In this document: one piece after another, positions 1-64,000 of the stretch
Layout: each line of letters begins with the position of its first letter
Numbering within the stretch: position 1 is the stretch's first letter
DNA from: Microbispora hainanensis
GTDB taxonomy: Bacteria > Actinomycetota > Actinomycetes > Streptosporangiales > Streptosporangiaceae
Direction of reading: 5' to 3'
Assembly: GCF_036186745.1 (NCBI RefSeq)
Contig: NZ_CP108086.1
Coordinates: 8,308,001-8,372,000, forward strand
Length of the DNA: 64,000 nt
Notes under the pieces: generated by a model
The model's input: only the letters and a program-made list of their open reading frames with translations
The model's database searches: none
What the model was told of the DNA's origin: nothing
Translations under genes and position numbers: made by a program

Positions 1-204
1 CTCGACGGCGAGGGCCAGGCCGAGCCGCCCCGCCAGCGCCGCGATCCGCCCGACCTCCGCCGGGGAGGCGCCGGGCATGAGGTGCCCGTGGTCGAGCGAG
101 ACCGCCGCGCCGGTGTAGCCGAGGCCGGCGAGCACCTCCAGCGTCTGGTCCAGCGGGTGGTCGCGGAAGCCGTTGGTGCAGTAGGCCCAGGTGAGCGAGG
201 TCAC
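1..204 (-). CDS. EboE-like sugar isomerase/epimerase family protein (N-terminal part)
   Basis: Only the first 68 codons are present; the gene runs off the left edge. It starts at a GTG whose last two bases, with the next A, form the TGA of the upstream UbiA gene (GTGA overlap), so the two are translationally coupled. The start reads LTWAYCTNGFRDHPL, followed by a segment with LEVLAGLGYTGAAVSLDHGH, which is typical of xylose-isomerase-like TIM-barrel proteins of the EboE type. The order inositol-phosphate synthase, UbiA, EboE-like matches ebo-type loci, in which this protein takes part in making an unidentified envelope-associated or exported metabolite. The family call rests on this short N-terminus and on its neighbours. 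Confidence 0.6.
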   Translation of the reverse strand, partial: MTSLTWAYCTNGFRDHPLDQTLEVLAGLGYTGAAVSLDHGHLMPGASPAEVGRIAALAGRLGLALAVE

Positions 205-1046
205 GACGTGGACACCTTCGCCGACAGCCACCGGCCGGCGGGCAGCGCGGCCAGCAGCGCCGCCGCCTGGGCGAACCTGCCCCGCCCGGCCACCGCGGCC
301 GCCTGCAACGGGATCAGGCCGAGGATGCTCATCCGCACCGCCTGCCGCACCTGCTCGGGGTCGGGGTCGGCGCGCAGCGCCGCCTGGGCCCTTCCCGCGG
401 TGGCCAGGTAGCCGGCGATCATCGCGGCGGCGCCCAGCCGTCCGGTGGTGTCGCCGCCGCGGCAGGCGACGGCGGCCAGCGCCGCGGACGCGCCGGTGGC
501 GGTGAGCGCCTGGGCGATGGTCGCGGGGGTGGCGCCGTCCACCTCGGCGCGGCCGAGCAGGGTGATCCCGTAGGTGTGGGCGCCGACGGCCAGCGCCATG
601 GGGGCGGCCGCCCGCATGCGCGGGCCCGCCCCGAGCAAAACGTCGAGCACGCGGCAGGCCGCCATCGCGGCCGGGCCCGCCGCCGTGTGCTTGAGGCGCA
701 GGTCGTAGGCCCAGGCCGCGCCGGCGAGCAGGCCCGCGAGCGCGAGCCCGCGCCGTCCGCCGGCGACCGCGGCGGTGGCCACCCCGGCGCCGGTCAAGGC
801 GGCGGCGAGGCCGAGGGCGCCCGCCGGGCTGATCCGGCCGGAGGGGATGGGCCGTTCCGGCCGCTCCTTGGCGTCGAGCTTGCGATCGGACCAGTCGTTG
901 AGCGCCATTCCGGCCCAGTAGAGCAGCACAGACGCGGCGGCGAGGCCGGGCCGGGCCGATCGTCCGGCCGCCGCCGCACCGGCCAGCGTGTCCCCGGGAA
1001 CCGACAGCGCGGCCGGTGCGCGGACCAGCTCCAGCCAGGCCCTCAT
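201..1046 (-). CDS. UbiA-type prenyltransferase (EboC / SCO3242-like)
   Basis: Predicted 281-aa integral membrane protein of the UbiA superfamily, which transfers a polyprenyl group to an acceptor at the membrane. The first Asp-rich motif is visible as NDWSD at residues 50-54, followed by KLDAKERPERPIPSG, the usual polyprenyl-diphosphate/Mg site context. Several hydrophobic Ala/Leu helices follow. The ATG start overlaps the TGA of the inositol-phosphate synthase gene by 4 bp (ATGA), and its own stop overlaps the next gene, so the three form one coupled unit. The acceptor is unknown. An inositol-phosphate-derived acceptor is an inference from the neighbour. Confidence 0.85.
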   Translation of the reverse strand: MRAWLELVRAPAALSVPGDTLAGAAAAGRSARPGLAAASVLLYWAGMALNDWSDRKLDAKERPERPIPSGRISPAGALGLAAALTGAGVATAAVAGGRRGLALAGLLAGAAWAYDLRLKHTAAGPAAMAACRVLDVLLGAGPRMRAAAPMALAVGAHTYGITLLGRAEVDGATPATIAQALTATGASAALAAVACRGGDTTGRLGAAAMIAGYLATAGRAQAALRADPDPEQVRQAVRMSILGLIPLQAAAVAGRGRFAQAAALLAALPAGRWLSAKVSTS

Positions 1047-2185
1047 GACCGCCCCTCCGACAGCTCGTGCGCGAACGCCGCCAGCCGGGCGTACTGGCCG
1101 GGCAGGTCGTGCCCGCCGCCGCCCAGCGGGTCCTTGAAGAAGTAGCCGAGCTCGGGGAGCACGCCGCGGTGCCCGGCCTCGTGGGCCCGCGCGACGAGCC
1201 GCACGAGATCGAGGACGAGCGGGGCGGCCAGCGCCGAGTCGCATCCCTGCCAGGTGAACTGCATGGTCATCCGGACGCCGAGGAATCCCTCGAACGTGAT
1301 GTGGTCCCAGGCGGTCTTCCACTCGCCGAGGTCGGCCACGTAGTCGATGTGCGTCAGGCCCTCGACGTCGTCGCCCACGATCGCGGGGACTGCCCGCGCC
1401 TTGCTGGCCGACTTGCTCTCCCGTGCCGCCGGGTCGGCCAGCGTGGCGCCGTCACCGCCGCCGAGGAGGTTGAGCCCCGACCACGAGCGGACCCGCAGCG
1501 CGCGGCCGGCGAACATCGGCGCGAGCGCGCTCTTGACCAGCGTCTCCCCGGTCTTGCCGTCGCGTCCCGCGTACGGCAGGCCGCGCCGCCGGGCCAGCTC
1601 GTCCAGTGCGGGGGGCGTCGGGCCGGTGGAGGGGGTGAACGCGACGTAGCCGCATCCGGCCGTGAACGCCGCGTAGGCGTACAGGGAGCTGGCGGGGAGC
1701 ACATCCTGTCCGGACGCGAGCGCCTCGTCCAGGTCGGCGAGCGTGGCGTACGGCACCTCGGCGGGAGGCTCGGTCGACGACACGTCCACCACGACGACGC
1801 GGGACAGGCCATGCCGCTCCCGGAAGTCCGCGATGTCCGCGGCCAGCCGCCGCGCGGCCTGCGCCTGGCTCTCCTCGCCGGGGACGTAGCCGTGCCTGAT
1901 CTCGGCCTCGGCGGCGTCGAGGGCCGTGGCGAGCAGGCTCGTCAGGGCGGGAGGGAGCACGCCGGCCTGGGCGAGCAGCTCGGCCCTCTTGCGCAGCGGG
2001 AGGGCGACCACGTCGTGACCACCGAACACCAGGTCGCCCAGGGGGGTGAAGTCCCCGGGGAAGTTCGCGGCCTCGATGACGCACCCGGTGGGCGGAGCCG
2101 CTCCCGCCCGAACCGCCGCCGCCCCGACCACCGCCGTGGTCGCGACGGACCCTCGGGCGCCGACCAGCCAGACACCGATGGGCAC
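1043..2185 (-). CDS. myo-inositol-1-phosphate synthase family protein
   Basis: 380-aa protein that begins at a GTG with GGGAG about 8 bases upstream and reads VPIGVWLVGARGSVATT, a Rossmann NAD-binding glycine motif typical of inositol-3-phosphate synthases. Further family signatures are NLLGGGDGATL and a Lys-rich segment (DGKTGETLVKSALAPMFAGR) around the active site. The family converts glucose 6-phosphate to inositol 3-phosphate with internal NAD recycling. This is the ebo/SCO3243-like branch found next to UbiA genes, not necessarily the housekeeping Ino1. First gene of a three-gene coupled operon. Confidence 0.85.
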   Translation of the reverse strand: MPIGVWLVGARGSVATTAVVGAAAVRAGAAPPTGCVIEAANFPGDFTPLGDLVFGGHDVVALPLRKRAELLAQAGVLPPALTSLLATALDAAEAEIRHGYVPGEESQAQAARRLAADIADFRERHGLSRVVVVDVSSTEPPAEVPYATLADLDEALASGQDVLPASSLYAYAAFTAGCGYVAFTPSTGPTPPALDELARRRGLPYAGRDGKTGETLVKSALAPMFAGRALRVRSWSGLNLLGGGDGATLADPAARESKSASKARAVPAIVGDDVEGLTHIDYVADLGEWKTAWDHITFEGFLGVRMTMQFTWQGCDSALAAPLVLDLVRLVARAHEAGHRGVLPELGYFFKDPLGGGGHDLPGQYARLAAFAHELSEGRS

Positions 2186-2607
2186 TGTAACTCTCCCGTC
2201 AACTCGGGTATGAAGGATCACCCGGAACATTCGGATACTAAGAGGGATCTTTCGGCACTGACAAGCAAAAGTTTCCTGACAGGAGACGGAAAGTTACGTC
2301 ACCCGCCTACGAACAGTGCGACAGGATCCCGGCCGCCGGCCCTCACCGCCGCGTCACGCCCGGACACGACGACCCCTGTGTTGACGAATTCCGTGCGCAA
2401 CCTCCGACTTTGTCCTCTTAATGACGAAAGTCAAAAGGATTATGCCGAAACTTCTTCCCCATTGGGTAAAAGTCGCGTAACTTGCTCGCCAGGTGCCCCG
2501 CACAGTCGCACGGGGCCGAAGTGAGACGAAGGGAACGGAGGCACCCGCGGCACGGCCGCGTCATCGGGGGGATCAGGGTTCTTCACGCAGATGGAGTTGG
2601 CACGACG
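2186..2607. promoter_or_regulatory. divergent intergenic region, AT-richer than its surroundings
   Basis: This 422-bp region separates the inositol-phosphate synthase operon from the Tat-exported TIM-barrel gene. It is clearly richer in A/T than the flanking genes. It holds AAAGTTTCC and GGAAAGTTA elements near 2267-2295 and an inverted pair of the octamer TTTCGGCA (near 2251) and TGCCGAAA (near 2443). These look like operator material for a sugar-responsive repressor, but no full palindrome is convincing. No coding sequence is seen. Confidence 0.35.
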
Positions 2608-3747
2608 ATGAGCGCGTACGAAGAAGAGATCGAGACCGCCGGCACCCTCGGCCGCAGGCTGGGCCTCAACCGCCGGCGGTTCCTCGCGGCCACGACCGGC
2701 ATGGCGGCTGCCGCCGCCGTGGCCGCGGCCGGCCCGATGAAGTCGGCCGCGCAGGCGGCGGCCGCGGGCAACGGCGTGCTCGTGCCGCCCGGCAAGCGGG
2801 GCATCATCCTCTACACCGTGCGCGACGCCACCGCACGCGACCCGCTGTCGACCACTCTCCCGTCCGGCTTCCGCGCCGTGTTCGAGGAGCTCAGCCGGAT
2901 CGGCTACAAGCAGGTGGAGTTCGCCGGTTACAGCCAGCACGCCAACGCCGAGGGCGGCGCCGACCTGGAGACCGTCGAGGGCGCCCGCCTGCTGCGCACC
3001 TGGCTGGACGACAACGGCCTGGAGGCCGAGGGCAACCACGGCTTCATCCCCGGCTCCTGGCCGCTGAGCCAGGCCGACCTCGACCGCTTCAAGCTCCACC
3101 TGGAGATCGCCAACATCCTCGGCATGGGCCACGTCGGCACCGGCAACGACCCCACCAGCAGCGCGTACAAGGCCGACTGGGACGTGGCCGCCGAGAAGTG
3201 GAACACGCTGGGCGAGATCGCCACCGCGGCCGGCCTCAAGCTCTACACCCACAACCACGACGTGGCCTACAGCTTCCTGCTCGACAGCGGCCCGCTCGAC
3301 GCCCAGGGCAGGCCCACCCGTTCCTCCGGCATCCGCCGCCTCGAGTACTTCCTCACGCAGACCGACCCGGGCAAGGTCTGGCTGGAGATGGACATCTTCT
3401 GGGCGCACGTGGCCCAGTACAAGTACAAGACCTACACCGCGCCCGACGGCTCCACCCAGACGCAGGTCTTCAACCCGCTCGGCGTCGTGCAGGCCCAGAC
3501 GAAGCGGTTCCCGCTGTTCCACGCCAAGGACGGCAAGATCAACACCGCCACGTCCAACGGCTACGACATGGTTCCGTTCGGCACCGGCGACATCGACTAC
3601 AAGACCTTCTTCTCGCAGATGGGCGCCAAGGGCTACCACAACCCGATGTACGAGCAGGACAACGCGCCCGGCGGCTCGGCCAACCCGGCGCAGTCGCTGC
3701 AGTACGCCGAGCTGAGCTACAAGAACATCGCCAAGCTCCGCGGCTGA
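2608..3747 (+). CDS. Tat-exported sugar phosphate isomerase/epimerase-like TIM-barrel protein
   Basis: 379-aa protein starting at ATG 2608 with GGAG upstream. The N-terminus carries a twin-arginine signal (NRRRFLAAT, residues about 21-29) followed by an Ala-rich hydrophobic stretch, so the protein is exported folded. The mature part resembles the xylose-isomerase-like TIM-barrel superfamily: GRGI-type opening (KRGIILYTVRD), FEELSRIGYKQVEFAGY, a glycine/histidine segment at EGNHGFIPG, KLYTHNHD, and WLEMDIFW with a likely metal-binding Asp. The secreted form is common in actinomycetes and acts on unknown sugars. It is divergent from the ebo-like operon, but nothing beyond proximity links them. 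Confidence 0.8.
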   Translation: MSAYEEEIETAGTLGRRLGLNRRRFLAATTGMAAAAAVAAAGPMKSAAQAAAAGNGVLVPPGKRGIILYTVRDATARDPLSTTLPSGFRAVFEELSRIGYKQVEFAGYSQHANAEGGADLETVEGARLLRTWLDDNGLEAEGNHGFIPGSWPLSQADLDRFKLHLEIANILGMGHVGTGNDPTSSAYKADWDVAAEKWNTLGEIATAAGLKLYTHNHDVAYSFLLDSGPLDAQGRPTRSSGIRRLEYFLTQTDPGKVWLEMDIFWAHVAQYKYKTYTAPDGSTQTQVFNPLGVVQAQTKRFPLFHAKDGKINTATSNGYDMVPFGTGDIDYKTFFSQMGAKGYHNPMYEQDNAPGGSANPAQSLQYAELSYKNIAKLRG

Positions 3748-3995
3748 GGCCCGCCGGGCGCCCCGGCCCGTCATCCGCTGCCGCGAGCGACGCGCTCGTC
3801 CGCGACGCGAGGGCGCTCGCCGAGCGGCCGCGCGGTCAGGAGGCCCCCCGTGGGTCCGGCCCGGCCCGGCCGGGCTCACGGGGCACCACACCCCCCACCC
3901 GGCCTCCGCGGAGACGCCGGCGGCCACGGCGGCATCGTGATGCCATCGTGATCGCCGGCGTCGAACCCTCCCCGCCGGTGAACCGATTAAAGGGC

Positions 3996-5039
3996 ATGAG
4001 GCAGATCCGGTACGGCGCGGCGGCCCTGGCGGCCGTCGCCTTTCTGGTGACGGGATGCGGCGGCTCGGGCACGTCCATGAGCGACGCGGCCGGCGGCGCC
4101 GGCACCGCAGCGGACGCGGAGGCCCCCGTGGCCGCGATCACGCCCGGGGGCGCGGCTCAGGAGCGGGCGCCCGCGACAGGCGGCGGGAACGGCGGGGGCG
4201 GCGGGCTGGAGAAGACCCGGATCGACCCGGCCGACCGGGCGATCATCTATCAGGCCGAGCTCAGCGTCGAGGCCGAGAAGGTCGCGGCGGCGGCCGACCG
4301 CGCGAAGGCGATCGTGACGGGCGCCGGTGGATACGTCGCCGAGGAGCGCAGCGAGACCATCCCCGGCGGCGAACAGTCGACGATCACGTTCAAGGTGCCC
4401 CCGGCGCGCTATGCCGACGTGCTGGCCCAGCTCGGGCGCGATCTCGGCAAACGCCTGTCGGTGCGGCAGAACGCGCAGGACGTCACCGAGGAGGTCGCCG
4501 ACGTCGCCAGCCGGGTGAAGTCGGCCGAGGCCGCGCTCGGGCAGTTCCGCACGCTGCTGTCGAAGGCGAACAAGATCGGCGAGATCCTGGAGATCGAACG
4601 GGAGATCTCCAGCCGCGAGGCCGATCTGGAGTCGCTGCAGGCCCGGCAGAAGGCCCTGGAGGCGCAGACCGGCATGGCCACCGTGACGCTCACCCTGCTG
4701 CCCCGGCCGCAGTCCTCGCCCCGGCCCGAGAAGAAGGACGACGCGGGCGGCTTCCTCGCCGGGCTGCGCACCGGGTGGGACACCCTGACCACGTCGACCG
4801 TGGTGGCGCTGACCGTGCTGGGCGCGCTGCTGCCCTGGCTCGTCGTGGCGGGAGTGGTGTGGCTGGCCGTACGGATGATCATGCGCCGGCTGCGCCCCCG
4901 CGCCACCCCGCCGGCCGGTCCGGTGCCCCCCGGCGCCGTGCCTCCCGCTCCCGGCTCGCCGGGGCCGCAGGAGGACGGTGACGAGAACCGGGACGCGAAC
5001 CGGGATCAGGACCGGGAGTCCGAGCGCACGCCGGGGTAG
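3996..5039 (+). CDS. DUF4349 lipoprotein
   Basis: 347-aa predicted membrane-anchored lipoprotein. A short signal peptide ends in the lipobox LVTGC, followed by a Gly/Ala/Pro-rich spacer. The core (about residues 75-240) matches the DUF4349 pattern: IDPADRAIIYQAELSVEAE, a Gly-Gly-Tyr-Val-Ala segment, and a long coiled coil (EEVADVASRVKSAEAALG, then EILEIEREISSREADLESLQ). A single transmembrane helix follows near residues 265-295, with a Pro-rich acidic cytoplasmic tail. ATG 3996 has AGGG almost adjacent; an in-frame GTG at 3978 is an alternative start. Function unknown; envelope location is supported. Confidence 0.8.
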   Translation: MRQIRYGAAALAAVAFLVTGCGGSGTSMSDAAGGAGTAADAEAPVAAITPGGAAQERAPATGGGNGGGGGLEKTRIDPADRAIIYQAELSVEAEKVAAAADRAKAIVTGAGGYVAEERSETIPGGEQSTITFKVPPARYADVLAQLGRDLGKRLSVRQNAQDVTEEVADVASRVKSAEAALGQFRTLLSKANKIGEILEIEREISSREADLESLQARQKALEAQTGMATVTLTLLPRPQSSPRPEKKDDAGGFLAGLRTGWDTLTTSTVVALTVLGALLPWLVVAGVVWLAVRMIMRRLRPRATPPAGPVPPGAVPPAPGSPGPQEDGDENRDANRDQDRESERTPG

Positions 5040-5042
5040 CGC

Positions 5043-6080
5043 TCAGCGGGCCGACGACTCGTGGACGAACTCGGTGAGCCGGGTGAGCTGGCCGGGGTCG
5101 GTCGAGGGAAGCACGCCGTGGCCGAGGTTGAACACATGCCCCTCGGCCACCCGGCCCCGTTCGAGCACGTCCCTGGCCCGCCTCTCGACGACCTCCCAGG
5201 GCGCGAGCAGGATCGCCGGGTCGAGGTTGCCCTGCAGGGCCTTGCCCGCGCCGACGCGCAGCGCGGCCTCGTCGAGCGGCACCCGCCAGTCGACGCCCAC
5301 CACGTCGGCCCCGGCCTCGCCCATGAGGCCGAGCAGCTCGCCGGTGCCGACGCCGAAGTGGATGCGCGGCACGCCGAGGTCCGCCAGCCCGGCGAAGATC
5401 CGGCTGGTGTGCGGCAGCACGTAGGTGCGGTAGTCCTGCGGCGCGACCGCGCCCACCCACGAGTCGAAGAGCTGTACGGCCGAGGCTCCCGCCGCGACCT
5501 GCACGCGCAGGAAGGCGAGCGTGATCGTGGCGAGCCGCTCCATCAGCTCGTGCCACAGCTCGGGCTCGCCGTACATCATGGCCTTGGTGCGGTCGTGGTT
5601 CTTGGAGGGGCCGCCCTCGATCAGGTAGGACGCGAGCGTGAACGGCCCTCCCGCGAAGCCGATCAGCGGGGTGCCGCCCAGCTCGCCGGTGAGCGCGCCG
5701 ATCGCCTCCGTCACGTACGGGACGTCGTCGGGCTCCAGCGGCCGCAGGACATCCATGCCCGCCTTGTCGCGGATGGGGGTCCCGACGACCGGGCCGACGC
5801 CCGGCTTGATGTCGAGGTCGACGCCGATGGCCTTGAGCGGCACCACGATGTCGCTGAAGAAGATCGCCGCGTCCGTGCCGTACCTGCGGACCGGCTGCAT
5901 GGTGATCTCGACCACCAGGTCGGGCGTGGCGCAGGCGGTGAGCATCTCGACGCCCGCGCGCACCCTGCGGTATTCGGGCAGCGACCGCCCGGCCTGGCGC
6001 ATGAACCACACCGGCGTGTGCGGAACGGGCTCGCGCCGGCACGCGCGAATGAAAACGGAATCGGCGAGCTGGGGTTTCAC
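5043..6080 (-). CDS. hemE: uroporphyrinogen decarboxylase
   Basis: 345 aa, the usual HemE length. It removes four carboxyl groups from uroporphyrinogen III to give coproporphyrinogen III in cytosolic heme biosynthesis. The signature [13 protein letters not shown] lies near residues 26-38, and the catalytic-region Asp follows in [19 protein letters not shown] start. It is convergent with the DUF4349 gene, 3 bp apart. A CRP/GlxR-like palindrome lies about 110 bp upstream of the start. Its position before DUF3000 and RNase D genes on the other strand is a common actinobacterial arrangement. Confidence 0.97.
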
Positions 6081-6647
6081 GGCACCAGCCTGCCATGCCC
6101 TGGCGGCGCCCGACGCCGGGACCCATGACCTGGGACTCCAGAACGCCGCGCGGACGACCGTTGATCGCGTAAGGTGAACCCCATCCCCACCTGTGAGTCA
6201 TCTCACAGCTCGGCAATGTGTTCGCCAATCAGCCATCCGGCATCGATTCCAATACCACTTTCGAGACACGCCGAGTGCGATGCGGGGAAATGTCGCCGGG
6301 ACGTGCCAACGTCGGATCAGTCCCGAGCGACCGCCACGACCGTGGATCCGACGAGAGGCCCCGGAGCGATGACTTCGATGTGGAGTTCCCCCGAACGCCG
6401 CACTGAGCGCTGTGCCGGCAGCGACGCCGCGCGCCCCGCCCGCCCGAGCGGCGCGCCGTGCGCGACGGGGCGGCGAGACCGCGCGGACGGCCGCGGCGAC
6501 CGCCGGGATCGCGTGCTCGGAGACGCCCCGGCGCGTACGGCCGATCAGGTGACGGTCCGACTGGCGGCGACGGTTTGACGACTTCCGATGCCCCCCACAG
6601 CCACCCCCCTGCTTCGCGCTATCCCGAATCCGACCTACTCTTCCGTC
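6081..6647. other. 567-bp intergenic region between hemE and the DUF3000 gene
   Basis: Divergent promoter region. It contains a CRP-like palindrome (6192-6207) and an AT-richer stretch at 6205-6275. The right half is extremely GC-rich. Open frames cross it, but none has a plausible start, ribosome binding site or recognisable protein, so no gene is called. Confidence 0.5.
6192..6207. promoter_or_regulatory. CRP/GlxR-type operator
   Basis: The sequence TGTGAGTCATCTCACA is an exact TGTGA-N6-TCACA site, the consensus of the CRP/GlxR class, embedded in a longer perfect palindrome CTGTGAG-TCAT-CTCACAG (6191-6208). It lies about 111 bp upstream of the hemE start and about 440 bp from the DUF3000 start, so hemE is the likelier target. 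Confidence 0.55.
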
Positions 6648-7244
6648 ATGACCCTCGGTGAACCGCCTGCGCCTCCCGCCGCCTTCCGGCGCGCGCTCGA
6701 GACGCTGCGCCCCGCCGAGGTGCGGCCGGAGATCGAGCTGGAGGACATTCCCGCACCCCAGCGGCTCGCACCGTATTCCGGTGCCGTCGGGGCCTCGGTG
6801 TACCGTGACGACGACGAACTCGCCGTCGGCCGCCTGATCATGCTGTTCGACCCCGAGGGGCAGCGCGGCTGGGAGGGACCGTTCCGCCTCGTCGCCTACG
6901 TACGCGCCGACATGGAGCCGGAGATGACCACAGACCCGCTGCTGGGGCCGGTGGCCTGGAGCTGGCTCACCGAGGCGCTCGACGCCCACGGCGCGACGTA
7001 CGCCGCGGTGGGCGGCACGGTCACCCGCGCCGTCTCCGAGGGTTTCGGCGGCAAGGCGGACGACCCCGTCACCACGGAGATCGAGCTGCGGGCCTCCTGG
7101 TCGCCGCTCGACGAGGACCTGTCGCCGCACGCCGCCGCGTGGTGCGACCTCATGTGCCTGGCCGCGGGCATCCCTCCGCTGCCCCCCGACGTCGCCACGC
7201 TGCATCCGCGCCCCGCCCGCCGAGATGATCCGAAAGTTCCTTAG
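6648..7244 (+). CDS. DUF3000 domain protein
   Basis: 198-aa cytosolic protein matching the actinobacterial DUF3000 family across its length. Visible landmarks are PAAFRRALETLRPAEVRPE at the start, RLAPYSGAVGASV, GRLIMLFDPEGQRGWEGPFR, and the end motif WCDLMCLAAGIPPLPP. No signal peptide or membrane segment. It is almost always found just upstream of the RNase D gene and downstream or divergent of hemE, as here; the stop is 3 bp before the RNase D start. Function unknown. Confidence 0.9.
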   Translation: MTLGEPPAPPAAFRRALETLRPAEVRPEIELEDIPAPQRLAPYSGAVGASVYRDDDELAVGRLIMLFDPEGQRGWEGPFRLVAYVRADMEPEMTTDPLLGPVAWSWLTEALDAHGATYAAVGGTVTRAVSEGFGGKADDPVTTEIELRASWSPLDEDLSPHAAAWCDLMCLAAGIPPLPPDVATLHPRPARRDDPKVP

Positions 7245-7247
7245 CCC

Positions 7248-8471
7248 GTGACAGAACCCGTAGTCCAGCCGTTGTTGGAGCCGCGCGAGGGAATCCCGCC
7301 CGTCATCGAGGACTCCGCCGCACTCGCGGCCGCCGTCGACGCCTTCGCCCGTGGGTCGGGGCCGGTGGCCGTCGACGCCGAGCGTGCCTCCGGATACCGC
7401 TACAGCGGCCGTGCCTACCTGGTGCAGCTGCGCCGGGCCGGCGCGGGCACCGCGCTGATCGACCCCATCAAGTGTCCCGACCTGTCCGCGCTGGACGAGG
7501 CCGTACGCGACGCCGAGATCGTCCTGCACGCCGCGAACCAGGACCTGCCATGCCTGGCCGAGCTCGGCTTCCGCCCGCGGCGGCTGTTCGACACCGAGCT
7601 GGCCGGGCGGCTGCTGGGCTACGAGCGGGTCGGCCTGGGCACGATGGTCGAGCTGGTCCTCGGCCTGCGGCTGGAGAAGGGGCACTCCGCCGCCGACTGG
7701 TCGGCCCGCCCGCTGCCGGAAGACTGGCTGCGCTACGCCGCGCTCGACGTCGAGGTGCTGGTCGAGCTGCGCGACGTGCTGCACGACGAGCTGGCCGACG
7801 CCGGCAAGCTGGAGTGGGCGCTGGAGGAGTTCGCGTCGATCCTGGCCGCGCCCGCCCATCCCCCGCGTACGGACCCCTGGCGGCGCACCTCGGGCATCCA
7901 CCGGGTGCGCACGCTGCGCGGGCTCGCCGTGGTGCGGGAGCTGTGGACGCTGCGCGACGAGATCGCGCGGGAGGCCGATCTCGCGCCGGGCCGCGTGCTG
8001 CCGGACTCGGCGATAGTGCAGGCCGCCCTCGACCAGCCGCGTACGACGAAGGCCCTCACCGAGATCACGCCGTTCGTCGGCCGCAGCGCGCGCCGCCACC
8101 TCAACGACTGGCTGACGGCGGTGAACCGGGCCCGCACGATGCCGGAGGCGGCGCTGCCGCAGCCCGTGGGGCCCGGTGACGGTCCTCCCCCGGCCAACCG
8201 GTGGGCCGACCGCGACCCGGCCGCCGCCAAGCGGCTCGCGGCGGCGCGTGCCGTCGTCGCCACGCTCGCCGACGAGCACCGCATGCCGACGGAGAACCTC
8301 CTCCAGCCCGACGCCGTACGCAGGCTGACCTGGGAGCCGCCCGCGCCGGTCAGCGAGGAGACCGTGGCGGCCCGGCTGCGCTCGCTGGGCGCGCGGGAGT
8401 GGCAGATCGGCCTGACCGTCCACCCGCTGACCAAGGCGCTCGAACGGCTGGAGATCAAGGGAGAGGTGTGA
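7248..8471 (+). CDS. rnd: ribonuclease D (3'-5' exonuclease with HRDC domain)
   Basis: 407-aa DEDDy-type exonuclease. The catalytic set is visible: PVAVDAERASGYRY (Exo I, D-x-E), LHAANQDLPCL (Exo II), FDTELAGRLLGYERVGLG, and YAALDVEVLVEL (Exo III Tyr/Asp) within residues 40-180. An HRDC domain follows (about residues 210-295, RTLRGLAVVRELWTLRDEIA), with a C-terminal region typical of actinobacterial members. It trims tRNA and other stable RNA 3' ends. GTG start 3 bp after DUF3000; likely co-transcribed with it. Confidence 0.93.
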   Translation: MTEPVVQPLLEPREGIPPVIEDSAALAAAVDAFARGSGPVAVDAERASGYRYSGRAYLVQLRRAGAGTALIDPIKCPDLSALDEAVRDAEIVLHAANQDLPCLAELGFRPRRLFDTELAGRLLGYERVGLGTMVELVLGLRLEKGHSAADWSARPLPEDWLRYAALDVEVLVELRDVLHDELADAGKLEWALEEFASILAAPAHPPRTDPWRRTSGIHRVRTLRGLAVVRELWTLRDEIAREADLAPGRVLPDSAIVQAALDQPRTTKALTEITPFVGRSARRHLNDWLTAVNRARTMPEAALPQPVGPGDGPPPANRWADRDPAAAKRLAAARAVVATLADEHRMPTENLLQPDAVRRLTWEPPAPVSEETVAARLRSLGAREWQIGLTVHPLTKALERLEIKGEV

Positions 8472-8472
8472 C

Positions 8473-8859
8473 GTGCGGGACGGGGACGCGGGCTCTTCCT
8501 TCGGCTATCGCCTGCACCACGTCCAGCTCGCCATCCCGCCCGGGGCGGAGGGCGACTGCCGCGCCTTCTACGTGGGCGTGCTCGGGATGACCGAGATCGG
8601 CAAGCCCCCCGTGCTCGCCGCGCGCGGGGGCCTGTGGGTGCGGGCCGGGGCCCTGGAGATCCACCTCGGTGTGGAGGGCGACTTCCGCCCGGCGCGCAAG
8701 GCGCACCCGGGCATCCTGGTGACCGGCCTCGACGACCTCGCCGCGCGCCTGACGTCCGCCGGCGTCGAGGTCTCCTGGGACCCGCACTTCCCCGGCCACC
8801 GCCGCTTCTACGCCCACGACAACGTCGGCAACCGGCTGGAGTTCCTCGAACCCCTGTGA
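8473..8859 (+). CDS. VOC (glyoxalase/bleomycin-resistance fold) protein
   Basis: 128-aa small protein of the vicinal-oxygen-chelate superfamily. It shows YRLHHVQLAIPPG (first metal His), GALEIHLGVE and RRFYAHDNVGNRLEFLEPL, the usual end with a Glu metal ligand. It starts at GTG one base after the RNase D stop, so it is probably co-transcribed. Substrate unknown; the family includes lyases, dioxygenases and binding proteins. Its last 16 bp, stop included, begin a four-copy tandem repeat. Confidence 0.85.
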   Translation: MRDGDAGSSFGYRLHHVQLAIPPGAEGDCRAFYVGVLGMTEIGKPPVLAARGGLWVRAGALEIHLGVEGDFRPARKAHPGILVTGLDDLAARLTSAGVEVSWDPHFPGHRRFYAHDNVGNRLEFLEPL

Positions 8860-8907
8860 CCTCGAACCCCTGTGACCTCGAACCGCTGTGACCTCGAACC
8901 GCTGTGA
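8844..8907 (+). repeat. 16-bp tandem repeat x4 over the VOC stop codon
   Basis: Unit CCTCGAACCCCTGTGA repeats four times head to tail (8844, 8860, 8876, 8892); copies 3 and 4 differ by one base. The first unit is the coding end of the VOC gene including its TGA, so the gene end with its stop is duplicated downstream. Confidence 0.95.
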
Positions 8908-8918
8908 GCACGCGAAGA

Positions 8919-8951
8919 CTCCCGGAGGCGCGGCCGGCGCGCCCCCGGGAG
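8919..8951. terminator. bidirectional hairpin terminator
   Basis: Two 14-bp arms with one mismatch and a 5-base loop, lying between the convergent VOC and secreted hydrolase genes. No T-run follows, as is common in actinomycetes. Confidence 0.75.
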
Positions 8952-8961
8952 CCGTACGTGA

Positions 8962-11469
8962 TCAGACCGCGTCGTCGTCGGTCACGACGAGCCGGGCGAA
9001 GCCGTTCCCGATCGTCGCGTTGACCGGCACCGAGGCCACCACCTGGTAGGACTGCGGCTCGGCCGCCACCGCGGTGTCGCCGTTGACGGGCACCTGGAAG
9101 GACGCCTGCAGCGACCTGGCCGGGATGACGACCTCCTGTGCCGCCGAGGCGATCACCGGGGCGGCGCCGGTCGCGATCGCCTGGATCTGGACCGTCACCG
9201 GCGTGGGGCTCTTCTCCGACAGGCGCACCGTCATCGTGGCCGTGCCAGGGCCGTCGCCCTCGTCCACCGTGACGCTCTCCACCGACACCTGCGGCAGCTT
9301 GCCGGTGCGGGCGTCACCCGCGGCCACCGTGCCGAACGCGAGATCGGCGAGGTAGACCGCGCCCTTCTCGCTCGCGCCCGAGATCCGGATCTCGCTGATC
9401 TGCTGCGGCTTGAGGCCGGTGAGCGAGCTCAGCGGGACGCGTACGGTGCGCAGCCAGGTCTTGGGCAGCGGCGAGGCCGTGCCGGGGAACGCCGTGAGCG
9501 CGTCGCTCACCTCGGACACCTTGACGGTGCGGGACGCGCCGTGCTTGTCGGCGATCGTGACCGCGAGGTCCACGTCGCCGGTCGCCGTCTCGTCCCTCGC
9601 GACGCGGAAGGTGAGCGCGTCGTAGTGGGAGACGTTCTGGTCGCGGTTGTCGATCGGCACGGTCACCGTGCCCGTGGGGTCGCTCCAGGAGAACCGCAGC
9701 ACCGGCGTCGAGGCGACGTTGTTCGCGTACGTCGCGGGCGTCCACGACGGCGCCTGCGACGTGGTCAGCGTGGAGGCGCAGGACGGCAGGCCGCTCTGCG
9801 GCGAGCGGTCGAGCATGCCGGCGCAGATGACCGCGGTTGCCGAGCCGGAGACCCGCGTGGACGGCGCGAGCGACGTGAAGGAGGCCACGTCGAAGCGCTT
9901 GCTCGCGGGCGCCTGGGCGACGGCGTGCACGACGGCCCGCCCGGCGGAGGCGGTGGTGCCGCCGCTGCCGTCGAACAGCGGCAGCAGGCCCTGCTCACGG
10001 CCCTGGACGAGGCGGAAGAACCCCGCGATGTACGCGGTGCCGACGGCGTACTGCTCGGCGGCGGTCAGCCGCGACGGCGCGGTGCCGCCGCAGACCGGGT
10101 CGTTGCGGTTGGACCAGTCGTCGGACGCCGGCGCGTGCGCCACGCCCGGGGTCCACTCGGTGTTGAAGAAGTTGTGGTCGGCGCCCATGACCATCAGCGA
10201 GGAGCGGAAGGCGGGGTCGTCGTCCTCGGCGTATCGCGAGTCGTCGTAGAAGTGCTGGCCCTGCTGGTTGGAGACGTCGCCGTCGCAGTAGGGCAGGATG
10301 ACGGCCATCGGCGTGCCGGGCAGGGTCGCCCGTGCGAAGTCCGTCGGCGCGAGCGGGAGCACCGCCTTGATCCCGTACGGCTTGGCCCGGCCCGCGTTCA
10401 TCAGCGCGGCCTTGACGACGCCCTCGCCTCCGCGCGAGTGACCCATCAGGCCGACATCGGCCATGTCGAGGCGGCCCTTGAACAGGCTGACGAGCTTCGC
10501 GTCGCCCACGCCCCGGTCGGCGTCGGCGAGCAGGTCGAGGTGGCGCATGACGACCTCGCCCCGGGCCAGCGCGCCCCGGTCCTCGCTGTAGGGGTTGTCG
10601 GCGGCGTTGACGCCGTTGGCGCTGACCGACACGACGACGTAGCCGTGGCTCGCGAGCACGTCGGCGGGGCCGTCGTAGCCCTGGTAGCTGGCGATCGGCT
10701 GCTGCCCCGCCGGGCAGGGCCACTGGGTGTTGGACGACGTCCAGGCCGTCGGGTTGTAGCAGGCCGAGTGGCGGCCGTGCAGGAAGACGACCAGCGGGCG
10801 CTTGCCGCGGGCGCCCTCCGGCAGGTAGACCTTCGCCCGGATCTCGGCCGGACGGCCGCCGAGCCCCTCCAGGGTGATCGCGGTGTCACCGAAGTCGTAC
10901 TCGCCGTGGGTCACGGCGTACGGGCCGGGCGCGGCGGGGTCGACCGGCGCGGGATCCGGCTTGCCGGGCGGGCCCGGGGGGTTGCCGGGCGGGCCAGGCG
11001 GAGTGCCAGGCTTGCCGGGCGGAGTGCCAGGCTTGCCGGGCGGACCGGCGGGCGGACCGGCGGGCGGATCGGCCGGCGGGTCGGCGAGCATGGGCGTGGT
11101 CTTGGCGGCCGCCGCGGCGGCCTCGGGCACCTCGCCGTTCCAGGCCACGTCGACGGACGACGCGGAGGCGACGGCGGGGTCGGGGGTGACGACGGTCAGC
11201 GTCATGCCGTCGGGCGACTCCTCGGCCGGGCCGAGCGACCGGCCGTCCGCCGCGAGCTCGGGGACCGCGTCGCGGACCGGCAGGGGCGCGTTCAGGTGGA
11301 GTGTGACCCGGTGGCCGCCGCCGACGGGTTCGACGGTCCAGGTGCCGTCCTTCCCGACCGAGCCGGGCGGCTCTGCGTACGCGGGCCCTGCGATGAGGGG
11401 TGTGGACAGGGTCGCGGCCGTGACGGCCGCGGCGAGCGCCTTGGTCCAGGCGCGCACAGGGGAGCGCAT
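8962..11469 (-). CDS. secreted multidomain alpha/beta hydrolase with Calx-beta-like end
   Basis: 835-aa secreted protein. A Sec signal peptide (about residues 1-32, cut after AYA) is followed by a beta-rich domain, then a Pro/Gly linker with repeated PPGKPGTPPG-type units (about residues 130-190). An alpha/beta hydrolase domain follows, with VVFLHGRHSACYN (oxyanion region) and the nucleophile elbow GHSRGGEG. A carbohydrate-binding-like or jelly-roll segment comes next, and the C-terminus resembles a Calx-beta repeat (VESVTVDEGDGPGTATMTV). The enzyme is probably an extracellular esterase or lipase-like hydrolase on a polymer; the substrate is unknown. Start ATG 11469 has GAGAAAG upstream; an in-frame ATG at 11499 is an alternative. 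Confidence 0.75.
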   Translation of the reverse strand: MRSPVRAWTKALAAAVTAATLSTPLIAGPAYAEPPGSVGKDGTWTVEPVGGGHRVTLHLNAPLPVRDAVPELAADGRSLGPAEESPDGMTLTVVTPDPAVASASSVDVAWNGEVPEAAAAAAKTTPMLADPPADPPAGPPAGPPGKPGTPPGKPGTPPGPPGNPPGPPGKPDPAPVDPAAPGPYAVTHGEYDFGDTAITLEGLGGRPAEIRAKVYLPEGARGKRPLVVFLHGRHSACYNPTAWTSSNTQWPCPAGQQPIASYQGYDGPADVLASHGYVVVSVSANGVNAADNPYSEDRGALARGEVVMRHLDLLADADRGVGDAKLVSLFKGRLDMADVGLMGHSRGGEGVVKAALMNAGRAKPYGIKAVLPLAPTDFARATLPGTPMAVILPYCDGDVSNQQGQHFYDDSRYAEDDDPAFRSSLMVMGADHNFFNTEWTPGVAHAPASDDWSNRNDPVCGGTAPSRLTAAEQYAVGTAYIAGFFRLVQGREQGLLPLFDGSGGTTASAGRAVVHAVAQAPASKRFDVASFTSLAPSTRVSGSATAVICAGMLDRSPQSGLPSCASTLTTSQAPSWTPATYANNVASTPVLRFSWSDPTGTVTVPIDNRDQNVSHYDALTFRVARDETATGDVDLAVTIADKHGASRTVKVSEVSDALTAFPGTASPLPKTWLRTVRVPLSSLTGLKPQQISEIRISGASEKGAVYLADLAFGTVAAGDARTGKLPQVSVESVTVDEGDGPGTATMTVRLSEKSPTPVTVQIQAIATGAAPVIASAAQEVVIPARSLQASFQVPVNGDTAVAAEPQSYQVVASVPVNATIGNGFARLVVTDDDAV

Positions 11470-11499
11470 GTGGTTCTTTCTCCGAGTGCATTGCCCCAA

Positions 11500-11709
11500 G
11501 AAATCCGCTTGCGAGAGCTAGAGGAGTGATTCTTGGGGTTTGAGGGGTTGCATCCCGAATGAGATCGTCACCGGAGACCTGTACTGATTCACACCGGTTG
11601 CCGACCGATTAACGATCATTCACAAACGCCACCGGCCCACCGATGCCAGAACCGGTTACCGGCCAGTAGCATAGGATTCCGGAAGCTACTGACAAGTAGG
11701 AGCGAACCC
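11500..11709. promoter_or_regulatory. divergent promoter region with paired operators upstream of fadA
   Basis: Two related palindromes lie 30 bp apart just before fadA: TTACCGGCCAGTAG (11656-11669) and CTACTGACAAGTAG (11686-11699). They share the form YTAC-Y-GRC-M-AGTAG, as expected for a TetR-type fatty-acid regulator. The second overlaps the region just upstream of the fadA ribosome binding site (TAGGAG), which suggests repression. The cognate regulator is not obvious in the window. Confidence 0.5.
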
Positions 11710-12894
11710 GTGCCTGCGTCCCGTGAAGTCGTCTTCGTCGACGGCGTTCGGACGCCTTTCGGCAAGTCGGGCCCGAAGGGCCTGTACGCCGAGACGCGTG
11801 CCGACGACCTGGTAGTCCGCGTCATCCGCGAGCTGATGCGGCGCAACCCCGGCCTCCCCCCGGAGCGGGTGGACGAGGTCGCCATCGCGGCCACCACCCA
11901 GATCGGCGACCAGGGCCTGACCATCGGCCGGGCCGCGGCGGTGCTCGCCGGCCTGCCGAAGTCGGTCCCCGGCTACGCCATCGACCGCATGTGCGCCGGC
12001 GCGATGACCGCCGTCACCACCGTGGCGGGCGGCATCTCCTTCGGCGCGTACGACGTGGCCATCGCCGGCGGCGTCGAGCACATGGGCCGCCACCCCATGG
12101 GCGAGGGGGTGGACCCCAACCCCCGGTTCCTGTCCGAGCAGCTCGTGGACGGCTCGGCGCTGGTCATGGGCATGACCGCGGAGAACCTGCACGACCGCTA
12201 TCCGTCCATCACCAAGGAGCGCGCCGACGCCTTCGCCGTCGCCTCCCAGGAGAAGGCCGCCAAGGCGTACGCCGACGGCAAGATCCAGCGCGACCTCGTG
12301 CCGATGGCCACCCGCAAGGCCGCCGAAGGCTGGGGCCTGGCCACCGTGGACGAGCCCCCGCGCCCCGGCACGACGATGGAGGGCCTGCGCGGGCTGAAGA
12401 CCCCCTTCCGGCCGCACGGGCGGGTCACGGCGGGCAACGCCTCCGGCATCAACGACGGCGCGACCGGCTGCATCGTGGCCGCCGAGGACGTGGCCCGCGA
12501 GTTCGGCCTCACCCCGCGCATGCGGCTGGTGTCGTACGCCTTCGCCGGCGTCGACCCCGAGGTCATGGGCATCGGGCCGATCCCCTCCACCGAGCGCGCG
12601 CTGCGCCTGGCCGGGCTGTCCATCGGCGACATCGGCCTGATCGAGATCAACGAGGCGTACGCCGTCCAGGTGCTGGCCTTCCTGGAGCACTTCGGCATCG
12701 CCGACGACGACCCCCGGGTCAACCCGTACGGCGGCGCGATCGCGTTCGGCCACCCGCTCGCGTCGTCGGGCGTGCGGCTGATGACGCATCTGTCGCGGGA
12801 GTTCGCCGAGCGTCCGGACGTCCGCTACGGGATCACCACGATGTGCGTCGGCATGGGCATGGGCGGCACCGTCATCTGGGAGAACCTCGCATGA
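11710..12894 (+). CDS. fadA: acetyl-CoA acyltransferase (3-ketoacyl-CoA thiolase)
   Basis: 394-aa thiolase that cleaves 3-ketoacyl-CoA with CoA in beta-oxidation. The acyl-accepting Cys is in DRMCAGAMTAV (near residue 95), the His in AFGHPLASSG, and the second Cys in CVGMGMGG near the C-terminus; NEAYAVQ is the usual N-E-A motif. GTG start with TAGGAG upstream. The stop overlaps the ATG of fadB by 4 bp (ATGA), the classic coupling of the two subunits of a trifunctional complex. Confidence 0.95.
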   Translation: MPASREVVFVDGVRTPFGKSGPKGLYAETRADDLVVRVIRELMRRNPGLPPERVDEVAIAATTQIGDQGLTIGRAAAVLAGLPKSVPGYAIDRMCAGAMTAVTTVAGGISFGAYDVAIAGGVEHMGRHPMGEGVDPNPRFLSEQLVDGSALVMGMTAENLHDRYPSITKERADAFAVASQEKAAKAYADGKIQRDLVPMATRKAAEGWGLATVDEPPRPGTTMEGLRGLKTPFRPHGRVTAGNASGINDGATGCIVAAEDVAREFGLTPRMRLVSYAFAGVDPEVMGIGPIPSTERALRLAGLSIGDIGLIEINEAYAVQVLAFLEHFGIADDDPRVNPYGGAIAFGHPLASSGVRLMTHLSREFAERPDVRYGITTMCVGMGMGGTVIWENLA

Positions 12895-14996
12895 GCACGA
12901 TCGAGACCTGCAAGGCCCTCCTGGAGGGCAAGAACGCCGACGAGGTCGTCACCAAGGCGCTCGTGCGCGACGTCGAGCTTCCGTACGGCGCGGGCACGAT
13001 GGCCCTGATCACGCTCGACAACGGCCTCGACCACACCAAGCCCAACACGTTCGGCCCGCACGGCCTGTTCGCGCTGAACGACGCGCTCGACGCGATCGCC
13101 GCCCGCTCCGACCTGGCGGCCGTCGGCGTCGTCGGCAAGCCGTTCATCTTCGCCGTCGGGGCCGACCTCAAGGGCGCGGCGGCGGTGTCCTCCCGCGAGG
13201 AGGCGCTCGCCATCGGGCGGCTCGGGCACCACGTGTTCCGCCGCCTCGGCGAGCTGGACGTGCCGTCGTTCGCGTTCGTCAACGGCGCGGCGATGGGCGG
13301 CGGGCTGGAAATCGCCCTGCACTGCACCTACCGCACCGTGTCGTCAGGCGTCCCGGCGATCGCGCTGCCGGAGTGCTTCCTCGGCCTGGTGCCCGGATGG
13401 GGCGGCACCCAGCTCCTCCCCCGCCTGATCGGCCCGGAGAAGGCGCTCAAGCTCATCATCGAGAACCCGCTGTCGCAGAACCGCATGATCAAGGGCAGGG
13501 ACGCGTACGCCCTCGGCGTCGCCGACGCGATGTTCGAGCCCGCCGACTTCATCGAGGAATCACTGCGGTGGGCCGCCCAGGTGCTGCGCGGCGAGATCGC
13601 CGTCGAGCGGGCCGACCATACCGCCGAAGACTGGGCGCCGGTGATCGACCAGGCCAGGACCCTCGTCGACCTCAAGCTGCGGGGCGCCTCCCCCGCGCCC
13701 TACCGGGCGCTCGACCTCGTGGCCCTGGCCCGTACGGCGTCGCGCGACGAGGGCTTCGCCGCCGAGGACGAGGCGCTGGCCGACCTGCTCATGAGCGACG
13801 AGCTGCGGGCCGGGCTGTACGCCTTCGACCTGGTGCAGCGCCGGGCCAAGCGGCCGGCGGGCGCGCCGGACAAGTCGCTCGCCCGCCCGGTCACCAAGGT
13901 CGGCGTGGTGGGCGCCGGGCTGATGGCCTCGCAGCTCGCGCTGCTGTTCGCCCGCCGTCTGGAGGTGCCGGTCGTGCTGACCGACCTCGACCAGGCCCGG
14001 CTCGACAAGGGCGTGGGATATGTGCACGCCGAGGTCGACAAGCTGCTCGGCAAGGGCCGGATCTCCGCCGACCAGGCCAACCGGCTGAAGGGCCTGGTGA
14101 CCGGGTCGCTGACGAAGGACGTCTTCGCCGACGCCGACTTCGTGATCGAGGCGGTGTTCGAGGACCTCGCCGTGAAGCAGAAGGTCTTCGCCGAGGTGGA
14201 GGAGGTCGTCTCCGAGACCTGTGTGCTCGCCACCAACACCTCGTCGCTGTCGGTCACCGACATGGCGTCCGGCCTGCGGCACCCCGAGCGGGTCGTGGGC
14301 TTCCACTTCTTCAACCCGGTCGCGGTGCTGCCGCTGCTGGAGATCGTCCGGGGCGCCGCCACCGACGACGCGACCTTGGCCACGGCCTTCGCAGTCGGCA
14401 AGACGCTGAAGAAGTCGTGCGTGCTGGTCAAGGACGCGCCCGCGTTCGTCGTCAACCGGCTGCTGACCCGCTTCATGGGCGAGGTCACGGCGGCGGCCGA
14501 CGAGGGCACCCCGCTGGAGGTCGCCGACCACGCGCTCGACTCGCTCGGCCTGCCGATGACGCCGTTCGCGCTGCTCCAGCTCGTCGGCCCGGCCGTCGCG
14601 TTGCACGTCGCCGAGACCATGCACGCGGCGTTCCCCGACCGGTTCGGCGTATCGGAGAACCTCGCCAAGCTGGTCGCGGCGGGCAAGCCCGGCCTCTACG
14701 GCGCGGACTTCCAGATCGACCCGGAGGTGCGCGCGCTGTTCGAGGGCGGCTCGTCCCCGTCCACGGGCGAGGAGGTGCGGCTGCGCGCGCTGCGGGCCCT
14801 CGCCCAGGAGATCCGGCTCATGCTCGACGAGGGCGTGGTCGCCGCGCCGCAGGACATCGACCTGTGCATGATCCTGGGCGCCGGCTGGCCGTTCCACACC
14901 GGCGGCATCACGCCCTATCTCGACCGTACGGGCATCTCCGCGGAGGTCACCGGCTCCCGCTTCCTGGAGCCCGGCGTCGCCTCCGTACCTGCCTGA
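12891..14996 (+). CDS. fadB: fatty-acid oxidation multifunctional protein (enoyl-CoA hydratase / 3-hydroxyacyl-CoA dehydrogenase)
   Basis: 701-aa protein with an N-terminal crotonase domain (about residues 1-300) and C-terminal 3-hydroxyacyl-CoA dehydrogenase domains. In the first, FAVGADLKGA, NGAAMGGGLEIALHC and PECFLGLVPGWGGTQL give the oxyanion hole and catalytic Glu. In the second, KVGVVGAGLMASQLALL is the NAD-binding glycine motif and FHFFNPVAVLPLLEIV carries the catalytic His. It hydrates enoyl-CoA and oxidises the 3-hydroxyacyl-CoA for FadA. Coupled to fadA by an ATGA overlap. Confidence 0.94.
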   Translation: MSTIETCKALLEGKNADEVVTKALVRDVELPYGAGTMALITLDNGLDHTKPNTFGPHGLFALNDALDAIAARSDLAAVGVVGKPFIFAVGADLKGAAAVSSREEALAIGRLGHHVFRRLGELDVPSFAFVNGAAMGGGLEIALHCTYRTVSSGVPAIALPECFLGLVPGWGGTQLLPRLIGPEKALKLIIENPLSQNRMIKGRDAYALGVADAMFEPADFIEESLRWAAQVLRGEIAVERADHTAEDWAPVIDQARTLVDLKLRGASPAPYRALDLVALARTASRDEGFAAEDEALADLLMSDELRAGLYAFDLVQRRAKRPAGAPDKSLARPVTKVGVVGAGLMASQLALLFARRLEVPVVLTDLDQARLDKGVGYVHAEVDKLLGKGRISADQANRLKGLVTGSLTKDVFADADFVIEAVFEDLAVKQKVFAEVEEVVSETCVLATNTSSLSVTDMASGLRHPERVVGFHFFNPVAVLPLLEIVRGAATDDATLATAFAVGKTLKKSCVLVKDAPAFVVNRLLTRFMGEVTAAADEGTPLEVADHALDSLGLPMTPFALLQLVGPAVALHVAETMHAAFPDRFGVSENLAKLVAAGKPGLYGADFQIDPEVRALFEGGSSPSTGEEVRLRALRALAQEIRLMLDEGVVAAPQDIDLCMILGAGWPFHTGGITPYLDRTGISAEVTGSRFLEPGVASVPA

Positions 14997-15030
14997 ACCA
15001 GCCTGAATCGGCCTGAACCGTCCTGAACCG
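14991..15030 (+). repeat. 10-bp tandem repeat x4 over the fadB stop codon
   Basis: Unit GCCTGAACCR repeats four times (14991, 15001, 15011, 15021) with one or two changes. The TGA in the first unit is the fadB stop, so the stop is repeated every 10 bp, in successive frames. Confidence 0.9.
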
Positions 15031-15037
15031 GCTGAGC

Positions 15038-15057
15038 GAGCCGGCTTTCGCCGGCTC
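15038..15057 (+). terminator. short hairpin downstream of fadAB
   Basis: Perfect 8-bp arms (GAGCCGGC / GCCGGCTC) with a 4-base TTTC loop, directly after the stop repeats. Probably works with the next, larger hairpin. Confidence 0.6.
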
Positions 15058-15061
15058 TGGC

Positions 15062-15101
15062 GGATCACCGGGGCCCCTGTCGCGCGGGGCCCCGGTGATC
15101 C
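15062..15101 (+). terminator. strong hairpin terminator after fadAB
   Basis: Perfect 16-bp arms starting GGATCACCGGGG with an 8-base loop. This is the likely transcription end of the fadAB operon. Confidence 0.85.
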
Positions 15102-15203
15102 ACCGCACCAGTCACCGGCCTGACGGCTCCGCCTTCCCGCTCCGCCGGCCCGGAAGATGTCGGCCCTTCTCTGTACGCTCTATGAGCGGGAAGGGAGCAG
15201 GCC

Positions 15204-15536
15204 ATGACAGCGCAACCGCACGACTTCGTGTCCCGTGAGACGCCGTTGCCCGAGAAGAACCTGCGGGCCATCCGCGCCGCGTTGGTCGTTCCCCAGGACC
15301 GCGAGGCGTTCGACGCGGGACTCAAGGCAGTGCTCGACGAGGTCAGGGTCAGCTTGGACCTGGGGGCGCTGAACGCGTTCGTGCACCGGTGGTGGATCTC
15401 CGCCTGCGACTCGGTGCGCGATCCCCAAGGCCGCCGGCAGATGCACGAACGGGCCGAACATGTCCTCGCCGGGGAACCCCGCTCCGAGGGGAAGCCATGG
15501 CGCGAGATCCTCGCCGCTCGCGGGATCGATGTGTAG
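15204..15536 (+). CDS. DUF6247 family protein
   Basis: 110-aa soluble protein. It matches the actinomycete DUF6247 pattern: LPEKNLRAIRAALVVPQDREAF, then FDAGLKAVLDEVRVSLDL, FVHRWWISACDSVRDP and a C-terminal GKPWREILAARGI. The family is often encoded with a small toxin-like partner, so an antitoxin-like role is possible but unproven. Here no intact partner follows. Start ATG 15204 has GGGAAGGGAG about 10 bases upstream. Confidence 0.75.
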   Translation: MTAQPHDFVSRETPLPEKNLRAIRAALVVPQDREAFDAGLKAVLDEVRVSLDLGALNAFVHRWWISACDSVRDPQGRRQMHERAEHVLAGEPRSEGKPWREILAARGIDV

Positions 15537-15676
15537 GTGTTCAAGCTCGTCGTCGATCCGAGCCGAAGCCCGCGCTGAGGGTGACGGTCTGCCTGCTACG
15601 GGGGAAGGCGCTCTACCGCTTCCGAGGAGGCTGAGGTGGGCCACCTCCAGAAGCTCCGAAGCAGAGCACGGGACCG
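15537..15676 (+). other. possible remnant of a DUF6247 partner gene
   Basis: A GTG at 15538 opens a short frame (FKLVVDPSRSPR, then stop), and a different frame downstream reads RVTVCLLRGKALYRFRGG to 15634. Together they could be decayed pieces of a small RelE-like toxin, but the similarity is weak and the stretch may be plain non-coding DNA. Confidence 0.2.
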
Positions 15677-15719
15677 CGCGGCGAGCCGTCACGCCACATC
15701 GGCGCGACGGCTCGCCGCG
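15677..15719. terminator. bidirectional hairpin terminator
   Basis: Perfect 14-bp arms (15677-15690 and 15706-15719) with a 15-base loop, between the DUF6247 gene and the convergent alkene reductase gene. Confidence 0.75.
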
Positions 15720-15732
15720 GTTCCGTACGCGG

Positions 15733-16806
15733 TCAGGCCGCGTGGTGGTAGGCGGGGTAAGTGAGGTAGCCCGCGTCGCCGCCCTGATACCAGGTGGCCT
15801 TGTCGTCCGGCGCGATGGGCAGCCCCTGGCGCAGCCGCTCCACGAGGTCGGGGTTGGCGATGAACGCGCGGCCGAAGCTGATCAGGTCGGCGCCGAGCCC
15901 CAGCCAGTGATCGGCCGCCGCCTTGTCCGTCTTCCGGGGGCCCGTCGGGAAGGCCGGGTTGACGATGAGCGTGCCGGGCCAGGCCTTGCGCAGCTCGACC
16001 AGCACGTCCTCGTCCGTGGTGGCCTCCAGGTGGATGTAGGCGAGATTCAGGGGAGCCAGCGCGGCGAGGAGCGCGCCGTACAGCTCGGGGACGTCGTGCT
16101 CCTCCGCGCCCCACAGACCCGCGCCCGGCGAGAGCCGGATGCCCGTACGGTCGCCGCCCACCGCCTCGACCGTCGCCGTCACGGCCTCCACCGCGAAGCG
16201 GATGCGGCCTTCGATCGACCCGCCGTACGCGTCGGTGCGCAGGTTGGCGGTGCTCGACAGGAACTGGGAGATGAGATAGCCGTTCGCACCGTGCAGTTCG
16301 ACGCCGTCGAAGCCGGCGTCGACCGCCCGGACGGCGGCCCGCGCGTACGACAGGGCGTGCTCGGGCACCTCTGCGGTCTCCAGCGCCCTCGGCACGGGCG
16401 CCGGCTTGGGCCCCGACGGGGTGAACACCTCGCCGGGCGCGGGGACGGCCGAGGGACCCACGGGCTGCGTTCCCGTGGTGTCGGGGTGGGAGACGCGGCC
16501 TCCGTGCATGAGCTGGGCGAAGATGCGGCCGCCGTTGGTGTGGACCGCGTCGGTGACCGGCCGCCACGACGCGACCTGCTCGTCGGTGTGCAGCCCGGGC
16601 GTGCCGGGGTTGGACTGCCCGACGAGGCTCGGCTGCACGCCCTCGGTCACGATGAGCCCGGCGGTGGCGCGCTGGGCGTAGTAGGTCGCCATCGACGGTG
16701 TCGCCAGGCCGCCCGCCGCCGCGCGGACCCGGGTCATCGGGGCCATCACCACACGGTTGGGCAGGGTCAGCGAACCAAGCTGGTGGCGGTCGAAAAGGGT
16801 CGTCAT
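15733..16806 (-). CDS. Old Yellow Enzyme-type alkene reductase (NADH:flavin oxidoreductase)
   Basis: 357-aa FMN-dependent TIM-barrel enzyme that reduces activated C=C bonds of unsaturated carbonyls and related electrophiles with NAD(P)H. Landmarks are NRVVMAPMTRVRA at the start (FMN site), QLMHGGRVSH, the substrate-binding His/Asn pair in HGANGYLISQFLS, the NxRTDxYGG motif (ANLRTDAYGGS) and the phosphate-binding end FGRAFIANPDLVERL. It is divergent from a MerR-type regulator gene, with a MerR-style promoter between them, so it is probably induced by electrophiles or redox stress. Confidence 0.93.
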   Translation of the reverse strand: MTTLFDRHQLGSLTLPNRVVMAPMTRVRAAAGGLATPSMATYYAQRATAGLIVTEGVQPSLVGQSNPGTPGLHTDEQVASWRPVTDAVHTNGGRIFAQLMHGGRVSHPDTTGTQPVGPSAVPAPGEVFTPSGPKPAPVPRALETAEVPEHALSYARAAVRAVDAGFDGVELHGANGYLISQFLSSTANLRTDAYGGSIEGRIRFAVEAVTATVEAVGGDRTGIRLSPGAGLWGAEEHDVPELYGALLAALAPLNLAYIHLEATTDEDVLVELRKAWPGTLIVNPAFPTGPRKTDKAAADHWLGLGADLISFGRAFIANPDLVERLRQGLPIAPDDKATWYQGGDAGYLTYPAYHHAA

Positions 16807-16854
16807 TCCTGCGTGCCTTTCCAGACGTTCCTGCAGAGGGACGCGTCCGCCGGC

Positions 16855-16905
16855 TGGACACGCGACTACGCTAAGACCTGACATTGACGTCAGATGCAAG
16901 CGTTA
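16855..16905 (-). promoter_or_regulatory. MerR-type promoter with operator in a long spacer
   Basis: On the minus strand, TTGCAT is followed after 19 bp by TTAGCG, close to a -35/-10 pair with the over-long spacer typical of MerR-activated promoters. The spacer holds the dyad CTGAC-N6-GTCAG (16878-16893). This fits activation of the alkene reductase by the adjacent MerR protein. Confidence 0.6.
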
Positions 16906-16932
16906 GAGCCGGGTTTCTCTCAAGGAGGCGCG

Positions 16933-17301
16933 ATGCGAATCGGCGAGCTGGCGGCGCGGGCCGGGGTGAGCGTCCGTTCCCTGCGCTACTACGAGGAGCA
17001 GGGCCTGCTCACCAGCACGCGCAGCCCCAGCGGCCAGCGCCACTACACCGACGGCGAGGTCGAGCGGGTGCGGCTCATCCAGCGCATGTACGGCGCGGGG
17101 CTGTCCAGCCGGACGATCGCCGAGGTGCTCCCCTGTGTCGACTCGCCGAGCGAGCGGAACTCCGACGAGGCGTTCGAGCGGCTGGTCCAGGAGCGGGACC
17201 GGATCAACCGCAACATCGACGAGCTCGTCCAGGCCCGCGACGCCCTCGACCGGCTCATCGATATCAACCGCGCCCACCGCGCCCGGCTGGTGCGTCACTG
17301 A
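16933..17301 (+). CDS. MerR family transcriptional regulator
   Basis: 122-aa regulator with an N-terminal winged helix (MRIGELAARAGVSVRSLRYY, residues 1-20), the wing segment EEQGLLTSTRSPSGQRHY and a C-terminal dimer coiled coil (EAFERLVQERDRINRNIDEL). Start ATG 16933 has a perfect AAGGAGG 4 bases upstream. One Cys is present (VLPCVDSP); it sits in the effector region and could sense electrophiles, but metal-type Cys pairs are absent. Probable activator of the divergent alkene reductase. Confidence 0.92.
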   Translation: MRIGELAARAGVSVRSLRYYEEQGLLTSTRSPSGQRHYTDGEVERVRLIQRMYGAGLSSRTIAEVLPCVDSPSERNSDEAFERLVQERDRINRNIDELVQARDALDRLIDINRAHRARLVRH

Positions 17302-17401
17302 TCCCTCTCTGCGAGCGCGACGGGGCGCCGCGCTCGCTCCCCGCTGCGGGAGTCCGCCACGGCCCTCCCGCTGCGTGCCGTACACGGCGCGGTGGAACGG
17401 G

Positions 17402-17440
17402 CGCGGCGCGGTCGCCCGCAGCAGGAGCGACCGCGCCGCG
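17402..17440. terminator. bidirectional hairpin terminator
   Basis: Perfect 14-bp GC-rich arms with an 11-base loop between the merR gene and the convergent esterase gene. Confidence 0.8.
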
Positions 17441-17451
17441 ACGGTGGTCGA

Positions 17452-19713
17452 TCAGCGCTTGAACAGGCGCGGCGCCAGGTCGATGAGGTTCTTCTGCCAC
17501 ACGTCCCAGCCGTGCGGTCCGGGGGTGACCCCGTCGAACTCGTAGCGGATGCCGAGGCTGTCCAAGGTGGGCAGGGACCCCAGGAAGAACGGCTGCACGA
17601 AGTCGGTCTGGTCGCCGACGTACAGGCGCAGCATCTTGGTCCCGTTGTTGATCGCCGCCGCGTCGACGCCGGTGCCGTCGCCGAACCAGGCCGAGAACGC
17701 CGCGACGTACGCGAACCGGCCCGGATAGTCCTTCAGCACGCCGAGCGTCTGCACGCCGCCCATCGAGAGCCCGGCGAGGGCCTGCTGCGCCGGGTCGCCG
17801 GAGACGTTGTAGTGGGCGCGGGCCGCCGGGACGATGTCGTCCAGCAGCTCCTTGCCGAAGTCGGGCACGTTGCCGTTGCCCATCACGACCACCATCGGCA
17901 CGAGCTTCCCGTCGAGGAACTCGTGGTCGAGGATCTGCTTGGCGCGTCCCATCTCGACCCAGTCGGTGTAGCTCTGGCCGCTGCCGTGCTGGAGGTAGAG
18001 AACGGGATAGGGCTCCGCGCGCTCGGCGTCATAGCCGGGCGGGGTCCACACCAGCGCCGTCCGGTCCTCGTTCACGACGTTGCTGTGGTACGTCAGGCTC
18101 TCGACCTTCCCACCCTGACCGGCGGGAACGTCCGAGAGCAGGCGCGACCTCTCACCGGGGATGAAGAAGGAGCTCCAGTTGGGCTCGGAGGTCACCTTGG
18201 TCGGGTTCGACGTGTCCTTGGCCGCGACCCGGTCCACGATCCACTGGTAGTAGTAGAACCACGGCTCCAGCGGACCCACGGTCACCCGCCACCGGTCGCC
18301 GTCGCGGGACATCGGGATACGGAGCCAGCTCCCGTTGGGAGCGTCGTTCGCCCACACCGTGACGTGGTCGGCGTCCTTGAACTCCGTCGTGGTCTCGAAC
18401 GTGACGAACCCGTCCTCGGACACGTACGGCGTCGGCGTGGTGCCGGGCGCGGGCGGATGGAACTCGCCCTTCAGCGGTCCGTGACCGGCGCTCGGACCGT
18501 GGTCCGGGGCGTTGCGGAACAGCCGCGGCAAGAAGTCGATCAGGTTCTCCTGCCAGGCGTTCCAGTTCGCCCCGCCGTCGGGGTTGACCCCGTCGAACTC
18601 GTACCTGACCCGGGCATGGTCCAGCGCCTTCGTCAGGCGGACGGTCGCGTTGTACGCGGGATCGGTCACGTTCCCGGTGTACAGCCGCAGCAGCTTGAGG
18701 TCGTGGCCGATCGCCCGGGCGTCCGGCCCCCCGGCGTCCGTCAGCAGGCCGGAGAACGAGCCGGCGTAGGCGAACCGACCCGGCCCCCCGGTGAGAGCGG
18801 CGCGCAGCGCCAGCGTCCCGCCCTCGGCCACACCGGCGATCGCCTGGTGCGCCGGGTCGCGCAGGACGTCATACCTGTCCCCGACCGCCTTGCCGAGGTC
18901 CTTCAGGTCCTTGTCGTCGTCACCGTCGCTGATCACCACCACCATCGGCTCGATGGCCTTCTGGGCCGACAGGTTGTCGAGGATCTGCTTGGCCCGGCCG
19001 AGATCGAGCCAGTCGGTGGCGCTCTGTCCCTTGCCGGATTGCAGGAACAGCACCGGGTAGCCCTTCGGGCCCTCGGGACCCTTCGGCCCCTTAGGGCCGT
19101 CCGGGCCCTTGGGGCCGTCCGCGCCCTTGGGGCCGTCCGCGCCCTTGGGGCCCTTGGGGTCCTTCGCCTGGTAGCCCGGCGGCGTCCACACCAGCGCCGA
19201 CCGCTCCTCCTTCTTGACCCGGTAGGTCAGGGTCTCGACCCGGCCGCCCTGTCCCTGCGGCGCGTCCGCCAGCAGGCGTACGGACTCGCCCGGCACGAGG
19301 AAGGTGCTCCACAGGGGCTTGGACGCCACGGTGGTGCTGTTCGTCGGGTCCTTGAGGCTCTTGGTGTTGTCGCCCGTGACCTGGTAGGCGTACAGCCCCG
19401 GCTTGAGCGGGCCGAGTGCTCCCCACCAGAGGTCGCCCCGGCGGGTCAGGCCATACTCCGCCCATGCGAAGGAGGGGCCGAAGTTCCCCTCGACGGCCAG
19501 CTCCGACACCTGGCCGACACTGGCCTCGACGGCGGCCGCCGGGATGCTGATCGCCAGGTAGCCGTCGTCCGAGACGCTCACCCAGGGCGTGTCCGCCTCC
19601 GCCGGTCGCGGCGTGAGTGACACCGCCGCGACCGCCGTGACTCCAGCGGCGATCACCGCCGAGAGTCTGCGGGCGCCCGTGGGGCGCGCGCTGCCACGCT
19701 GGAATAACGCCAT
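17452..19713 (-). CDS. secreted tandem esterase (two enterochelin-esterase-like modules) with collagen-like insert
   Basis: 753-aa exported protein made of two similar halves, each with an N-terminal beta-sandwich (early-set-like) domain and an esterase D-type alpha/beta hydrolase domain. Parallel landmarks are ALVWTPPGYQAKD / ALVWTPPGYDAER, VLFLQSGKGQSATDWLDLGR / VLYLQHGSGQSYTDWVEMGR, and LIDFLPRLFR / LIDLAPRLFK. The second half has an intact nucleophile elbow GLSMGG. The first reads GVAEGG, so its catalytic Ser is lost. The first half also carries ten Gly-X-Y triplets (from KGPKGADG to EGPKG). A signal peptide (about residues 1-38) precedes. Likely one active and one structural or binding module. 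GGGAG lies 8 bases before the ATG. Confidence 0.85.
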   Translation of the reverse strand: MALFQRGSARPTGARRLSAVIAAGVTAVAAVSLTPRPAEADTPWVSVSDDGYLAISIPAAAVEASVGQVSELAVEGNFGPSFAWAEYGLTRRGDLWWGALGPLKPGLYAYQVTGDNTKSLKDPTNSTTVASKPLWSTFLVPGESVRLLADAPQGQGGRVETLTYRVKKEERSALVWTPPGYQAKDPKGPKGADGPKGADGPKGPDGPKGPKGPEGPKGYPVLFLQSGKGQSATDWLDLGRAKQILDNLSAQKAIEPMVVVISDGDDDKDLKDLGKAVGDRYDVLRDPAHQAIAGVAEGGTLALRAALTGGPGRFAYAGSFSGLLTDAGGPDARAIGHDLKLLRLYTGNVTDPAYNATVRLTKALDHARVRYEFDGVNPDGGANWNAWQENLIDFLPRLFRNAPDHGPSAGHGPLKGEFHPPAPGTTPTPYVSEDGFVTFETTTEFKDADHVTVWANDAPNGSWLRIPMSRDGDRWRVTVGPLEPWFYYYQWIVDRVAAKDTSNPTKVTSEPNWSSFFIPGERSRLLSDVPAGQGGKVESLTYHSNVVNEDRTALVWTPPGYDAERAEPYPVLYLQHGSGQSYTDWVEMGRAKQILDHEFLDGKLVPMVVVMGNGNVPDFGKELLDDIVPAARAHYNVSGDPAQQALAGLSMGGVQTLGVLKDYPGRFAYVAAFSAWFGDGTGVDAAAINNGTKMLRLYVGDQTDFVQPFFLGSLPTLDSLGIRYEFDGVTPGPHGWDVWQKNLIDLAPRLFKR
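19061..19153 (-). repeat. collagen-like Gly-X-Y coding repeat inside the esterase
   Basis: Encodes ten successive Gly-Pro-Lys / Gly-Ala-Asp / Gly-Pro-Asp / Gly-Pro-Glu triplets plus a final Gly, in the first, serine-less hydrolase module. The second module has only the short ERAEPYP at the equivalent place, so this is an insertion. Confidence 0.9.
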
Positions 19714-20150
19714 GCCGAAACTCCCTTGATGGCCCGCAGTGGTCGGTCCCGCCCATCGACTCGACCCAATTGATGGAATGTGAAACTTTTCGACGCGCGC
19801 CTTTTCAGCCCGCGATTCCACCAAGTCAAGGTAATTGATACATTTTGGAAACACAAGACCGTTTCCGCCGCTCAAGACACCGGCCGTCACTCCCGTGCGG
19901 ACACCACCCGGCAGGCGCCTCCGCGGCGCCGGAGATCCGGACCTCGCGGCTCCCCGGCATTCCACCGCCACGACAGAGCGCTTGAAAATCTGCCCGAATC
20001 GCCGGCGGAAACGACATGATTTCCATCCGCGGCAGGCGCCATGCGAATGCGAACCAGGGAACGGCGGCAAGGCCTGACCTCGTCCGCCGCGCGCTTCCGG
20101 TGTGCGACCGGCGATAGCCTCTCGTGCGGACGAAACGGGAGGTAAGCGGC
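19714..20150. other. 437-bp intergenic region, partly AT-rich
   Basis: Divergent promoter region between the secreted esterase and the LysE gene. The stretch 19770-19870 is clearly AT-richer (ends GATACATTTTGGAAACAC) and should hold the esterase promoter. The rest is GC-rich with no convincing gene or palindrome. Confidence 0.4.
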
Positions 20151-20771
20151 GTGACGGAACTGCTGATGGGGCTCAGCCTCGGCCTGGGCGCGGGGGTCAC
20201 GCCCGGCGCGCTGCTGACGCTCGTCATCACGGCGAGCCTGCGCGGCGGGTTCCGCTCGGGGGTGCGCCTGGCCTGCGTGCCGCTGCTGTCCGACCTGCCC
20301 GTGGTGCTGCTCGCCGTGACGGCGGTCGGGGCGCTGCCGCAGGTGCTCCTGCGCGTGCTGGCGGTCGGAGGCGGGCTCTACGTCGTCCACCTCGGCGTGG
20401 AGACGCTGCGCGAGGCCCGTACGGCCCTGCCGCCCCGGCCCGGCGAGGACGCGCCCTCCTCGGCCCGGGAGATCCTGCGCGGGGTGGTGGTGAACATGCT
20501 CAACCCCCACCCGTGGCTGTTCTGGATCGCGGTGGGCTCACCGATCTTCGTCTCGGCGTGGGACCACGCCCCGGCGTACGCGCTGGTCTTCGTGGGCGGG
20601 TTCTATCTGGTCCTGGTGGGTTCCAAGGTGGCGCTGGCGGGGGCCGTGGGGGCCGGGCGGCACCGGCTGACCCCCCGCGGCTACCGCCTGCTGCTGGGCG
20701 CGAGCGGCGCGCTGCTGGCCGTCGTGGGCGCCGTGCTCACCGTTCGAGGACTGCTTCCCCAGGGGTTGTAG
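20151..20771 (+). CDS. LysE family translocator
   Basis: 206-aa membrane protein with about six hydrophobic helices. The N-terminal LSLGLGAGVTPGALLTLV corresponds to the LysE/RhtB start motif (xPGP region), and VVVNMLNPHPWLFWIAVG is the conserved central N-P-x-x-W motif. Family members export amino acids or related small molecules. GTG 20151 has GGGAGG 8 bases upstream. The 3' end overlaps the convergent APC permease gene by 35 bp. Confidence 0.88.
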   Translation: MTELLMGLSLGLGAGVTPGALLTLVITASLRGGFRSGVRLACVPLLSDLPVVLLAVTAVGALPQVLLRVLAVGGGLYVVHLGVETLREARTALPPRPGEDAPSSAREILRGVVVNMLNPHPWLFWIAVGSPIFVSAWDHAPAYALVFVGGFYLVLVGSKVALAGAVGAGRHRLTPRGYRLLLGASGALLAVVGAVLTVRGLLPQGL

Positions 20772-22218
20772 CGGCCACCCTGCTGCGGCGCCGGCCGTAC
20801 AGGAAGTAGACGACGGCGCCGACGACCATCCAGGCGAAGAACCGGATCCAGGTCTCCACGGGCAGGTTGAGCATCAGGTAGGCCGAGGCCAGCACCGACA
20901 GGATGGGCACCACCGGCACGAACGGGGTGCGGAAGGAGCGGGGCAGGTCGGGACGGGTCCTGCGGAGGATCATCACGGCCACCGCGACGATCACGAAGGC
21001 GAACAGCGTGCCGATGTTCACCAGCTCCGCGATGGCGCTCAGCGGGATCAGCGCCGCGAGCACCGCGGTGGCCGCGCCGATGACGATCGTGATCCGGTAC
21101 GGCGTGCGGAACGTCGGGTGGACCTTGGCGAGGGACCGGGGCAGCAGGCTGTCACGGCACATCGCGAACAGCACCCGGCTCTGGCCCAGCATGAGGATCA
21201 TCACGACGGTGGTGAGCCCGGCGATGGCTCCGATGCTGATCAGCGTGGCCATCCAGGGCTGGCCCACCGACCGGAACGCGTCCGCGAGCGGGGCAGACGC
21301 GCTGAGCTCCGAATAGTGCTGCATGCCGACGACCACGAGCGAGACCGCCACGTAGAGGATCGTGCAGACGACCAGCGAGGCGATGATCCCGATGGGCAGG
21401 TCGCGCTGCGGGCGGCGGGTCTCCTCGGCCGCGGTCGCCACGACGTCGAAGCCGATGTAGGCGAAGAACACCAGGGCCGCGGCGGTGAAGACGCCGAAGA
21501 CGCCGTACGCGACCGGCTGCACGCCGAACAGCACCTGGATGAGCGGGGCCTTCATGCCCTCCCCGGCGGCCATGTGGTGAGGCGGGGGGACGAACGGCTG
21601 GTAGTTGGCACCCTTGATGAAGAACAGCCCGGCGATGATCACGAGGAGCACGACGGCCAGCTTGACCGCGACCATGGCGCCGTTGAAGCGGGCCGACATC
21701 TTGATCCCGGCCACCAGGACCCCGGTCAGCAGGATCACGATCACCGCCGCCGGGATGTTGAAGACGGCCTCGTCGCCGGCGATGGACGGCGGCAGATAGA
21801 CGCCGAAGTTCTTCAGCAGCGAGGCGAAGTAGCCCGACCAGCCCGAGGCGACCACCGCCGCGCCCAGTGCCAGTTCCAGCATCAGGTCCCAGCCGATGAT
21901 CCAGGCCGGGAACTCGCCGATCGTGGCGTACGCGTAGGTGTAGGCCGAGCCCGCGACCGGGACGGTGGCGGCGAACTCGGCGTAGCACAGGGCCGCGAGC
22001 GCGCACACGATCCCGGCGATCACGAAGGAGATCGCGACGGCCGGGCCGGCCGTGTTGCGCGCCGCCACACCGGTCAGCACGAAGATGCCGGTGCCCACGA
22101 TGACGCCGATGCCGAAGACGGTGAGGTCGAGAGCGCTCAGGCTGCGCCTGAGCCGATGCTCGCCGCCTTCGGCATCCTCAATCGACTGTTCGACCGGCTT
22201 CGTCCGGAAAAGGCTCAT
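20737..22218 (-). CDS. APC family amino acid permease (cationic amino acid transporter type)
   Basis: 493-aa permease with 12 or more helices. The start MSLFRTKPVEQSIEDAE followed by LSALDLTVFGIGVIVGTGIF is the standard cationic-amino-acid-transporter N-terminus with the unwound G-x-G-T/I-x-G helix. AYTYAYATIGEFPAWIIGWD and the segment ETRRPQRDLPIGI are also family signatures. I chose ATG 22218, which has GAGGAG 7 bases upstream; ATG 22233 and GTG 22236 are upstream in-frame alternatives. Imports amino acids by proton symport or exchange; exact substrate unknown. Confidence 0.9.
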   Translation of the reverse strand: MSLFRTKPVEQSIEDAEGGEHRLRRSLSALDLTVFGIGVIVGTGIFVLTGVAARNTAGPAVAISFVIAGIVCALAALCYAEFAATVPVAGSAYTYAYATIGEFPAWIIGWDLMLELALGAAVVASGWSGYFASLLKNFGVYLPPSIAGDEAVFNIPAAVIVILLTGVLVAGIKMSARFNGAMVAVKLAVVLLVIIAGLFFIKGANYQPFVPPPHHMAAGEGMKAPLIQVLFGVQPVAYGVFGVFTAAALVFFAYIGFDVVATAAEETRRPQRDLPIGIIASLVVCTILYVAVSLVVVGMQHYSELSASAPLADAFRSVGQPWMATLISIGAIAGLTTVVMILMLGQSRVLFAMCRDSLLPRSLAKVHPTFRTPYRITIVIGAATAVLAALIPLSAIAELVNIGTLFAFVIVAVAVMILRRTRPDLPRSFRTPFVPVVPILSVLASAYLMLNLPVETWIRFFAWMVVGAVVYFLYGRRRSRVAATTPGEAVLER

Positions 22219-22284
22219 CCGCAGGCTCCTCATCACGTCGATGACCTGCAGACTTCCCGGTCACACCGGTATTACTCCTGGTTG

Positions 22285-24198
22285 TCAATCGGTGGGCTGC
22301 ACGAGCCGCGCGGGATGGCTCTCCATCACCTGCGACCGGCGCGCCACGGCCTCGGTGATCTGGCGGGCGAGGTCCTGCCCGGTCAGGCCGATATCGGAGA
22401 GGATCTTGGCCCGCTTGGCGTGGTCGAGGAAGCGCTGGGGGATGCCGTAGGTCCGCACCGGCACGTCCACGTCGGCGTCGCGCAGCAGGCGCGCCACGGC
22501 GTCGCCCACGCCGCCGACCCGGCCGTTGTCCTCCACCACGACGACCAGCTTGTGCGCGGCGGCGGCCAGCGCCAGCGCCTCGTCGAGCGGCTTCACCCAG
22601 CGGGGGTCGACCACGGTGGTGGAGATGCCCTGCGCGTCGAGGAGGTTCGCGGCCTCCAGGCAGACCTCGGCCATCGGGCCGACCGCGACCAGCAGCACGT
22701 CGGCGTCGCCGGCGCGGAGCACGTCCATCTCGCCGAGCTTGCCGACCGCCTCGACGTCCGCGGGCAGGCCGCCCTTGGGGTAGCGGACCACCGTCGGGCC
22801 GTCCTCGATCCGGACCGCCTCGGCCAGCAGCTCGCGCAGCCGCGCGCCGTCGCGCGGGACGGCGATCGAGAGCCCGGGGATCACCTGGAGGATCGACAGG
22901 TCCCACATGCCGTTGTGGCTGGCGCCGTCGTCTCCCGTCACGCCCGAGCGGTCGAGCACGACGGTGACCGGCAGGCGGTGCAGCGCCACGTCCATAAGGA
23001 GCTGGTCGAAGGCCCGGTTGAGGAACGTCGCGTAGAGGGCCACGACGGGGTGAAGACCGCCGAGCGCGAGCCCGGCGGCGCTGGTCAGGGCGTGCTGCTC
23101 GGCGATGCCCACGTCGTAGATCCGGTCCGGGTACGCCTCGGCGAACGCCGCCAGGCCGACCGGGTGGAGCATCGCCGCGGTGATCGCGACGACGTCGTCC
23201 CGCTCACGGCCGATCTTCACGATCTCCTCGCTGAACACGTTGGTCCAGCTGTGCGGCTTGGGCCGCTCCTCGCCGGTCAGCGGGTCGAACGGGCCGGGAC
23301 CGTGGAAGCAGTCCTCGTCGTGGTTCTCCGCGTGGCTGTAGCCGTTGCCCTTGCGGGTGAGCACGTGGACGATGACGGGCCCGCGGAAGCCCCTGGCGCG
23401 GCGCAGCGCGGCCTCCACCGCCCCCTCATCGTGGCCGTCGATCGGGCCGACGTACTTCAGCCCGAGGTCCTCGAACATGACCTGCGGGGTCAGGATGTCC
23501 TTCAGGCCCTTCTTGATGCCGTGCAGCGTGTCGTACAGCGGCGCGCCGACCACGGGCACCCGGCCGAGGTTGTTCTTCACCAGTTCGAGCACGTGCTCGT
23601 AGCCCTGGCTCATCCGCAGCGACGACAGGTGGGAGGCGAGACCGCCGATGGTCGGCGAGTAGGACCGGCCGTTGTCGTTGACCACGATGATCAGCGGCAG
23701 GTCCTTGCGCCCGGCGATGTTGTTCAGCGCCTCCCAGGCCATGCCGCCGGTGAGCGCGCCGTCGCCGATCACGGCCACCACCGTGCGGCCGGTCTCCCCG
23801 CGCAGGGTGATCGCCTTGGCCAGCCCGTCGGCGTACGACAGGGCGGTGGAGGCGTGCGAGTTCTCGATGAAGTCGTGCTCCGACTCGGCCTGGCTGGGAT
23901 ATCCCGACAGGCCGCCCTCCTGGCGCAGCATGTCGAACTGGCCGGACCGGCCGGTCAGCATCTTGTGCACGTACGCCTGGTGGCCGGTGTCGAACAGGAT
24001 CGGGTCGCGCGGCGAGTCGAAGACCCTGTGGAGGGCGATGGTCAGCTCGACGACGCCGAGGTTGGGCCCGAGGTGACCGCCGGTCTTCGCGACGGAGGAG
24101 ACCAGCAGGTCGCGGATCTCCGCCGCCAGCACGGGCAGTTCCCCGGCCTCAAGGCGCTTCACGTCGAGCGGGTCCTTGATCGTCTCCAGAATCCCCAC
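22285..24198 (-). CDS. dxs: 1-deoxy-D-xylulose-5-phosphate synthase
   Basis: 637 aa, full length for DXS. It condenses pyruvate and glyceraldehyde 3-phosphate, with thiamine diphosphate, in the first step of the MEP isoprenoid pathway. The N-terminal [18 protein letters not shown] and [12 protein letters not shown], the thiamine-diphosphate motif [16 protein letters not shown] and the transketolase-central [11 protein letters not shown] and [15 protein letters not shown] are all visible. GTG start with GGAAGG 7 bases upstream. Confidence 0.97.
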
Positions 24199-24438
24199 CG
24201 CTCATCCTTCCCGCTCGCCATCGAACGGATCGAGTCTAGTTCGAGGAAGGTGCGGGGGGATCAGGGGTTGCACCGAACCTCCACAAGACCTTCCCGGCGC
24301 CGGCATCGATCCTGCTTTACCCGTCGCCTCCTCCTGCTCTACCCTCATGATCCCCTAGAAGGAACATCCGCGCTGCCGGATCTTCGGGCGATTCGCCACA
24401 TTCCTGACTATCTCTCTGTCCGCTTGGGATGCCCACTG

Positions 24439-25230
24439 ATGATTCGCATAAGCCTCCGCACGGCCGCCGTCGCGGTCACGGCGGTGGTGGGAGCCCTGCC
24501 CCTCACCGGTGCGGCGGACGCCTCCGGCGCCTCGGCGCGGCCCGTGCCCACCGGGCCGGGAGCGCTGACGAGGAACCCGCTCTACGCCACGGGCGCGTTC
24601 CGATCCTCCGCGTGCACCGAGCCGGCCCGGCGGGCCGACGACCTCGGCTCCTACCGGGCCTACCTGGACGACCTGCTCGGCTGCCTCCGCCGGGCCTGGA
24701 GCGAGAAGTTCCGGCAGGCGGGGCTGCGGTTCTCCCCGCCCCGGGTGAGGTACATCACGAAGAGCGTCTACACGGGCTGCGGCCAGTTCATGGCGAGCTA
24801 CGCGGCGAGCCTGTACTGCCCCGCGAACAAGACGTTGTGGATCATGCTCTCCAAGGAGGAGCTGTCGGACCCCAGGGGGTTCGGGCTCTTCACGGTCGTC
24901 GCCCACGAGTACGGCCACCACGCGCAGGACCGCGCCGGCATCCTGGCCGAGTTCGAGCGGCGGTCCCGCACGCTGAGCGGAAAGCGGGCCCTCGACCTCA
25001 ACCGCAGGATCGAGCTGCAGGCCGACTGCTTCTCCGCCGCCTTCGTCCGCAGCGTCTGGTCCTCGCTCGCCCGCGACCGGCGCGACTGGGACGAGTGGCT
25101 CACGGCGGACGAAGGCGACATGTGGCACGGCACGACGCGCAACATCCGCTACTGGCTCAAGCGCGGCTGGGCGGGTGGCGGCCCTCAGGCGTGCGACACG
25201 TTCCGTGCTCCCGTCTCCAAGGTCGCCTGA
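24439..25230 (+). CDS. secreted neutral zinc metallopeptidase (YpfJ-like)
   Basis: 263-aa exported protein. A signal peptide (about residues 1-32) is followed by a domain with VAHEYGHHAQD, the HExxH zinc site of the neutral zinc metallopeptidase family, and IELQADCFSAAFV, whose Glu supplies the third ligand. Cysteines (SACTEP, GCLRRA, TGCGQF, LYCPAN, QACDTF) suggest disulphides. The ATG at 24439 gives a good signal peptide, though the ribosome site is weak. Peptidase activity is inferred from the motif; the substrate is unknown. Confidence 0.88.
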   Translation: MIRISLRTAAVAVTAVVGALPLTGAADASGASARPVPTGPGALTRNPLYATGAFRSSACTEPARRADDLGSYRAYLDDLLGCLRRAWSEKFRQAGLRFSPPRVRYITKSVYTGCGQFMASYAASLYCPANKTLWIMLSKEELSDPRGFGLFTVVAHEYGHHAQDRAGILAEFERRSRTLSGKRALDLNRRIELQADCFSAAFVRSVWSSLARDRRDWDEWLTADEGDMWHGTTRNIRYWLKRGWAGGGPQACDTFRAPVSKVA

Positions 25231-25236
25231 CCACGT

Positions 25237-26442
25237 TCAGGTGGCGACCCGGGACAACGCTTCGAGGGGGTCGGCGAGCACCTGGGCGAACGCCAGCTCG
25301 GCCGCCCCCATCAGCGTCGCGTCGTCGCCCAGGGCCGAGGTGCGCAGCCGCACCTGCTCCCGGGTCGCGCGCAGGGTGCCGGTGGCGATCCGGCTGCGCA
25401 CCTGGGCGGCCGAGCCCAGGTAGATCTCCCGCAGGATGCCGCCGAAGACGACCATCTCGGGGTTGAAGACGTTGACCAGGCTGGCCACGCCGAGCCCGAG
25501 CCAGTTGCCCACGTGGGCGAGGGCCTCCTGGGCCATCACGTCGCCCCGGTCGGCGGCGTCGACGACGGCGCGGACCGCGTCCCTGCCGATCATCTCGCCG
25601 TACCGTCCGGCGTGCTCCATCAGCGCCGGCTCCCCCACCTCGGCCTCCAGGCAGCCGCGCGAGCCGCAGGCGCACGGGCGGCCGTCGGGGTTGACCACCA
25701 TGTGGCCCACCTCGCCGCCATACCCGCCGTACCCGCCGAGGAGCTGGCCGTTCACGATGATGCCGCCGCCGATGCCCACGTCGCCGTGCAGGTAGATGAG
25801 GTCGCGGCAGCCCGCGCCGATGCCGCGGGTGTGCTCGGCGAGCGCGCCGAGGTTCGCCTCGTTGCCCACCGCCACGGGCAGCCCGAGCGCGAGCCGCTTG
25901 GTCAGCTCCTCCCCCAGCGGCACCTCGAACGCGCCGATGTTCGGCCCGATCCTGACGACGCCATCGGAGGCGCGGACCACCCCGGAGACCGCCGCCGCCG
26001 CGCCGACGCAGATCGTGTCCTCGCGCGTCCTGCGCCGCATCTGCCGGGCGAAGCCCGCCAGCGTCCCCACGACCTGCGCCATGTCGAACTCCCCGCGCGC
26101 CCGCGCGGCCTCACGGCGGTCGAGGATCACCCCGCCGAGGCCGATGCGCGCGGCGGCCAGCCGGTCGACGCCCACCTCGAAGGCCAGGACGTAGACGCGG
26201 GCCGTCTCCGGGCGGACGACCAGCGACGGCCGTCCGGCCCGGCCGGTGTCCTTGGGCAGTTCCTCCCTGACGAGGCCCGCCGCCGTGAGGTCCGCCGTGA
26301 GCGCCATGATGGTGCTCCGGTTCAGCCCCATCAGCGAGGTCAGCTCGGCCCGCGACGTCGGCCCTCCGAGATGGACGTGCCGCAGCAGCGTCCCGAGGTT
26401 GTGCTTGCGGATCTCCTCCTGTGAGGGACCGGCGCGCATCAT
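25237..26442 (-). CDS. ROK family transcriptional regulator (NagC/XylR type)
   Basis: 401-aa repressor with an N-terminal winged helix (RAELTSLMGLNRSTIMALTA, about residues 31-50) and a C-terminal ROK sugar-kinase-like domain. The ROK zinc motif is CACGSRGCLEAE, and the glycine loop is GDVGIGGGIIVNG. Such regulators bind a sugar or sugar phosphate and repress uptake genes. It lies directly downstream of a xylose-type ABC importer on the same strand (about 80 bp after), so it probably controls that operon. Start either ATG 26442 or 26439. Confidence 0.9.
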   Translation of the reverse strand: MMRAGPSQEEIRKHNLGTLLRHVHLGGPTSRAELTSLMGLNRSTIMALTADLTAAGLVREELPKDTGRAGRPSLVVRPETARVYVLAFEVGVDRLAAARIGLGGVILDRREAARARGEFDMAQVVGTLAGFARQMRRRTREDTICVGAAAAVSGVVRASDGVVRIGPNIGAFEVPLGEELTKRLALGLPVAVGNEANLGALAEHTRGIGAGCRDLIYLHGDVGIGGGIIVNGQLLGGYGGYGGEVGHMVVNPDGRPCACGSRGCLEAEVGEPALMEHAGRYGEMIGRDAVRAVVDAADRGDVMAQEALAHVGNWLGLGVASLVNVFNPEMVVFGGILREIYLGSAAQVRSRIATGTLRATREQVRLRTSALGDDATLMGAAELAFAQVLADPLEALSRVAT

Positions 26443-26525
26443 CGGGGGAGCCTCGGATTCCGTGGGGTCGGGGGGAACCTGACCAGGTCAGGGGTCGCAG
26501 ATCACCTTATCGGGGCCCGATCACG

Positions 26526-27773
26526 TCATCTTCTGCCGGTCGCCGCCGCACGCTTCCTCGACAGGGCGTCCACACCCGCGGCGAGCAGGAGCACCGAACC
26601 GGTCACGACGAACTTGACGCCGGCGCTGTAGCCCATGAGGCCCATGCCGTTCTCGATGACCGCGACCACCGCGCCGCCGAGCAGCGCGTCGAGCGCCCGG
26701 CCCTTGCCGCCGAAGAGGCTGGTGCCGCCGATGACGGCCGCGCCCACCGCGAACAGCAGCACGTTGCTGCCGCCGGTGTTGGGGTCGACCGAGTTGGCCC
26801 GCGACGCCGCGATGATGCCGCCGAGCGAGGCCATGAAGGAGCAGATGACGAAGGCGGAGATGCGGATGCGGTCCACGTTGATGCCGGCCCGGCGGGCGGC
26901 CTCGGCGTTGCCGCCGACCGCGTAGATGTGCCGGCCGTACGCCGTGCGCCGCAGCACGAAGGTCCAGACGATCAGCAGGATCACGATCAGCGGGACGACG
27001 ATCGGCACGCCCTTGAGCGACACGAGCGCCGCGTTGCGGCTGCGCTCCAGGTTGAGGACGTACACCGCGATCCCGGAGACCACCGCGAGCGTCACGACCC
27101 GGGCGGCGATGACCGCGATCGGGGTGGCGACCAGGCCGCGCGCCGCGCGGCGGCGCGCCTGCAGGAGCTGGATCGCGGCGTACGCGACGACGCCCACGAT
27201 CAGGGCCGCCCATCCGGCGACCGGCGGGACGTTCTTGTTGGCGATCGCGAGGATCGTCTCGTCGCGGATCGAGATGTTGGTGCCGTCCTTCACCAGCAGC
27301 AGGACGACGCCCTGGAAGGCCAGGAACGCCGCCAGCGTGACCACGAAGGACGGGATGCCGAGCTTGGCCACCAGCGACCCGAGCACCAGGCCGATGACCG
27401 CGCCGGTGACCATCGCGGCCAGGACCGCGAGATACCAGGGCCAGCCCTGCAGGGTGAGCAGCACGGCGAGCACCGCCGCGCAGACGCCGCTCGCGAAACC
27501 GGCGGACAGGTCGATCTCTCCGAGGAGGAGCACGAAGATCAGGCCCATGGCGATGACGGCGACCGCCGCGCCCTGGGTGAAGAGGTTGGCGAAGTTGACC
27601 GCCGAGAGGAAGGCCGGGCGCAGGACCGAGAAGACCACGCAGAGGATGATGAGGCCGAAGACCGCGGGAAGGGCCCCCAGCTCACCCCCCTTGATCCGCT
27701 CGAGATAGCCCTTGACGTGCACGCCGAGCGACGACTCGGCGTTCTCCTGCTTGGGGAGCGTTTCGGTTGTCAT
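26526..27773 (-). CDS. ABC sugar importer permease (XylH-like)
   Basis: 415-aa permease of the ribose/xylose branch. About ten hydrophobic helices are seen; the EAA-equivalent signature GEIDLSAGFASGVCAAVLA and the C-terminal GRHIYAVGGNAEAARRAGINVDRI with GGSNVLLFAVGAAVIGGTSLFGG are typical of XylH. The length, longer than RbsC, also fits XylH. The ATG overlaps the stop of the upstream ATPase gene (ATGA). It forms the membrane channel with the ATPase and the lipoprotein receptor. Confidence 0.9.
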   Translation of the reverse strand: MTTETLPKQENAESSLGVHVKGYLERIKGGELGALPAVFGLIILCVVFSVLRPAFLSAVNFANLFTQGAAVAVIAMGLIFVLLLGEIDLSAGFASGVCAAVLAVLLTLQGWPWYLAVLAAMVTGAVIGLVLGSLVAKLGIPSFVVTLAAFLAFQGVVLLLVKDGTNISIRDETILAIANKNVPPVAGWAALIVGVVAYAAIQLLQARRRAARGLVATPIAVIAARVVTLAVVSGIAVYVLNLERSRNAALVSLKGVPIVVPLIVILLIVWTFVLRRTAYGRHIYAVGGNAEAARRAGINVDRIRISAFVICSFMASLGGIIAASRANSVDPNTGGSNVLLFAVGAAVIGGTSLFGGKGRALDALLGGAVVAVIENGMGLMGYSAGVKFVVTGSVLLLAAGVDALSRKRAAATGRR

Positions 27774-28546
27774 GATGCCGCTCCGTTGCCGTTCTTGAGC
27801 CCGAGCTCCCCGCTGCGCCCGGAGGTGATCAGTTCCACGATCTGCGCGTGGGTCACTTCGGACGCCTTGACCTGGGCGGCCATCCGTCCCAGGTACAGCG
27901 CCGCGATCCGGTCGGACACGGCGAAGACGTCGTTCATGTTGTGGGAGATGAGCACCACCGCGAGACCCTTGTCGGCCAGGCGGCGGACCAGTTCGAGCAC
28001 CTGGGCGGTCTGCGCGACGCCGAGGGCGGCGGTCGGCTCGTCGAGGATGACGACCTTGCTGTTCCAGAGCACGGCCTTGGCGATCGCCACGGTCTGCCGC
28101 TGACCGCCGGACAGGCTGGAGACGTGCTGGCGCAGCGACTTGACGGTGCGGACGGACAGGCCGGCCAGCGTCTTGGCCGCCATCTCCTCCATCGTGTCCT
28201 CGTCCAGGACCAGACCGCTGCGGCGCTCACGGCCCAGGAACATGTTCTGCACGATGTCGAGGTTGTCGCAGAGGGCGAGGTCCTGGTAGACGATCTCGAC
28301 GCCCAGCGCCGCCGCGTCCCTGGGCCCGCTCACGTGGACCCGCTCGCCGTCGAAGAAGTATTCGCCCGAGTCGATCGGGTGGATGCCGCCGATGCACTTG
28401 ACCAGCGTCGACTTGCCGGCGCCGTTGTCGCCGACGAGTGCTGTCACCTCACCCGGGTAGGCCGAGAAGGCGACGTCGTGAAGGACCTGCACGGGGCCGA
28501 AGCTCTTGTTGATGCCGCGCAGTTCCAGGATCGGTCCCTGGGACAC
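27770..28546 (-). CDS. ABC sugar importer ATPase (XylG-like, single domain)
   Basis: 258-aa ATP-binding subunit. Walker A is GDNGAGKST, the ABC signature is SLSGGQRQTVAIAKAV, Walker B is VVILDEPTAALG, with the switch His in VLISHNMNDVF. Ribose/xylose-type ATPases usually have two fused ATPase domains; this has only one (like FrcA-type or some actinomycete xylose systems), so it presumably works as a homodimer. GTG start. It is separated from the receptor gene by a long hairpin. Confidence 0.9.
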   Translation of the reverse strand: MSQGPILELRGINKSFGPVQVLHDVAFSAYPGEVTALVGDNGAGKSTLVKCIGGIHPIDSGEYFFDGERVHVSGPRDAAALGVEIVYQDLALCDNLDIVQNMFLGRERRSGLVLDEDTMEEMAAKTLAGLSVRTVKSLRQHVSSLSGGQRQTVAIAKAVLWNSKVVILDEPTAALGVAQTAQVLELVRRLADKGLAVVLISHNMNDVFAVSDRIAALYLGRMAAQVKASEVTHAQIVELITSGRSGELGLKNGNGAAS

Positions 28547-28618
28547 GATGGGCTACTCCGTAGATCGATGGGGCCGGTACGGCGCCGTTGTCCGGGCCGC
28601 CTCTCGTCGCTCCGGGCG

Positions 28619-28677
28619 GTGCGGGGCGCCCTGTGCCTGGTCGGAACGGTGCCCTGTCCGGACAGGGCGCCCCGCAC
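28619..28677 (-). terminator. intra-operon hairpin between receptor and ATPase genes
   Basis: Perfect 16-bp arms (28619-28634 and 28662-28677) with a 27-base loop that itself contains a CCCTGTCC-GGACAGGG palindrome overlapping the second arm. It lies downstream of the receptor gene, so it could stop most transcripts or protect the receptor mRNA, giving more receptor than ATPase and permease. Confidence 0.7.
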
Positions 28678-28754
28678 GGTGCTCGTCGCGGCTCAGCACG
28701 TCACCCGCTAAGGGGGGTCCGCGTCGCCGTACGCACCCGGTGGATGGATGGTGC

Positions 28755-29876
28755 TTAGCTGATGCCGGCCTCGGTGCACTTGTCGGCGAACTCGCCGGTG
28801 CACAGCTCGTCCTTGCTCACGAAGCCGTCGGCCACGACGTCCTTGACGTTGTCGAAGAAGATGGCCTGGGGCTCCAGCAGCACGGACGGGACGTCGCGGT
28901 TGCCCTCGGTGTCCTTGACCGAGCCGCTCACCTGCGGCTGCTCACCCTTGGCCAGCGAGACCGCGAGCTGGGCGGCCGCGTCGGCCTCCTTCTTGATGGC
29001 CTTGTAGACCGTCATGCACTGGTCGCCGGCGAGGATGTTCTGCAGGCCCTGCACGGTGGCGTCCTGGCCGGTGACCGGGACCTTGCCGTTCAGCTTCTGC
29101 TTCTTCAGCACCGAGATCGCGGCGTTGCCGAGACCGTCGTTGGCGGCGAGGACACCGGCGATCTTCGGCTCCTGGGTGAGCATCTGCTCGAAGATCGTGC
29201 CGGCCTGGGTGTTGTCCCAGTCGGGAACCGACTGGTCCGGGCCCTTCTTGTACTCGCCGGAGTCGTACTTCGGCTGCAGCACGCTGTCGTAGCCCTGCTT
29301 GAACAGCGTCGCGTTGTTGTCGGTCGGCGAGCCGTTCAGCTCGGCGACGATCGGCTTGTCGGCCTTCTTGTCGGTCAGGCACTTGACCAGGCCCTCGCCC
29401 TGCAGCTTGCCGACCGCCGTGTTGTCGAACGACACGTAGTAGGAGGCGCTGCCGCCGAGCGTGAGGCGGTCGTAGTCGATCGTCGCGACACCCTGCGACT
29501 TGGCCTTGTCCAGCACGGCCTTGCCGGTGCCGCTGTCGAGGTTGACGATCATCAGGACGGTCGCGCCGTTGGTGATCATCTGGTCCGCGATCGTCTGGAA
29601 CGCGGTCTTGTCGCCCTGGGCGTTCTGGATGTCCGACTGCACGCCCGCGGCGTCGAAGGCCTCCTGGAGGTACTTGCGGTCGGCGGTCTCCCACCGGGCG
29701 GAGGACTTGCTGTCCGGCAGGATGACGCCGATCTTGCCGGGCTTGGCGTCGCCGGCGGCGGCCGAGGGGGCGCCGCTGGCGTCCGCGGAGGTGTCACCGC
29801 TCTCGCCCCCGCAGGCGGTGAGACCGAGGGTGAGCGCCGCGGCGGCGGCGCCGATGCTGAGGATCCCCTTGCGCAT
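28755..29876 (-). CDS. sugar-binding lipoprotein of xylose-type ABC importer (XylF-like)
   Basis: 373-aa receptor with a lipoprotein signal (LGLTACGG, Cys near residue 22). The mature part is a periplasmic-binding-protein type 1 fold: KIGVILPDSKSSARWETADRK, MITNGATVLMIVNLDSG, VATIDYDRLTLGGSASYYV and VLAANDGLGNAAISVL are close to D-xylose-binding proteins. First gene of the importer operon; upstream operators are likely bound by the ROK regulator. Confidence 0.92.
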   Translation of the reverse strand: MRKGILSIGAAAAALTLGLTACGGESGDTSADASGAPSAAAGDAKPGKIGVILPDSKSSARWETADRKYLQEAFDAAGVQSDIQNAQGDKTAFQTIADQMITNGATVLMIVNLDSGTGKAVLDKAKSQGVATIDYDRLTLGGSASYYVSFDNTAVGKLQGEGLVKCLTDKKADKPIVAELNGSPTDNNATLFKQGYDSVLQPKYDSGEYKKGPDQSVPDWDNTQAGTIFEQMLTQEPKIAGVLAANDGLGNAAISVLKKQKLNGKVPVTGQDATVQGLQNILAGDQCMTVYKAIKKEADAAAQLAVSLAKGEQPQVSGSVKDTEGNRDVPSVLLEPQAIFFDNVKDVVADGFVSKDELCTGEFADKCTEAGIS

Positions 29877-30430
29877 GATGCGTGGGTCCTTTCTATGACT
29901 GGGGGTCTATGAGGGGGTGCGGCCGAGCCGGTGCCCCTTCCCGCCGTCTGGGCAGATCTTGTGGGTTGCAGGCACCTTGGCCACCCGGTACGGCAGGGCC
30001 GGGTCACGGCGTTCACCGCTCCAGGGAATGTTGTTTGAGACAACGTAAGCCCAAAGCCCAGGTGGTGAAAGACACAGGACGGTAACGTTTGTTGTTCGCG
30101 GTAACAATGAAGAAACGTAGGATCAACATCCGGCGACGTTTCGGTCCGCCCGGTTCCACAGGTGATCGTGACACGTTCGTGACCCTGGGACTCCTACCGT
30201 CGGCAGGGACACCCCGTGACCCTTTCCGGTTCGGCCGAAACCTGTTCCCCGAGACGGCAGGGCGAGCGCGGGGAACGGCGACGCTCCTCACGGTTCCCGC
30301 GACGCAGGCGCTGTCGATGGCGCCGCTGGACGCGGGCCCCGCCGATGCCGCGGGGAACGCCTGGACCGAGTACGCGATCGTCCACACCGACCCGCGGGTG
30401 GTCTCCGCGGGCCTGCCTGCCGTACGGCCC
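29877..30430. promoter_or_regulatory. importer promoter region with operator-like repeats
   Basis: This gap precedes the receptor gene. It holds a palindrome GTTGT-TTGAG-ACAAC (30030-30044), about 155 bp upstream of the start. Around 30080-30110 it has a direct pair of GGTAAC 13 bp apart, with TTGTT and AACAA in inverted order. The region 30030-30130 is AT-richer than the rest. A long plus-strand frame from 30089 crosses the region but shares its end with the tandem repeat and the tauE gene, so I do not call it a gene. Confidence 0.4.
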
Positions 30431-30514
30431 GGTCGTGGGCCCGGTCGTGGGCCCTGTTGTGGGCCCGGTTGTGGGCCCTGTTGTGGGCCCTGTTGTGGGC
30501 CCTGTTGTGGGTTC
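30431..30514 (-). repeat. 12-bp tandem repeat x7 starting at the tauE stop codon
   Basis: Seven head-to-tail copies of a 12-bp unit, (T/G)GT(T/C)GTGGGCCC on the plus strand, from 30431 to 30514. The last copy overlaps the TGA of the minus-strand tauE gene (30513-30515), so on the gene's strand the array begins at its stop and runs downstream. Confidence 0.95.
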
Positions 30515-31238
30515 AGTGGGCGAGGCTCTGCCCGAGCAGCGCGCAGGCGGAGACGGCGGCCACGGCCAGGACGGCCGTGCGGACCCGCCCGCCGTCCAGA
30601 TAACGCCGCAGCGGCCCGGAGGCCGCGAAACCGAGCAGGACGAACGGCACCAGCGCCGCCCCACCGGCCAGGGCGCGTCCCGGGAGCCTGCCGAGGAGCG
30701 CGAGGATGACGAGCGACTGCGCGGCGCTCACACAGAAGAACAGCGCCAGCGTGGCCCTGATCTGCGGACCCCGGGCGCTCTGGTAGACCAGCGCGATCGG
30801 CGGCCCGCCGATCCCGGTGGCCGTGCCGGTGATCCCCGAGAGGAACCCGGCGGCCGTCAGCGTCGCGCCGTTGCGCGGCACGGACACCGCGCGGGCCGTC
30901 AGCACGACCGCGACCAGCACCATCACGCCGACCAGCACGCCGAGCGTCGTCGTGCTCACGTAGACGACCACGAGGGCGCCGATCGCGCTGCCCGGCAGCC
31001 GGCCCAGCAGGGCCCACCCCGCTCCCCGCCACTCGGCCCTGCGCCACTCCCTGGCCAGCGTGAACAGCGGCATCGTCAGGTTGACGACCTGGACCGCCCC
31101 TGGCATGACCGACGGATCGAGCAACGTGATCAGGGGCGCGGCCACCAGGCCCAGCCCGAACCCCACCCCGCCCTGTACGACCGCCCCGATGAAGACGGCC
31201 ACTCCCCCGATGAGCAGCAACACCACGTCGTGATCCAT
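30513..31238 (-). CDS. TauE/SafE family membrane permease
   Basis: 241-aa protein with seven or eight hydrophobic helices. The N-terminal GGVAVFIGAVVQGGVGFGLGLVAAPL and the repeat GFLSGITGTATGIGGPPIALV are the two inverted halves typical of the sulfite-exporter TauE/SafE family. Members move sulfite, sulfoacetate or other organosulfur anions. Start ATG 31238; an upstream in-frame start near 31307 would add a non-hydrophobic tail and is less likely. Its transcript end overlaps the 12-bp repeat. Confidence 0.85.
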   Translation of the reverse strand: MDHDVVLLLIGGVAVFIGAVVQGGVGFGLGLVAAPLITLLDPSVMPGAVQVVNLTMPLFTLAREWRRAEWRGAGWALLGRLPGSAIGALVVVYVSTTTLGVLVGVMVLVAVVLTARAVSVPRNGATLTAAGFLSGITGTATGIGGPPIALVYQSARGPQIRATLALFFCVSAAQSLVILALLGRLPGRALAGGAALVPFVLLGFAASGPLRRYLDGGRVRTAVLAVAAVSACALLGQSLAH

Positions 31239-31352
31239 GGGCAGGGACCCTAGCGACGCCCCGCTGCCGCCCGGCAACCGGTTATCCGGACCCGATAACT
31301 CAGACAATCACCGTCAGTAATCGAAAGTTGTCGCGAGAGTAATCAACGCCCT

Positions 31353-31380
31353 CGTAGTCTCCTACGTGGCGACATCGCCA
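31353..31380. promoter_or_regulatory. two adjacent palindromes upstream of the toxin-antitoxin pair
   Basis: CGTAG-TCTC-CTACG (31353-31366) is followed at once by TGGCGA-CA-TCGCCA (31367-31380), both perfect. They lie 37-64 bp before the antitoxin start in an AT-richer stretch, as expected for an autoregulated toxin-antitoxin operator. Confidence 0.5.
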
Positions 31381-31416
31381 TAGCGCTTTTTGTAGACAGG
31401 ATCGTAGCCTCGCCGT

Positions 31417-31731
31417 ATGGGGAGCGAGCAACGCCACACGACGATCCGGGTCAGCACTCTTACTCGCGACAAGCTCGCGGCGATCGCAAAGCAGGAAGGC
31501 AGACCCATGACAGCAGTGATCGACGACGCCGTCGCCGAATATGAACACAGGAAATTCTGGGAGGAGTTGCGAGCAGCGGTCGAGCGGACCCGGCGAGAGG
31601 ACCCCGCGGGCTGGGCCGACCACCTGGCGGAGACAGCCGTCTTCGACCGGGCCGCTCAAGACGGTCTCGAGCCGGAGGACTGGTCCTCCCACCTGCCACC
31701 GAAGGAGCACGATGCGGATAACGCGCGGTGA
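31417..31731 (+). CDS. ribbon-helix-helix antitoxin (MazE-like)
   Basis: 104-aa protein. The N-terminus HTTIRVSTLTRDKLAAIAKQ followed by GRPMTAVIDDAVAEYEHRKF is a CopG/Arc-type ribbon-helix-helix DNA-binding unit. The C-terminal acidic region would bind the toxin. It overlaps the downstream MazF-type gene by 20 bp, the usual antitoxin-first order. Two palindromes upstream suggest autorepression. Confidence 0.85.
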   Translation: MGSEQRHTTIRVSTLTRDKLAAIAKQEGRPMTAVIDDAVAEYEHRKFWEELRAAVERTRREDPAGWADHLAETAVFDRAAQDGLEPEDWSSHLPPKEHDADNAR

Positions 31732-32047
31732 CCTCTGGCTGACCGACTACGGTCAGCCCACGGGCCGGGAACAGGGCGGGCCGAGGCCGGTGGTGGTCAT
31801 GAGCGGCCGCGCCATGAACGACGTGCGGATGGGCCTGGTGTTCACCGTGCCGCTGACCACCACTGAGCGCGGCTGGCCCAGCCACATCGAGATCGCCCCC
31901 GGCACGGGCCTGGACAAGCGGAGCTGGGCGATGGTGGAGCAGTTCCGCGCCATGTCCGTGCAGCGCCTGACCAGGAGGATCGGCTGGGTGGAGGAGCCGT
32001 CACTCGAGAAGATGCGTGTCGTCCTGACTCACCTCATCCGGGCGTAG
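31712..32047 (+). CDS. MazF/PemK family endoribonuclease toxin
   Basis: 111-aa toxin. MRITRGDLWLTDYGQPTG is the standard MazF opening (R-G-D/E-x-W), GGPRPVVVMSGRAMND gives the conserved R-P-x-V/L-V-x-S motif, and FTVPLTTTERGWPSHIEIAPG the T-x-x-x-x-x-x-x-P-x-x-V-x-I segment. MazF toxins cut single-stranded RNA at short motifs. ATG 31712 has AAGGAG 5 bases upstream and lies inside the antitoxin gene. Confidence 0.92.
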   Translation: MRITRGDLWLTDYGQPTGREQGGPRPVVVMSGRAMNDVRMGLVFTVPLTTTERGWPSHIEIAPGTGLDKRSWAMVEQFRAMSVQRLTRRIGWVEEPSLEKMRVVLTHLIRA

Positions 32048-32219
32048 GCGAGCCGCCCGGAGCGGCCTCCGTACCCCTCTGCGCCCCGAGAGGCCGGCAG
32101 CGCGCGCCTGCCTGGCGGGGACTTCCGCCTTGCACGGGGCCACGTTCCAAGGCGCGGTGCCGGGCCGGCAGCCTCACTGCCGGCCCGGACCTCCCGAGAT
32201 GTCAGCTCTTGACGAGCCC

Positions 32220-34994
<2,775 letters not shown>

Positions 34995-35073
34995 GAAGTT
35001 CGCCTCCCCAGGGTTCCGGGATAGTCACAGGTTTCGTGTGCATCCTCCCGCACGCACGGGACACTCCTGACAA

Positions 35074-35092
35074 TTAGGTTGCCCTAACCTGT
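35074..35092. promoter_or_regulatory. iron box (DmdR/IdeR-like operator)
   Basis: TTAGGTTGCCCTAACCTGT matches 14 of 19 bases of the actinobacterial iron box TTAGGTTAGGCTAACCTAA as I recall it, with both conserved outer arms. It lies 80-98 bp upstream of the acnA start. Iron control of an Fe-S enzyme is plausible. Confidence 0.6.
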
Positions 35093-35107
35093 GCGGCTCG
35101 GCGGATG

Positions 35108-35148
35108 TCTCGACATCAAGATATCCCTCAAGATATCTCGACATCAAG
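35108..35148. promoter_or_regulatory. repeated TCTCGA-CA-TCAAGA operators upstream of acnA
   Basis: TCTCGACATCAAG occurs at 35108-35120 and again at 35136-35148, a 28-bp spacing. Each is an inverted pair (TCTYGA-N2-TCRAGA), and the bases between them form a third, inverted element TCAAGATATCTCGA (35129-35142). Such an array suggests cooperative binding by one regulator dimer family. Confidence 0.6.
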
Positions 35149-35257
35149 TTACTAATGGGTAGGCCGACGGCCATCGTTGTTGACGTCGGCAATCATGTGG
35201 ATTTTTCGGTTTCGGGAAGTTCCCGCGTCCGCGCCGGCCGTGGAGCGTCCGGGCATA

Positions 35258-35277
35258 GACGCCGGCGGTCCGGCGTC
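35258..35277 (-). terminator. hairpin terminator after the DUF457-type gene
   Basis: Perfect 8-bp arms GACGCCGG / CCGGCGTC with a 4-base loop, 5 bp beyond the stop of the minus-strand gene. Confidence 0.6.
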
Positions 35278-35282
35278 CCCGC

Positions 35283-36005
35283 TCAGGCGGGCATCAAACG
35301 CAGGCAGAACAGCGCGATCACCACGATCGACAGGGCCGGGCCGAGGAGCTGTTTCTCGAACGCCTTGCCGGTCTTGATCCCGATGTCCCACGGCAGGAGC
35401 CAGCGGCCCTTGATCGGCCACAAGACGGGACAGCCGCGCTCGGTCAGGCAGTCGCCGATCACGTGCACCAGGCAGCCGCCCCCGATGGCTAAGCCCAGCC
35501 AGGAGTAGGTGACCCCGAGCGACAGGAAGGTGACGAACAGCGCCGCGGTGAGGCCGATGTTCACGATCGCGGAGGTGAGCGTCTTGCCGGGCACGCCGAT
35601 GCCCACCGCGCGGATGGCCAGGCCGATCATCAGCACGACCAGGATGTCGCGGCCGATGGCGTAGCGGGCGCCGAGCAGGTGTGCCCCCACTCCGGCCAGC
35701 ACGCTGAACAGCAGGGAGTGGGTGGCGTGCCGGTGCCCGCCGCTCACGAAGTTAACGCCCTTGCTGATCAGCCAGGTCGCCGGTCCGAACGTCTGGGCGA
35801 TCGTGGCACTGGGGTGGTCGAGATCGGGCAGCATGGCCGCGCCCGCGCACACCACGGCGCCCGCGACGAGCTCGGGCGGGCTCAGGATCGGCCCCGTCAG
35901 CGTCGCCAGCTCGGGATGCCCGAGCACGTCCGGCAGTGCCACCAGGCCCGGCGCGACCGCCAGCCACACCGCCGCCCCGCTCAGGGCGTGCGAGTGCCCC
36001 ATCAT
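35283..36005 (-). CDS. metal-dependent membrane hydrolase family (YdjM/DUF457-like)
   Basis: 240-aa integral membrane protein. MGHSHALSGAAVWLAVAP at the start, MLPDLDHPSATIAQTFGP and SGGHRHATHSLLFSVL give the His/Asp pattern of the YdjM family (annotated as metal-dependent hydrolase, LexA-linked in enterobacteria). Further helices and LVHVIGDCLTERGCPVLWPI follow. Function unknown. Two adjacent ATGs (36005, 36002) could start it; no clear ribosome site is seen. Confidence 0.8.
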   Translation of the reverse strand: MMGHSHALSGAAVWLAVAPGLVALPDVLGHPELATLTGPILSPPELVAGAVVCAGAAMLPDLDHPSATIAQTFGPATWLISKGVNFVSGGHRHATHSLLFSVLAGVGAHLLGARYAIGRDILVVLMIGLAIRAVGIGVPGKTLTSAIVNIGLTAALFVTFLSLGVTYSWLGLAIGGGCLVHVIGDCLTERGCPVLWPIKGRWLLPWDIGIKTGKAFEKQLLGPALSIVVIALFCLRLMPA

Positions 36006-36126
36006 GACAAGATCACGCCTTGAGACTCTACGGCAAAGCACCGACAAATTCCGCGAAGCACCCACCCCTCCGGATGCGTGTCGCCCCGATCGCCGCCACG
36101 GCGAGCAGCCGCCGCGCGTGGTCATG

Positions 36127-36600
36127 TCACGGGACGCGCTCGATGCCACCGCTCTCGGCCGCGCGTTCGATCGCCGCGAGCAGCCGGTGGTGGCGGGCGG
36201 CGGCATGGAAGTCAGGGTGAGCGGGGCGCCCCTCGGCGATCGCCCGGGCGATCTCCTGGTAGAACGCCGCCACGCTGGCCGCCGGTCCGGCCGCCGGGTC
36301 GAAGGGGACGGTCCGATACGCGTCGGGAACGGCCACCCGGTCGTCGCCGGACCGGATGTCCCAATCGGTCCAGTGCATGTGGACGCCCGGCCTGGGCGGC
36401 GTGATGGTCAGCGTGCCCACGGAGCCCGCGAGCTTCACGAAGAACCCGTCGGGGCTTCCGTCTCCCCCGTGCACCGCTCCCCCGCACACCGCTCCCCCAT
36501 ACACCGCGACCGAGGCCATGGTGCCGCCGTCGAGCCGGAGTGACCCGGCCTCCCGAGCGCCGCCGCTTCCGAAGCACCACCAGGGCCGGTCGGCGAGGCG
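36127..36600 (-). pseudogene. C-terminal remnant of a Gfo/Idh/MocA oxidoreductase
   Basis: The end of this frame, WTDWDIRSGDDRVAVPDAYR and AFYQEIARAIAEGRPAHPDF then AARHHRLLAAIERAAESG, matches the last third of NAD-dependent Gfo/Idh/MocA oxidoreductases. No N-terminal Rossmann domain precedes it; upstream the frame loses similarity near 36600 and runs into an inverted-repeat element. It is therefore a 5'-truncated, probably inactive gene. An ATG at 36520 could open a 131-aa frame, but that would lack any NAD-binding part. Confidence 0.65.
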
Positions 36601-36617
36601 CCGGCCGGGAAATGACA

Positions 36618-36681
36618 AAGACGGGATCGTCCCGCTCCAAGAGCACCCCCCAGCCCTCTCAGAGCAGAACGATCCCGTCTT
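36618..36681. repeat. inverted repeat at the truncation point (possible mini-element)
   Basis: Perfect 13-bp arms AAGACGGGATCGT (36618-36630) and ACGATCCCGTCTT (36669-36681) enclose 38 bp. It sits just where the oxidoreductase remnant loses homology, so it may be a small mobile-element relic (for example a deleted IS with its ends), or simply a hairpin. Confidence 0.45.
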
Positions 36682-36783
36682 CGTGAGAGATAACGCTACG
36701 GTCTCGGGGCCTGTTCCCTGTACTCGAAAAACTTCCTCGTGAGCTATGTCACTCTTACCCGGGCATTGTCGGAAGATGCATCG

Positions 36784-36793
36784 CGATATATCG
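36784..36793. promoter_or_regulatory. PadR-style operator candidate
   Basis: CGATATATCG is a perfect 10-bp palindrome in an AT-rich stretch 57 bp before the padR start; ATCGCGATATATCG extends it. Alternating ATAT centres are usual for PadR autoregulation. Confidence 0.4.
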
Positions 36794-36850
36794 TTGAGCC
36801 ATCGAGAACAGATCGTGAGCCAGTCGAATCGGCCAGAAGGGGGCACTGCG

Positions 36851-37585
36851 ATGAGTTGGGCACACGCGGTCGGGGGGCCCGGGACCCACACGGGGTTCGA
36901 GCACCGGTTGAGACACGAGATGCGCCGCGCGATGCGCGAGGCGTTCACGAAGGGGGCGGCCATGTGGCAGCAGGAACACCACGAGGGCGGGGGCCCTCAC
37001 GAGCACCGGCACAGGGGCGGCATGCGGGGGCGCGGCCCGTGGGGCGGTTTCGGACCGGGCCCGTTCGGGCCGCCGTGGGCGGGCGGCAACTTCCCGTTCG
37101 GCCCGCGGGGCTTCGGACGGGGCAGGAAGGCCAAGCGCGGTGACGTGCGGGCGGCGATCCTCGCCCTGCTCGCCGAGGAGCCGCGCAACGGCTACCAGAT
37201 CATCCAGGAGATCGCCGAGCGCAGCCAGGGCGGATGGAAGCCCAGCCCGGGCGCGGTCTACCCGGCGCTGCAGCAGCTCACCGACGAGGGCCTGGTGCGC
37301 GCCGAGGAGACCGACGGGCGCAAGACGTTCCAGCTCACCGAGGCCGGCCGCGCCTATGTCGAGGAGCACGGTGACGAGGTCCGGGCGCCCTGGGAGGAGA
37401 TGACACCGGACATCGGCGACAACGTCCACGAGCTGTTCGACCTGTCCAGGCAGGCGGCGTCGGCGCTGGTGCAGATCGCCCACTCGGGCACCGAGGGGCA
37501 GGTCAGGCAGGCGCGGCAGGTCCTGACCGAGACCAGGCGGCGGCTCTACCAGATCCTCGCCGACGGCGACCCTGTGGAGGAGTGA
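36851..37585 (+). CDS. PadR family transcriptional regulator
   Basis: 244-aa protein. A His-, Gly-, Pro- and Phe-rich N-terminal part (about residues 40-97, e.g. HHEGGGPHEHRHRGGMRGRG) precedes a PadR winged helix (RGDVRAAILALLAEEPRNGYQIIQEIAERS, in two pieces here) with GGWKPSPGAVYPALQQLTDEG, and a C-terminal helical part. The same layout is known in many actinomycete PadR proteins; the His-rich part might bind metal. It is followed 2 bp later by the DUF1707 gene. Start ATG 36851 preceded by GGGGG; an upstream start at 36746 is possible. Confidence 0.88.
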   Translation: MSWAHAVGGPGTHTGFEHRLRHEMRRAMREAFTKGAAMWQQEHHEGGGPHEHRHRGGMRGRGPWGGFGPGPFGPPWAGGNFPFGPRGFGRGRKAKRGDVRAAILALLAEEPRNGYQIIQEIAERSQGGWKPSPGAVYPALQQLTDEGLVRAEETDGRKTFQLTEAGRAYVEEHGDEVRAPWEEMTPDIGDNVHELFDLSRQAASALVQIAHSGTEGQVRQARQVLTETRRRLYQILADGDPVEE

Positions 37586-37587
37586 CG

Positions 37588-38304
37588 ATGGTCTCCCCCG
37601 ACGAGCCCGCCGCCGCAGGCGGCGCACACGCCGGCCACGACGGCGGCACGCCGAGGGCAGGGTCGGCGGGCCGCACCCCGCCGAGCGGTCCCGCGCACGG
37701 CGGGCTGCGGATCGGCGACCGGGAGCGCGACGAGGTGACGCGGCTGCTGCACGACGCGTTCGCGCAGGGCCGCATCACCCGCGAGGAGCTCGACGAGCGC
37801 CTCGACGCGACGCTCTCGGCGCGTACGGCCGAGGACCTCCGGCGGGTGACCGCCGACCTGCCCGGCGCATGGCCGGGCGACGCCCGGACCGGGGGCGCGC
37901 CGGGCGGCGGCCCGCGGACCGGGAGCCCGTGGCACGCGGGCTTCCCGTCCGCCGGCCTGCCCGGTTTTCCCGGCTCCCCCATGGGCGCCCGCCCCGGTCC
38001 GTACGGCCCCCTCCGGCCCGGCGGACCGCAGTGGGCCGCGGCCCAGGGCAACTGGGGACAGGGCGGCTGGGGACGGGGCGGCTGGGGACGGGGCGGCTGG
38101 GGACGGGGCATGGCCCCGCGGTGGCACGACCGCCGTCCGCATCCGGCCATGTTCCTCATCCCGGTTGCCGCGATCGTCCTCCTGATGGCAGGCCCGATGT
38201 GGCCGCCGTTCCTGGTGCTCAAGCTCGTGTTCGTCGCCCTGGTGGTGAGGGCGGTGCTGGGCATGACCCACCGGCGCCGTCACGGGCCCTACTCACGACA
38301 CTGA
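37588..38304 (+). CDS. DUF1707 membrane protein
   Basis: 238-aa protein. The DUF1707 domain is visible at about residues 38-92: LRIGDRERDEVTRLLHDAFA, GRITREELDERLDA and TAEDLRRVTADLP. A Gly/Pro/Trp-rich linker with three GRGGW-type repeats follows, then two hydrophobic helices near the C-terminus. ATG 37588 has GGAGGAG 6 bases upstream within the padR end. Function unknown; probably regulated by the adjacent PadR. Confidence 0.85.
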   Translation: MVSPDEPAAAGGAHAGHDGGTPRAGSAGRTPPSGPAHGGLRIGDRERDEVTRLLHDAFAQGRITREELDERLDATLSARTAEDLRRVTADLPGAWPGDARTGGAPGGGPRTGSPWHAGFPSAGLPGFPGSPMGARPGPYGPLRPGGPQWAAAQGNWGQGGWGRGGWGRGGWGRGMAPRWHDRRPHPAMFLIPVAAIVLLMAGPMWPPFLVLKLVFVALVVRAVLGMTHRRRHGPYSRH

Positions 38305-38389
38305 CTCCGGGTATTGCGAATCGGAGCTCCAGGTGATGACTTCTCGGTAGGACCGCACGCAACCCCCTGCCGAGGAGGAACCGGGAGCC

Positions 38390-39499
38390 GTGCTGCTGCC
38401 ACGGGTCAAGCGGAGGCACGAGCCACACCGCTTCGAGGACGGAACGGTACGCATCGGCGGCGAGATCTACGGGCTGGCCGCCGAGATCAGGGATCCGACG
38501 GGGGGCGCGTGGGCCGCGCTCAGCCTGATGGACGGCACCCGGTCTCCCGACGACGTCGCGGAGGCCGTGTGCCGTCGCCTGCCCGGCGTCTCCGCGTCCC
38601 AGGCGGCGCGGATCGTCGCCGCCCTCATCGCGTCGGGGCACGTGGAGGACGCCGCGGCTCCGGCGCCGGGCGAGCTCACCGAACGGGAGCGCACCCGGTA
38701 CGACCGGAGCCGGGCGTTCTTCCAGCAGGTCGACCTGGTGCCTGGACGGCAGGGGTGGGACGCGCAGGTGCGGCTGCGCGCCGCCCGGGTCGTGGTGCTG
38801 GGCCTCGGCGGCACGGGGAGCCATGCCGCGTGGGCCCTCGCCGCCTCCGGCGTCGGCCGCCTGCACTGCGTCGACGCCGACGTGGTGGAGCTGTCGAACC
38901 TGAACCGTCAGGTCCTCTACACCGAGGACGACCTCGGCCGGGCCAAGGCGGACGTGGCCGTCGGCAGGTTGCGCCGGCTGAACTCCGACATCGAGGTCAC
39001 GGGCGAGCGGCGGGTGATCGGCAGCGAGGCCGACCTGCTGTCGATCCTGGCGGGCGCCGACGTCCTCGCGCTGTGCGCCGACGAGCCGAGGGAGCCGGGC
39101 ATCCGGATCTGGGCCAACCGGATCTGCGCGCGGGCCGGCGTGCCCTGGGTCGGCGGAGGCTACAACGGCCCGCTCGTCACCGTGGGCACCTTCGCACCCG
39201 GGCGCGGCGCCTGCTACGAGTGCCTGGCTGCGGGCGAGGCGCGTCGCCGCAGGCCGGGCCTTCCGGTGGACCTCGGAGGACCGGGCGTGGTCGCCGCCTC
39301 GGCCGGCCTGTCGGGGCACCTGGTCGCCCATTCGGTGATCTCGCTGATCACCGGAGTGCCCGAGCCCGCAATCGGAACGGTCGTCGGGCTGAACCTCATC
39401 GCATCCGACCAGCATGTGTGGGTCCGGCATCCGCCTCGCCCCGGCTGCCCGGTCTGTGGAATTCAGCGGACATCGGCCGAGTCGCAAAACAGGACTTGA
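38390..39499 (+). CDS. ThiF/E1-like adenylyltransferase with N-terminal RRE-like domain (RiPP enzyme candidate)
   Basis: 369-aa protein. Residues 1-90 resemble a PqqD/RRE-like winged helix (IYGLAAEIRDPTGGAWAALS, then LMDGTRSPDDVAEAV and a C-terminal helix). Residues 128-345 form a ThiF/E1 domain: nucleotide loop GLGGTGSHA (138-146), DADVVELSNLNRQ (162-174) with the catalytic Arg, and Lys in GRAKADVA. Zinc-type Cys pairs are CYEC (275-278) and CPVC (353-356). E1-like enzymes adenylate carboxylates, as in MccB and cyclodehydratase partners. With the adjacent 41-aa gene, the likely substrate is a peptide. GTG start with GAGGAGGAA upstream. Confidence 0.85.
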   Translation: MLLPRVKRRHEPHRFEDGTVRIGGEIYGLAAEIRDPTGGAWAALSLMDGTRSPDDVAEAVCRRLPGVSASQAARIVAALIASGHVEDAAAPAPGELTERERTRYDRSRAFFQQVDLVPGRQGWDAQVRLRAARVVVLGLGGTGSHAAWALAASGVGRLHCVDADVVELSNLNRQVLYTEDDLGRAKADVAVGRLRRLNSDIEVTGERRVIGSEADLLSILAGADVLALCADEPREPGIRIWANRICARAGVPWVGGGYNGPLVTVGTFAPGRGACYECLAAGEARRRRPGLPVDLGGPGVVAASAGLSGHLVAHSVISLITGVPEPAIGTVVGLNLIASDQHVWVRHPPRPGCPVCGIQRTSAESQNRT

Positions 39500-39581
39500 C
39501 CGATCATGTGCAACATCCGAACATTTAGGTGTTTTCTCGCGCGAGGTCCGCACCACACAAATCCACAACAGAAGGTGCCCG

Positions 39582-39707
39582 ATGACCCCTCAAGAGCAAA
39601 ACCAGACCCAGCCGGAGGAAGAGGTCGAGCCGATCGCGGCCGATATCGCGATCCGCAGGCTCGACAAGATCGAGACGACGGCCTTCAGCCAGGGGAACTC
39701 GACCTGA
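39582..39707 (+). CDS. candidate RiPP precursor peptide A (41 aa)
   Basis: A short frame starting at ATG 39582 with GAAGG 7 bases upstream. The peptide has a Gln/Glu/Pro-rich acidic leader (TPQEQNQTQPEEEVEPIAAD), then IAIRRLDKIETTAF and an S-Q-G-N-S-T tail. The block IAIRRLDKIET aligns with ITIRLLDAAET of the 42-aa gene at 42123 (pattern I-x-I-R-x-L-D-x-x-E-T), the strongest evidence that both are real and recognised by the same enzyme. Strongly predicted to be translated; the modification is unknown. It has no Cys. 82 bp after the ThiF gene. Confidence 0.7.
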   Translation: MTPQEQNQTQPEEEVEPIAADIAIRRLDKIETTAFSQGNST

Positions 39708-39909
39708 GGCCGTCCGGCGGTGCCTGACGCATGCCGCCCGCCACGAGCGGGTTTCCCGGTGGACGCATCGCGAGGCGGAGGAGGCCGCGACGGAGCCATG
39801 GGCGCCTTTCCCGGGCCCCGCGGAAAGCCCGTGCCGGCGCGGGATTTCCGCGAGCGGTTCCCCGGGCCCTGCAGTGGTTCCGGTCTCCGTGATGGTTTCG
39901 AGACCCGCA

Positions 39910-40059
39910 GCACTTCCGGGATCCGCCGCACTTCCGGGCTCGGCTGCACGCCCGGGATCCGCCGCACTTCCGGGCTGCGCCGCGGTTCCGGGATCTGTGG
40001 CGATTCCGGGCGCGTACGGAATCACCACGGGAAGCGCGTACGGAATCGCCACGGGAAGG
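39910..40059. repeat. tandem 18-bp x6 and 24-bp x2 repeat block
   Basis: Six copies of an 18-bp unit close to GCACTTCCGGGATCCGCC (39910-40017) are followed, with a 6-bp overlap, by two copies of a 24-bp unit starting GCGTACGGAATC (40012-40059). It lies in the gap between precursor A and the M50 gene. Confidence 0.9.
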
Positions 40060-40163
40060 ACACCGATTTCGGTCCCTCCGGAAAATCCGTTTCCGCGAGG
40101 AGTTCACCAAGGGTGACCCGCGGCGAGGCGCCGTACGCAGTGGGATGTGATTCGTCAGGCAGG

Positions 40164-40192
40164 ACCGGGGCGGGCCGTGCGCCCGCCCCGGT
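40164..40192 (+). terminator. hairpin upstream of the M50 gene
   Basis: Perfect 11-bp arms ACCGGGGCGGG / CCCGCCCCGGT with a 7-base loop, 22 bp before the M50 start. It could end the ThiF-precursor A transcript and lower read-through, so that precursor is made in excess. Confidence 0.7.
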
Positions 40193-40213
40193 GCCCCCCG
40201 CAGGTCACTCGTC

Positions 40214-41428
40214 ATGACGGCGACCCGGGTCATCCTGCACGACCTCGGCGTACGCCGGGATCGCGCGGAGTGGATCGTCGGACGGGTGGAGACCGGGGAC
40301 GTCATCGCCGTGCCCGAGCAGGGCATGCGGGTCATCCGCCTGTTCCAGGAGGGGGCCACGGTCCCCGAGGTGGAGCGCCGGCTCGGCGCGGAGACCGGGA
40401 CCCGGATCAACGTGGGCGGCTTCGTCGACGGCCTGGTGCGAGCGGGCCTGGTGGCGGCGGTGGACGGCCACCCCGTTCCCGCGCCCGCTCCCCCGCCGCC
40501 CACCTTTCCGCGGCTGCTGCCCCGCCACGTGCGGTGGACGCTCGATCCGGTGCTGCACGCCGCCCTGGCGGCCGTGATCCTGGCCGGTGTGGTGGTGGCG
40601 CTGCTGCGGCCGGGCGTGATGCCCGGCTGGCGGGACCTGCTCTGGAGCGACCACGGGACGCTGGTCCTGCTGGGGCAAACGGCGGCCGGCTGGCTGCTGA
40701 TCCTCCTGCACGAGCTGGCCCATCTGTGCACGGCTCGCGCCGCCGGCGTGCCGGGGCGCATCAGGTTCGGCACCCGTCTGCAGTTCCTCACGGCGCAGAC
40801 CGAGGTGTCGGGCATCTGGCTGGCGGAGCGCCGGGTCCGGCTGACGGTCTACCTCTCGGGCATGGCGCTGGACGCCGCCCTGTGCGCGGTCTGTCTCCTG
40901 CTGACCGCGACGACGGGGCCGCACCCGGCCCTGTCGGTCGTCGCCCTGACGGCGCTGGTCATGCTGTCGGCGCAGTTCCTGGTGTTCATGCGCACCGACC
41001 TCTACTTCGTCCTGCAGGACGTGACGGGCTGCCGGAACCTGTACGGCGACTCCGTCGCGTACGCCGCGCACGTGTGCCGCCGGGTCCTGCTGCGCCGGTC
41101 GGCCGATCCGCTCGCCCGGCTGCCCAGGGCCGAGGGCCGGTGGGTCCGGGCGTACACCGCACTGCTCGTCGCCGGGACCGCGCTGTGCCTCTGGCTCGCC
41201 GCGGCGGTGACGGTCCCGGCGACCCTGGGCCTGCTCGCCGGTGCCGTGCGCGCACTTCTCGACCCGCCCGGCTGGGTGGCCGCGGCGGACGGCGTGGTCA
41301 CGGTGCTGGTCGTCACCGGGTTCCACGTCCTCTGGGCCACGACGTGGTGGCGCAGGCACGGCCCGAAGGCGCGCCGTGCCGCCGGATTGCTGAGGAGGAA
41401 CCGTGATCCCGAGCGAGGTGTTCGATGA
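40214..41428 (+). CDS. M50-type membrane metallopeptidase with PqqD-like N-terminus
   Basis: 404-aa protein. Residues 1-85 resemble a PqqD-like peptide-binding fold (VPEQGMRVIRLFQEGATVPE then GFVDGLVRAGLVAAVDG). A Pro-rich linker leads to several membrane helices with the zinc motif HELAH (166-170) and the second conserved segment MRTDLYFVLQDVTGCRNLYG. This build recalls YydH-type M50 proteins of peptide loci. It may cut or export the modified peptides. The gene overlaps the next by 26 bp. Confidence 0.82.
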   Translation: MTATRVILHDLGVRRDRAEWIVGRVETGDVIAVPEQGMRVIRLFQEGATVPEVERRLGAETGTRINVGGFVDGLVRAGLVAAVDGHPVPAPAPPPPTFPRLLPRHVRWTLDPVLHAALAAVILAGVVVALLRPGVMPGWRDLLWSDHGTLVLLGQTAAGWLLILLHELAHLCTARAAGVPGRIRFGTRLQFLTAQTEVSGIWLAERRVRLTVYLSGMALDAALCAVCLLLTATTGPHPALSVVALTALVMLSAQFLVFMRTDLYFVLQDVTGCRNLYGDSVAYAAHVCRRVLLRRSADPLARLPRAEGRWVRAYTALLVAGTALCLWLAAAVTVPATLGLLAGAVRALLDPPGWVAAADGVVTVLVVTGFHVLWATTWWRRHGPKARRAAGLLRRNRDPERGVR

Positions 41429-42041
41429 CGTCAGGGCCGCCGACGGCGAGTTCCTGGGGTTGGCGGCCTACCAGGCGGAGTTCGAGGAGGTCTACCGCGA
41501 CGCGTCGGAGGTGGTGTGGAAGCTGGAGCGCGCCCAGCACTTCCACGAGCCGGCCGTGCCGAGCTGGCGGGCCGCCGACGCGGGCGACTGGGCGAAGGCC
41601 GTCGAGCTCATCGAGGAGATGCGGGCCCCGCTGACCGCGATGTACCGCGAGCGGGCCCCGTTCCGGCGGCTGCGTGTCGTCGAGCTGCCCCTCACTCCCT
41701 ACCTGCGGTGGGAGGCGCAGATCTTCGCCGTACGGGTGGCGGCGGGCGAGGAGATCAGAGTGATCGGAGCGGCGGCGGTCGCCCCCCTGGAGACCCGGGC
41801 GCCGCTGCCCGAGCTGGTGGTCTTCGGCCCGAGCCTGCTGTACGAGGTCCGCTACGACGAGATCGGGGCCGCCGTCGGGGCCCGCCGGATCACCGACACC
41901 GCGGTCGTCGCCCCCTGCCTGTCCGCCCTGGCCTCCCTGTACGGCGAGGGCGAGGACCTGATGCCGTTCTTCGAACGCGAGGTGGCCCCGCTGCCGCCCC
42001 CGCTCGATCTGTCGGAGAAGTCCGCGGAGATTGGGCCTTGA
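41403..42041 (+). CDS. DUF6879-like protein A
   Basis: 212-aa soluble protein. It shares with the downstream paralogue the blocks VVWKLERAQHFHEP, RRLRVVELPLTPYLRWE / RRLRIVEMPPTPYLQWE, and EVRYDEIGAAVGARRITDT / EILYDEIGAHVGGRRITDT. These resemble the W-x-L-E, R-x-x-V-x-x-P-x-x-x-Y-L and Y-D motifs of DUF6879, a family I know mostly beside XRE/DUF397 regulators. Here it sits in a peptide-modifying locus. GTG 41403 has GAGGAGG upstream and lies in the end of the M50 gene. Role unknown; peptide binding or immunity is possible. Confidence 0.7.
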   Translation: MIPSEVFDDVRAADGEFLGLAAYQAEFEEVYRDASEVVWKLERAQHFHEPAVPSWRAADAGDWAKAVELIEEMRAPLTAMYRERAPFRRLRVVELPLTPYLRWEAQIFAVRVAAGEEIRVIGAAAVAPLETRAPLPELVVFGPSLLYEVRYDEIGAAVGARRITDTAVVAPCLSALASLYGEGEDLMPFFEREVAPLPPPLDLSEKSAEIGP

Positions 42042-42122
42042 CCCTGAATCGGCAGCGGCCAACGATCGACGTGTCGCCCTCGGGGGAGAGTTTGCGGCCA
42101 CGCCGACGAACGGGAGGGTGAG

Positions 42123-42251
42123 ATGAAGCCGGCCGAGCCAGAACCCGAGGTGGTGCAGGAGACCGAAGGAACGGCGAGGACGAGGCAGATCACGATCAGG
42201 CTGCTGGACGCGGCGGAGACGGCCGTGTGCAGCAACTCGACGGGGAACTGA
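42123..42251 (+). CDS. candidate RiPP precursor peptide B (42 aa)
   Basis: Too short for usual gene calling. ATG 42123 has GGGAGGGTGAG just upstream. The peptide has an acidic leader (MKPAEPEPEVVQETEG), a basic stretch TARTRQ, then ITIRLLDAAETAV and a C-S-N-S-T-G-N tail. It aligns with precursor A over I-x-I-R-x-L-D-x-x-E-T. Unlike A it carries one Cys and ends in Asn; MccB-type E1 enzymes act on a C-terminal Asn, so the end residue is worth noting, though A ends in Thr. It is followed by a hairpin. Confidence 0.7.
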   Translation: MKPAEPEPEVVQETEGTARTRQITIRLLDAAETAVCSNSTGN

Positions 42252-42277
42252 CTGACCAGACGTCCGCGGAAGATCCA

Positions 42278-42318
42278 AGCGCGCCAGTTTCCAGATCCGG
42301 GCCGGGGCCTGGCGCGCT
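42278..42318 (+). terminator. hairpin after precursor B
   Basis: Perfect 10-bp arms AGCGCGCCAG / CTGGCGCGCT with a 21-base loop, between precursor B and the second DUF6879-like gene. A partial terminator would favour precursor over downstream protein. Confidence 0.65.
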
Positions 42319-42355
42319 CCGACCAGCGATTCGGCTTCTGGCCGAAGGAGACTTC

Positions 42356-42985
42356 ATGCCCGGAGAAGCGTTCGAGCACGTCAGACAGGCCGCGGGAGAG
42401 GTGCTTCCCGTGGTGGAGTACCGGACCGAGCTCTACGACCACCTGCGCCGGATGGAGGGTGTCGTATGGAAGCTGGAACGCGCCCAGCACTTCCACGAGC
42501 CCGACACCCCGAGCTGGGTCGCCATGATGAGCGGTGACTGGGACCGGTCGCTCTCGCTGATGGCCGAGATGCGCTTCGCCGACGACCTGCCGCCCCGGGC
42601 GGAGCTGCGCCGGCTGCGGATCGTCGAGATGCCGCCGACGCCCTACCTGCAGTGGGAGATCGTGCTGCTCGCGGCGCGCACGCGGGCGGGCGAGCGGGCG
42701 CGGGCGCTGCACGCCCGGTCCGTACGCCGCCTGGAGACCCGCGCTCCGCTGCCCGAGCTGCTGATCGTCGACAGGGACCTGATGTACGAGATCCTCTACG
42801 ACGAGATCGGCGCCCATGTGGGCGGGCGGCGGATCACCGACACCCGGGTGGTCGGGGACTGCACGCGAGCCGTCGCGGAGCTGTACGCCGGCGCCGAGGA
42901 CATGGTGGCCTTCCACGACCGCGAGGTGGCACGGCTGCCGCCGCCGGGCACCGGGCGGATCCTGTCCCGCCCCGGCCACCCGTGA
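42356..42985 (+). CDS. DUF6879-like protein B
   Basis: 209-aa paralogue of the protein at 41403, with the same ordered blocks (VVWKLERAQHFHEPDTPSW, RRLRIVEMPPTPYLQWE, RRLETRAPLPELLIVDRDL, YDEIGAHVGGRRITDTRVV). ATG 42356 has AAGGAG 6 bases upstream. Each paralogue lies next to one precursor (A-type protein before precursor B, B-type after). Role unknown; two copies suggest one for each peptide, or a heterodimer. Confidence 0.7.
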   Translation: MPGEAFEHVRQAAGEVLPVVEYRTELYDHLRRMEGVVWKLERAQHFHEPDTPSWVAMMSGDWDRSLSLMAEMRFADDLPPRAELRRLRIVEMPPTPYLQWEIVLLAARTRAGERARALHARSVRRLETRAPLPELLIVDRDLMYEILYDEIGAHVGGRRITDTRVVGDCTRAVAELYAGAEDMVAFHDREVARLPPPGTGRILSRPGHP

Positions 42986-43014
42986 GGCGCGCCCGGCCGC
43001 GCCGGCGGGACAGG
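42961..43014 (+). terminator. hairpin spanning the end of the second DUF6879-like gene
   Basis: Perfect 11-bp arms CCTGTCCCGCC / GGCGGGACAGG flank the stop codon with a 32-base loop. Likely end of the RiPP operon. Confidence 0.55.
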
Positions 43015-43030
43015 TGACGGCGGGGCAGGG

Positions 43031-43066
43031 ACGGCAGGCAGGGGACGGCAGGCAGGGGACGGCAGG
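43031..43066. repeat. 14-bp tandem repeat x2.6
   Basis: ACGGCAGGCAGGGG occurs at 43031 and 43045 and begins again at 43059. It lies 46 bp past the stop of the second DUF6879-like gene and before the MarR gene. Confidence 0.8.
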
Positions 43067-43147
43067 ACGAAGCGACGACGGGGGCGGCAGGGCAGGTGAC
43101 GGTCGCCGGGCCGGGGGACGGAGCATGGTGAGCGGGCGGGGCAGGAC

Positions 43148-43591
43148 TCAGGCCCCGTCCCGCCCGTGCTCCTCCAGCGCCGTGCGCAGCGTGGCGAGCG
43201 TGGCGGCGGTCCGGGCGAGCTCGGCGGGCGGGACGGCGGCGGTGCGGGCGGCCAGCTCGTCCCGCAGGGTCGGGCGGGCCGCGGCCAGGAGCCGGGAGCC
43301 CTCCGGCGTGAGGCTGAGGACGGATGACCGCCGGTCGTCCGGATGCGCCGTGCGCACGCACAGGCCCGCGCTTTCGAGCCGGTCGACGGCCTTGCTCACG
43401 GCTCCGACCGTGATCCCCACCTCGCGCACGATGTCGAGCACCCGGCAGCCGGGACGGCCTTCGATGATGTCCAGGAACTCGAACTGCCCCAGGCCGATGC
43501 CGTGCTCGGCGCGCAGCCGGTCGCTCACCGTGTTGTACAGCCGGGTCTCGACGCGGACGAGATCGGTGAACAGGCGAGTGATGTCGGTCAC
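43148..43591 (-). CDS. MarR family transcriptional regulator
   Basis: 147-aa regulator. DLVRVETRLYNTVSDRLRAE is the N-terminal dimer helix, GQFEFLDIIEGRPGCRVLDI and VGITVGAVSKAVDRLESAGL the winged helix, and RTAHPDDRRSSVLSLTPEGS the wing. GTG start 43591. It is divergent from an alpha/beta hydrolase gene, with two palindromes between them that this protein probably binds. Confidence 0.92.
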   Translation of the reverse strand: MTDITRLFTDLVRVETRLYNTVSDRLRAEHGIGLGQFEFLDIIEGRPGCRVLDIVREVGITVGAVSKAVDRLESAGLCVRTAHPDDRRSSVLSLTPEGSRLLAAARPTLRDELAARTAAVPPAELARTAATLATLRTALEEHGRDGA

Positions 43592-43607
43592 ATCCGCCGA
43601 ACATCTC

Positions 43608-43671
43608 GATTCCAAGGAATCATCTTCTTGGGAATCGGGTTTACGATCACACGTGCATTCCACGGAATGCA
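43608..43671. promoter_or_regulatory. paired MarR operators
   Basis: GATTCC-AA-GGAATC (43608-43621) and TGCATTCC-AC-GGAATGCA (43654-43671) are perfect palindromes sharing ATTCC-N2-GGAAT. They flank the divergent promoters of the MarR and hydrolase genes. Confidence 0.75.
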
Positions 43672-43702
43672 TCCTTTCACCATCGACTCCCCGGAGGTTC
43701 TG

Positions 43703-44605
43703 ATGACCCGCAAGCAGCGCGAGGCCGTCGACGCCCTGCACCGCAACGCCCCCGTCCACCCGAACCCGACCCTGGAGGAGCAGCGCGCCGGATTCGCCCT
43801 CGCCCTGACCCGGCCCGTGCCCGACGACGTCACGGTGCGGGAGACCGAGCTCGGCGGCCGTCCCGCGCTCGACCTGGCCCCGGCCGCCGGCGCCGGGCGC
43901 GGGCGGCTGCTCCACTTCCACGGCGGCGGCTACATCCTGGGATCGCCCGGCACGCACGCCGGGTTCACCGCCCAGTTGGTACGCCGTGCGGGGTTGCGGG
44001 CGACGTCCGTCGACTATCGGCTGGCCCCCGAGCACCCCTTCCCCGCCGCGGTCGAGGACGGCCTGGCCGCCTATCGGGCACTGCTCGACGAAGGCGTACG
44101 GCCGGAGGAACTGGTGCTGGCCGGTGACTCGGCGGGTGGCGGGCTGGTCGTCGCGACCCTGGTCGCGGCCCGCGACGCCGGTCTGCCGCAGCCCGCGGGC
44201 GCCGTCCTCTTCTCCCCCTGGACCGACCTGACCCTCAGCGGGGAGAGCATGCACACGAAGAAGGACGCCGACCCGATCTTCGTGCCGGAGGCGCTCCAGG
44301 CGTTCGCCACCCCCTACCTGGCCGGCCAGGACGCCACCCAGCCGCTGGCCAGCCCCGTCTTCGCCGACCTCCGGGGCCTGCCTCCGCTGCTGGTGCAGGC
44401 CGGCTCGAACGAGCTCCTGCTGGACGACTCCGTCCGGCTCGCGGGGCGTGCGGCCGCCGACGAGGTGGAGGTCACGCTGCGGGTCTGGCCGCAGGTGCCG
44501 CACGTCTTCCAGAACCACTTCGGCCACCTCGACGAGGCCGACGAGGCGCTCGACGAGGCCGCCGGCTTCCTGGCCGCCAAGGTACGGATCGGGCGCGAGG
44601 CATAG
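43703..44605 (+). CDS. alpha/beta hydrolase (hormone-sensitive lipase family)
   Basis: 300-aa esterase/lipase-like enzyme. LLHFHGGGYILGSPGTH is the HGGG oxyanion motif, SVDYRLAPEHPFPAAVEDG the family signature, LVLAGDSAGGGLVVATL the nucleophile elbow, and the C-terminal PHVFQNH the catalytic His region. ATG 43703 has GGAGG 5 bases upstream. Divergent from a MarR regulator whose operators lie in the shared promoter, so it is probably induced by its substrate or a related ligand. Its stop lies in a 15-bp tandem repeat. Confidence 0.92.
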   Translation: MTRKQREAVDALHRNAPVHPNPTLEEQRAGFALALTRPVPDDVTVRETELGGRPALDLAPAAGAGRGRLLHFHGGGYILGSPGTHAGFTAQLVRRAGLRATSVDYRLAPEHPFPAAVEDGLAAYRALLDEGVRPEELVLAGDSAGGGLVVATLVAARDAGLPQPAGAVLFSPWTDLTLSGESMHTKKDADPIFVPEALQAFATPYLAGQDATQPLASPVFADLRGLPPLLVQAGSNELLLDDSVRLAGRAAADEVEVTLRVWPQVPHVFQNHFGHLDEADEALDEAAGFLAAKVRIGREA

Positions 44606-44638
44606 AAACGCGAGGCCCAGAAACGCGAGGCCCAGAAA
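44594..44638 (+). repeat. 15-bp tandem repeat x3 over the hydrolase stop codon
   Basis: Units at 44594, 44609 and 44624; copies 2 and 3 (CGCGAGGCCCAGAAA) are identical and copy 1 differs by two bases, which make its TAG stop (44603-44605). Confidence 0.95.
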
Positions 44639-44779
44639 TCCGGCACGCGGCACAGGGATCGGGCACGGAGCGGAGGGGTGCACCGGCCTCGGGGCGGAAA
44701 GGCCCCACGAGCGGGCCGCCCCCGACCGCGGCGGTCAGGCCCGTCACACCGATGGCGGGCACAGGTGGTCGAGCCCGTC

Positions 44780-44841
44780 GAGCCCGTCAGACCGGCAGGC
44801 ACAGGCCGTGGAGCCCGTCAGGCCGGCGGGCGCAGGCGGGC
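44780..44841 (-). repeat. 31-bp duplication over the mug stop codon
   Basis: Units 44780-44810 and 44811-44841 match closely over the first 27 bases (three changes). The second contains the mug stop (44818-44820) and its last codons; the first repeats them downstream. Confidence 0.85.
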
Positions 44842-45354
44842 CATCTCGGCGGCGATGGCCTCCAGCCTCCAGTGGGCGTTCAGCCCGCTGGGGTTGGGCA
44901 GCACCCACAGCGCCGCCCCGCCGACCGTCTCCTCCTGCGGGCCGATCCGGGCGGCGGGGCGCGCGAAGGCGACCCGGTAGGCCGACACCCCCGCTATCGC
45001 CAGGACGCGGGGGCGGACCTCCGCGACCAGCCGCTCGAGCCGGGCGCCGCCCTCGCGGAGCTCGTCGGGGGTCAGCTCGTCGGCCCGTGCGGTCGCCCGG
45101 GCCACGATGTTGGTGATGCCGAGCCCGTACGACGGGAGCAGGTGCTGCTCGGACGGCGCGAGCCTGCGTGGCACGAGCCCGGACAGGTGCAGCGCGGGCC
45201 AGAACCGGTTGCCCGGCCGCGCGAAGTGGTGACCGGTCGCGGCCGAGTAGAGGCCGGGGTTGATCCCGCAGAACAGCACGTCGAGCCCGGGGCCGAGCAC
45301 GTCGTCGATCGTCGCGTTCTGCGCCGCCTCCAGGTCGGCTTTCGTGGGGGCCAT
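44818..45354 (-). CDS. mug: G/U mismatch-specific DNA glycosylase
   Basis: 178-aa DNA-repair enzyme that removes uracil or thymine opposite G. The active-site loop is GINPGLYSAATGHHFARPGN (Asn in G-I-N-P-G) near residues 30-50, with the second motif LPNPSGLNAHW near the C-terminus. ATG 45354. The gene end lies in a 31-bp duplication. Confidence 0.93.
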   Translation of the reverse strand: MAPTKADLEAAQNATIDDVLGPGLDVLFCGINPGLYSAATGHHFARPGNRFWPALHLSGLVPRRLAPSEQHLLPSYGLGITNIVARATARADELTPDELREGGARLERLVAEVRPRVLAIAGVSAYRVAFARPAARIGPQEETVGGAALWVLPNPSGLNAHWRLEAIAAEMARLRPPA

Positions 45355-45428
45355 GCGGTGATGCTAGCCGCGCGGGACGACCGTGCCCGCCCCGCCGACG
45401 GCGCTCGCGGGGACGCTCTCGTCGCCGG

Positions 45429-45800
45429 TCAGACGGCGAAAAGCAGGGCGGCGCTGACCAGGATGACCACGGCGGTCGCGAAGTGGATGCCGAACGCGAC
45501 CGCCCGGCTGCCGCCGTTGCGCAGCACGATCAACGTGTCGCCCAGGGGCAGCAGGGCGACGACCAGCATGAACCATGCCTCGGCGCGGGCGCCGCCGAAG
45601 GCCAGCAGGGCCAGGCCCAGCAGGCCGTAGGTCCCGTCGCGCAGGCCCTTGATCGTCAGATAGGCGCCGTCGCCGTCCTTCTTGGCCGGGACGCCGTAGC
45701 CCGCGGCCGCCGCCTGGGGCACGAGCAGGAAGCGGGCACCGATGTACACGACGAACAGGTTGAGGACGACGGCGAGGCCGTACGCGATGGGGGTGAGCAT
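45429..45800 (-). CDS. DUF4267 small membrane protein
   Basis: 123-aa protein with about four hydrophobic helices. YGLAVVLNLFVVYIGARFLL, GVPAKKDGDGAYLTIKGLRD, GTYGLLGLALLAFGG and LPLGDTLIVLRNGG match the DUF4267 pattern. Divergent from a TetR gene, 88 bp apart, with shared operators, so it is the likely target. Function unknown. Confidence 0.85.
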   Translation of the reverse strand: MLTPIAYGLAVVLNLFVVYIGARFLLVPQAAAAGYGVPAKKDGDGAYLTIKGLRDGTYGLLGLALLAFGGARAEAWFMLVVALLPLGDTLIVLRNGGSRAVAFGIHFATAVVILVSAALLFAV

Positions 45801-45815
45801 GTCTCTCTCCGGGAT

Positions 45816-45878
45816 CTAGCAGCGCTAGGAACAAAATCGACGCTAGCAGAGCAGTGCCATATTCGCTAGCGCTGCTAG
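45816..45878. promoter_or_regulatory. paired TetR operators
   Basis: CTAGC-AGC-GCTAG (45816-45828) and CTAGC-GCT-GCTAG (45866-45878) are palindromes with a CTAGC half-site; another half (GCTAGC) lies at 45842. They fill the gap between the DUF4267 and TetR genes. Confidence 0.75.
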
Positions 45879-45888
45879 AGTTCGGAGC

Positions 45889-46461
45889 ATGTCCATCCAG
45901 TCACGCAAGGAGCGCGAGCGCGCCGAGCGCGAGAAGCTGATCATCAGGGCGGCCCGCGAACTGGCCGAGGCCGAGGGATGGGATGCGGTGACGACCCGGC
46001 GGCTGGCCGAGCGGGTCGAATACAGCCAGCCGGTGCTCTACAGCCACTTCAAGGGCAAGGACGCGATCATGGCGGCCGTCGCCGTGGAGGGCTGCGCCGA
46101 CCTGGCCGTGGAGCTGCGCGCGGCCCGGACCGCGGCGGCGGACGCCCACCGTGCCATCGCCGACGTCGGCGCGGCCTACGTCGCCTTCGCCGACCGGCAC
46201 CCGGCGCTCTACGACGTGATGTTCAACCAGATCGTCGCCCTGCCGTGGGCCGCTCCCGAGGCCCCGCCCGCCCTGCAGGCGGCCTTCGGCGAGCTGGCCG
46301 AGGCCGTACGCCCGCACGCCCGCGGCGACGACCTGGGCGCGCTGACCGAGACCTTCTGGGCCGGCCTGCACGGCCTGGTGACCCTCATGCGGGGCGGCCG
46401 GCTCCCGCGCGAGCTCCACGAGCGCAGGCTCGCGCTGTTCCTGTCCCGGTTCACCGGCTGA
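45889..46461 (+). CDS. TetR family transcriptional regulator
   Basis: 190-aa regulator. The N-terminal helix-turn-helix is AEGWDAVTTRRLAERVEYSQ with PVLYSHFKGKDAIMAAVAVE. The C-terminal ligand domain (about residues 80-185) contains the TetR_C-type DVGAAYVAFADRHPALYDVM and ETFWAGLHGLVTLMRGG. ATG 45889. It probably represses itself and the divergent DUF4267 gene. Confidence 0.92.
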   Translation: MSIQSRKERERAEREKLIIRAARELAEAEGWDAVTTRRLAERVEYSQPVLYSHFKGKDAIMAAVAVEGCADLAVELRAARTAAADAHRAIADVGAAYVAFADRHPALYDVMFNQIVALPWAAPEAPPALQAAFGELAEAVRPHARGDDLGALTETFWAGLHGLVTLMRGGRLPRELHERRLALFLSRFTG

Positions 46462-46563
46462 GCCCGGCGGAAGCCCAGGCGGAAGCCCGGGGACCGGCGG
46501 AACATCGGGCCGATAGAGAGTCCGGGCTCAGCGGAAACCACGTCCAGCGGAGGGGCCCGGGGC

Positions 46564-47160
46564 TCAGGCGAAGGGCCGCGCTATCTCGTCGAGGGCCTGC
46601 TCCATGATCTGGGAGAGCGGGCGGGCCTCCTGCTCCTCGATCCAGATGTTGGTCGCGATGCGCAACGCGACGAGGAATGCGGCGGCCATGATGCGGCGCT
46701 TGAGGTCGGCGCCCGGCTCTCCCGATCCCTCTCGGTCGGAGATCGCCTGCACAAGTTCCCGTTCCAGCTCGGCATGGTTGGCGAGCTGCCGGGCGAGCAG
46801 GGCCGGATGGCGCCTGGCCAGCGAGGTGCGCACCGCCCACTCCCTCTCGGGCTCGCCCACGTCCTCCAGCTCGTCGCGTACGGCGCCGCGCAGCGCCTGC
46901 CAGCCCGACTCCTCCGCCGGCCGTTCGCGAACCGCCCGCACCAGGGACCGGATGCGCTGCTCCTCGCCGTACAGGAGGGCGTCTTCCTTGTTGCCGAAGT
47001 AGTTGGAGAAGGTGCGGCGCGAGACGTTGGCGGCCTCCACGATGTCGTCGACGGTGACGTGGTCGAGCCCGCGTTCCACCGCGAGCCGCATCGTGGCCTT
47101 GTGGATCGCCTGCCGTGTCTCGGCCTTCTTCCGTTCGCGCAGCCCCGCCGTCGTCTCCAT
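46564..47160 (-). CDS. TetR family transcriptional regulator of an MFS pump
   Basis: 198-aa regulator. Helix-turn-helix GLDHVTVDDIVEAANVSRRT with FSNYFGNKEDALLYGEEQRI, followed by a helical ligand domain ending EARPLSQIMEQALDEIARPF. ATG 47160. Divergent from a 14-helix MFS exporter gene with two palindromes between them; likely repressor of the pump. Confidence 0.92.
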   Translation of the reverse strand: METTAGLRERKKAETRQAIHKATMRLAVERGLDHVTVDDIVEAANVSRRTFSNYFGNKEDALLYGEEQRIRSLVRAVRERPAEESGWQALRGAVRDELEDVGEPEREWAVRTSLARRHPALLARQLANHAELERELVQAISDREGSGEPGADLKRRIMAAAFLVALRIATNIWIEEQEARPLSQIMEQALDEIARPFA

Positions 47161-47187
47161 CGTGGGCCAAGCTTAGCCGCCAAAATA

Positions 47188-47218
47188 TTGCCCACCAGGC
47201 AAAGTTGCCCAGTGGGCA
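47188..47218. promoter_or_regulatory. tandem TetR operators before the MFS pump
   Basis: TTGCC-CACCA-GGCAA (47188-47202) is followed by TGCCCA-G-TGGGCA (47206-47218). Both share TGCCCA half-sites, and they lie between the TetR gene and the pump gene. Confidence 0.7.
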
Positions 47219-47265
47219 TGTAATCTTGAGGCAGTTGTCCTCACCCATCCGATTGGAGGCTGCGC

Positions 47266-48852
47266 GTGAGCGCACCCACGCTGCCGGAGACGGGGGCCAA
47301 GAGCCACCGGCAGATACTCGAAGCGCTGAGCGGCCTGCTCCTCGTCCTGTTCCTGGCGATGATCAGCAGCACGGTCGTGTCGGTCTCGCTGCCGCAGATC
47401 ATCGGCTCGCTGAACGGCACCCAGTCGCAGTACACCTGGGTGGTCACGGCGGCCCTGCTCACCACGACCGCCTCGACCCCCATCTGGGGCAAGCTCGCCG
47501 ACCTGTTCAGCAAGAAGCTGCTGCTCGAGATCGCCATCGGCATCTTCCTCGTCGCCTCGCTGGCCTGTGGCTTCGCCCAGAACACGGCGATGCTCATCGC
47601 CTTCCGCGCGGTTCAGGGCCTGGGCATGGGCGCACTGCAGATCCTCGTCCAGGTGATCATCGCCGCGATGATCAGCCCGAAGGAGCGGGGCAAGTACAAC
47701 GGCTACCTCGGCGCGGTCATGGCCGTGGCCACGGTCGGCGGGCCGCTGCTGGGCGGCCTGATCACCGACACGTCCTGGCTGGGCTGGCGGTGGTGCTTCT
47801 TCCTGCCGATCCCGTTCACCGCGATCGCGCTGATCGTCCTGCACCGCACGCTCGACATCGTCTCGGTCCGCCGTCCCGGCACCTCGGTCGACTACCCCGG
47901 CGCGCTGCTCATCGCCGCAGGCGTGAGCGTCCTGCTCGTCTGGGTCACCTTCGTCGGCAACTCCTTCGACTGGATCTCCTGGCAGACCTTCGCCATGGTC
48001 GGCGCGTCGGTCGTGCTGCTGGGCGTCGCCGTCTGGGTGGAGTCGGTGGTCCGCGAGCCGGTCGTCCCGCTGCACGTCGTACGGCGGCGCACCCCGGCCC
48101 TCGCGATCCTCGCCAGCCTGGCCGTCGGCATGGCGATGTTCGGCGGTGCGGTCTTCCTGGGCCAGTACTTCCAGATCGGCCGCGGCTACAGCCCCACCGA
48201 GGCGGGCCTGCTCACCATTCCGTTGATGTTCGGCGTGCTCGTGTCGTCCACGATCTCGGGCCGGATGGTGTCACGCAGCGGACGTGTCAAGCCGTACATC
48301 CTCGCCGGCTCGATCGTGCTCGCGCTCGGTTTCGCGGCCCTGTCGATGGTCGACCACGAGACCTCGCTGGTCGTCGTCGGCGCGGGGATGCTGGTGGTCG
48401 GCGCCGGCGTCGGCATGTCCATGCAGAACCTCGTCCTGGCCGTGCAGAACACCGTGCCGCTGCGCGAGCTGGGCGCCGCGAGCGGCGCGATCACGTTCTT
48501 CCGCTCGCTGGGCGGCACGATCGGCGTCTCGGTCCTCGGCGCGGTGCTGGCGAACCAGGTCACCGAGAACATCACCACGGGCCTGGCCAAGGCCGGCGTC
48601 CCGGTGCCGGCGGGCCAGAGCAGCGGCGGCGCCAGCCTCAACATGGGGGCGCTGCCCGAGCCGATCCGCACCATCGTGCGCGCCGCATACGGCGACGCCA
48701 CCGGCCACATCTTCCTGATCTCGGCCTGCATCGCGGTCGTCGGCATCCTCGCCGTGCTGTTCCTCCCGCAGGTACGGCTGCGCGACAGCGTGGACCTGGC
48801 CGAGCCGGCCGCCCCCGGAGCGGACGCGCCCGCCGCGGCCGAGTCCCGCTGA
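47266..48852 (+). CDS. MFS drug exporter of the 14-TM DHA2 family
   Basis: 528-aa transporter with about 14 hydrophobic helices. It shows LFLAMISSTVVSVSLPQIIG at the start (motif D1-like), WVVTAALLTTTASTPIWGKLADLFSKK as the motif A loop, RAVQGLGMGALQILVQVIIA, and GYLGAVMAVATVGGPLLGGLITD as motif C of exporters. GTG start. Divergent from the TetR regulator at 46564, so it is likely induced by its substrate. Confidence 0.93.
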   Translation: MSAPTLPETGAKSHRQILEALSGLLLVLFLAMISSTVVSVSLPQIIGSLNGTQSQYTWVVTAALLTTTASTPIWGKLADLFSKKLLLEIAIGIFLVASLACGFAQNTAMLIAFRAVQGLGMGALQILVQVIIAAMISPKERGKYNGYLGAVMAVATVGGPLLGGLITDTSWLGWRWCFFLPIPFTAIALIVLHRTLDIVSVRRPGTSVDYPGALLIAAGVSVLLVWVTFVGNSFDWISWQTFAMVGASVVLLGVAVWVESVVREPVVPLHVVRRRTPALAILASLAVGMAMFGGAVFLGQYFQIGRGYSPTEAGLLTIPLMFGVLVSSTISGRMVSRSGRVKPYILAGSIVLALGFAALSMVDHETSLVVVGAGMLVVGAGVGMSMQNLVLAVQNTVPLRELGAASGAITFFRSLGGTIGVSVLGAVLANQVTENITTGLAKAGVPVPAGQSSGGASLNMGALPEPIRTIVRAAYGDATGHIFLISACIAVVGILAVLFLPQVRLRDSVDLAEPAAPGADAPAAAESR

Positions 48853-48933
48853 GCCTGATCCCTCACCTGAACCCGGCCCCCGGGTACGGATCCCGAGCGT
48901 GGGCGGGAAGCCGTGCCGGGGGGCCGTCCCGTC

Positions 48934-51420
48934 TCACAGGCGGGGATCGACCGGCTCGGACTCCAGCGCGAGCACGGCGAAGACCGCCTCGTGGATCCGC
49001 CACAGCGGCTCGCCCTCGGCCAGGCGCGTCAGCGCCTCCAGGCCGAGCGCGTGCTCCCGCAGCGCCAGCGACCGCTTCCTGCCGGTGAACCTGCGCCGCA
49101 GCACGCCGAGCGACTCGGTGTAGTCGGGGCCGTAGATGATCCGCAGGTATTCCCGGCCCCGCACCTTCACGCCCGGCTGCACCCGTCCCTCCTGGTGGGC
49201 GGCGGGCTTGACCACCATGCCCTCGCCCCCGGCCTCGGTCAGCGCCGTCCACCACGCGACCGCCGCCTCCCGCTCCTCGGGCGAGTCGAGGGAGACGAAG
49301 AGGTGGCGGGTCGGCGTGACGAGCGGCGAGTCCATCAGGCCGAGCGTCTTCAGGTGCCACTCGTGCGGCTCCGCCGCCGCCGTCGCCCGGCCCTCGCAGG
49401 CGAGGATCTGGAACGGCGCGAGCCGTACGCCGTCGAGGCCCGAGACCGGCCAGCAGTATCGGGCATAGGCGTCACGGAACCGGGCAGCGTTGCGGGCACG
49501 GCGGCGGGTGCGGTCGAGCAGAGCGCCTACGTCCAGGCCACGTCCCGCCGCCATCTCCAGCGCCGCGACCGCCTCGGGCAGCGCCACCCGGGCCGCCGCG
49601 CCCACCGAGGCGTACTGGTCGCGGATCAGTCCCTCCGCCTTGGCCGACCACGGCAGCAGCTCGCAGTCGAGCACCACCCAGTCGGTCTCCAGCTCATCCC
49701 AGAGTGGCGCGGCCGCCTCGCGCAGCCGGTCGACCAGCTCCTGCATGTGCTCGTCGAAGAAGGGCCGCCCGGTGCGGGTGTAGACGCTGCCCGTGCTGCC
49801 GTCGGCGACGCCGAAGCGGCGGGCCGCCGCCTCCGGCGTCCGTGCCAGCACGGCGATCGCGCGCGAGCCCATGTGCTTCTCCTCGCACACCACCCGGGTC
49901 ACCCCCGCCCGCGCGAACTCGTCGAACGCCTCGGCCGGGTGCTCCAGGTAGCCGTCCAGCGCCGAGGTCTCCGGCGGGGCCATGGTCGGCGGCAGGTAGA
50001 CCAGCCAGCGGGGGTCCACGGCGAACCGGCTCATGATCTCCAGCGCGGCGCGGGAGTTCTCCTCCGCGACCTTGATCCGGCCGCCGAACCGCGTCTCCAC
50101 GAAGCGGGTGCCGTCCACGTCGCCGATGTCCAGCACGCCGGGGTCGCGGGCGGGCGTGGCGGCGGCCAGCGGACGCACCGGCTCATACCAGACCTTCTCG
50201 GCCGGCACCGAAACGAGCTCGCGCTCGGGATAGCGCAGGGCGGTCAGCCGCCCGCCGAAGACCACGCCGGTGTCGAGGCAGATGGTGTTGTTGACCCACT
50301 CCGGCTCGGGCACCGGAGTGTGCCCGTAGACGACCATGGCCCGGCCCCGGTAGTCGTTCGCCCAGGGATAGCGCACCGGCAGGCCGTACTCGTCGGTCTC
50401 CCCCGTCGTGTCGCCGTACAGGGCGAACGCCCGCACCCGCCCGGAGGCCCGCCCGTGGTAGGCCTCCTTGAGCCCGGCGTGCGCGACCACCAGCCTGCCG
50501 CCGTCGAGGCGATAGTGGCTGATGAGACCGTCCATGAACGTCCTGGCCGCCGCGCGGAACTCCTCCGGCTCGGCGGCGAGCTGCTCAAGCGACCGCTCCA
50601 GGCCGTGGGCGACCCGCACCTTGCGGCCGTCGAGGGCCCGCACCAGCTTCTGCTCGTGGTTGCCCGCCACGCACAGCGCGGTGCCCGCCTCGACCATGCC
50701 CATGACCAGCCGCAGCACGCCCGGCGTGTCCGGGCCGCGGTCGACCAGGTCGCCGACGAAGACCGCCGTACGCCCCTCGGGGTGGACGGCGCCGTCCGGC
50801 CCGACCTGCCAGCCCAGCCTGATCAGCAGGGACTCCAGCTCCGCCCGGCAGCCGTGCACGTCGCCGATGATGTCGAACGGCCCGGTGAGGTGGGTCCTGT
50901 CGGTCCACGCCTTCTCGTACGTGATGGTCACGTCGTCGATCTCGTCGCCGCGCAGGACGTGGACCCGGCGGAAGCCGTCCCTGGAGATCTTGCCGAGCGA
51001 CCGGCGCAGCTCCTTGCGCTGCCGGCTGATCACGTGAGGGCCGAACGCCCGGTCGGGACGGGCCGCGTTGCGGGCGCGCGCCACCTCCTCCGGCACGTCG
51101 AGCACGATCGCGTCGGCGAGCACGTCGTGGGATCTGGCCAGCTCGATGAGCTTCTTGCGGGCCTCCCACTGCACGTTGGTCGCGTCCACCACCGTGAGCA
51201 GGCCACGGCGCAGGCGGATGCCCACGATGTGGTGGAGCAGCTCGAACGCCTCGGGCGTGGCCGTCTGGTCGTTCTCGTCGTCGGAGACGAGGCCCCGGCA
51301 GAAGTCGGACGAGACGACCTGTGTGGGCGCGAAGTGCCGGGCCGCGAACGTCGACTTGCCGCTCCCGGAGATGCCCACGAGCACCACCAGCGACAGCTCC
51401 GGCACGCTGATCTCGGTCAC
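48934..51420 (-). CDS. pnkp: polynucleotide kinase-phosphatase of the bacterial RNA repair system
   Basis: 828-aa three-part enzyme. The N-terminal kinase has P-loop GISGSGKST (16-24). The central calcineurin-like phosphatase has GDVHGCRAE, GDLVDRGPD, GNHEQK and VVYGHTPVP. The C-terminal adenylyltransferase (ligase-like) domain has KHMGSRAI with the reactive Lys, DCELLPW and GEGMVVKP. It heals and seals broken RNA such as cleaved tRNA with Hen1. The GTG start overlaps the hen1 stop (GTGA), so the two are coupled. Confidence 0.96.
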   Translation of the reverse strand: MTEISVPELSLVVLVGISGSGKSTFAARHFAPTQVVSSDFCRGLVSDDENDQTATPEAFELLHHIVGIRLRRGLLTVVDATNVQWEARKKLIELARSHDVLADAIVLDVPEEVARARNAARPDRAFGPHVISRQRKELRRSLGKISRDGFRRVHVLRGDEIDDVTITYEKAWTDRTHLTGPFDIIGDVHGCRAELESLLIRLGWQVGPDGAVHPEGRTAVFVGDLVDRGPDTPGVLRLVMGMVEAGTALCVAGNHEQKLVRALDGRKVRVAHGLERSLEQLAAEPEEFRAAARTFMDGLISHYRLDGGRLVVAHAGLKEAYHGRASGRVRAFALYGDTTGETDEYGLPVRYPWANDYRGRAMVVYGHTPVPEPEWVNNTICLDTGVVFGGRLTALRYPERELVSVPAEKVWYEPVRPLAAATPARDPGVLDIGDVDGTRFVETRFGGRIKVAEENSRAALEIMSRFAVDPRWLVYLPPTMAPPETSALDGYLEHPAEAFDEFARAGVTRVVCEEKHMGSRAIAVLARTPEAAARRFGVADGSTGSVYTRTGRPFFDEHMQELVDRLREAAAPLWDELETDWVVLDCELLPWSAKAEGLIRDQYASVGAAARVALPEAVAALEMAAGRGLDVGALLDRTRRRARNAARFRDAYARYCWPVSGLDGVRLAPFQILACEGRATAAAEPHEWHLKTLGLMDSPLVTPTRHLFVSLDSPEEREAAVAWWTALTEAGGEGMVVKPAAHQEGRVQPGVKVRGREYLRIIYGPDYTESLGVLRRRFTGRKRSLALREHALGLEALTRLAEGEPLWRIHEAVFAVLALESEPVDPRL

Positions 51421-53162
51421 GGCCGCTCATCCCTCCTGCTGAAGACCGCCATCTGGGTGGGCGGCCCCACCTCGGGGTCGTCCTCGCCCACCGGCCGCAG
51501 ATCGGCCGCGTAGCCGTACGTCTCGCACACGCCCGCCACCCATGCGGCGAACTCCGCCCGGCTCCACTCGAACCGGTGGTCGGGGTGGCGGCGTGCCCCC
51601 GCGAGCAGCTCGTATCTGACGTTGTGCTCCACGTTGGGCGTGGTGACGATCACGTGTGCGGGCCGCGCGGTGCCGAAGACCACGCGTTCGAGCGCGGGCA
51701 GCCGCGGCGGGTCCACGTGCTCGACGACCTCCATCAGCACCGCGGCGTCATATCCGGCCAGGCGCGCGTCGGTGTAGGTCAGCGAGCCCTGGAACAGCTC
51801 CAGCCTCGCCCGTTTGGCGTCCGGCATCCGGTCGGTGCGCAGACGGCGATTGGCTGTCGCGAGCGCGCGGGCCGACACGTCCATGCCGGCCACCCTGGTG
51901 AAGGACGGCTTGGCCAGCAGCGCCGTGAGCAGCTGCCCCGAGCCGCAGCCGAGGTCGAGCACGGTGCGGGCGCCGATCTCCTCCAGCGCCGCCACGACGG
52001 CCTCCCGGCGCAGCGTGTTCAGCGGCACCCGGCCCTCGTCCGCCCCGTCACCGGTCTCGTCACCGGTTTCGTCGTCCGGGCACGGGGACGCGCTCTGCGT
52101 GTCGTCGGGCTCGGTCTCGTGGTGCTCCGCGCTGTCGGGCTCGGTGTCGACGGGCTCGGTGTCGACGGGCTCGGTGTCGACGGGCTCGGTGTCGACGGGC
52201 TCGGTGTCGACGGGCTCGGTGTCGGCGGGCCGGATGATGGCAAGTCCGGCGACGGGGAGCTCCGCATTGCCGGGCTCGGCGATGACAGGCTCGGCGATGA
52301 CAGGCTCGGCGATGACAGGCTCCGTCCGTCCGGTCGCACCGACGTCGGCGACCGGTGCGGCGAAGGCAGCGGGCTCGGCGCCCGGCTCCTCCTCGACCGG
52401 CGGGTCCAGGGTCTCCTCCACGTCGTCGCCGAGCTCGGCGAGGCGGGCGAAGGCGGTGCGGGTGAGCGCCCATCGCCGGCCGAGGTAGCGGCGGGTGATC
52501 AGGCCCTTGTCCGGGTGGCCGGCCAGCCATCCCTCTCCCGCGCGGACGAGCTTGTCGACCTCGTCGCTCGCCAGCCAGTAGTGCTTGGCGTCGTCCAGCA
52601 CCGGGAGCAGCACGTACAGGTGGTTGAGCGCGTCGGCCAGGCGCACGTTCCCGCGCAGCGCGAGCCGTACGTAGCGGGACTCGCCCCATGCGGGGAAACC
52701 GGGGTCCAGCGGCACGGCTTCGGCGTCGACCTCCCAGCCCAGCGGCCCGAACAGCCGGTGCGCCAGATCGGCTCCTCCCCGGCACGGCAGCGCGGGCAGG
52801 CGGATCTCCAGGGGGATCGGCCCGTCCGCGAGGTCCTGGCGGGAGTTGCACCGCCCGGTCCGCGCCGTACGGAACACGTCGGCGAGCGCCGACGCCAGCA
52901 GGGAGGACGCGGCGTACGGCCGGTCGTTGACGTACTGCCCGAGGGAGAAGTCGGGTGAGGACGAGCCCCGTGAACGCGCCAGGCGCACCGGGTCGACCTC
53001 CAGCAGCAGCGCCGCGGTGCACCGGTCCTCGCTCGCCTCCGGATAGAAGACCCGCGCCGTGCCGAACGACCGCTCGAACTCCTGCACCCGGTCGGGGTGC
53101 TTGTGCAGGAGGAAGCCGAGGTCCGTCGCGGGCCGCAGAGTGGTCGAGATCGTGAGGAGCAC
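51417..53162 (-). CDS. hen1: 3'-terminal RNA ribose 2'-O-methyltransferase Hen1 with long repeat insert
   Basis: 581-aa protein. The N-terminal half (TDLGFLLHKHPDRVQEFERS, RRYLGRRWALTRTAF) is the Hen1 ligase-activating domain. The C-terminal half is the methyltransferase: LDLGCGSGQLL (SAM), EVVEHVDPPRL, and PNVEHNVRYELLAG with the metal His. Between them lies an acidic insert of about 120 residues with three VIAEP and six DTEP repeats, unusual for the family. It methylates the 3' end at the break before sealing, which protects against repeat cutting. GTG 53162; no clear ribosome site. Confidence 0.93.
   Translation of the reverse strand: MLLTISTTLRPATDLGFLLHKHPDRVQEFERSFGTARVFYPEASEDRCTAALLLEVDPVRLARSRGSSSPDFSLGQYVNDRPYAASSLLASALADVFRTARTGRCNSRQDLADGPIPLEIRLPALPCRGGADLAHRLFGPLGWEVDAEAVPLDPGFPAWGESRYVRLALRGNVRLADALNHLYVLLPVLDDAKHYWLASDEVDKLVRAGEGWLAGHPDKGLITRRYLGRRWALTRTAFARLAELGDDVEETLDPPVEEEPGAEPAAFAAPVADVGATGRTEPVIAEPVIAEPVIAEPGNAELPVAGLAIIRPADTEPVDTEPVDTEPVDTEPVDTEPVDTEPDSAEHHETEPDDTQSASPCPDDETGDETGDGADEGRVPLNTLRREAVVAALEEIGARTVLDLGCGSGQLLTALLAKPSFTRVAGMDVSARALATANRRLRTDRMPDAKRARLELFQGSLTYTDARLAGYDAAVLMEVVEHVDPPRLPALERVVFGTARPAHVIVTTPNVEHNVRYELLAGARRHPDHRFEWSRAEFAAWVAGVCETYGYAADLRPVGEDDPEVGPPTQMAVFSRRDERP
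52140..52319 (-). repeat. 15-bp in-frame repeats inside hen1
   Basis: Six copies of CTCGGTGTCGACGGG (52140-52229; last with one change) encode the VDTEP repeats. Three copies of CTCGGCGATGACAGG (52275-52319) encode the VIAEP repeats. The units are codon multiples, so copy-number change keeps the frame. Confidence 0.95.
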
Positions 53163-53477
53163 CCGGCAAAGTGTGCCGGATGCCCCCTTCGACCGGCTAT
53201 GCCTTTTCCTGGCATGCGGCTTCAATCACGTGTGGCAGCGCTGTCCCGCGGGCCGGCCACCCTCACACATGCGGCAGCACGGTTCTCCCGTGCGGCAGCG
53301 CCGTTCTCACACATGCGCCGTTCTCACACGTGCGCCGTTCTCACACATGCGCCGTTCTCACACATGCGCCGTTCTCACACATGCGCCGTTCTCACACGTG
53401 TGGCAGCACGGTCACCGACGCCCCGCGGCCCTGTGTCACACACCGGCGCCGCTTTCACACGTGCGCGAGCGCCGTAC
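53163..53477. other. 315-bp gap between hen1 and the LLM oxidoreductase gene
   Basis: Mostly filled by the tandem array (53263-53486). The 100 bp next to hen1 should hold the hen1-pnkp promoter; no clear element stands out. No gene is seen. Confidence 0.5.
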
Positions 53478-53486
53478 TCACACGTG
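53263..53486 (-). repeat. long 17-bp tandem array downstream of and including the LLM gene stop
   Basis: Five contiguous 17-bp units TTCTCACAC(A/G)TGCGCCG run 53304-53388, flanked by diverged copies from 53263 to 53486; CACAC(A/G)TG occurs about nine times. On the gene's strand the unit contains CACGTGTGA, the last two codons and stop of the LLM gene (stop at 53478-53480). Confidence 0.95.
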
Positions 53487-54395
53487 CGGAAGCACCTCGG
53501 CCGCGATCAGCTCCAGGTGCTCAAGGTCGTGCAGGTCGAGGACCTGCAGGTAGAGACGCTCGGCGCCCATCTCGGCGAACCGGCCGATCTTGTCCACGAT
53601 CTCCTGCGGCGTGCCCGCCAGCCCGTTGACGCGCAGCTCGTCGACCTGGCGGCCGATGTTGGCGGCCCGCCGGGCGATCTCCGCCTCGTCCCGCCCCACG
53701 CAGACGACCTGCGCCGCCGACAGCAGGACGGTCTCCCGGCCCGCGGCGTCGCACGCCTGCCTGACCCGGTCGAAGGCCGCGGCGGTGTCCTCGGGAAGGT
53801 GGAACGGCACGTTGTACTCGTCGGCGAACCGGGCGACCAGCCGCGGCGTCCGCTTGGCGCCCCCGCCGCCGATGATGATGGGCGGCCGGGGCCGCTGCGC
53901 CGGCTTGGGCAGCCCCGGCGAGTCGGCCAGCTGGTAGTGCGCGCCGATGAAGGAGAACGGCTTGGTCGCCGCCCAAAGCCCGGTCACGATCTCGAGCTGC
54001 TCCTCGAAGCGCTCGAACCGCTCGCCCAGGGGCGGGAAGGGGATCCCGTACGCCGTGTGCTCCTGCTCGAACCAGCCGGTGCCGAGGCCGAGCTCCACAC
54101 GGCCGCCGCTCATCTGGTCGACCTGCGCGACGCTGATCGCCAGCGGCCCGGGCAGGCGGAACGTCGCGGCGCTCACCAGCGTGCCCAGCCGGATGCGCGA
54201 GGTCTCCCGGGCGAGACCGGCCAGAGTGATCCACGCGTCGGTCGGGCCGGGCAGGGGGTCGCCCTCGCCCATCCGGAGATAATGGTCAGACCGGAAAAAC
54301 GCGTCGAACCCGAGCCGCTCGGCCGCCTGCGCCACCGTGAGCAGGTCGTCGTAGCTCGCCCCCTGCTGGGGTTCGGTGAAAATCCTCAGTTTCAT
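53478..54395 (-). CDS. LLM class (F420-dependent type) oxidoreductase
   Basis: 305-aa luciferase-like monooxygenase-fold TIM-barrel. KLRIFTEPQQGASYDDLL, AERLGFDAFFRSDHYL, TSRIRLGTLVSAATFRLPG and GGRVELGLGTGWFEQEHTAYG are typical of F420-dependent members in actinobacteria, as is PPIIIGGGGAKRTPRLVARF. It probably uses reduced or oxidised F420; the substrate is unknown. ATG 54395 with GGA 4 bases upstream. The end of the gene lies in a long tandem repeat. Confidence 0.9.
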   Translation of the reverse strand: MKLRIFTEPQQGASYDDLLTVAQAAERLGFDAFFRSDHYLRMGEGDPLPGPTDAWITLAGLARETSRIRLGTLVSAATFRLPGPLAISVAQVDQMSGGRVELGLGTGWFEQEHTAYGIPFPPLGERFERFEEQLEIVTGLWAATKPFSFIGAHYQLADSPGLPKPAQRPRPPIIIGGGGAKRTPRLVARFADEYNVPFHLPEDTAAAFDRVRQACDAAGRETVLLSAAQVVCVGRDEAEIARRAANIGRQVDELRVNGLAGTPQEIVDKIGRFAEMGAERLYLQVLDLHDLEHLELIAAEVLPHV

Positions 54396-54487
54396 CTGTC
54401 CATTATCCCTGCTGCCGCGCCCTCGACTTGCTAGAGTGCGAGCCGCCTGTGCGCAACGTGGTCGCATCGCAACTCAGGGTGGTGAGC

Positions 54488-55642
54488 GTGGACACCGCAC
54501 GTCATTCCCGTGAAACGGGCCGCCCCCCGCGCTCCCTCGTCTTCCTGGCGTCGACCGCGCTCGTCGCGAGCACCGGTGCGGCGCTGTGGGCACTGCCCGC
54601 CGCCCCGCCCGGCTGGAACGCGGGGCCCGGGATGATGCCCGGGGCCACGCCCGGTGTCACGGCCACGCCCACCCGTGAGCGGACTCCGGCCTCCCCGGTG
54701 CCGGAAACGCTGGTCGCCGCGCGCCAGACGGTCGCCTCGCCGGCCCCGCCCTCCGCCGCTCCCACCGCCGACGAGCCCGCGGCCCCTTATCGGGGATTCC
54801 TCGACGCCTCCGGGGAACCCCGCCCAGAACTGCTGCGGGCGGGCGTGCGCTCGTTCACCATCGGTCACATCGTCGCCGGGCCGGGCGGCTGCGCTCCCCA
54901 CTGGGCGGGGGCGCGACCACGCGGCGGGGGCTCCGTCACCGCCCGAATCGAACGGCTGCGGGCAGACGGCGGCGAGGTGTGGCCGACGTTCGGCGGGCCG
55001 TACGGGCAGGAGCTGGCCGTCACCTGCGAGAACCCGGCCAGGCTGCTCTCGGCCTACCGCCACGTCGTGACGGCGCTCGATCCTCCCGGCATCGACTTCG
55101 AGGCCGGCGGGTCGGCCGGGCCCGCCGCCGTCAGCCGCCGCGCCGCCGCCGTCGCCCGGTTGCAGCGCGAGGCGCGGGCGCGCGGCCGCCCGCTGCGGAT
55201 CACGTTCACGTTTCCCGCCTCCCGGCATGGTCTGGAGCCGGCCGACCAGAGCATGCTGCGGGCGGCCCGCGAGGAGGGGGTGGAGATCGAGTCGGTCGGC
55301 CTGCTCGTGCCGGTCGCCTCCGGCGTCTCGAACCTCCACGACCTGGCCGTCGCGGCCCGGGCGGCGCACCTCCAGATCGCCGCGGCGCTCGACGTGCCGC
55401 CCGACCGGGCGTGGCGGCGGATGGGCCTTGCGCCGGTCCTGTCCGGCGCCGGCGACCTCGGCCCCGGCGAGGCCGGGCGGCTGGCGGCCTACCGGGCCCG
55501 CAACGGCCTGGGCTGGCTGTCCCTGCGGGGCGCCAGGCCGGCCGACGACGTCCTGCGGATCCTGGCCCGGCCGCCGGTCCCCGGCGCGGGCGCCGCCCTT
55601 CCCGAGGTCACGCCCGGCGCCAGTCCCGTACGCCCCTGGTGA
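54488..55642 (+). CDS. membrane-anchored GH18-like TIM-barrel protein lacking the catalytic Glu
   Basis: 384-aa protein with an N-terminal hydrophobic anchor or signal (SLVFLASTALVASTGAALW) and a Thr/Pro/Ala-rich linker to about residue 105. The rest resembles actinomycete GH18 chitinase-like domains: FTIGHIVAGPGGCAPHWAG, RIERLRADGGEVWPTFGG, LLSAYRHVVTALDPPGIDFE, and RPLRITFTFPASRHGLEP. In active GH18 enzymes the strand reads DxxDxDxE; here it reads PPGIDFEAGGSAG, so the catalytic Glu is missing. It may be a binding protein or inactive. Start could also be GTG 54482. Confidence 0.6.
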   Translation: MDTARHSRETGRPPRSLVFLASTALVASTGAALWALPAAPPGWNAGPGMMPGATPGVTATPTRERTPASPVPETLVAARQTVASPAPPSAAPTADEPAAPYRGFLDASGEPRPELLRAGVRSFTIGHIVAGPGGCAPHWAGARPRGGGSVTARIERLRADGGEVWPTFGGPYGQELAVTCENPARLLSAYRHVVTALDPPGIDFEAGGSAGPAAVSRRAAAVARLQREARARGRPLRITFTFPASRHGLEPADQSMLRAAREEGVEIESVGLLVPVASGVSNLHDLAVAARAAHLQIAAALDVPPDRAWRRMGLAPVLSGAGDLGPGEAGRLAAYRARNGLGWLSLRGARPADDVLRILARPPVPGAGAALPEVTPGASPVRPW

Positions 55643-55710
55643 TCCCGCACGCAGAGTTAGAGCGTTGTTCCAACTTTGGCGCACCGCTCCAAAAGCCGTA
55701 GGGTCGGCTC

Positions 55711-56409
55711 ATGACAACGCGAGCGCGGCAGTCCGTACGGCGCAGGCAGGTGCTGTCGCGAGAGCAGATCATCGCAAGCGCGATCGAGCTGCTCGACGAC
55801 GGCGGTGAGGGCGCGCTGACCGTCCGGGCGCTCACCGAGCGCCTCGCCACCGGGACCGGCGCCATCTACTACCACGTGGGCACTCGCGACGAGCTGCTGG
55901 ACGCCGCCACGGAGATCGTGATCGCCGCCGCGCTGGCCGCCAGGACCGACCCGGCTTCCCCGGCGCCCGAGGACGAGATCCGGGCGACCGCGCTGAGCCT
56001 GTTCGGCGCGATCGCCGAGCACGCCTGGCTCGCCACCCAGTTGACCACCCAGTTCGCACGGCGGCCGTCGGGCCCGGTGACGGTAGGGATATTCGAACGG
56101 ATCGGACGGCAGGTTCGCGCGCTCGGGGTGCCGCAGGCCGCCTGGTTCTCCGCGACTTCCACCCTGGTGCACTACATCCTGGGCGCGGTCAGCCAGCACG
56201 TCCGCTTCGAGCGGGACGCTCACGGCGCCCCCGGCGACGTCGGCCGGGAGAAGTTCCTCGGCGACGTGGCGGCGGCGTGGCAGGACCTCGACGCCGACGC
56301 CTACCCGTTCGTACGGGCGATCGCCGGCCAGATGCGCGAGCACGACGACCGTGAGCAGTTCCTGAGCGGCATCGCCCTCATCCTCGACGGCATCGCCCGC
56401 CTGCGCTGA
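55711..56409 (+). CDS. TetR family transcriptional regulator (TetR_C type)
   Basis: 232-aa regulator. VLSREQIIASAIELLDDGGE and LTVRALTERLATGTGAIYYH form the helix-turn-helix of the tetracycline-repressor branch (with HVGTRDELLDAATEIV), and a long helical C-terminal domain follows. ATG 55711. A small palindrome GTTG-TTC-CAAC (55664-55674) lies 37 bp upstream and may be its operator. No obvious target gene is adjacent. Confidence 0.88.
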   Translation: MTTRARQSVRRRQVLSREQIIASAIELLDDGGEGALTVRALTERLATGTGAIYYHVGTRDELLDAATEIVIAAALAARTDPASPAPEDEIRATALSLFGAIAEHAWLATQLTTQFARRPSGPVTVGIFERIGRQVRALGVPQAAWFSATSTLVHYILGAVSQHVRFERDAHGAPGDVGREKFLGDVAAAWQDLDADAYPFVRAIAGQMREHDDREQFLSGIALILDGIARLR

Positions 56410-56519
56410 CCTCACCGCTCCAGCGGACGGACCGGCGCGAAGGGCGTGATCAGCTCCGTACGCCCCGGCCGGTGAGTGCCGCGACGAGGCCCTCGGCCCC
56501 GGGACCGTGCCGCCCTGCC

Positions 56520-57488
56520 TCAGCCGCGCTCGCCGTGGGCGGGAGGGACCATGAGGACGACCTTGCCCCGGCGTGGCCCTCGCGCGGCGGTCGCGTGCGC
56601 CTCGGCCGCCCGGTCCATGGGGAACACCGCCCGTACGGGGACGCGGAAGCGCCTCTGCGCCGACAGCGCGGCGGCGACGACGAGGCCGTGCCGTCCGTCC
56701 GGCTCTCCGCCCAGCTCGCCACGGGAGACGGCGACCCCGAGCTCCGGGCCGGTGAAGTCGGCGATGGTGAGGACCGACTCCGGCGCACCCGTGATCGCGA
56801 CGAGCTCACGAAGCGAGCCCGCGCCGGCGACGTCCAGCGCGAGATCGACCCCTCCGGGCACGACATCACGGACGCGCCCGGCGAGCCCGGGGCCGTACGC
56901 GACCGGGACCGCGCCGAGCCCGGCGATAAAGGCGTGGTTCTCCGGGCGGCCCGTGCCGATCACACGGGCGCCGCGGGCGACCGCGAGCTGGACGGCGACG
57001 CTGCCGACGCCGCCGGAGGCCCCATCGACCAGGAGCGTCGTTCCCGTGCCCACGCCGAGCCTGTCGAGCGCCCTGATGGCGGTCTCGACGCTCGTGCCGG
57101 CGGCGCCGGCCTCCTCCCACGACATCGAGGGCGGCTTCGCGGCCCAGAACGCCAGCACGGCGAACTCGGCGGCGGCGCCGCCCAGCCGCGAGACGTCGAC
57201 GGCGCCGAAGACTTCATCCCCGGCGGCGAACCCGGTGACGTCCGCGCCGACCTCGTCGATCACCCCGGCGGCGTCGACACCGGGGATGTGCGGCAGGGGG
57301 AGCCGCGCGCTCGACGGCGACGTGCCGGCGCGCAGCGCGAGGTCGACCGGTGCGACCCCGGCGGCCCTGACCGCGATCCGCACCTCGCCGGGGCCCGCGT
57401 GCGGAGCGGGGAACCCTCCCACGGCGAGGACCTCGGGAGGACCGAACCGGTCGAAGTGCACGGCAGACATTTCCGCGTCCGGGAACAT
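56520..57488 (-). CDS. zinc-less NADP-dependent quinone oxidoreductase-like protein (MDR family)
   Basis: 322-aa medium-chain dehydrogenase/reductase. RFGPPEVLAVGGFPAPHAGP, GEVRIAVRAAGVAPVDLALR, PGVDAAGVIDEVGADVTGFA and the NADP motif LLVDGASGGVGSVAVQLA are all of the quinone oxidoreductase type; no structural zinc Cys set is seen. It probably reduces quinones or enones. ATG 57488 has GGAAAGG upstream. It is divergent from a TetR gene 101 bp away, its probable regulator. Confidence 0.9.
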   Translation of the reverse strand: MFPDAEMSAVHFDRFGPPEVLAVGGFPAPHAGPGEVRIAVRAAGVAPVDLALRAGTSPSSARLPLPHIPGVDAAGVIDEVGADVTGFAAGDEVFGAVDVSRLGGAAAEFAVLAFWAAKPPSMSWEEAGAAGTSVETAIRALDRLGVGTGTTLLVDGASGGVGSVAVQLAVARGARVIGTGRPENHAFIAGLGAVPVAYGPGLAGRVRDVVPGGVDLALDVAGAGSLRELVAITGAPESVLTIADFTGPELGVAVSRGELGGEPDGRHGLVVAAALSAQRRFRVPVRAVFPMDRAAEAHATAARGPRRGKVVLMVPPAHGERG

Positions 57489-57589
57489 AATCACCTTTCC
57501 GGCTGTTCCGAGTTGCCGCCGACCACGGTAGGCGGGCGAACGGCGGCGACCGTCTCGGATCGCCGGAAGCGAGAGGGGCACAGACGACA

Positions 57590-58201
57590 TTGACTCGGAA
57601 ACCCCGGACCGACGCGGAGCACAACCGGCGGCATCTCGTGGCGGTCGCCCGCGCCGCGTTCGCGGCGGACGGGCTCGATCTGCCCGTGCACGAGATCGCC
57701 CGGCGGGCCGGCCTCGGCGTCGCGACCGTCTACCGGCACTTCCCGTCGCGGCAGGACCTCGTCACCGCCGTGCTCGCCGAGCAGGTGACGGCGTGCCGCG
57801 CGCGGATGCGCGCCGCCCTGGAGGATCCCGACCCCTGGCGGGCGCTGCGCGCGACCATCCACCGGTTCGCCGACGGCCAGGTGCGGCACCGCGGGTTGAA
57901 CCAGGCGCTGCTCGGCTCCCACCCCGCGGGCGCCGCGATCGCCGGGCAGCGCCGGGCACAGGTCCGGAGGCTGGAGCGGCTCATCGAACGCGCCCGGAGC
58001 GCGGGCCACGTCCGTCCCGAGGTGTCGATCGAGGACGTACGGATCGGCCTGGCGGCCATCGCCTCCCTGCGCGCGGGCTCGCCCGAACGTACGGAGGCGG
58101 CGGTGCGGAGGCTGACCGACCTCCTGGTGGCCGGCATGGCCGCCCCCGCCCGTGCGGCGGATCAGTCCCTGACGAGCAGCGCGACGCACTCCACATGGTG
58201 A
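57590..58201 (+). CDS. TetR family transcriptional regulator
   Basis: 203-aa regulator with helix-turn-helix DLPVHEIARRAGLGVATVYR and HFPSRQDLVTAVLAEQ. The first candidate codon is TTG 57590; no ATG precedes the conserved region, and a GAGAGGGG lies about 12 bases upstream. The 3' end overlaps the convergent RNA methyltransferase gene by 40 bp. Probable regulator of the divergent oxidoreductase. Confidence 0.85.
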   Translation: MTRKPRTDAEHNRRHLVAVARAAFAADGLDLPVHEIARRAGLGVATVYRHFPSRQDLVTAVLAEQVTACRARMRAALEDPDPWRALRATIHRFADGQVRHRGLNQALLGSHPAGAAIAGQRRAQVRRLERLIERARSAGHVRPEVSIEDVRIGLAAIASLRAGSPERTEAAVRRLTDLLVAGMAAPARAADQSLTSSATHSTW

Positions 58202-59430
58202 GTCATCGGATATTGGTCAAAGGCCCGCAGGTCCTCCAGGCGATAGCCGAGCCCGGCGAACCAGGCGACGTCCCTGGCCAGCGTGGCCGGGTCGCACGAG
58301 ACGTACACCACGCGCGAGGCCTCCAGACCGGCGACGCGTTCGACCACGGGACGGCCGAGACCGGCGCGGGGCGGGTCGGCCACCACGAGATCGGCCCGCT
58401 CGATCCGGAGCCGGTCGAGCGCCTCCTCGACCCTGCCCCGCTCGACCTGCGCCTGCGGGAGGTCGCGCAGGTTGAACCGGGCGTCCTGCGCGGCCTGCGG
58501 CTCGGACTCGATGCCGAGCACGGCGCCCTCGGGGCCGACGGCCTCGGCGAGCCCGGCGGCGAACAGACCGGCGCCGCAGTAGAGGTCGAGCGCCCACTCC
58601 CCCGGCTCGGGACGGCCGAAGTCGAGCACCGCGCCGAGCAGCGTGGCCGCCGCGCCCGGGTGGACCTGCCAGAAGCCGCTCGCGGTGACCCGGAAGTCGC
58701 GCTCGCCCACCCGCTCGGTCAGCGAGGCCCGGCCGCGCAGCGCGCGGGTGCCCCGCCTGCCCTCGTCGAGCAGGACCGCGGCGTCCACGTCCGGGATGTC
58801 CGCCCGGCGGCGTGGGACGGGCTCGACGATCACGGCGCGGTCGCCGCCGGAGGCCGCGACCACCTCGACCGCGGCGGCCCCGCGCCAGCCGAGGCGTTCC
58901 GCGCCGATCTCCTCGACGGCGGGGTGCGCGATCAGGCACCCGGTGACGTGCTCGATCTCGTGCGACCGGTGGCGCCGCAGCCCCGCCGTGCCGTCCTGCT
59001 CCACGGCGAACCGTACGCGGGTGCGCCACCCGAGGCCGTCCTCCGCACCCGGCACCTCCTCGACCACGACCTTGAGGTCGAGGCCCGCCAGACGCCGGAA
59101 CTGCTCGGCGACCACGTCGGCCTTGAGCCTGCGCTGCGCCTCCAGCGACGCGTGCTGCCAGTCGCAGCCGCCGCAGCGGCCGGGGCCGGCGAACGGGCAG
59201 GGCGGCGTGACCCGGTCGGGCGACGGCTGCAGGATCTCGACCGCGTCGGCCCGCAGGAACCGCGCGGTCTCCTCGGTGACCTCGGCGACCACCCGCTCGC
59301 CGGGCAGCGCGTGCCGGACGAAGACCACCCGGCCCTCGTGCCTGCCCACGCACCAGCCGCCGTTGGCGACGGCGTCCACCGTCAGTTCGAGCCGTGCGCC
59401 GCCCATGTCGGCCTCTTTCCTGTCGTTCAT
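58162..59430 (-). CDS. TRAM-domain RNA 5-methyluridine methyltransferase (RlmD/TrmA family)
   Basis: 422-aa SAM-dependent RNA (uracil-5-) methyltransferase. An N-terminal TRAM domain (LELTVDAVANGGWCVGRHEG) precedes a Cys set CPFAGPGRCGGC with a later Cys in HVTGCLIAH, as in [4Fe-4S] RlmD-type enzymes. The methyltransferase has LDLYCGAGLFAAGLA, VVADPPRAGLG and the catalytic VYVSCDPATLARD. Its ATG overlaps the stop of the KimA-like permease (ATGA). A second start at ATG 59406 has a better ribosome site (AGAGG). The exact rRNA or tRNA target is not known. Confidence 0.92.
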   Translation of the reverse strand: MNDRKEADMGGARLELTVDAVANGGWCVGRHEGRVVFVRHALPGERVVAEVTEETARFLRADAVEILQPSPDRVTPPCPFAGPGRCGGCDWQHASLEAQRRLKADVVAEQFRRLAGLDLKVVVEEVPGAEDGLGWRTRVRFAVEQDGTAGLRRHRSHEIEHVTGCLIAHPAVEEIGAERLGWRGAAAVEVVAASGGDRAVIVEPVPRRRADIPDVDAAVLLDEGRRGTRALRGRASLTERVGERDFRVTASGFWQVHPGAAATLLGAVLDFGRPEPGEWALDLYCGAGLFAAGLAEAVGPEGAVLGIESEPQAAQDARFNLRDLPQAQVERGRVEEALDRLRIERADLVVADPPRAGLGRPVVERVAGLEASRVVYVSCDPATLARDVAWFAGLGYRLEDLRAFDQYPMTHHVECVALLVRD

Positions 59431-61469
59431 GCCTTGATCTGCGAGTTCTTCGACGGCGGCTGGTAAGAGCGGCGGGAGGCGCCGGGAGCGGACGGCTCCC
59501 TGCGGCGCTTGAGGCGGTCGGAGGAGGCGAGCTGGAACGGCACGCTCGTGACCATGACCCCGGGCTTGAACAGCAGCCTTCCCTTGAGCCGCAGCGCGCT
59601 CTGGTTGTGCAGGAGGTGTTCCCACCAGCGGCCGACCACGTATTCGGGGATGTAGACCGTCACGACGTCGCGCGGCGAGCGCCGCCGCAGCGACTTCACG
59701 TATTCGAGCACCGGACCGGTGATCTCCCGGTAGGGCGAGTCGAGGATCTTCAACGGCACCGCGATGCCGCGCCGGTCCCACTCCTCCTTGAGCCGGTTCG
59801 CCTCGTCGGCGTCCACGCTGACGGTCACGGCCTCCAGCGTCGACGGGCGGGTCGCCCTGGCGTACGCGAGGGCGCGGAGCGTCGGCTTGTGGATCTTGGA
59901 GACGAGCACGATCGCGTGGTTGCGTGCGGGCAGCAGCGACTCGTCGGCCTCGTGCCCCTCCGGCGCGGCGAGCTCCGCGGCGACCCGGTCGTAGTGCCGC
60001 CTGATGCCCTTCATCATGAGGAAGAGCACCGGCATCGCGATGCAGACGATGTACGCGCCGTGCGTGAACTTGGTGGCGAGCACGACGACGAGCACGAGCC
60101 CGGTCATGACGGCGCCGAAGCCGTTGATCACCCGGGAGCGCATCATGCGGAACCGCGCCCGCGGGTCGCTCTCGGTCTTCAGGAGCCGGGTCCAGTGCCG
60201 GACCATGCCGATCTGGCTGAGGGTGAACGAGACGAACACACCGACGATGTAAAGGTTGAGCAGTTTGCTCACGTCCGCGTCGAACGCCCAGATCAGCAGA
60301 CAGGCCCCCGCCGCGAGGATGACGATGCCGTTGCTGAACGCGAGGCGGTCGCCCCGGGTGTGGAGCTGGCGCGGCAGATAGCGGTCCTGGGCGAGGATCG
60401 AGCCGAGCACCGGGAAGCCGTTGAACGCGGTGTTGGCGGCCAGGAACAGGATGAGGGCGGTCACCGCGGCGATCACGACGAACAGGAACGAGCCGTGGCC
60501 GAAGACGGCCGAGGCGACCTGCGCGATGATCGGCTGCTGGTAGTAGCCGGGCCCGGCCGGGCGGCCGTTGATGATGACGTGGGTGGCCATGACGGCCGGG
60601 TCGGTCAGCTTCACGCCCGACTTGAGGCCGAGGAAGATGATCCCGCTGAACATGACGACCGCGATGAGGCCCATCATCAGCAGCGTCGTCGCGGCGTTCC
60701 TGCTCTTGGGCTTGCGGAACGCCGGCACGCCGTTGCTGATCGCCTCGACGCCGGTGAGCGCGGCGCATCCCGACGAGAAGGCGCGCAGCACCAGGAACGC
60801 CATCGCGAATCCGGCGAGGTTGGTCTGCTGCCCGAGTATGTGATAGTCCGCGGTCGGCGCGCGCAGCTCGTCGCCGAGCACGACCAGCCGGAACAGACCC
60901 CACGCCACCATCCCGATGACGGCGATCATGAACGCGTACGTCGGGACGGCGAACGCGACGCCGGACTCCCGGATGCCGCGCAGGTTCATGACCGTCAGCA
61001 GCGCGACGATGGCCACCGCGACCAGGGGCCGGTGCTCGGCGACGAAGGGAATCGTCGCGCCCACGTAGTCGGCGCCGTTGGCGACCGACACGGCCACGGT
61101 CAGCACGTAGTCGACGAGCAGCGCGCTCGCGACGGTCAGTCCCGCGGTCGGGCCCAGGTTGGTCGTCGCCACCTCGTAGTCGCCGCCGCCGCTGGGATAG
61201 GCGTGCACGGTCTGGCGGTAGGAGGCGACCACCGTGAGCATGACGAGGACGACGCCCGCGGCGACCCACGGGCTGAGGCTGTAGAGGCCCACCCCGCCGA
61301 TCGACAGGATGACCAGGATCTCCTGCGGTGCGTACGCCACCGAGGACAGGGCATCACTCGCGAAGACCGGCAGTGCCACACGCTTGGGCAGCAGCTGATG
61401 GTGGAGCGCCGTGCTCCGCAGAGCCCGCCCCACGAGAAGCCGCTTGACAAGATCTGGCACCTTGGACAC
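59427..61469 (-). CDS. KimA-like potassium importer (APC family)
   Basis: 680-aa protein. Residues 1-460 form the APC-type 12-helix core with VFASDALSSVAYAPQEILVI (KimA/Kup-type start), YPSGGGDYEVATTNLG and LRAFSSGCAALTGVEAISNG. Residues 460-680 are a cytosolic domain (NHAIVLVSKIHKPTLRALAY) like that of KimA, where c-di-AMP acts. It imports K+ with protons. Divergent from ceoB-ceoC (TrkA-type K+ regulatory proteins), which supports a potassium role. GTG start; the stop overlaps the downstream methyltransferase start. Confidence 0.85.
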   Translation of the reverse strand: MSKVPDLVKRLLVGRALRSTALHHQLLPKRVALPVFASDALSSVAYAPQEILVILSIGGVGLYSLSPWVAAGVVLVMLTVVASYRQTVHAYPSGGGDYEVATTNLGPTAGLTVASALLVDYVLTVAVSVANGADYVGATIPFVAEHRPLVAVAIVALLTVMNLRGIRESGVAFAVPTYAFMIAVIGMVAWGLFRLVVLGDELRAPTADYHILGQQTNLAGFAMAFLVLRAFSSGCAALTGVEAISNGVPAFRKPKSRNAATTLLMMGLIAVVMFSGIIFLGLKSGVKLTDPAVMATHVIINGRPAGPGYYQQPIIAQVASAVFGHGSFLFVVIAAVTALILFLAANTAFNGFPVLGSILAQDRYLPRQLHTRGDRLAFSNGIVILAAGACLLIWAFDADVSKLLNLYIVGVFVSFTLSQIGMVRHWTRLLKTESDPRARFRMMRSRVINGFGAVMTGLVLVVVLATKFTHGAYIVCIAMPVLFLMMKGIRRHYDRVAAELAAPEGHEADESLLPARNHAIVLVSKIHKPTLRALAYARATRPSTLEAVTVSVDADEANRLKEEWDRRGIAVPLKILDSPYREITGPVLEYVKSLRRRSPRDVVTVYIPEYVVGRWWEHLLHNQSALRLKGRLLFKPGVMVTSVPFQLASSDRLKRRREPSAPGASRRSYQPPSKNSQIKA

Positions 61470-61535
61470 GTCTGATGAGCCTAGTCCCCCGGTGCCGCTC
61501 CCAAGTCATGCGGTGTGGGGCACTGGCGACATACT

Positions 61536-61551
61536 GTCTCCATTAGGAGAC
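61536..61551. promoter_or_regulatory. palindrome in the potassium divergent promoter
   Basis: GTCTCC-ATTA-GGAGAC is a perfect 6-bp-arm palindrome, 25 bp before ceoB and about 70 bp from the permease start. It may be an operator or a leader hairpin. Confidence 0.45.
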
Positions 61552-61575
61552 CGCCACAACCCACGGCGGGGGAGC

Positions 61576-62244
61576 ATGCATATCGTGATCATGGGATGCG
61601 GACGGGTCGGCTCGACCCTGGCGCACATCCTTGAGGACAACGGGCACTCGGTCGCCGTGATCGACCGCGACCCGCAGGCCTTCCGTCGGCTGCGGGCGGG
61701 CTTCCGCGGCCGCAGGGTGACGGGCATCGGCTTCGACCGCGACGTTCTCGAAGAGGCCGGCATCGCCTCGGCCGCCTCCTTCGTCGCCGTGAGCAGCGGC
61801 GACAACTCCAACATCATCTCCGCCCGGGTGGCCCGCGAGATGTTCGGCGTGGACAACGTGGTCGCCCGCATCTACGATCCCCGCCGGGCCGAGGTCTACC
61901 AGCGGCTCGGCATCCCCACCGTGGCGACGGTCCGCTGGACGGCCGACCAGATCCTGCGCCGGGTGCTGCCCGAGGGCGCCGAGCCCCTCTGGCGCGACCC
62001 GACCGGCACGGTCGTCCTGGCCGAGGTTGCCTTCCACCAGGGCTGGATCGGCGTCCGGGCCAGGGAGATCGAGAACGTCACCGGCGCACGCGTGGCCTTC
62101 CTCAACCGCATGGGCGAGGCGCTCGTGCCGAAGGACGCGACCGTCGTCCAGGAAGGGGACATCCTCCACCTGGTCGCCACCGAGAACGACATGGACCGCA
62201 TCAACAAGACGCTGTCCGCCCCGCCGTCCGACGAGGAGCACTGA
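61576..62244 (+). CDS. ceoB: TrkA-type potassium uptake regulatory protein (CeoB-like)
   Basis: 222-aa cytosolic protein with one RCK_N domain (MHIVIMGCGRVGSTLAHILE, NAD-binding GxGxxG; DRDPQAFRRL) and one RCK_C domain (about residues 135-215, NRMGEALVPKDATVVQEGD). Such proteins bind nucleotide and gate a K+ channel or importer. GGGGGAG lies just before the ATG. Its TGA shares the last A with the next ATG (TGATG), so the pair is coupled. Confidence 0.9.
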   Translation: MHIVIMGCGRVGSTLAHILEDNGHSVAVIDRDPQAFRRLRAGFRGRRVTGIGFDRDVLEEAGIASAASFVAVSSGDNSNIISARVAREMFGVDNVVARIYDPRRAEVYQRLGIPTVATVRWTADQILRRVLPEGAEPLWRDPTGTVVLAEVAFHQGWIGVRAREIENVTGARVAFLNRMGEALVPKDATVVQEGDILHLVATENDMDRINKTLSAPPSDEEH

Positions 62245-62912
62245 TGCGCGTCACCATCGCCGGCGCCGGAGCCGTCGGCCGCTCCATCGCGGCGGAGCTC
62301 CTGGAGAACGGCCACGAGGTCCTGCTCATCGACATCGACCCGCACGCCATCAAGATCGACAGCGTGCCGCGGGCCGAGTGGCTGCTCGCCGACGCCTGCG
62401 AGATCTCCTCGCTGGACGAGGCCGGGCTGAACAGCTGCCAGGTCGTGATCGCCGCCTCCGGCGACGACAAGGTCAACCTCGTGGTCTCGCTGCTCGCCAA
62501 GACCGAATATGGCGTGCCTCGGGTGGTCGCCCGGGTCAACCACCCCAAGAACGAATGGCTGTTCAACGAGTCGTGGGGCGTGGACGTCGCCGTCTCCACC
62601 CCGCGCCTGCTGTCGGCCCTGGTCGAGGAGGCGGTCAGCGTCGGCGACCTGGTGCGCCTGATGACCTTCCGGCAGGGCCAGGCCAACCTGGTGGAGCTGA
62701 CGCTGGCCGAGGACGCGCCGGTGGTCGGCCAGCGGGCGGGCTCGGTGCCGTGGCCCGTGGACTCCGCCCTCGTGGCGATCCTGCGGGAGGGCCGGGTGCT
62801 GGTGCCCTCGGCCGACGACCCGCTGGAGGCCGGCGACGAGCTGCTGTTCGTGGCCAGCCAGGAGGTCGAGCAGGAGCTCACCGAGCTGCTGTCGGCACAC
62901 GAACGTCCCTGA
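62244..62912 (+). CDS. ceoC: TrkA-type potassium uptake regulatory protein (CeoC-like)
   Basis: 222-aa paralogue of CeoB: MRVTIAGAGAVGRSIAAELL with IDIDPHAIKI is the RCK_N nucleotide site, and the RCK_C domain ends DELLFVASQEVEQELTELL. The two together replace one duplicated TrkA. Coupled to ceoB by a 1-base overlap and divergent from the KimA-like importer. Its stop lies in a 17-bp tandem repeat followed by a very strong terminator. Confidence 0.9.
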   Translation: MRVTIAGAGAVGRSIAAELLENGHEVLLIDIDPHAIKIDSVPRAEWLLADACEISSLDEAGLNSCQVVIAASGDDKVNLVVSLLAKTEYGVPRVVARVNHPKNEWLFNESWGVDVAVSTPRLLSALVEEAVSVGDLVRLMTFRQGQANLVELTLAEDAPVVGQRAGSVPWPVDSALVAILREGRVLVPSADDPLEAGDELLFVASQEVEQELTELLSAHERP

Positions 62913-62937
62913 CCCGCGGACGTCCCTGACCCGCGGA
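62904..62937 (+). repeat. 17-bp tandem repeat x2 over the ceoC stop codon
   Basis: CGTCCCTGACCCGCGGA occurs twice, identical, at 62904 and 62921. The first contains the ceoC TGA (62910-62912). Confidence 0.95.
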
Positions 62938-62977
62938 CGGCTCAGGCCCCGGGCGGTGCGCCCGGGGCCTGAGCCGT
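62937..62977. terminator. very strong bidirectional terminator
   Basis: Perfect 19-bp arms (starting ACGGCTCAGG) with a 3-base GTG loop, followed by TTT on the plus strand. It lies between ceoC and the convergent DUF3159 gene. Confidence 0.9.
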
Positions 62978-62990
62978 TTCCGCGTGATCG

Positions 62991-63659
62991 TCAGACGGAC
63001 GGCTGCGGCGGCGGCTGGATCGGGGTGCGGCCACGGGCGAGCACCCACACCATCGCGGCGAGCCCCGCGACCTGCAGCGGCCAGCCCAGGGCGATCTTGG
63101 CCACGCCGAGGGCGGTCACCTGGTCGGCCCAGTAGAGCGGCAGCTGGATCACCACCCGCAGCAGGCAGGGCAGGATGAGCAGCCACGTGAGCCGCGAGCA
63201 CAGCCGCACCAGCGCGCTGTCGTTGTGCCAGGCCGTCGGGTCGCCGGTCACCGAGCCGATCAGGAAGCCGACGATCGGCCAGCGGACCACGATCGACAGC
63301 AGCATGCCGGCGGCGTAGGCCGCGTTGTAGAGGATCCCCGGCAGGAACACGTCCTTGGCGTCGCCGGTGCGGGCCGCGAAGAACGCGCCGATCCCGATGC
63401 CGACGAGGCTGTTGAGCACGAACTGCGGCGTGCTCCGCTGCGCGATCCGCACCAGCAGGAGCACCACCGCCGAGGCGATGCCGACGATCAGCGAGGTCTT
63501 CAGGTCGTGGGTGCCCATCCACGTGCCGGTGAAGGCGAGTGTGGGCACGGCCGCCTCGACGATCCCGCGTTTGCCGCCCAGCGCCTTGCTCATCTGTGCG
63601 CGCACCGCCGCCTCGACGGTGGCGTGCGCCGCGGGGGCCGTCATGTCCGCTGTGCTCAT
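62991..63659 (-). CDS. DUF3159 membrane protein
   Basis: 222-aa protein with about six hydrophobic helices. QMSKALGGKRGIVEAAVPTL, GTWMGTHDLKTSLIVGIASA, FVLNSLVGIGIGAFFAARTG and WHNDSALVRLCSRLTWLLIL match the actinobacterial DUF3159 family. ATG 63659 has AGGAGACC upstream. Located next to an OB-fold gene and the ceoBC genes, a common actinobacterial order. Function unknown. Confidence 0.92.
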   Translation of the reverse strand: MSTADMTAPAAHATVEAAVRAQMSKALGGKRGIVEAAVPTLAFTGTWMGTHDLKTSLIVGIASAVVLLLVRIAQRSTPQFVLNSLVGIGIGAFFAARTGDAKDVFLPGILYNAAYAAGMLLSIVVRWPIVGFLIGSVTGDPTAWHNDSALVRLCSRLTWLLILPCLLRVVIQLPLYWADQVTALGVAKIALGWPLQVAGLAAMVWVLARGRTPIQPPPQPSV

Positions 63660-63675
63660 ACGGTCTCCTGAGAGA

Positions 63676-64000
63676 TCAAGGGCCACCGGCCGGGCGTAGC
63701 TCGTAGCGGGGATTGAACATCACTTTACGGCCGTCCTGGACGCTGACCAGCCCCTCGGCCCGCACCACCCGGCCCGGCTCGATGCCGGCGATCTTCCGGC
63801 GGCCGAGCCAGACCAGGTCGATCACGTCCGACCCGTCGTACAGCTCGGCCTCCAGGGCGGGCGCGCCGCCGCGCGGGCGGAGGGTCACCGTGCGCAGCGT
63901 GCCCGCGACGCACGTCCGCTGGCGCTCACCGCACCGCGCGATGGGAGTGGCCCCCTGCTCCTCCAGGTCCTCCTGGAGCTCGGCGGCCTCCAGCTCGGCC
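63676..64000 (-). CDS. OB-fold nucleic acid binding protein (C-terminal part)
   Basis: Only the C-terminal 107 codons are present; the start is beyond the right edge. The visible part begins in a helical stretch (AELEAAELQEDLEEQGATPI) and continues with CGERQRTCVAGTLRTVTLRP, then LYDGSDVIDLVWLGRRKIAG and VRAEGLVSVQDGRKVMFNPR, the beta pattern of an OB-fold. It is 16 bp upstream of the DUF3159 gene on the same strand, probably one operon. Exact nucleic acid target unknown. Confidence 0.85.
   Translation of the reverse strand, partial: AELEAAELQEDLEEQGATPIARCGERQRTCVAGTLRTVTLRPRGGAPALEAELYDGSDVIDLVWLGRRKIAGIEPGRVVRAEGLVSVQDGRKVMFNPRYELRPAGGP

Follow-up and report, generated by a model that had tools for sequence, protein, structure and literature searches.

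RRE domains fused to ThiF/E1-type enzymes are known from the Ind, GRC and enterofaecin systems of Firmicutes, in which IndF, GrcB and EnfB are each encoded beside a short precursor and the reported mechanism is adenylation of a carboxylate followed by an internal attack, so that carboxylate adenylation with macrocyclisation by RRE-ThiF enzymes has precedent (PMC12150305, PMC12250964). The Ind cluster is described as minimal, consisting of a precursor, a ThiF protein, a peptidase and a transporter (PMC12150305, PMC12250964). Conserved Arg, Lys and Asp were reported as the ATP/Mg residues of EnfB, an enzyme that makes imides and amides (PMC12250964). Membrane M50 proteases that cleave the precursor occur in other small RiPP loci, namely EpeP of the epipeptides and TglG/TmoG of the pearlins (PMC10885120), and fusions of an RRE to a leader peptidase have been reported for lasso peptides (PMC7470986).

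A 64,000-nucleotide stretch of the chromosome of a soil Microbispora (the window) was analysed here. The first-pass annotation had proposed genes for a ThiF/E1-like enzyme, an M50 membrane peptidase and a pair of DUF6879 proteins, with two tiny genes that have the motif IxIRxLDxxET in common, and this gene set proved to be real, with all members on the + strand where they had been placed. Like the known ThiF-like RiPPs (TLAT), the locus combines an RRE fused to a ThiF/E1 domain, conserved ATP/Mg residues and an adjoining short precursor with a conserved leader, yet it represents a separate actinobacterial family. The leader motif differs from those of Ind, GRC and enterofaecin, and the cores are polar (Ser, Asn, Gly), in contrast to their WWIVI or NWYFI. 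Ind has an M16 peptidase, whereas this actinobacterial locus has an RRE-fused M50 protein and DUF6879 proteins. The GRC type is defined by radical SAM enzymes and a Glu-Cys thiolactone; no radical SAM protein was found by Pfam among the eight proteins and the ten neighbours scanned here. The family was not found in the open-licence literature searched, the supplementary network clusters of PMC12150305 (Figure S1) lying outside the comparison, and the main text of a review on ThiF-like RiPPs mentions neither Streptomyces, nor any term beginning with actino-, nor M50.

On the features examined here, the locus falls outside the microcin C, pantocin and TOMM types. The core of pantocin A is Glu-Glu-Asn. 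This string was absent from both peptides and from 82 motif-to-end strings of the family, and the locus also differs from pantocin A by its M50 and DUF6879 genes, although PaaA is the best match of the ThiF N-terminal domain (8.4e-10). As in the TOMM ocin-ThiF/cyclodehydratase partners, an RRE is fused to a ThiF-like domain; unlike in these, the E1 active site is intact as judged from the alignment. A role as a TOMM docking protein was rejected because no YcaO gene lies near: the only YcaO found in the genome is at 747117-748130 of the 8.8 Mb contig and the locus at 8.35 Mb, 7.6 Mb away along the contig and about 1.2 Mb in the case of a circular chromosome.

The putative RRE-ThiF (E1-like) peptide adenylyltransferase (38390..39499, 369 aa, GTG start; Pfam ThiF 1.5e-46) has an RRE leader-binding domain at residues 1-90 and a ThiF/MoeB-type domain at about 120-356. 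In a 34-row alignment, the GxGGxG motif, D164, N170/R173/Q174, K186 and D231 were identified, together with the Cys pairs 275/278 and 353/356. R173, K186, D224 and D231 were invariant in all 34 rows and probably include the counterparts of the ATP/Mg residues of EnfB, with the individual correspondences being tentative. Among solved structures MccB ranked first (1.7e-29), followed by MoeB (7.8e-27), ThiF (1.1e-26) and PaaA (9.6e-24). The PaaA match, spanning residues 4-204, was the only one of these to reach into the N-terminal leader-binding region. The best NCBIfam models were MoeB/ThiF, all far under their cut-offs, and TIGR03882 scored 22.2 bits, below its cut-off of 36.9.

Precursor peptide 1 (39582..39707, 41 aa; MTPQEQNQTQPEEEVEPIAADIAIRRLDKIETTAFSQGNST) carries the leader motif IAIRRLDKIETT and the C-terminal part AFSQGNST, with Ser at position -6 counted from the C-terminus and Thr as the last residue. 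Peptide 2 (42123..42251, 42 aa; MKPAEPEPEVVQETEGTARTRQITIRLLDAAETAVCSNSTGN) carries ITIRLLDAAET and AVCSNSTGN, with Cys at -7, Ser at -6 and a terminal Asn. Ribosome-binding-like sequences precede both genes (GAAGG and GGGAGG), and their third-position G+C was 0.88 and 0.90, compared with 0.91-0.95 in the four larger genes. Four further genomes of the genus have identical C-terminal ends, over the final 15 residues in peptide 1 and the final 11 in peptide 2. Pairwise pN/pS over five sequences ranged from 0 to 1.43 and was undefined in 3 of 20 pairs; with so few sites the values were too noisy to be used for either peptide. The precursors were unannotated in both annotated records inspected (n=2).

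Absence of co-conservation between the tiny genes and ThiF had been named as an outcome that would speak against the locus, and the neighbourhoods of ThiF relatives gave the opposite result. A total of 141 loci was compared: the window, 60 from a chosen spread of matches (four of them paralogues from the window genome, with four further places left out) and 80 kept of at least 449 confirmed. For the ThiF tree 140 loci were long enough (L041 was excluded), 20 of which were identical over residues 61-300, giving 120 sequences. A gene with the strict motif pattern was found beside ThiF in 106/141 loci, and in 110/141 when positions up to +4500 were allowed. Within 294 kb near ThiF (-600 to +1500 in the 141 loci) 110 motif genes were counted, as against none in 1,468 kb of flanking DNA scored by the same strict pattern; with none in fivefold more DNA, the pairing cannot be due to chance. 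Where M50 or DUF6879 lay downstream (97 loci), a motif gene was always present, strict in 91 and altered in six. The altered ones (L086, L130, L132, L133, L134 and L184) came to light after the strict search, through looser patterns or visual inspection; L086 is counted because its DNA is identical to that of L184. Eight loci of the genus (seven distinct) had a ThiF relative but no peptide that could be recognised; the search beside these orphan ThiF genes and beside Streptomyces loci L154, L156, L158 and L162 gave none. In a later set of 40 loci, a motif gene of any kind was present in 35 and one of the strict pattern in 28. The matches listed came from Streptosporangiaceae, Streptomyces, Micromonospora, Glycomyces, Nocardia and others.

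With all sets combined, 30 of the 33 distinct tails of peptides encoded downstream of ThiF had Ser or Cys at position -6. In the first set the count was 27/30 (27 tails from the strict pattern and three from the looser look), and none of 5,000 shuffles scored as high, a comparison that overstates the evidence because the tails are related by descent. The rule was noticed on the first set and written down before the later loci were read. Ten of the 40 later loci lie on contigs that match first-set contigs in length and may repeat them, so testing was confined to the 15 new tails; the three downstream ones among these (one from the strict pattern, two from the looser) all had Ser/Cys at -6, and two of the three differed little from a known Nonomuraea type. 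The accompanying prediction that no other position would exceed 60% failed at n=3, with Ser at -2 in two of the three. Anchored on the leader instead, at positions filled in all 33 tails, Ser/Cys reached at most 16/33, and its distance from the leader varied among the downstream peptides. Ser and Cys replace each other at -6, as in YSGNSNS, YCGNSNS and KCGNSNS. The exceptions were three downstream tails, two from Micromonospora and one from L081. In the upstream/divergent group Ser/Cys was at -6 in 13 and at -4 in 14 of 41 distinct tails, and some clades, with tails such as LREGG, IERDEG and IQNKQIDS, had neither residue at -6. A single chemistry therefore cannot cover the whole family, and the clades off the rule need another. 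Among 68 distinct tails, small residues and Asn predominated at the last position (N 19, G 17, A 11, S 11, T 4). The Cys at -7 of peptide 2 is a possible true nucleophile in place of its Ser at -6.

The M50 membrane metalloprotease (40214..41428, 404 aa) matched Pfam Peptidase_M50 under its cut-off (E 0.0055), and its HExxH and RTDxY motifs, HELAH 166-170 and RTDLY 260-264 in the window, were invariant in 24/24 aligned sequences. In the predicted model (mean pLDDT 92) about residues 1-90 form four strands followed by three helices, a predicted PqqD/RRE winged-helix fold. A fold search with the whole model found TbiB1 with its leader (probability 1.00, TM 0.70-0.72 of the target, E 0.1-0.4), no match reaching E 0.001; a profile of the N-terminus placed TbiB1, a PqqD protein and TfuB1 on top among solved structures, all weakly (E 0.03-0.3). 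Foldseek gave no useful match for the membrane part, an absence that was not counted as evidence. In 15/39 M50 loci the M50 gene begins at the ThiF stop or ahead of it, which is not the case in the window. This predicted RRE fold distinguishes the protein from EpeP and TglG/TmoG, and no report of an RRE-M50 fusion was found in the literature searched.

DUF6879 protein 1 (41403..42041; Pfam 2.6e-34) and DUF6879 protein 2 (42356..42985; Pfam 1.4e-28) are 51-52% identical. For protein 2 the ATG at 42356 is a more likely start than the listed GTG at 42227, as GAAGGAG precedes it and the alignment favours it. TrmB and FAM83 are non-catalytic proteins of the phospholipase-D fold. Both DUF6879 proteins were predicted to have the fold of this superfamily, sharing it with TrmB-type regulators and FAM83 at 7-16% identity over 123-147 residues (rmsd 3.6-4.4), and the catalytic HxKx4D (HKD) motif was found in 0/21 and 0/16 alignment rows. 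In each of the 47 loci with DUF6879 the peptide is of the downstream kind, by the strict pattern in 44 and by the loose one in 3. Judging from the family-wide locus count, neither DUF6879 nor M50 is obligatory in the ThiF-peptide family. No paper on DUF6879 was found in the literature searched.

These results support the reading of the locus as a RiPP locus, and the general idea of the first-pass annotation, activation of a peptide carboxylate by an E1-like enzyme with processing by M50, stands with the peptide modification itself putative. We infer that the locus yields one or two RiPPs. The ThiF protein would use its RRE domain to bind the strand-like leader motif IxIRxLDKxETT of the approximately 41-residue precursors, and its ThiF domain, with ATP and Mg2+, to adenylate their C-terminal carboxylate. 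In the window's clade Ser or Cys at -6 would then attack, giving a six-residue macrolactone or thiolactone with loss of 18 Da. The M50 protein would bind the same leader through its own RRE fold, cut it off and perhaps aid release of the ring from the cell, while DUF6879 may be a catalytically dead phospholipase-D-fold binder of peptide or product, acting as a sensor, chaperone or immunity protein. We consider this combination of lactone or thiolactone closure by RRE-ThiF, leader removal by RRE-M50 and binding by DUF6879 about equally likely to hold or to fail.

Activation of the C-terminus could also be followed by attack of another acceptor, with amidation, a Lys lactam, an imide or transfer to a molecule or protein (a peptide tag) as the result. 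The imides and amides of EnfB would fit (PMC12250964), as would one Streptomyces clade with Lys at -5 in 5/5 distinct tails and another clade ending in LREGG-like tails; but Ser/Cys at -6 in the window's clade is indicative of an ester or thioester within the peptide, and no E2/E3-like genes were among the recurring families that were Pfam-tested, so that we regard such an outcome as unlikely. Quite improbable is a microcin C-like route, in which ThiF would couple a C-terminal Asn to a nucleotide via an N-P bond to give a Trojan-horse antibiotic. MccB is the closest solved relative of the whole protein by E-value, 17 of the 30 distinct downstream tails including peptide 2 end in Asn, an MFS transporter family occurs near 9/80 named loci (two members Pfam-tested), and the GNSN ending of some tails resembles that of MccA, MRTGNAN (PMC12250964, PMC7136475). 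The published mechanism, however, requires Asn, which is absent from the end of 49 of the 68 distinct tails; peptide 1, presumably a substrate of the same enzyme, ends in Thr, on which ground microcin C in its strict form with an Asn-ended precursor was rejected. The long conserved leader also differs from microcin C, and no second tailoring enzyme recurred across clades in gene calls that caught ThiF itself at only 51/61 and 74/80 loci.

PaaA-type side-chain chemistry, with activation of the conserved Glu (or Asp) of LDKxETT and attack by the conserved Thr, appears improbable to the same degree. It would account for ETT being among the most conserved parts of the peptides and for the affinity of the N-terminal domain to PaaA, but the Glu is replaced where the rest is kept (KVGPT, KAGPT, KSGAA), LD-ET is better explained as an RRE-binding strand, and the -6 pattern is left unexplained. 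A non-RiPP reading, with ThiF as a sulfur-carrier or regulatory E1 that has no connection with the small genes, is highly improbable. The first-pass annotation had regarded a sulfur-carrier enzyme with a ThiS-like partner as a refutation, and on sequence scores the distinction is less clear-cut: MoeB and ThiF score almost as high as MccB, MoeB/ThiF are also the best NCBIfam models, the genome has four ThiS-like genes, and PADLOC E1-E2 models match a part of the protein, residues 128-254 (6.1e-15). Against this stand the RRE domain, the co-conservation of the peptide in many genera and the remoteness of the ThiS genes, the nearest being 3.3 Mb away (1.9 Mb if circular). On these grounds a sulfur-carrier or defence E1 was thought unlikely.

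If lactone or thiolactone closure is correct, a cassette of two or three genes would cyclise polar peptides of 6-7 residues without YcaO, lanthionine synthetase or radical SAM enzymes, and the -6 pattern would predict the ring of each peptide in the window's clade. The product would be a tiny ring molecule of a kind not yet characterised, and the locus would offer the first context for DUF6879 and for RRE-fused M50 proteases. A broader idea, tentative and in our view rather unlikely, is that actinobacteria share a large unrecognised family of minimal E1-made macrocyclic signal peptides akin to the thiolactone/lactone autoinducers of Firmicutes. The ring would be a constant six-residue lactone or thiolactone in Streptosporangiaceae and of other kinds elsewhere (Lys lactam, other Cys positions), made by an RRE-E1 cyclase, released by an RRE-M50 protease-exporter and perceived through a pseudo-phospholipase-D sensor (DUF6879) or through adjoining SARP/NB-ARC regulators.

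The locus is not unique in its genome, which has five ThiF genes at ≥55% identity, one split over two frames. Tandem repeats of 18 and 24 bp (39905..40058) between peptide 1 and the M50 gene probably have no role. A promoter and terminator scan of the locus found nothing, and a search of plasmid DNA with the locus as query gave no match. No exporter gene of the locus itself was present among the neighbours scanned; an MFS gene lies 4.3 kb downstream. In some relatives an M14 peptidase or an MFS transporter is encoded nearby, replacing M50 or alongside it.

The six genes described in the first-pass annotation (ThiF, two tiny genes, M50 and two DUF6879 genes on one strand) were all real, and all lay on the + strand: ThiF (38390-39499), the 41-codon gene of peptide 1 (39582-39707), the M50 protease gene (40214-41428), DUF6879 gene 1 (41403-42041), the 42-codon gene of peptide 2 (42123-42251) and DUF6879 gene 2 (42356, or 42227, to 42985). 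The window covers 8308001-8372000 of an 8.8 Mb genome. PadR and DUF1707 genes were located 5' of the locus; MarR, alpha/beta hydrolase, uracil-DNA-glycosylase-like and two TetR genes were found 3' of it, and an MFS gene 4.3 kb downstream. The gap between peptide 1 and M50 contained tandem repeats of 18 bp and 24 bp (39905-40058) and exceeded that of three orthologous loci by about 107-138 nt.

The window ThiF matched the Pfam ThiF family at 1.5e-46. Among solved structures, MccB was the first sequence match (1.7e-29), followed by MoeB (7.8e-27), ThiF (1.1e-26) and PaaA (9.6e-24). The N-terminal region was covered by the PaaA match alone (residues 4-204), and a profile built on positions 1-97 found PaaA as well (8.4e-10). 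In 34/34 aligned ThiF sequences, Gly138/140/141/143, Asp164, Asn170, Arg173, Gln174, Lys186, Asp224, Asp231 and Cys275/278/353 were invariant. By sequence, the window ThiF joins an RRE to an E1 domain, the hallmark of ThiF-like RiPPs. These RiPPs have been reviewed (PMC12250964) and mined (PMC12150305), and in them a carboxylate is adenylated and then attacked by an internal nucleophile.

Precursor genes were searched with a strict pattern, [ILVF]x[ILVF][RKET]x[LM][DEGSTK]xxE[TSA], placed 2-16 residues before the stop and with a start codon upstream. It gave 110 matches at -600 to +1500 of ThiF (294 kb, 141 loci) and none farther out on the same stretches (1,468 kb). Co-occurrence of a motif-bearing small gene with ThiF, part of the check proposed in the first-pass annotation, was borne out at 106/141 loci, or 110/141 counting positions up to +4500 (91/120 loci with distinct ThiF). 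An altered motif was found at six further loci. The precursors carried no annotation in two annotated plasmid records. They lay 3' of ThiF, 5' of it or divergently, and the placement labels required 18 changes on the tree vs 62 when shuffled. At L151 and L226, three tandem Cys-containing precursor genes preceded one ThiF, with tails GVCQDCNYA, QACPANNPGCGAG and QGCPTHGSG.

At 11 Pseudonocardiaceae loci (L163, L165, L171, L173, L174, L177, L179-L182, L186), a candidate short reading frame directly 5' of ThiF was found instead of the strict motif. Seven of the 11 frames started with MIEF or VIEF, the other four being less similar, and several carried TF[CS] close to their end. Nearby lay large genes of the SARP or NB-ARC family, and in Crossiella an IS605 OrfB/TnpB-like gene with a Cas12f1-like TNB domain was directly 3' of ThiF (L165:11123-12634). 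No recognisable peptide was detected at 14/141 loci, namely eight same-genus paralogues (seven distinct), L097, four Streptomyces loci and L164, which ends at a contig edge. Orphan RRE-ThiF paralogues in the genus of the window (L038 and L040, both from the window genome, L119, L131, L146, L148, L071 and L076) may act on peptides encoded elsewhere or be relics. Another window-genome paralogue, L041, had its ThiF split over two reading frames (about 9024-10080), although the genes 3' of it, for a peptide and for M50, were present, the latter with its frame open.

Position -6 from the C-terminus was Ser or Cys in 27/30 distinct tails of downstream peptides (three tails from altered-motif loci), and the two residues interchanged there. 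None of 5,000 within-tail shuffles, which ignore descent, was as high, and the runner-up position reached 12/30. All three new downstream tails from later genomes, two of them obtained via a looser pattern and resembling known Nonomuraea tails, fitted as well, giving 30/33; the exceptions came from Micromonospora (two) and L081 (one). The second half of a prediction written beforehand, that no other position would exceed 60%, failed, since -2 was Ser in two of these three tails. Counted from the leader, at most 16/33 tails had Ser/Cys at any position filled in all 33, and leader-anchored position 10 had it in 11 of the 18 tails that extend that far. Among upstream and divergent peptides, just 13/41 distinct tails had Ser/Cys at -6, and 14/41 had it at -4. 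One Streptomyces clade had Lys at -5 in 5/5 distinct tails. Another clade (L087-L095, L228-L237, L242) had tails like LREGG, IERDEG and NRGGASG, with Arg kept three residues past the ETT of the leader motif; Cys was absent, Ser occurred only near the end of some tails, and the chemistry of this clade must differ. The -6 pattern is therefore a property of the window's clade; clades outside it would need other nucleophiles.

M50 was present at 74/141 loci, DUF6879 at 47/141 and both at 24/141. HExxH and RTDxY were invariant in 24/24 and 28/28 M50 sequences. A profile of the first 92 M50 positions gave weak matches, the top three being RREs (TbiB1, a PqqD protein and TfuB1; E 0.03-0.3). The M50 model (pLDDT 92) matched TbiB1 with leader at probability 1.00 (TM 0.70-0.72 of target); a lasso B1 protein, TigE, McbB and a sactipeptide synthase followed at 0.87-0.97. 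The whole-model fold search gave no match at E 0.001, and its other high-ranking entries were unrelated helical proteins. ThiF and M50 therefore probably recognise one and the same leader. Lasso peptide systems already provide examples of RRE-leader peptidase fusions (PMC7470986), and M50 proteases are at work in the loci of epipeptides and pearlins (PMC10885120).

When the genes called in 61 and in 80 neighbourhoods were clustered, a simple caller that recovered ThiF itself at only 51/61 and 74/80 loci showed ThiF, M50 and DUF6879 as the widely common families and the remaining families as clade-bound. Near the 80 named loci, peptidase M14 was found at 17 (11 of which lacked M50; Pfam test on 3 proteins of 2 loci), SARP/NB-ARC at 17 (3 Pfam-tested) and MFS at 9 (2 Pfam-tested). 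Such neighbours are consistent with a processed, regulated and exported peptide, and in places may be due to chance. For DUF6879 genes outside ThiF loci (L191-L195), a helix-turn-helix regulator gene adjoined 3/4 of those from other genomes.

The RRE-E1 fusion and the co-conserved peptides support the earlier reading of the locus as a RiPP locus. Microcin C, pantocin and TOMM were ruled out for the window locus by the features tested. By three tested features the locus belongs to the 'ThiF-like adenylyltransferase RiPP' kind, and we infer its reaction. As far as the open-licence literature was searched, the actinobacterial family, the leader motif, the -6 pattern, the predicted RRE-M50 fusion and the pseudo-phospholipase-D partner are new.

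ThiF relatives were found in 97/341 genomes of the host's family at 1e-60, and at 1e-50 in 8/296 genomes of a spread sample of the class, six of the eight from the host's family. Among the named matches, those with 91-92% identity to the window ThiF were from Microbispora, which makes this the most likely genus of the host; the matches listed also included Planotetraspora, Herbidospora, Nonomuraea, Streptomyces, Micromonospora, Glycomyces, Nocardia and Amycolatopsis.
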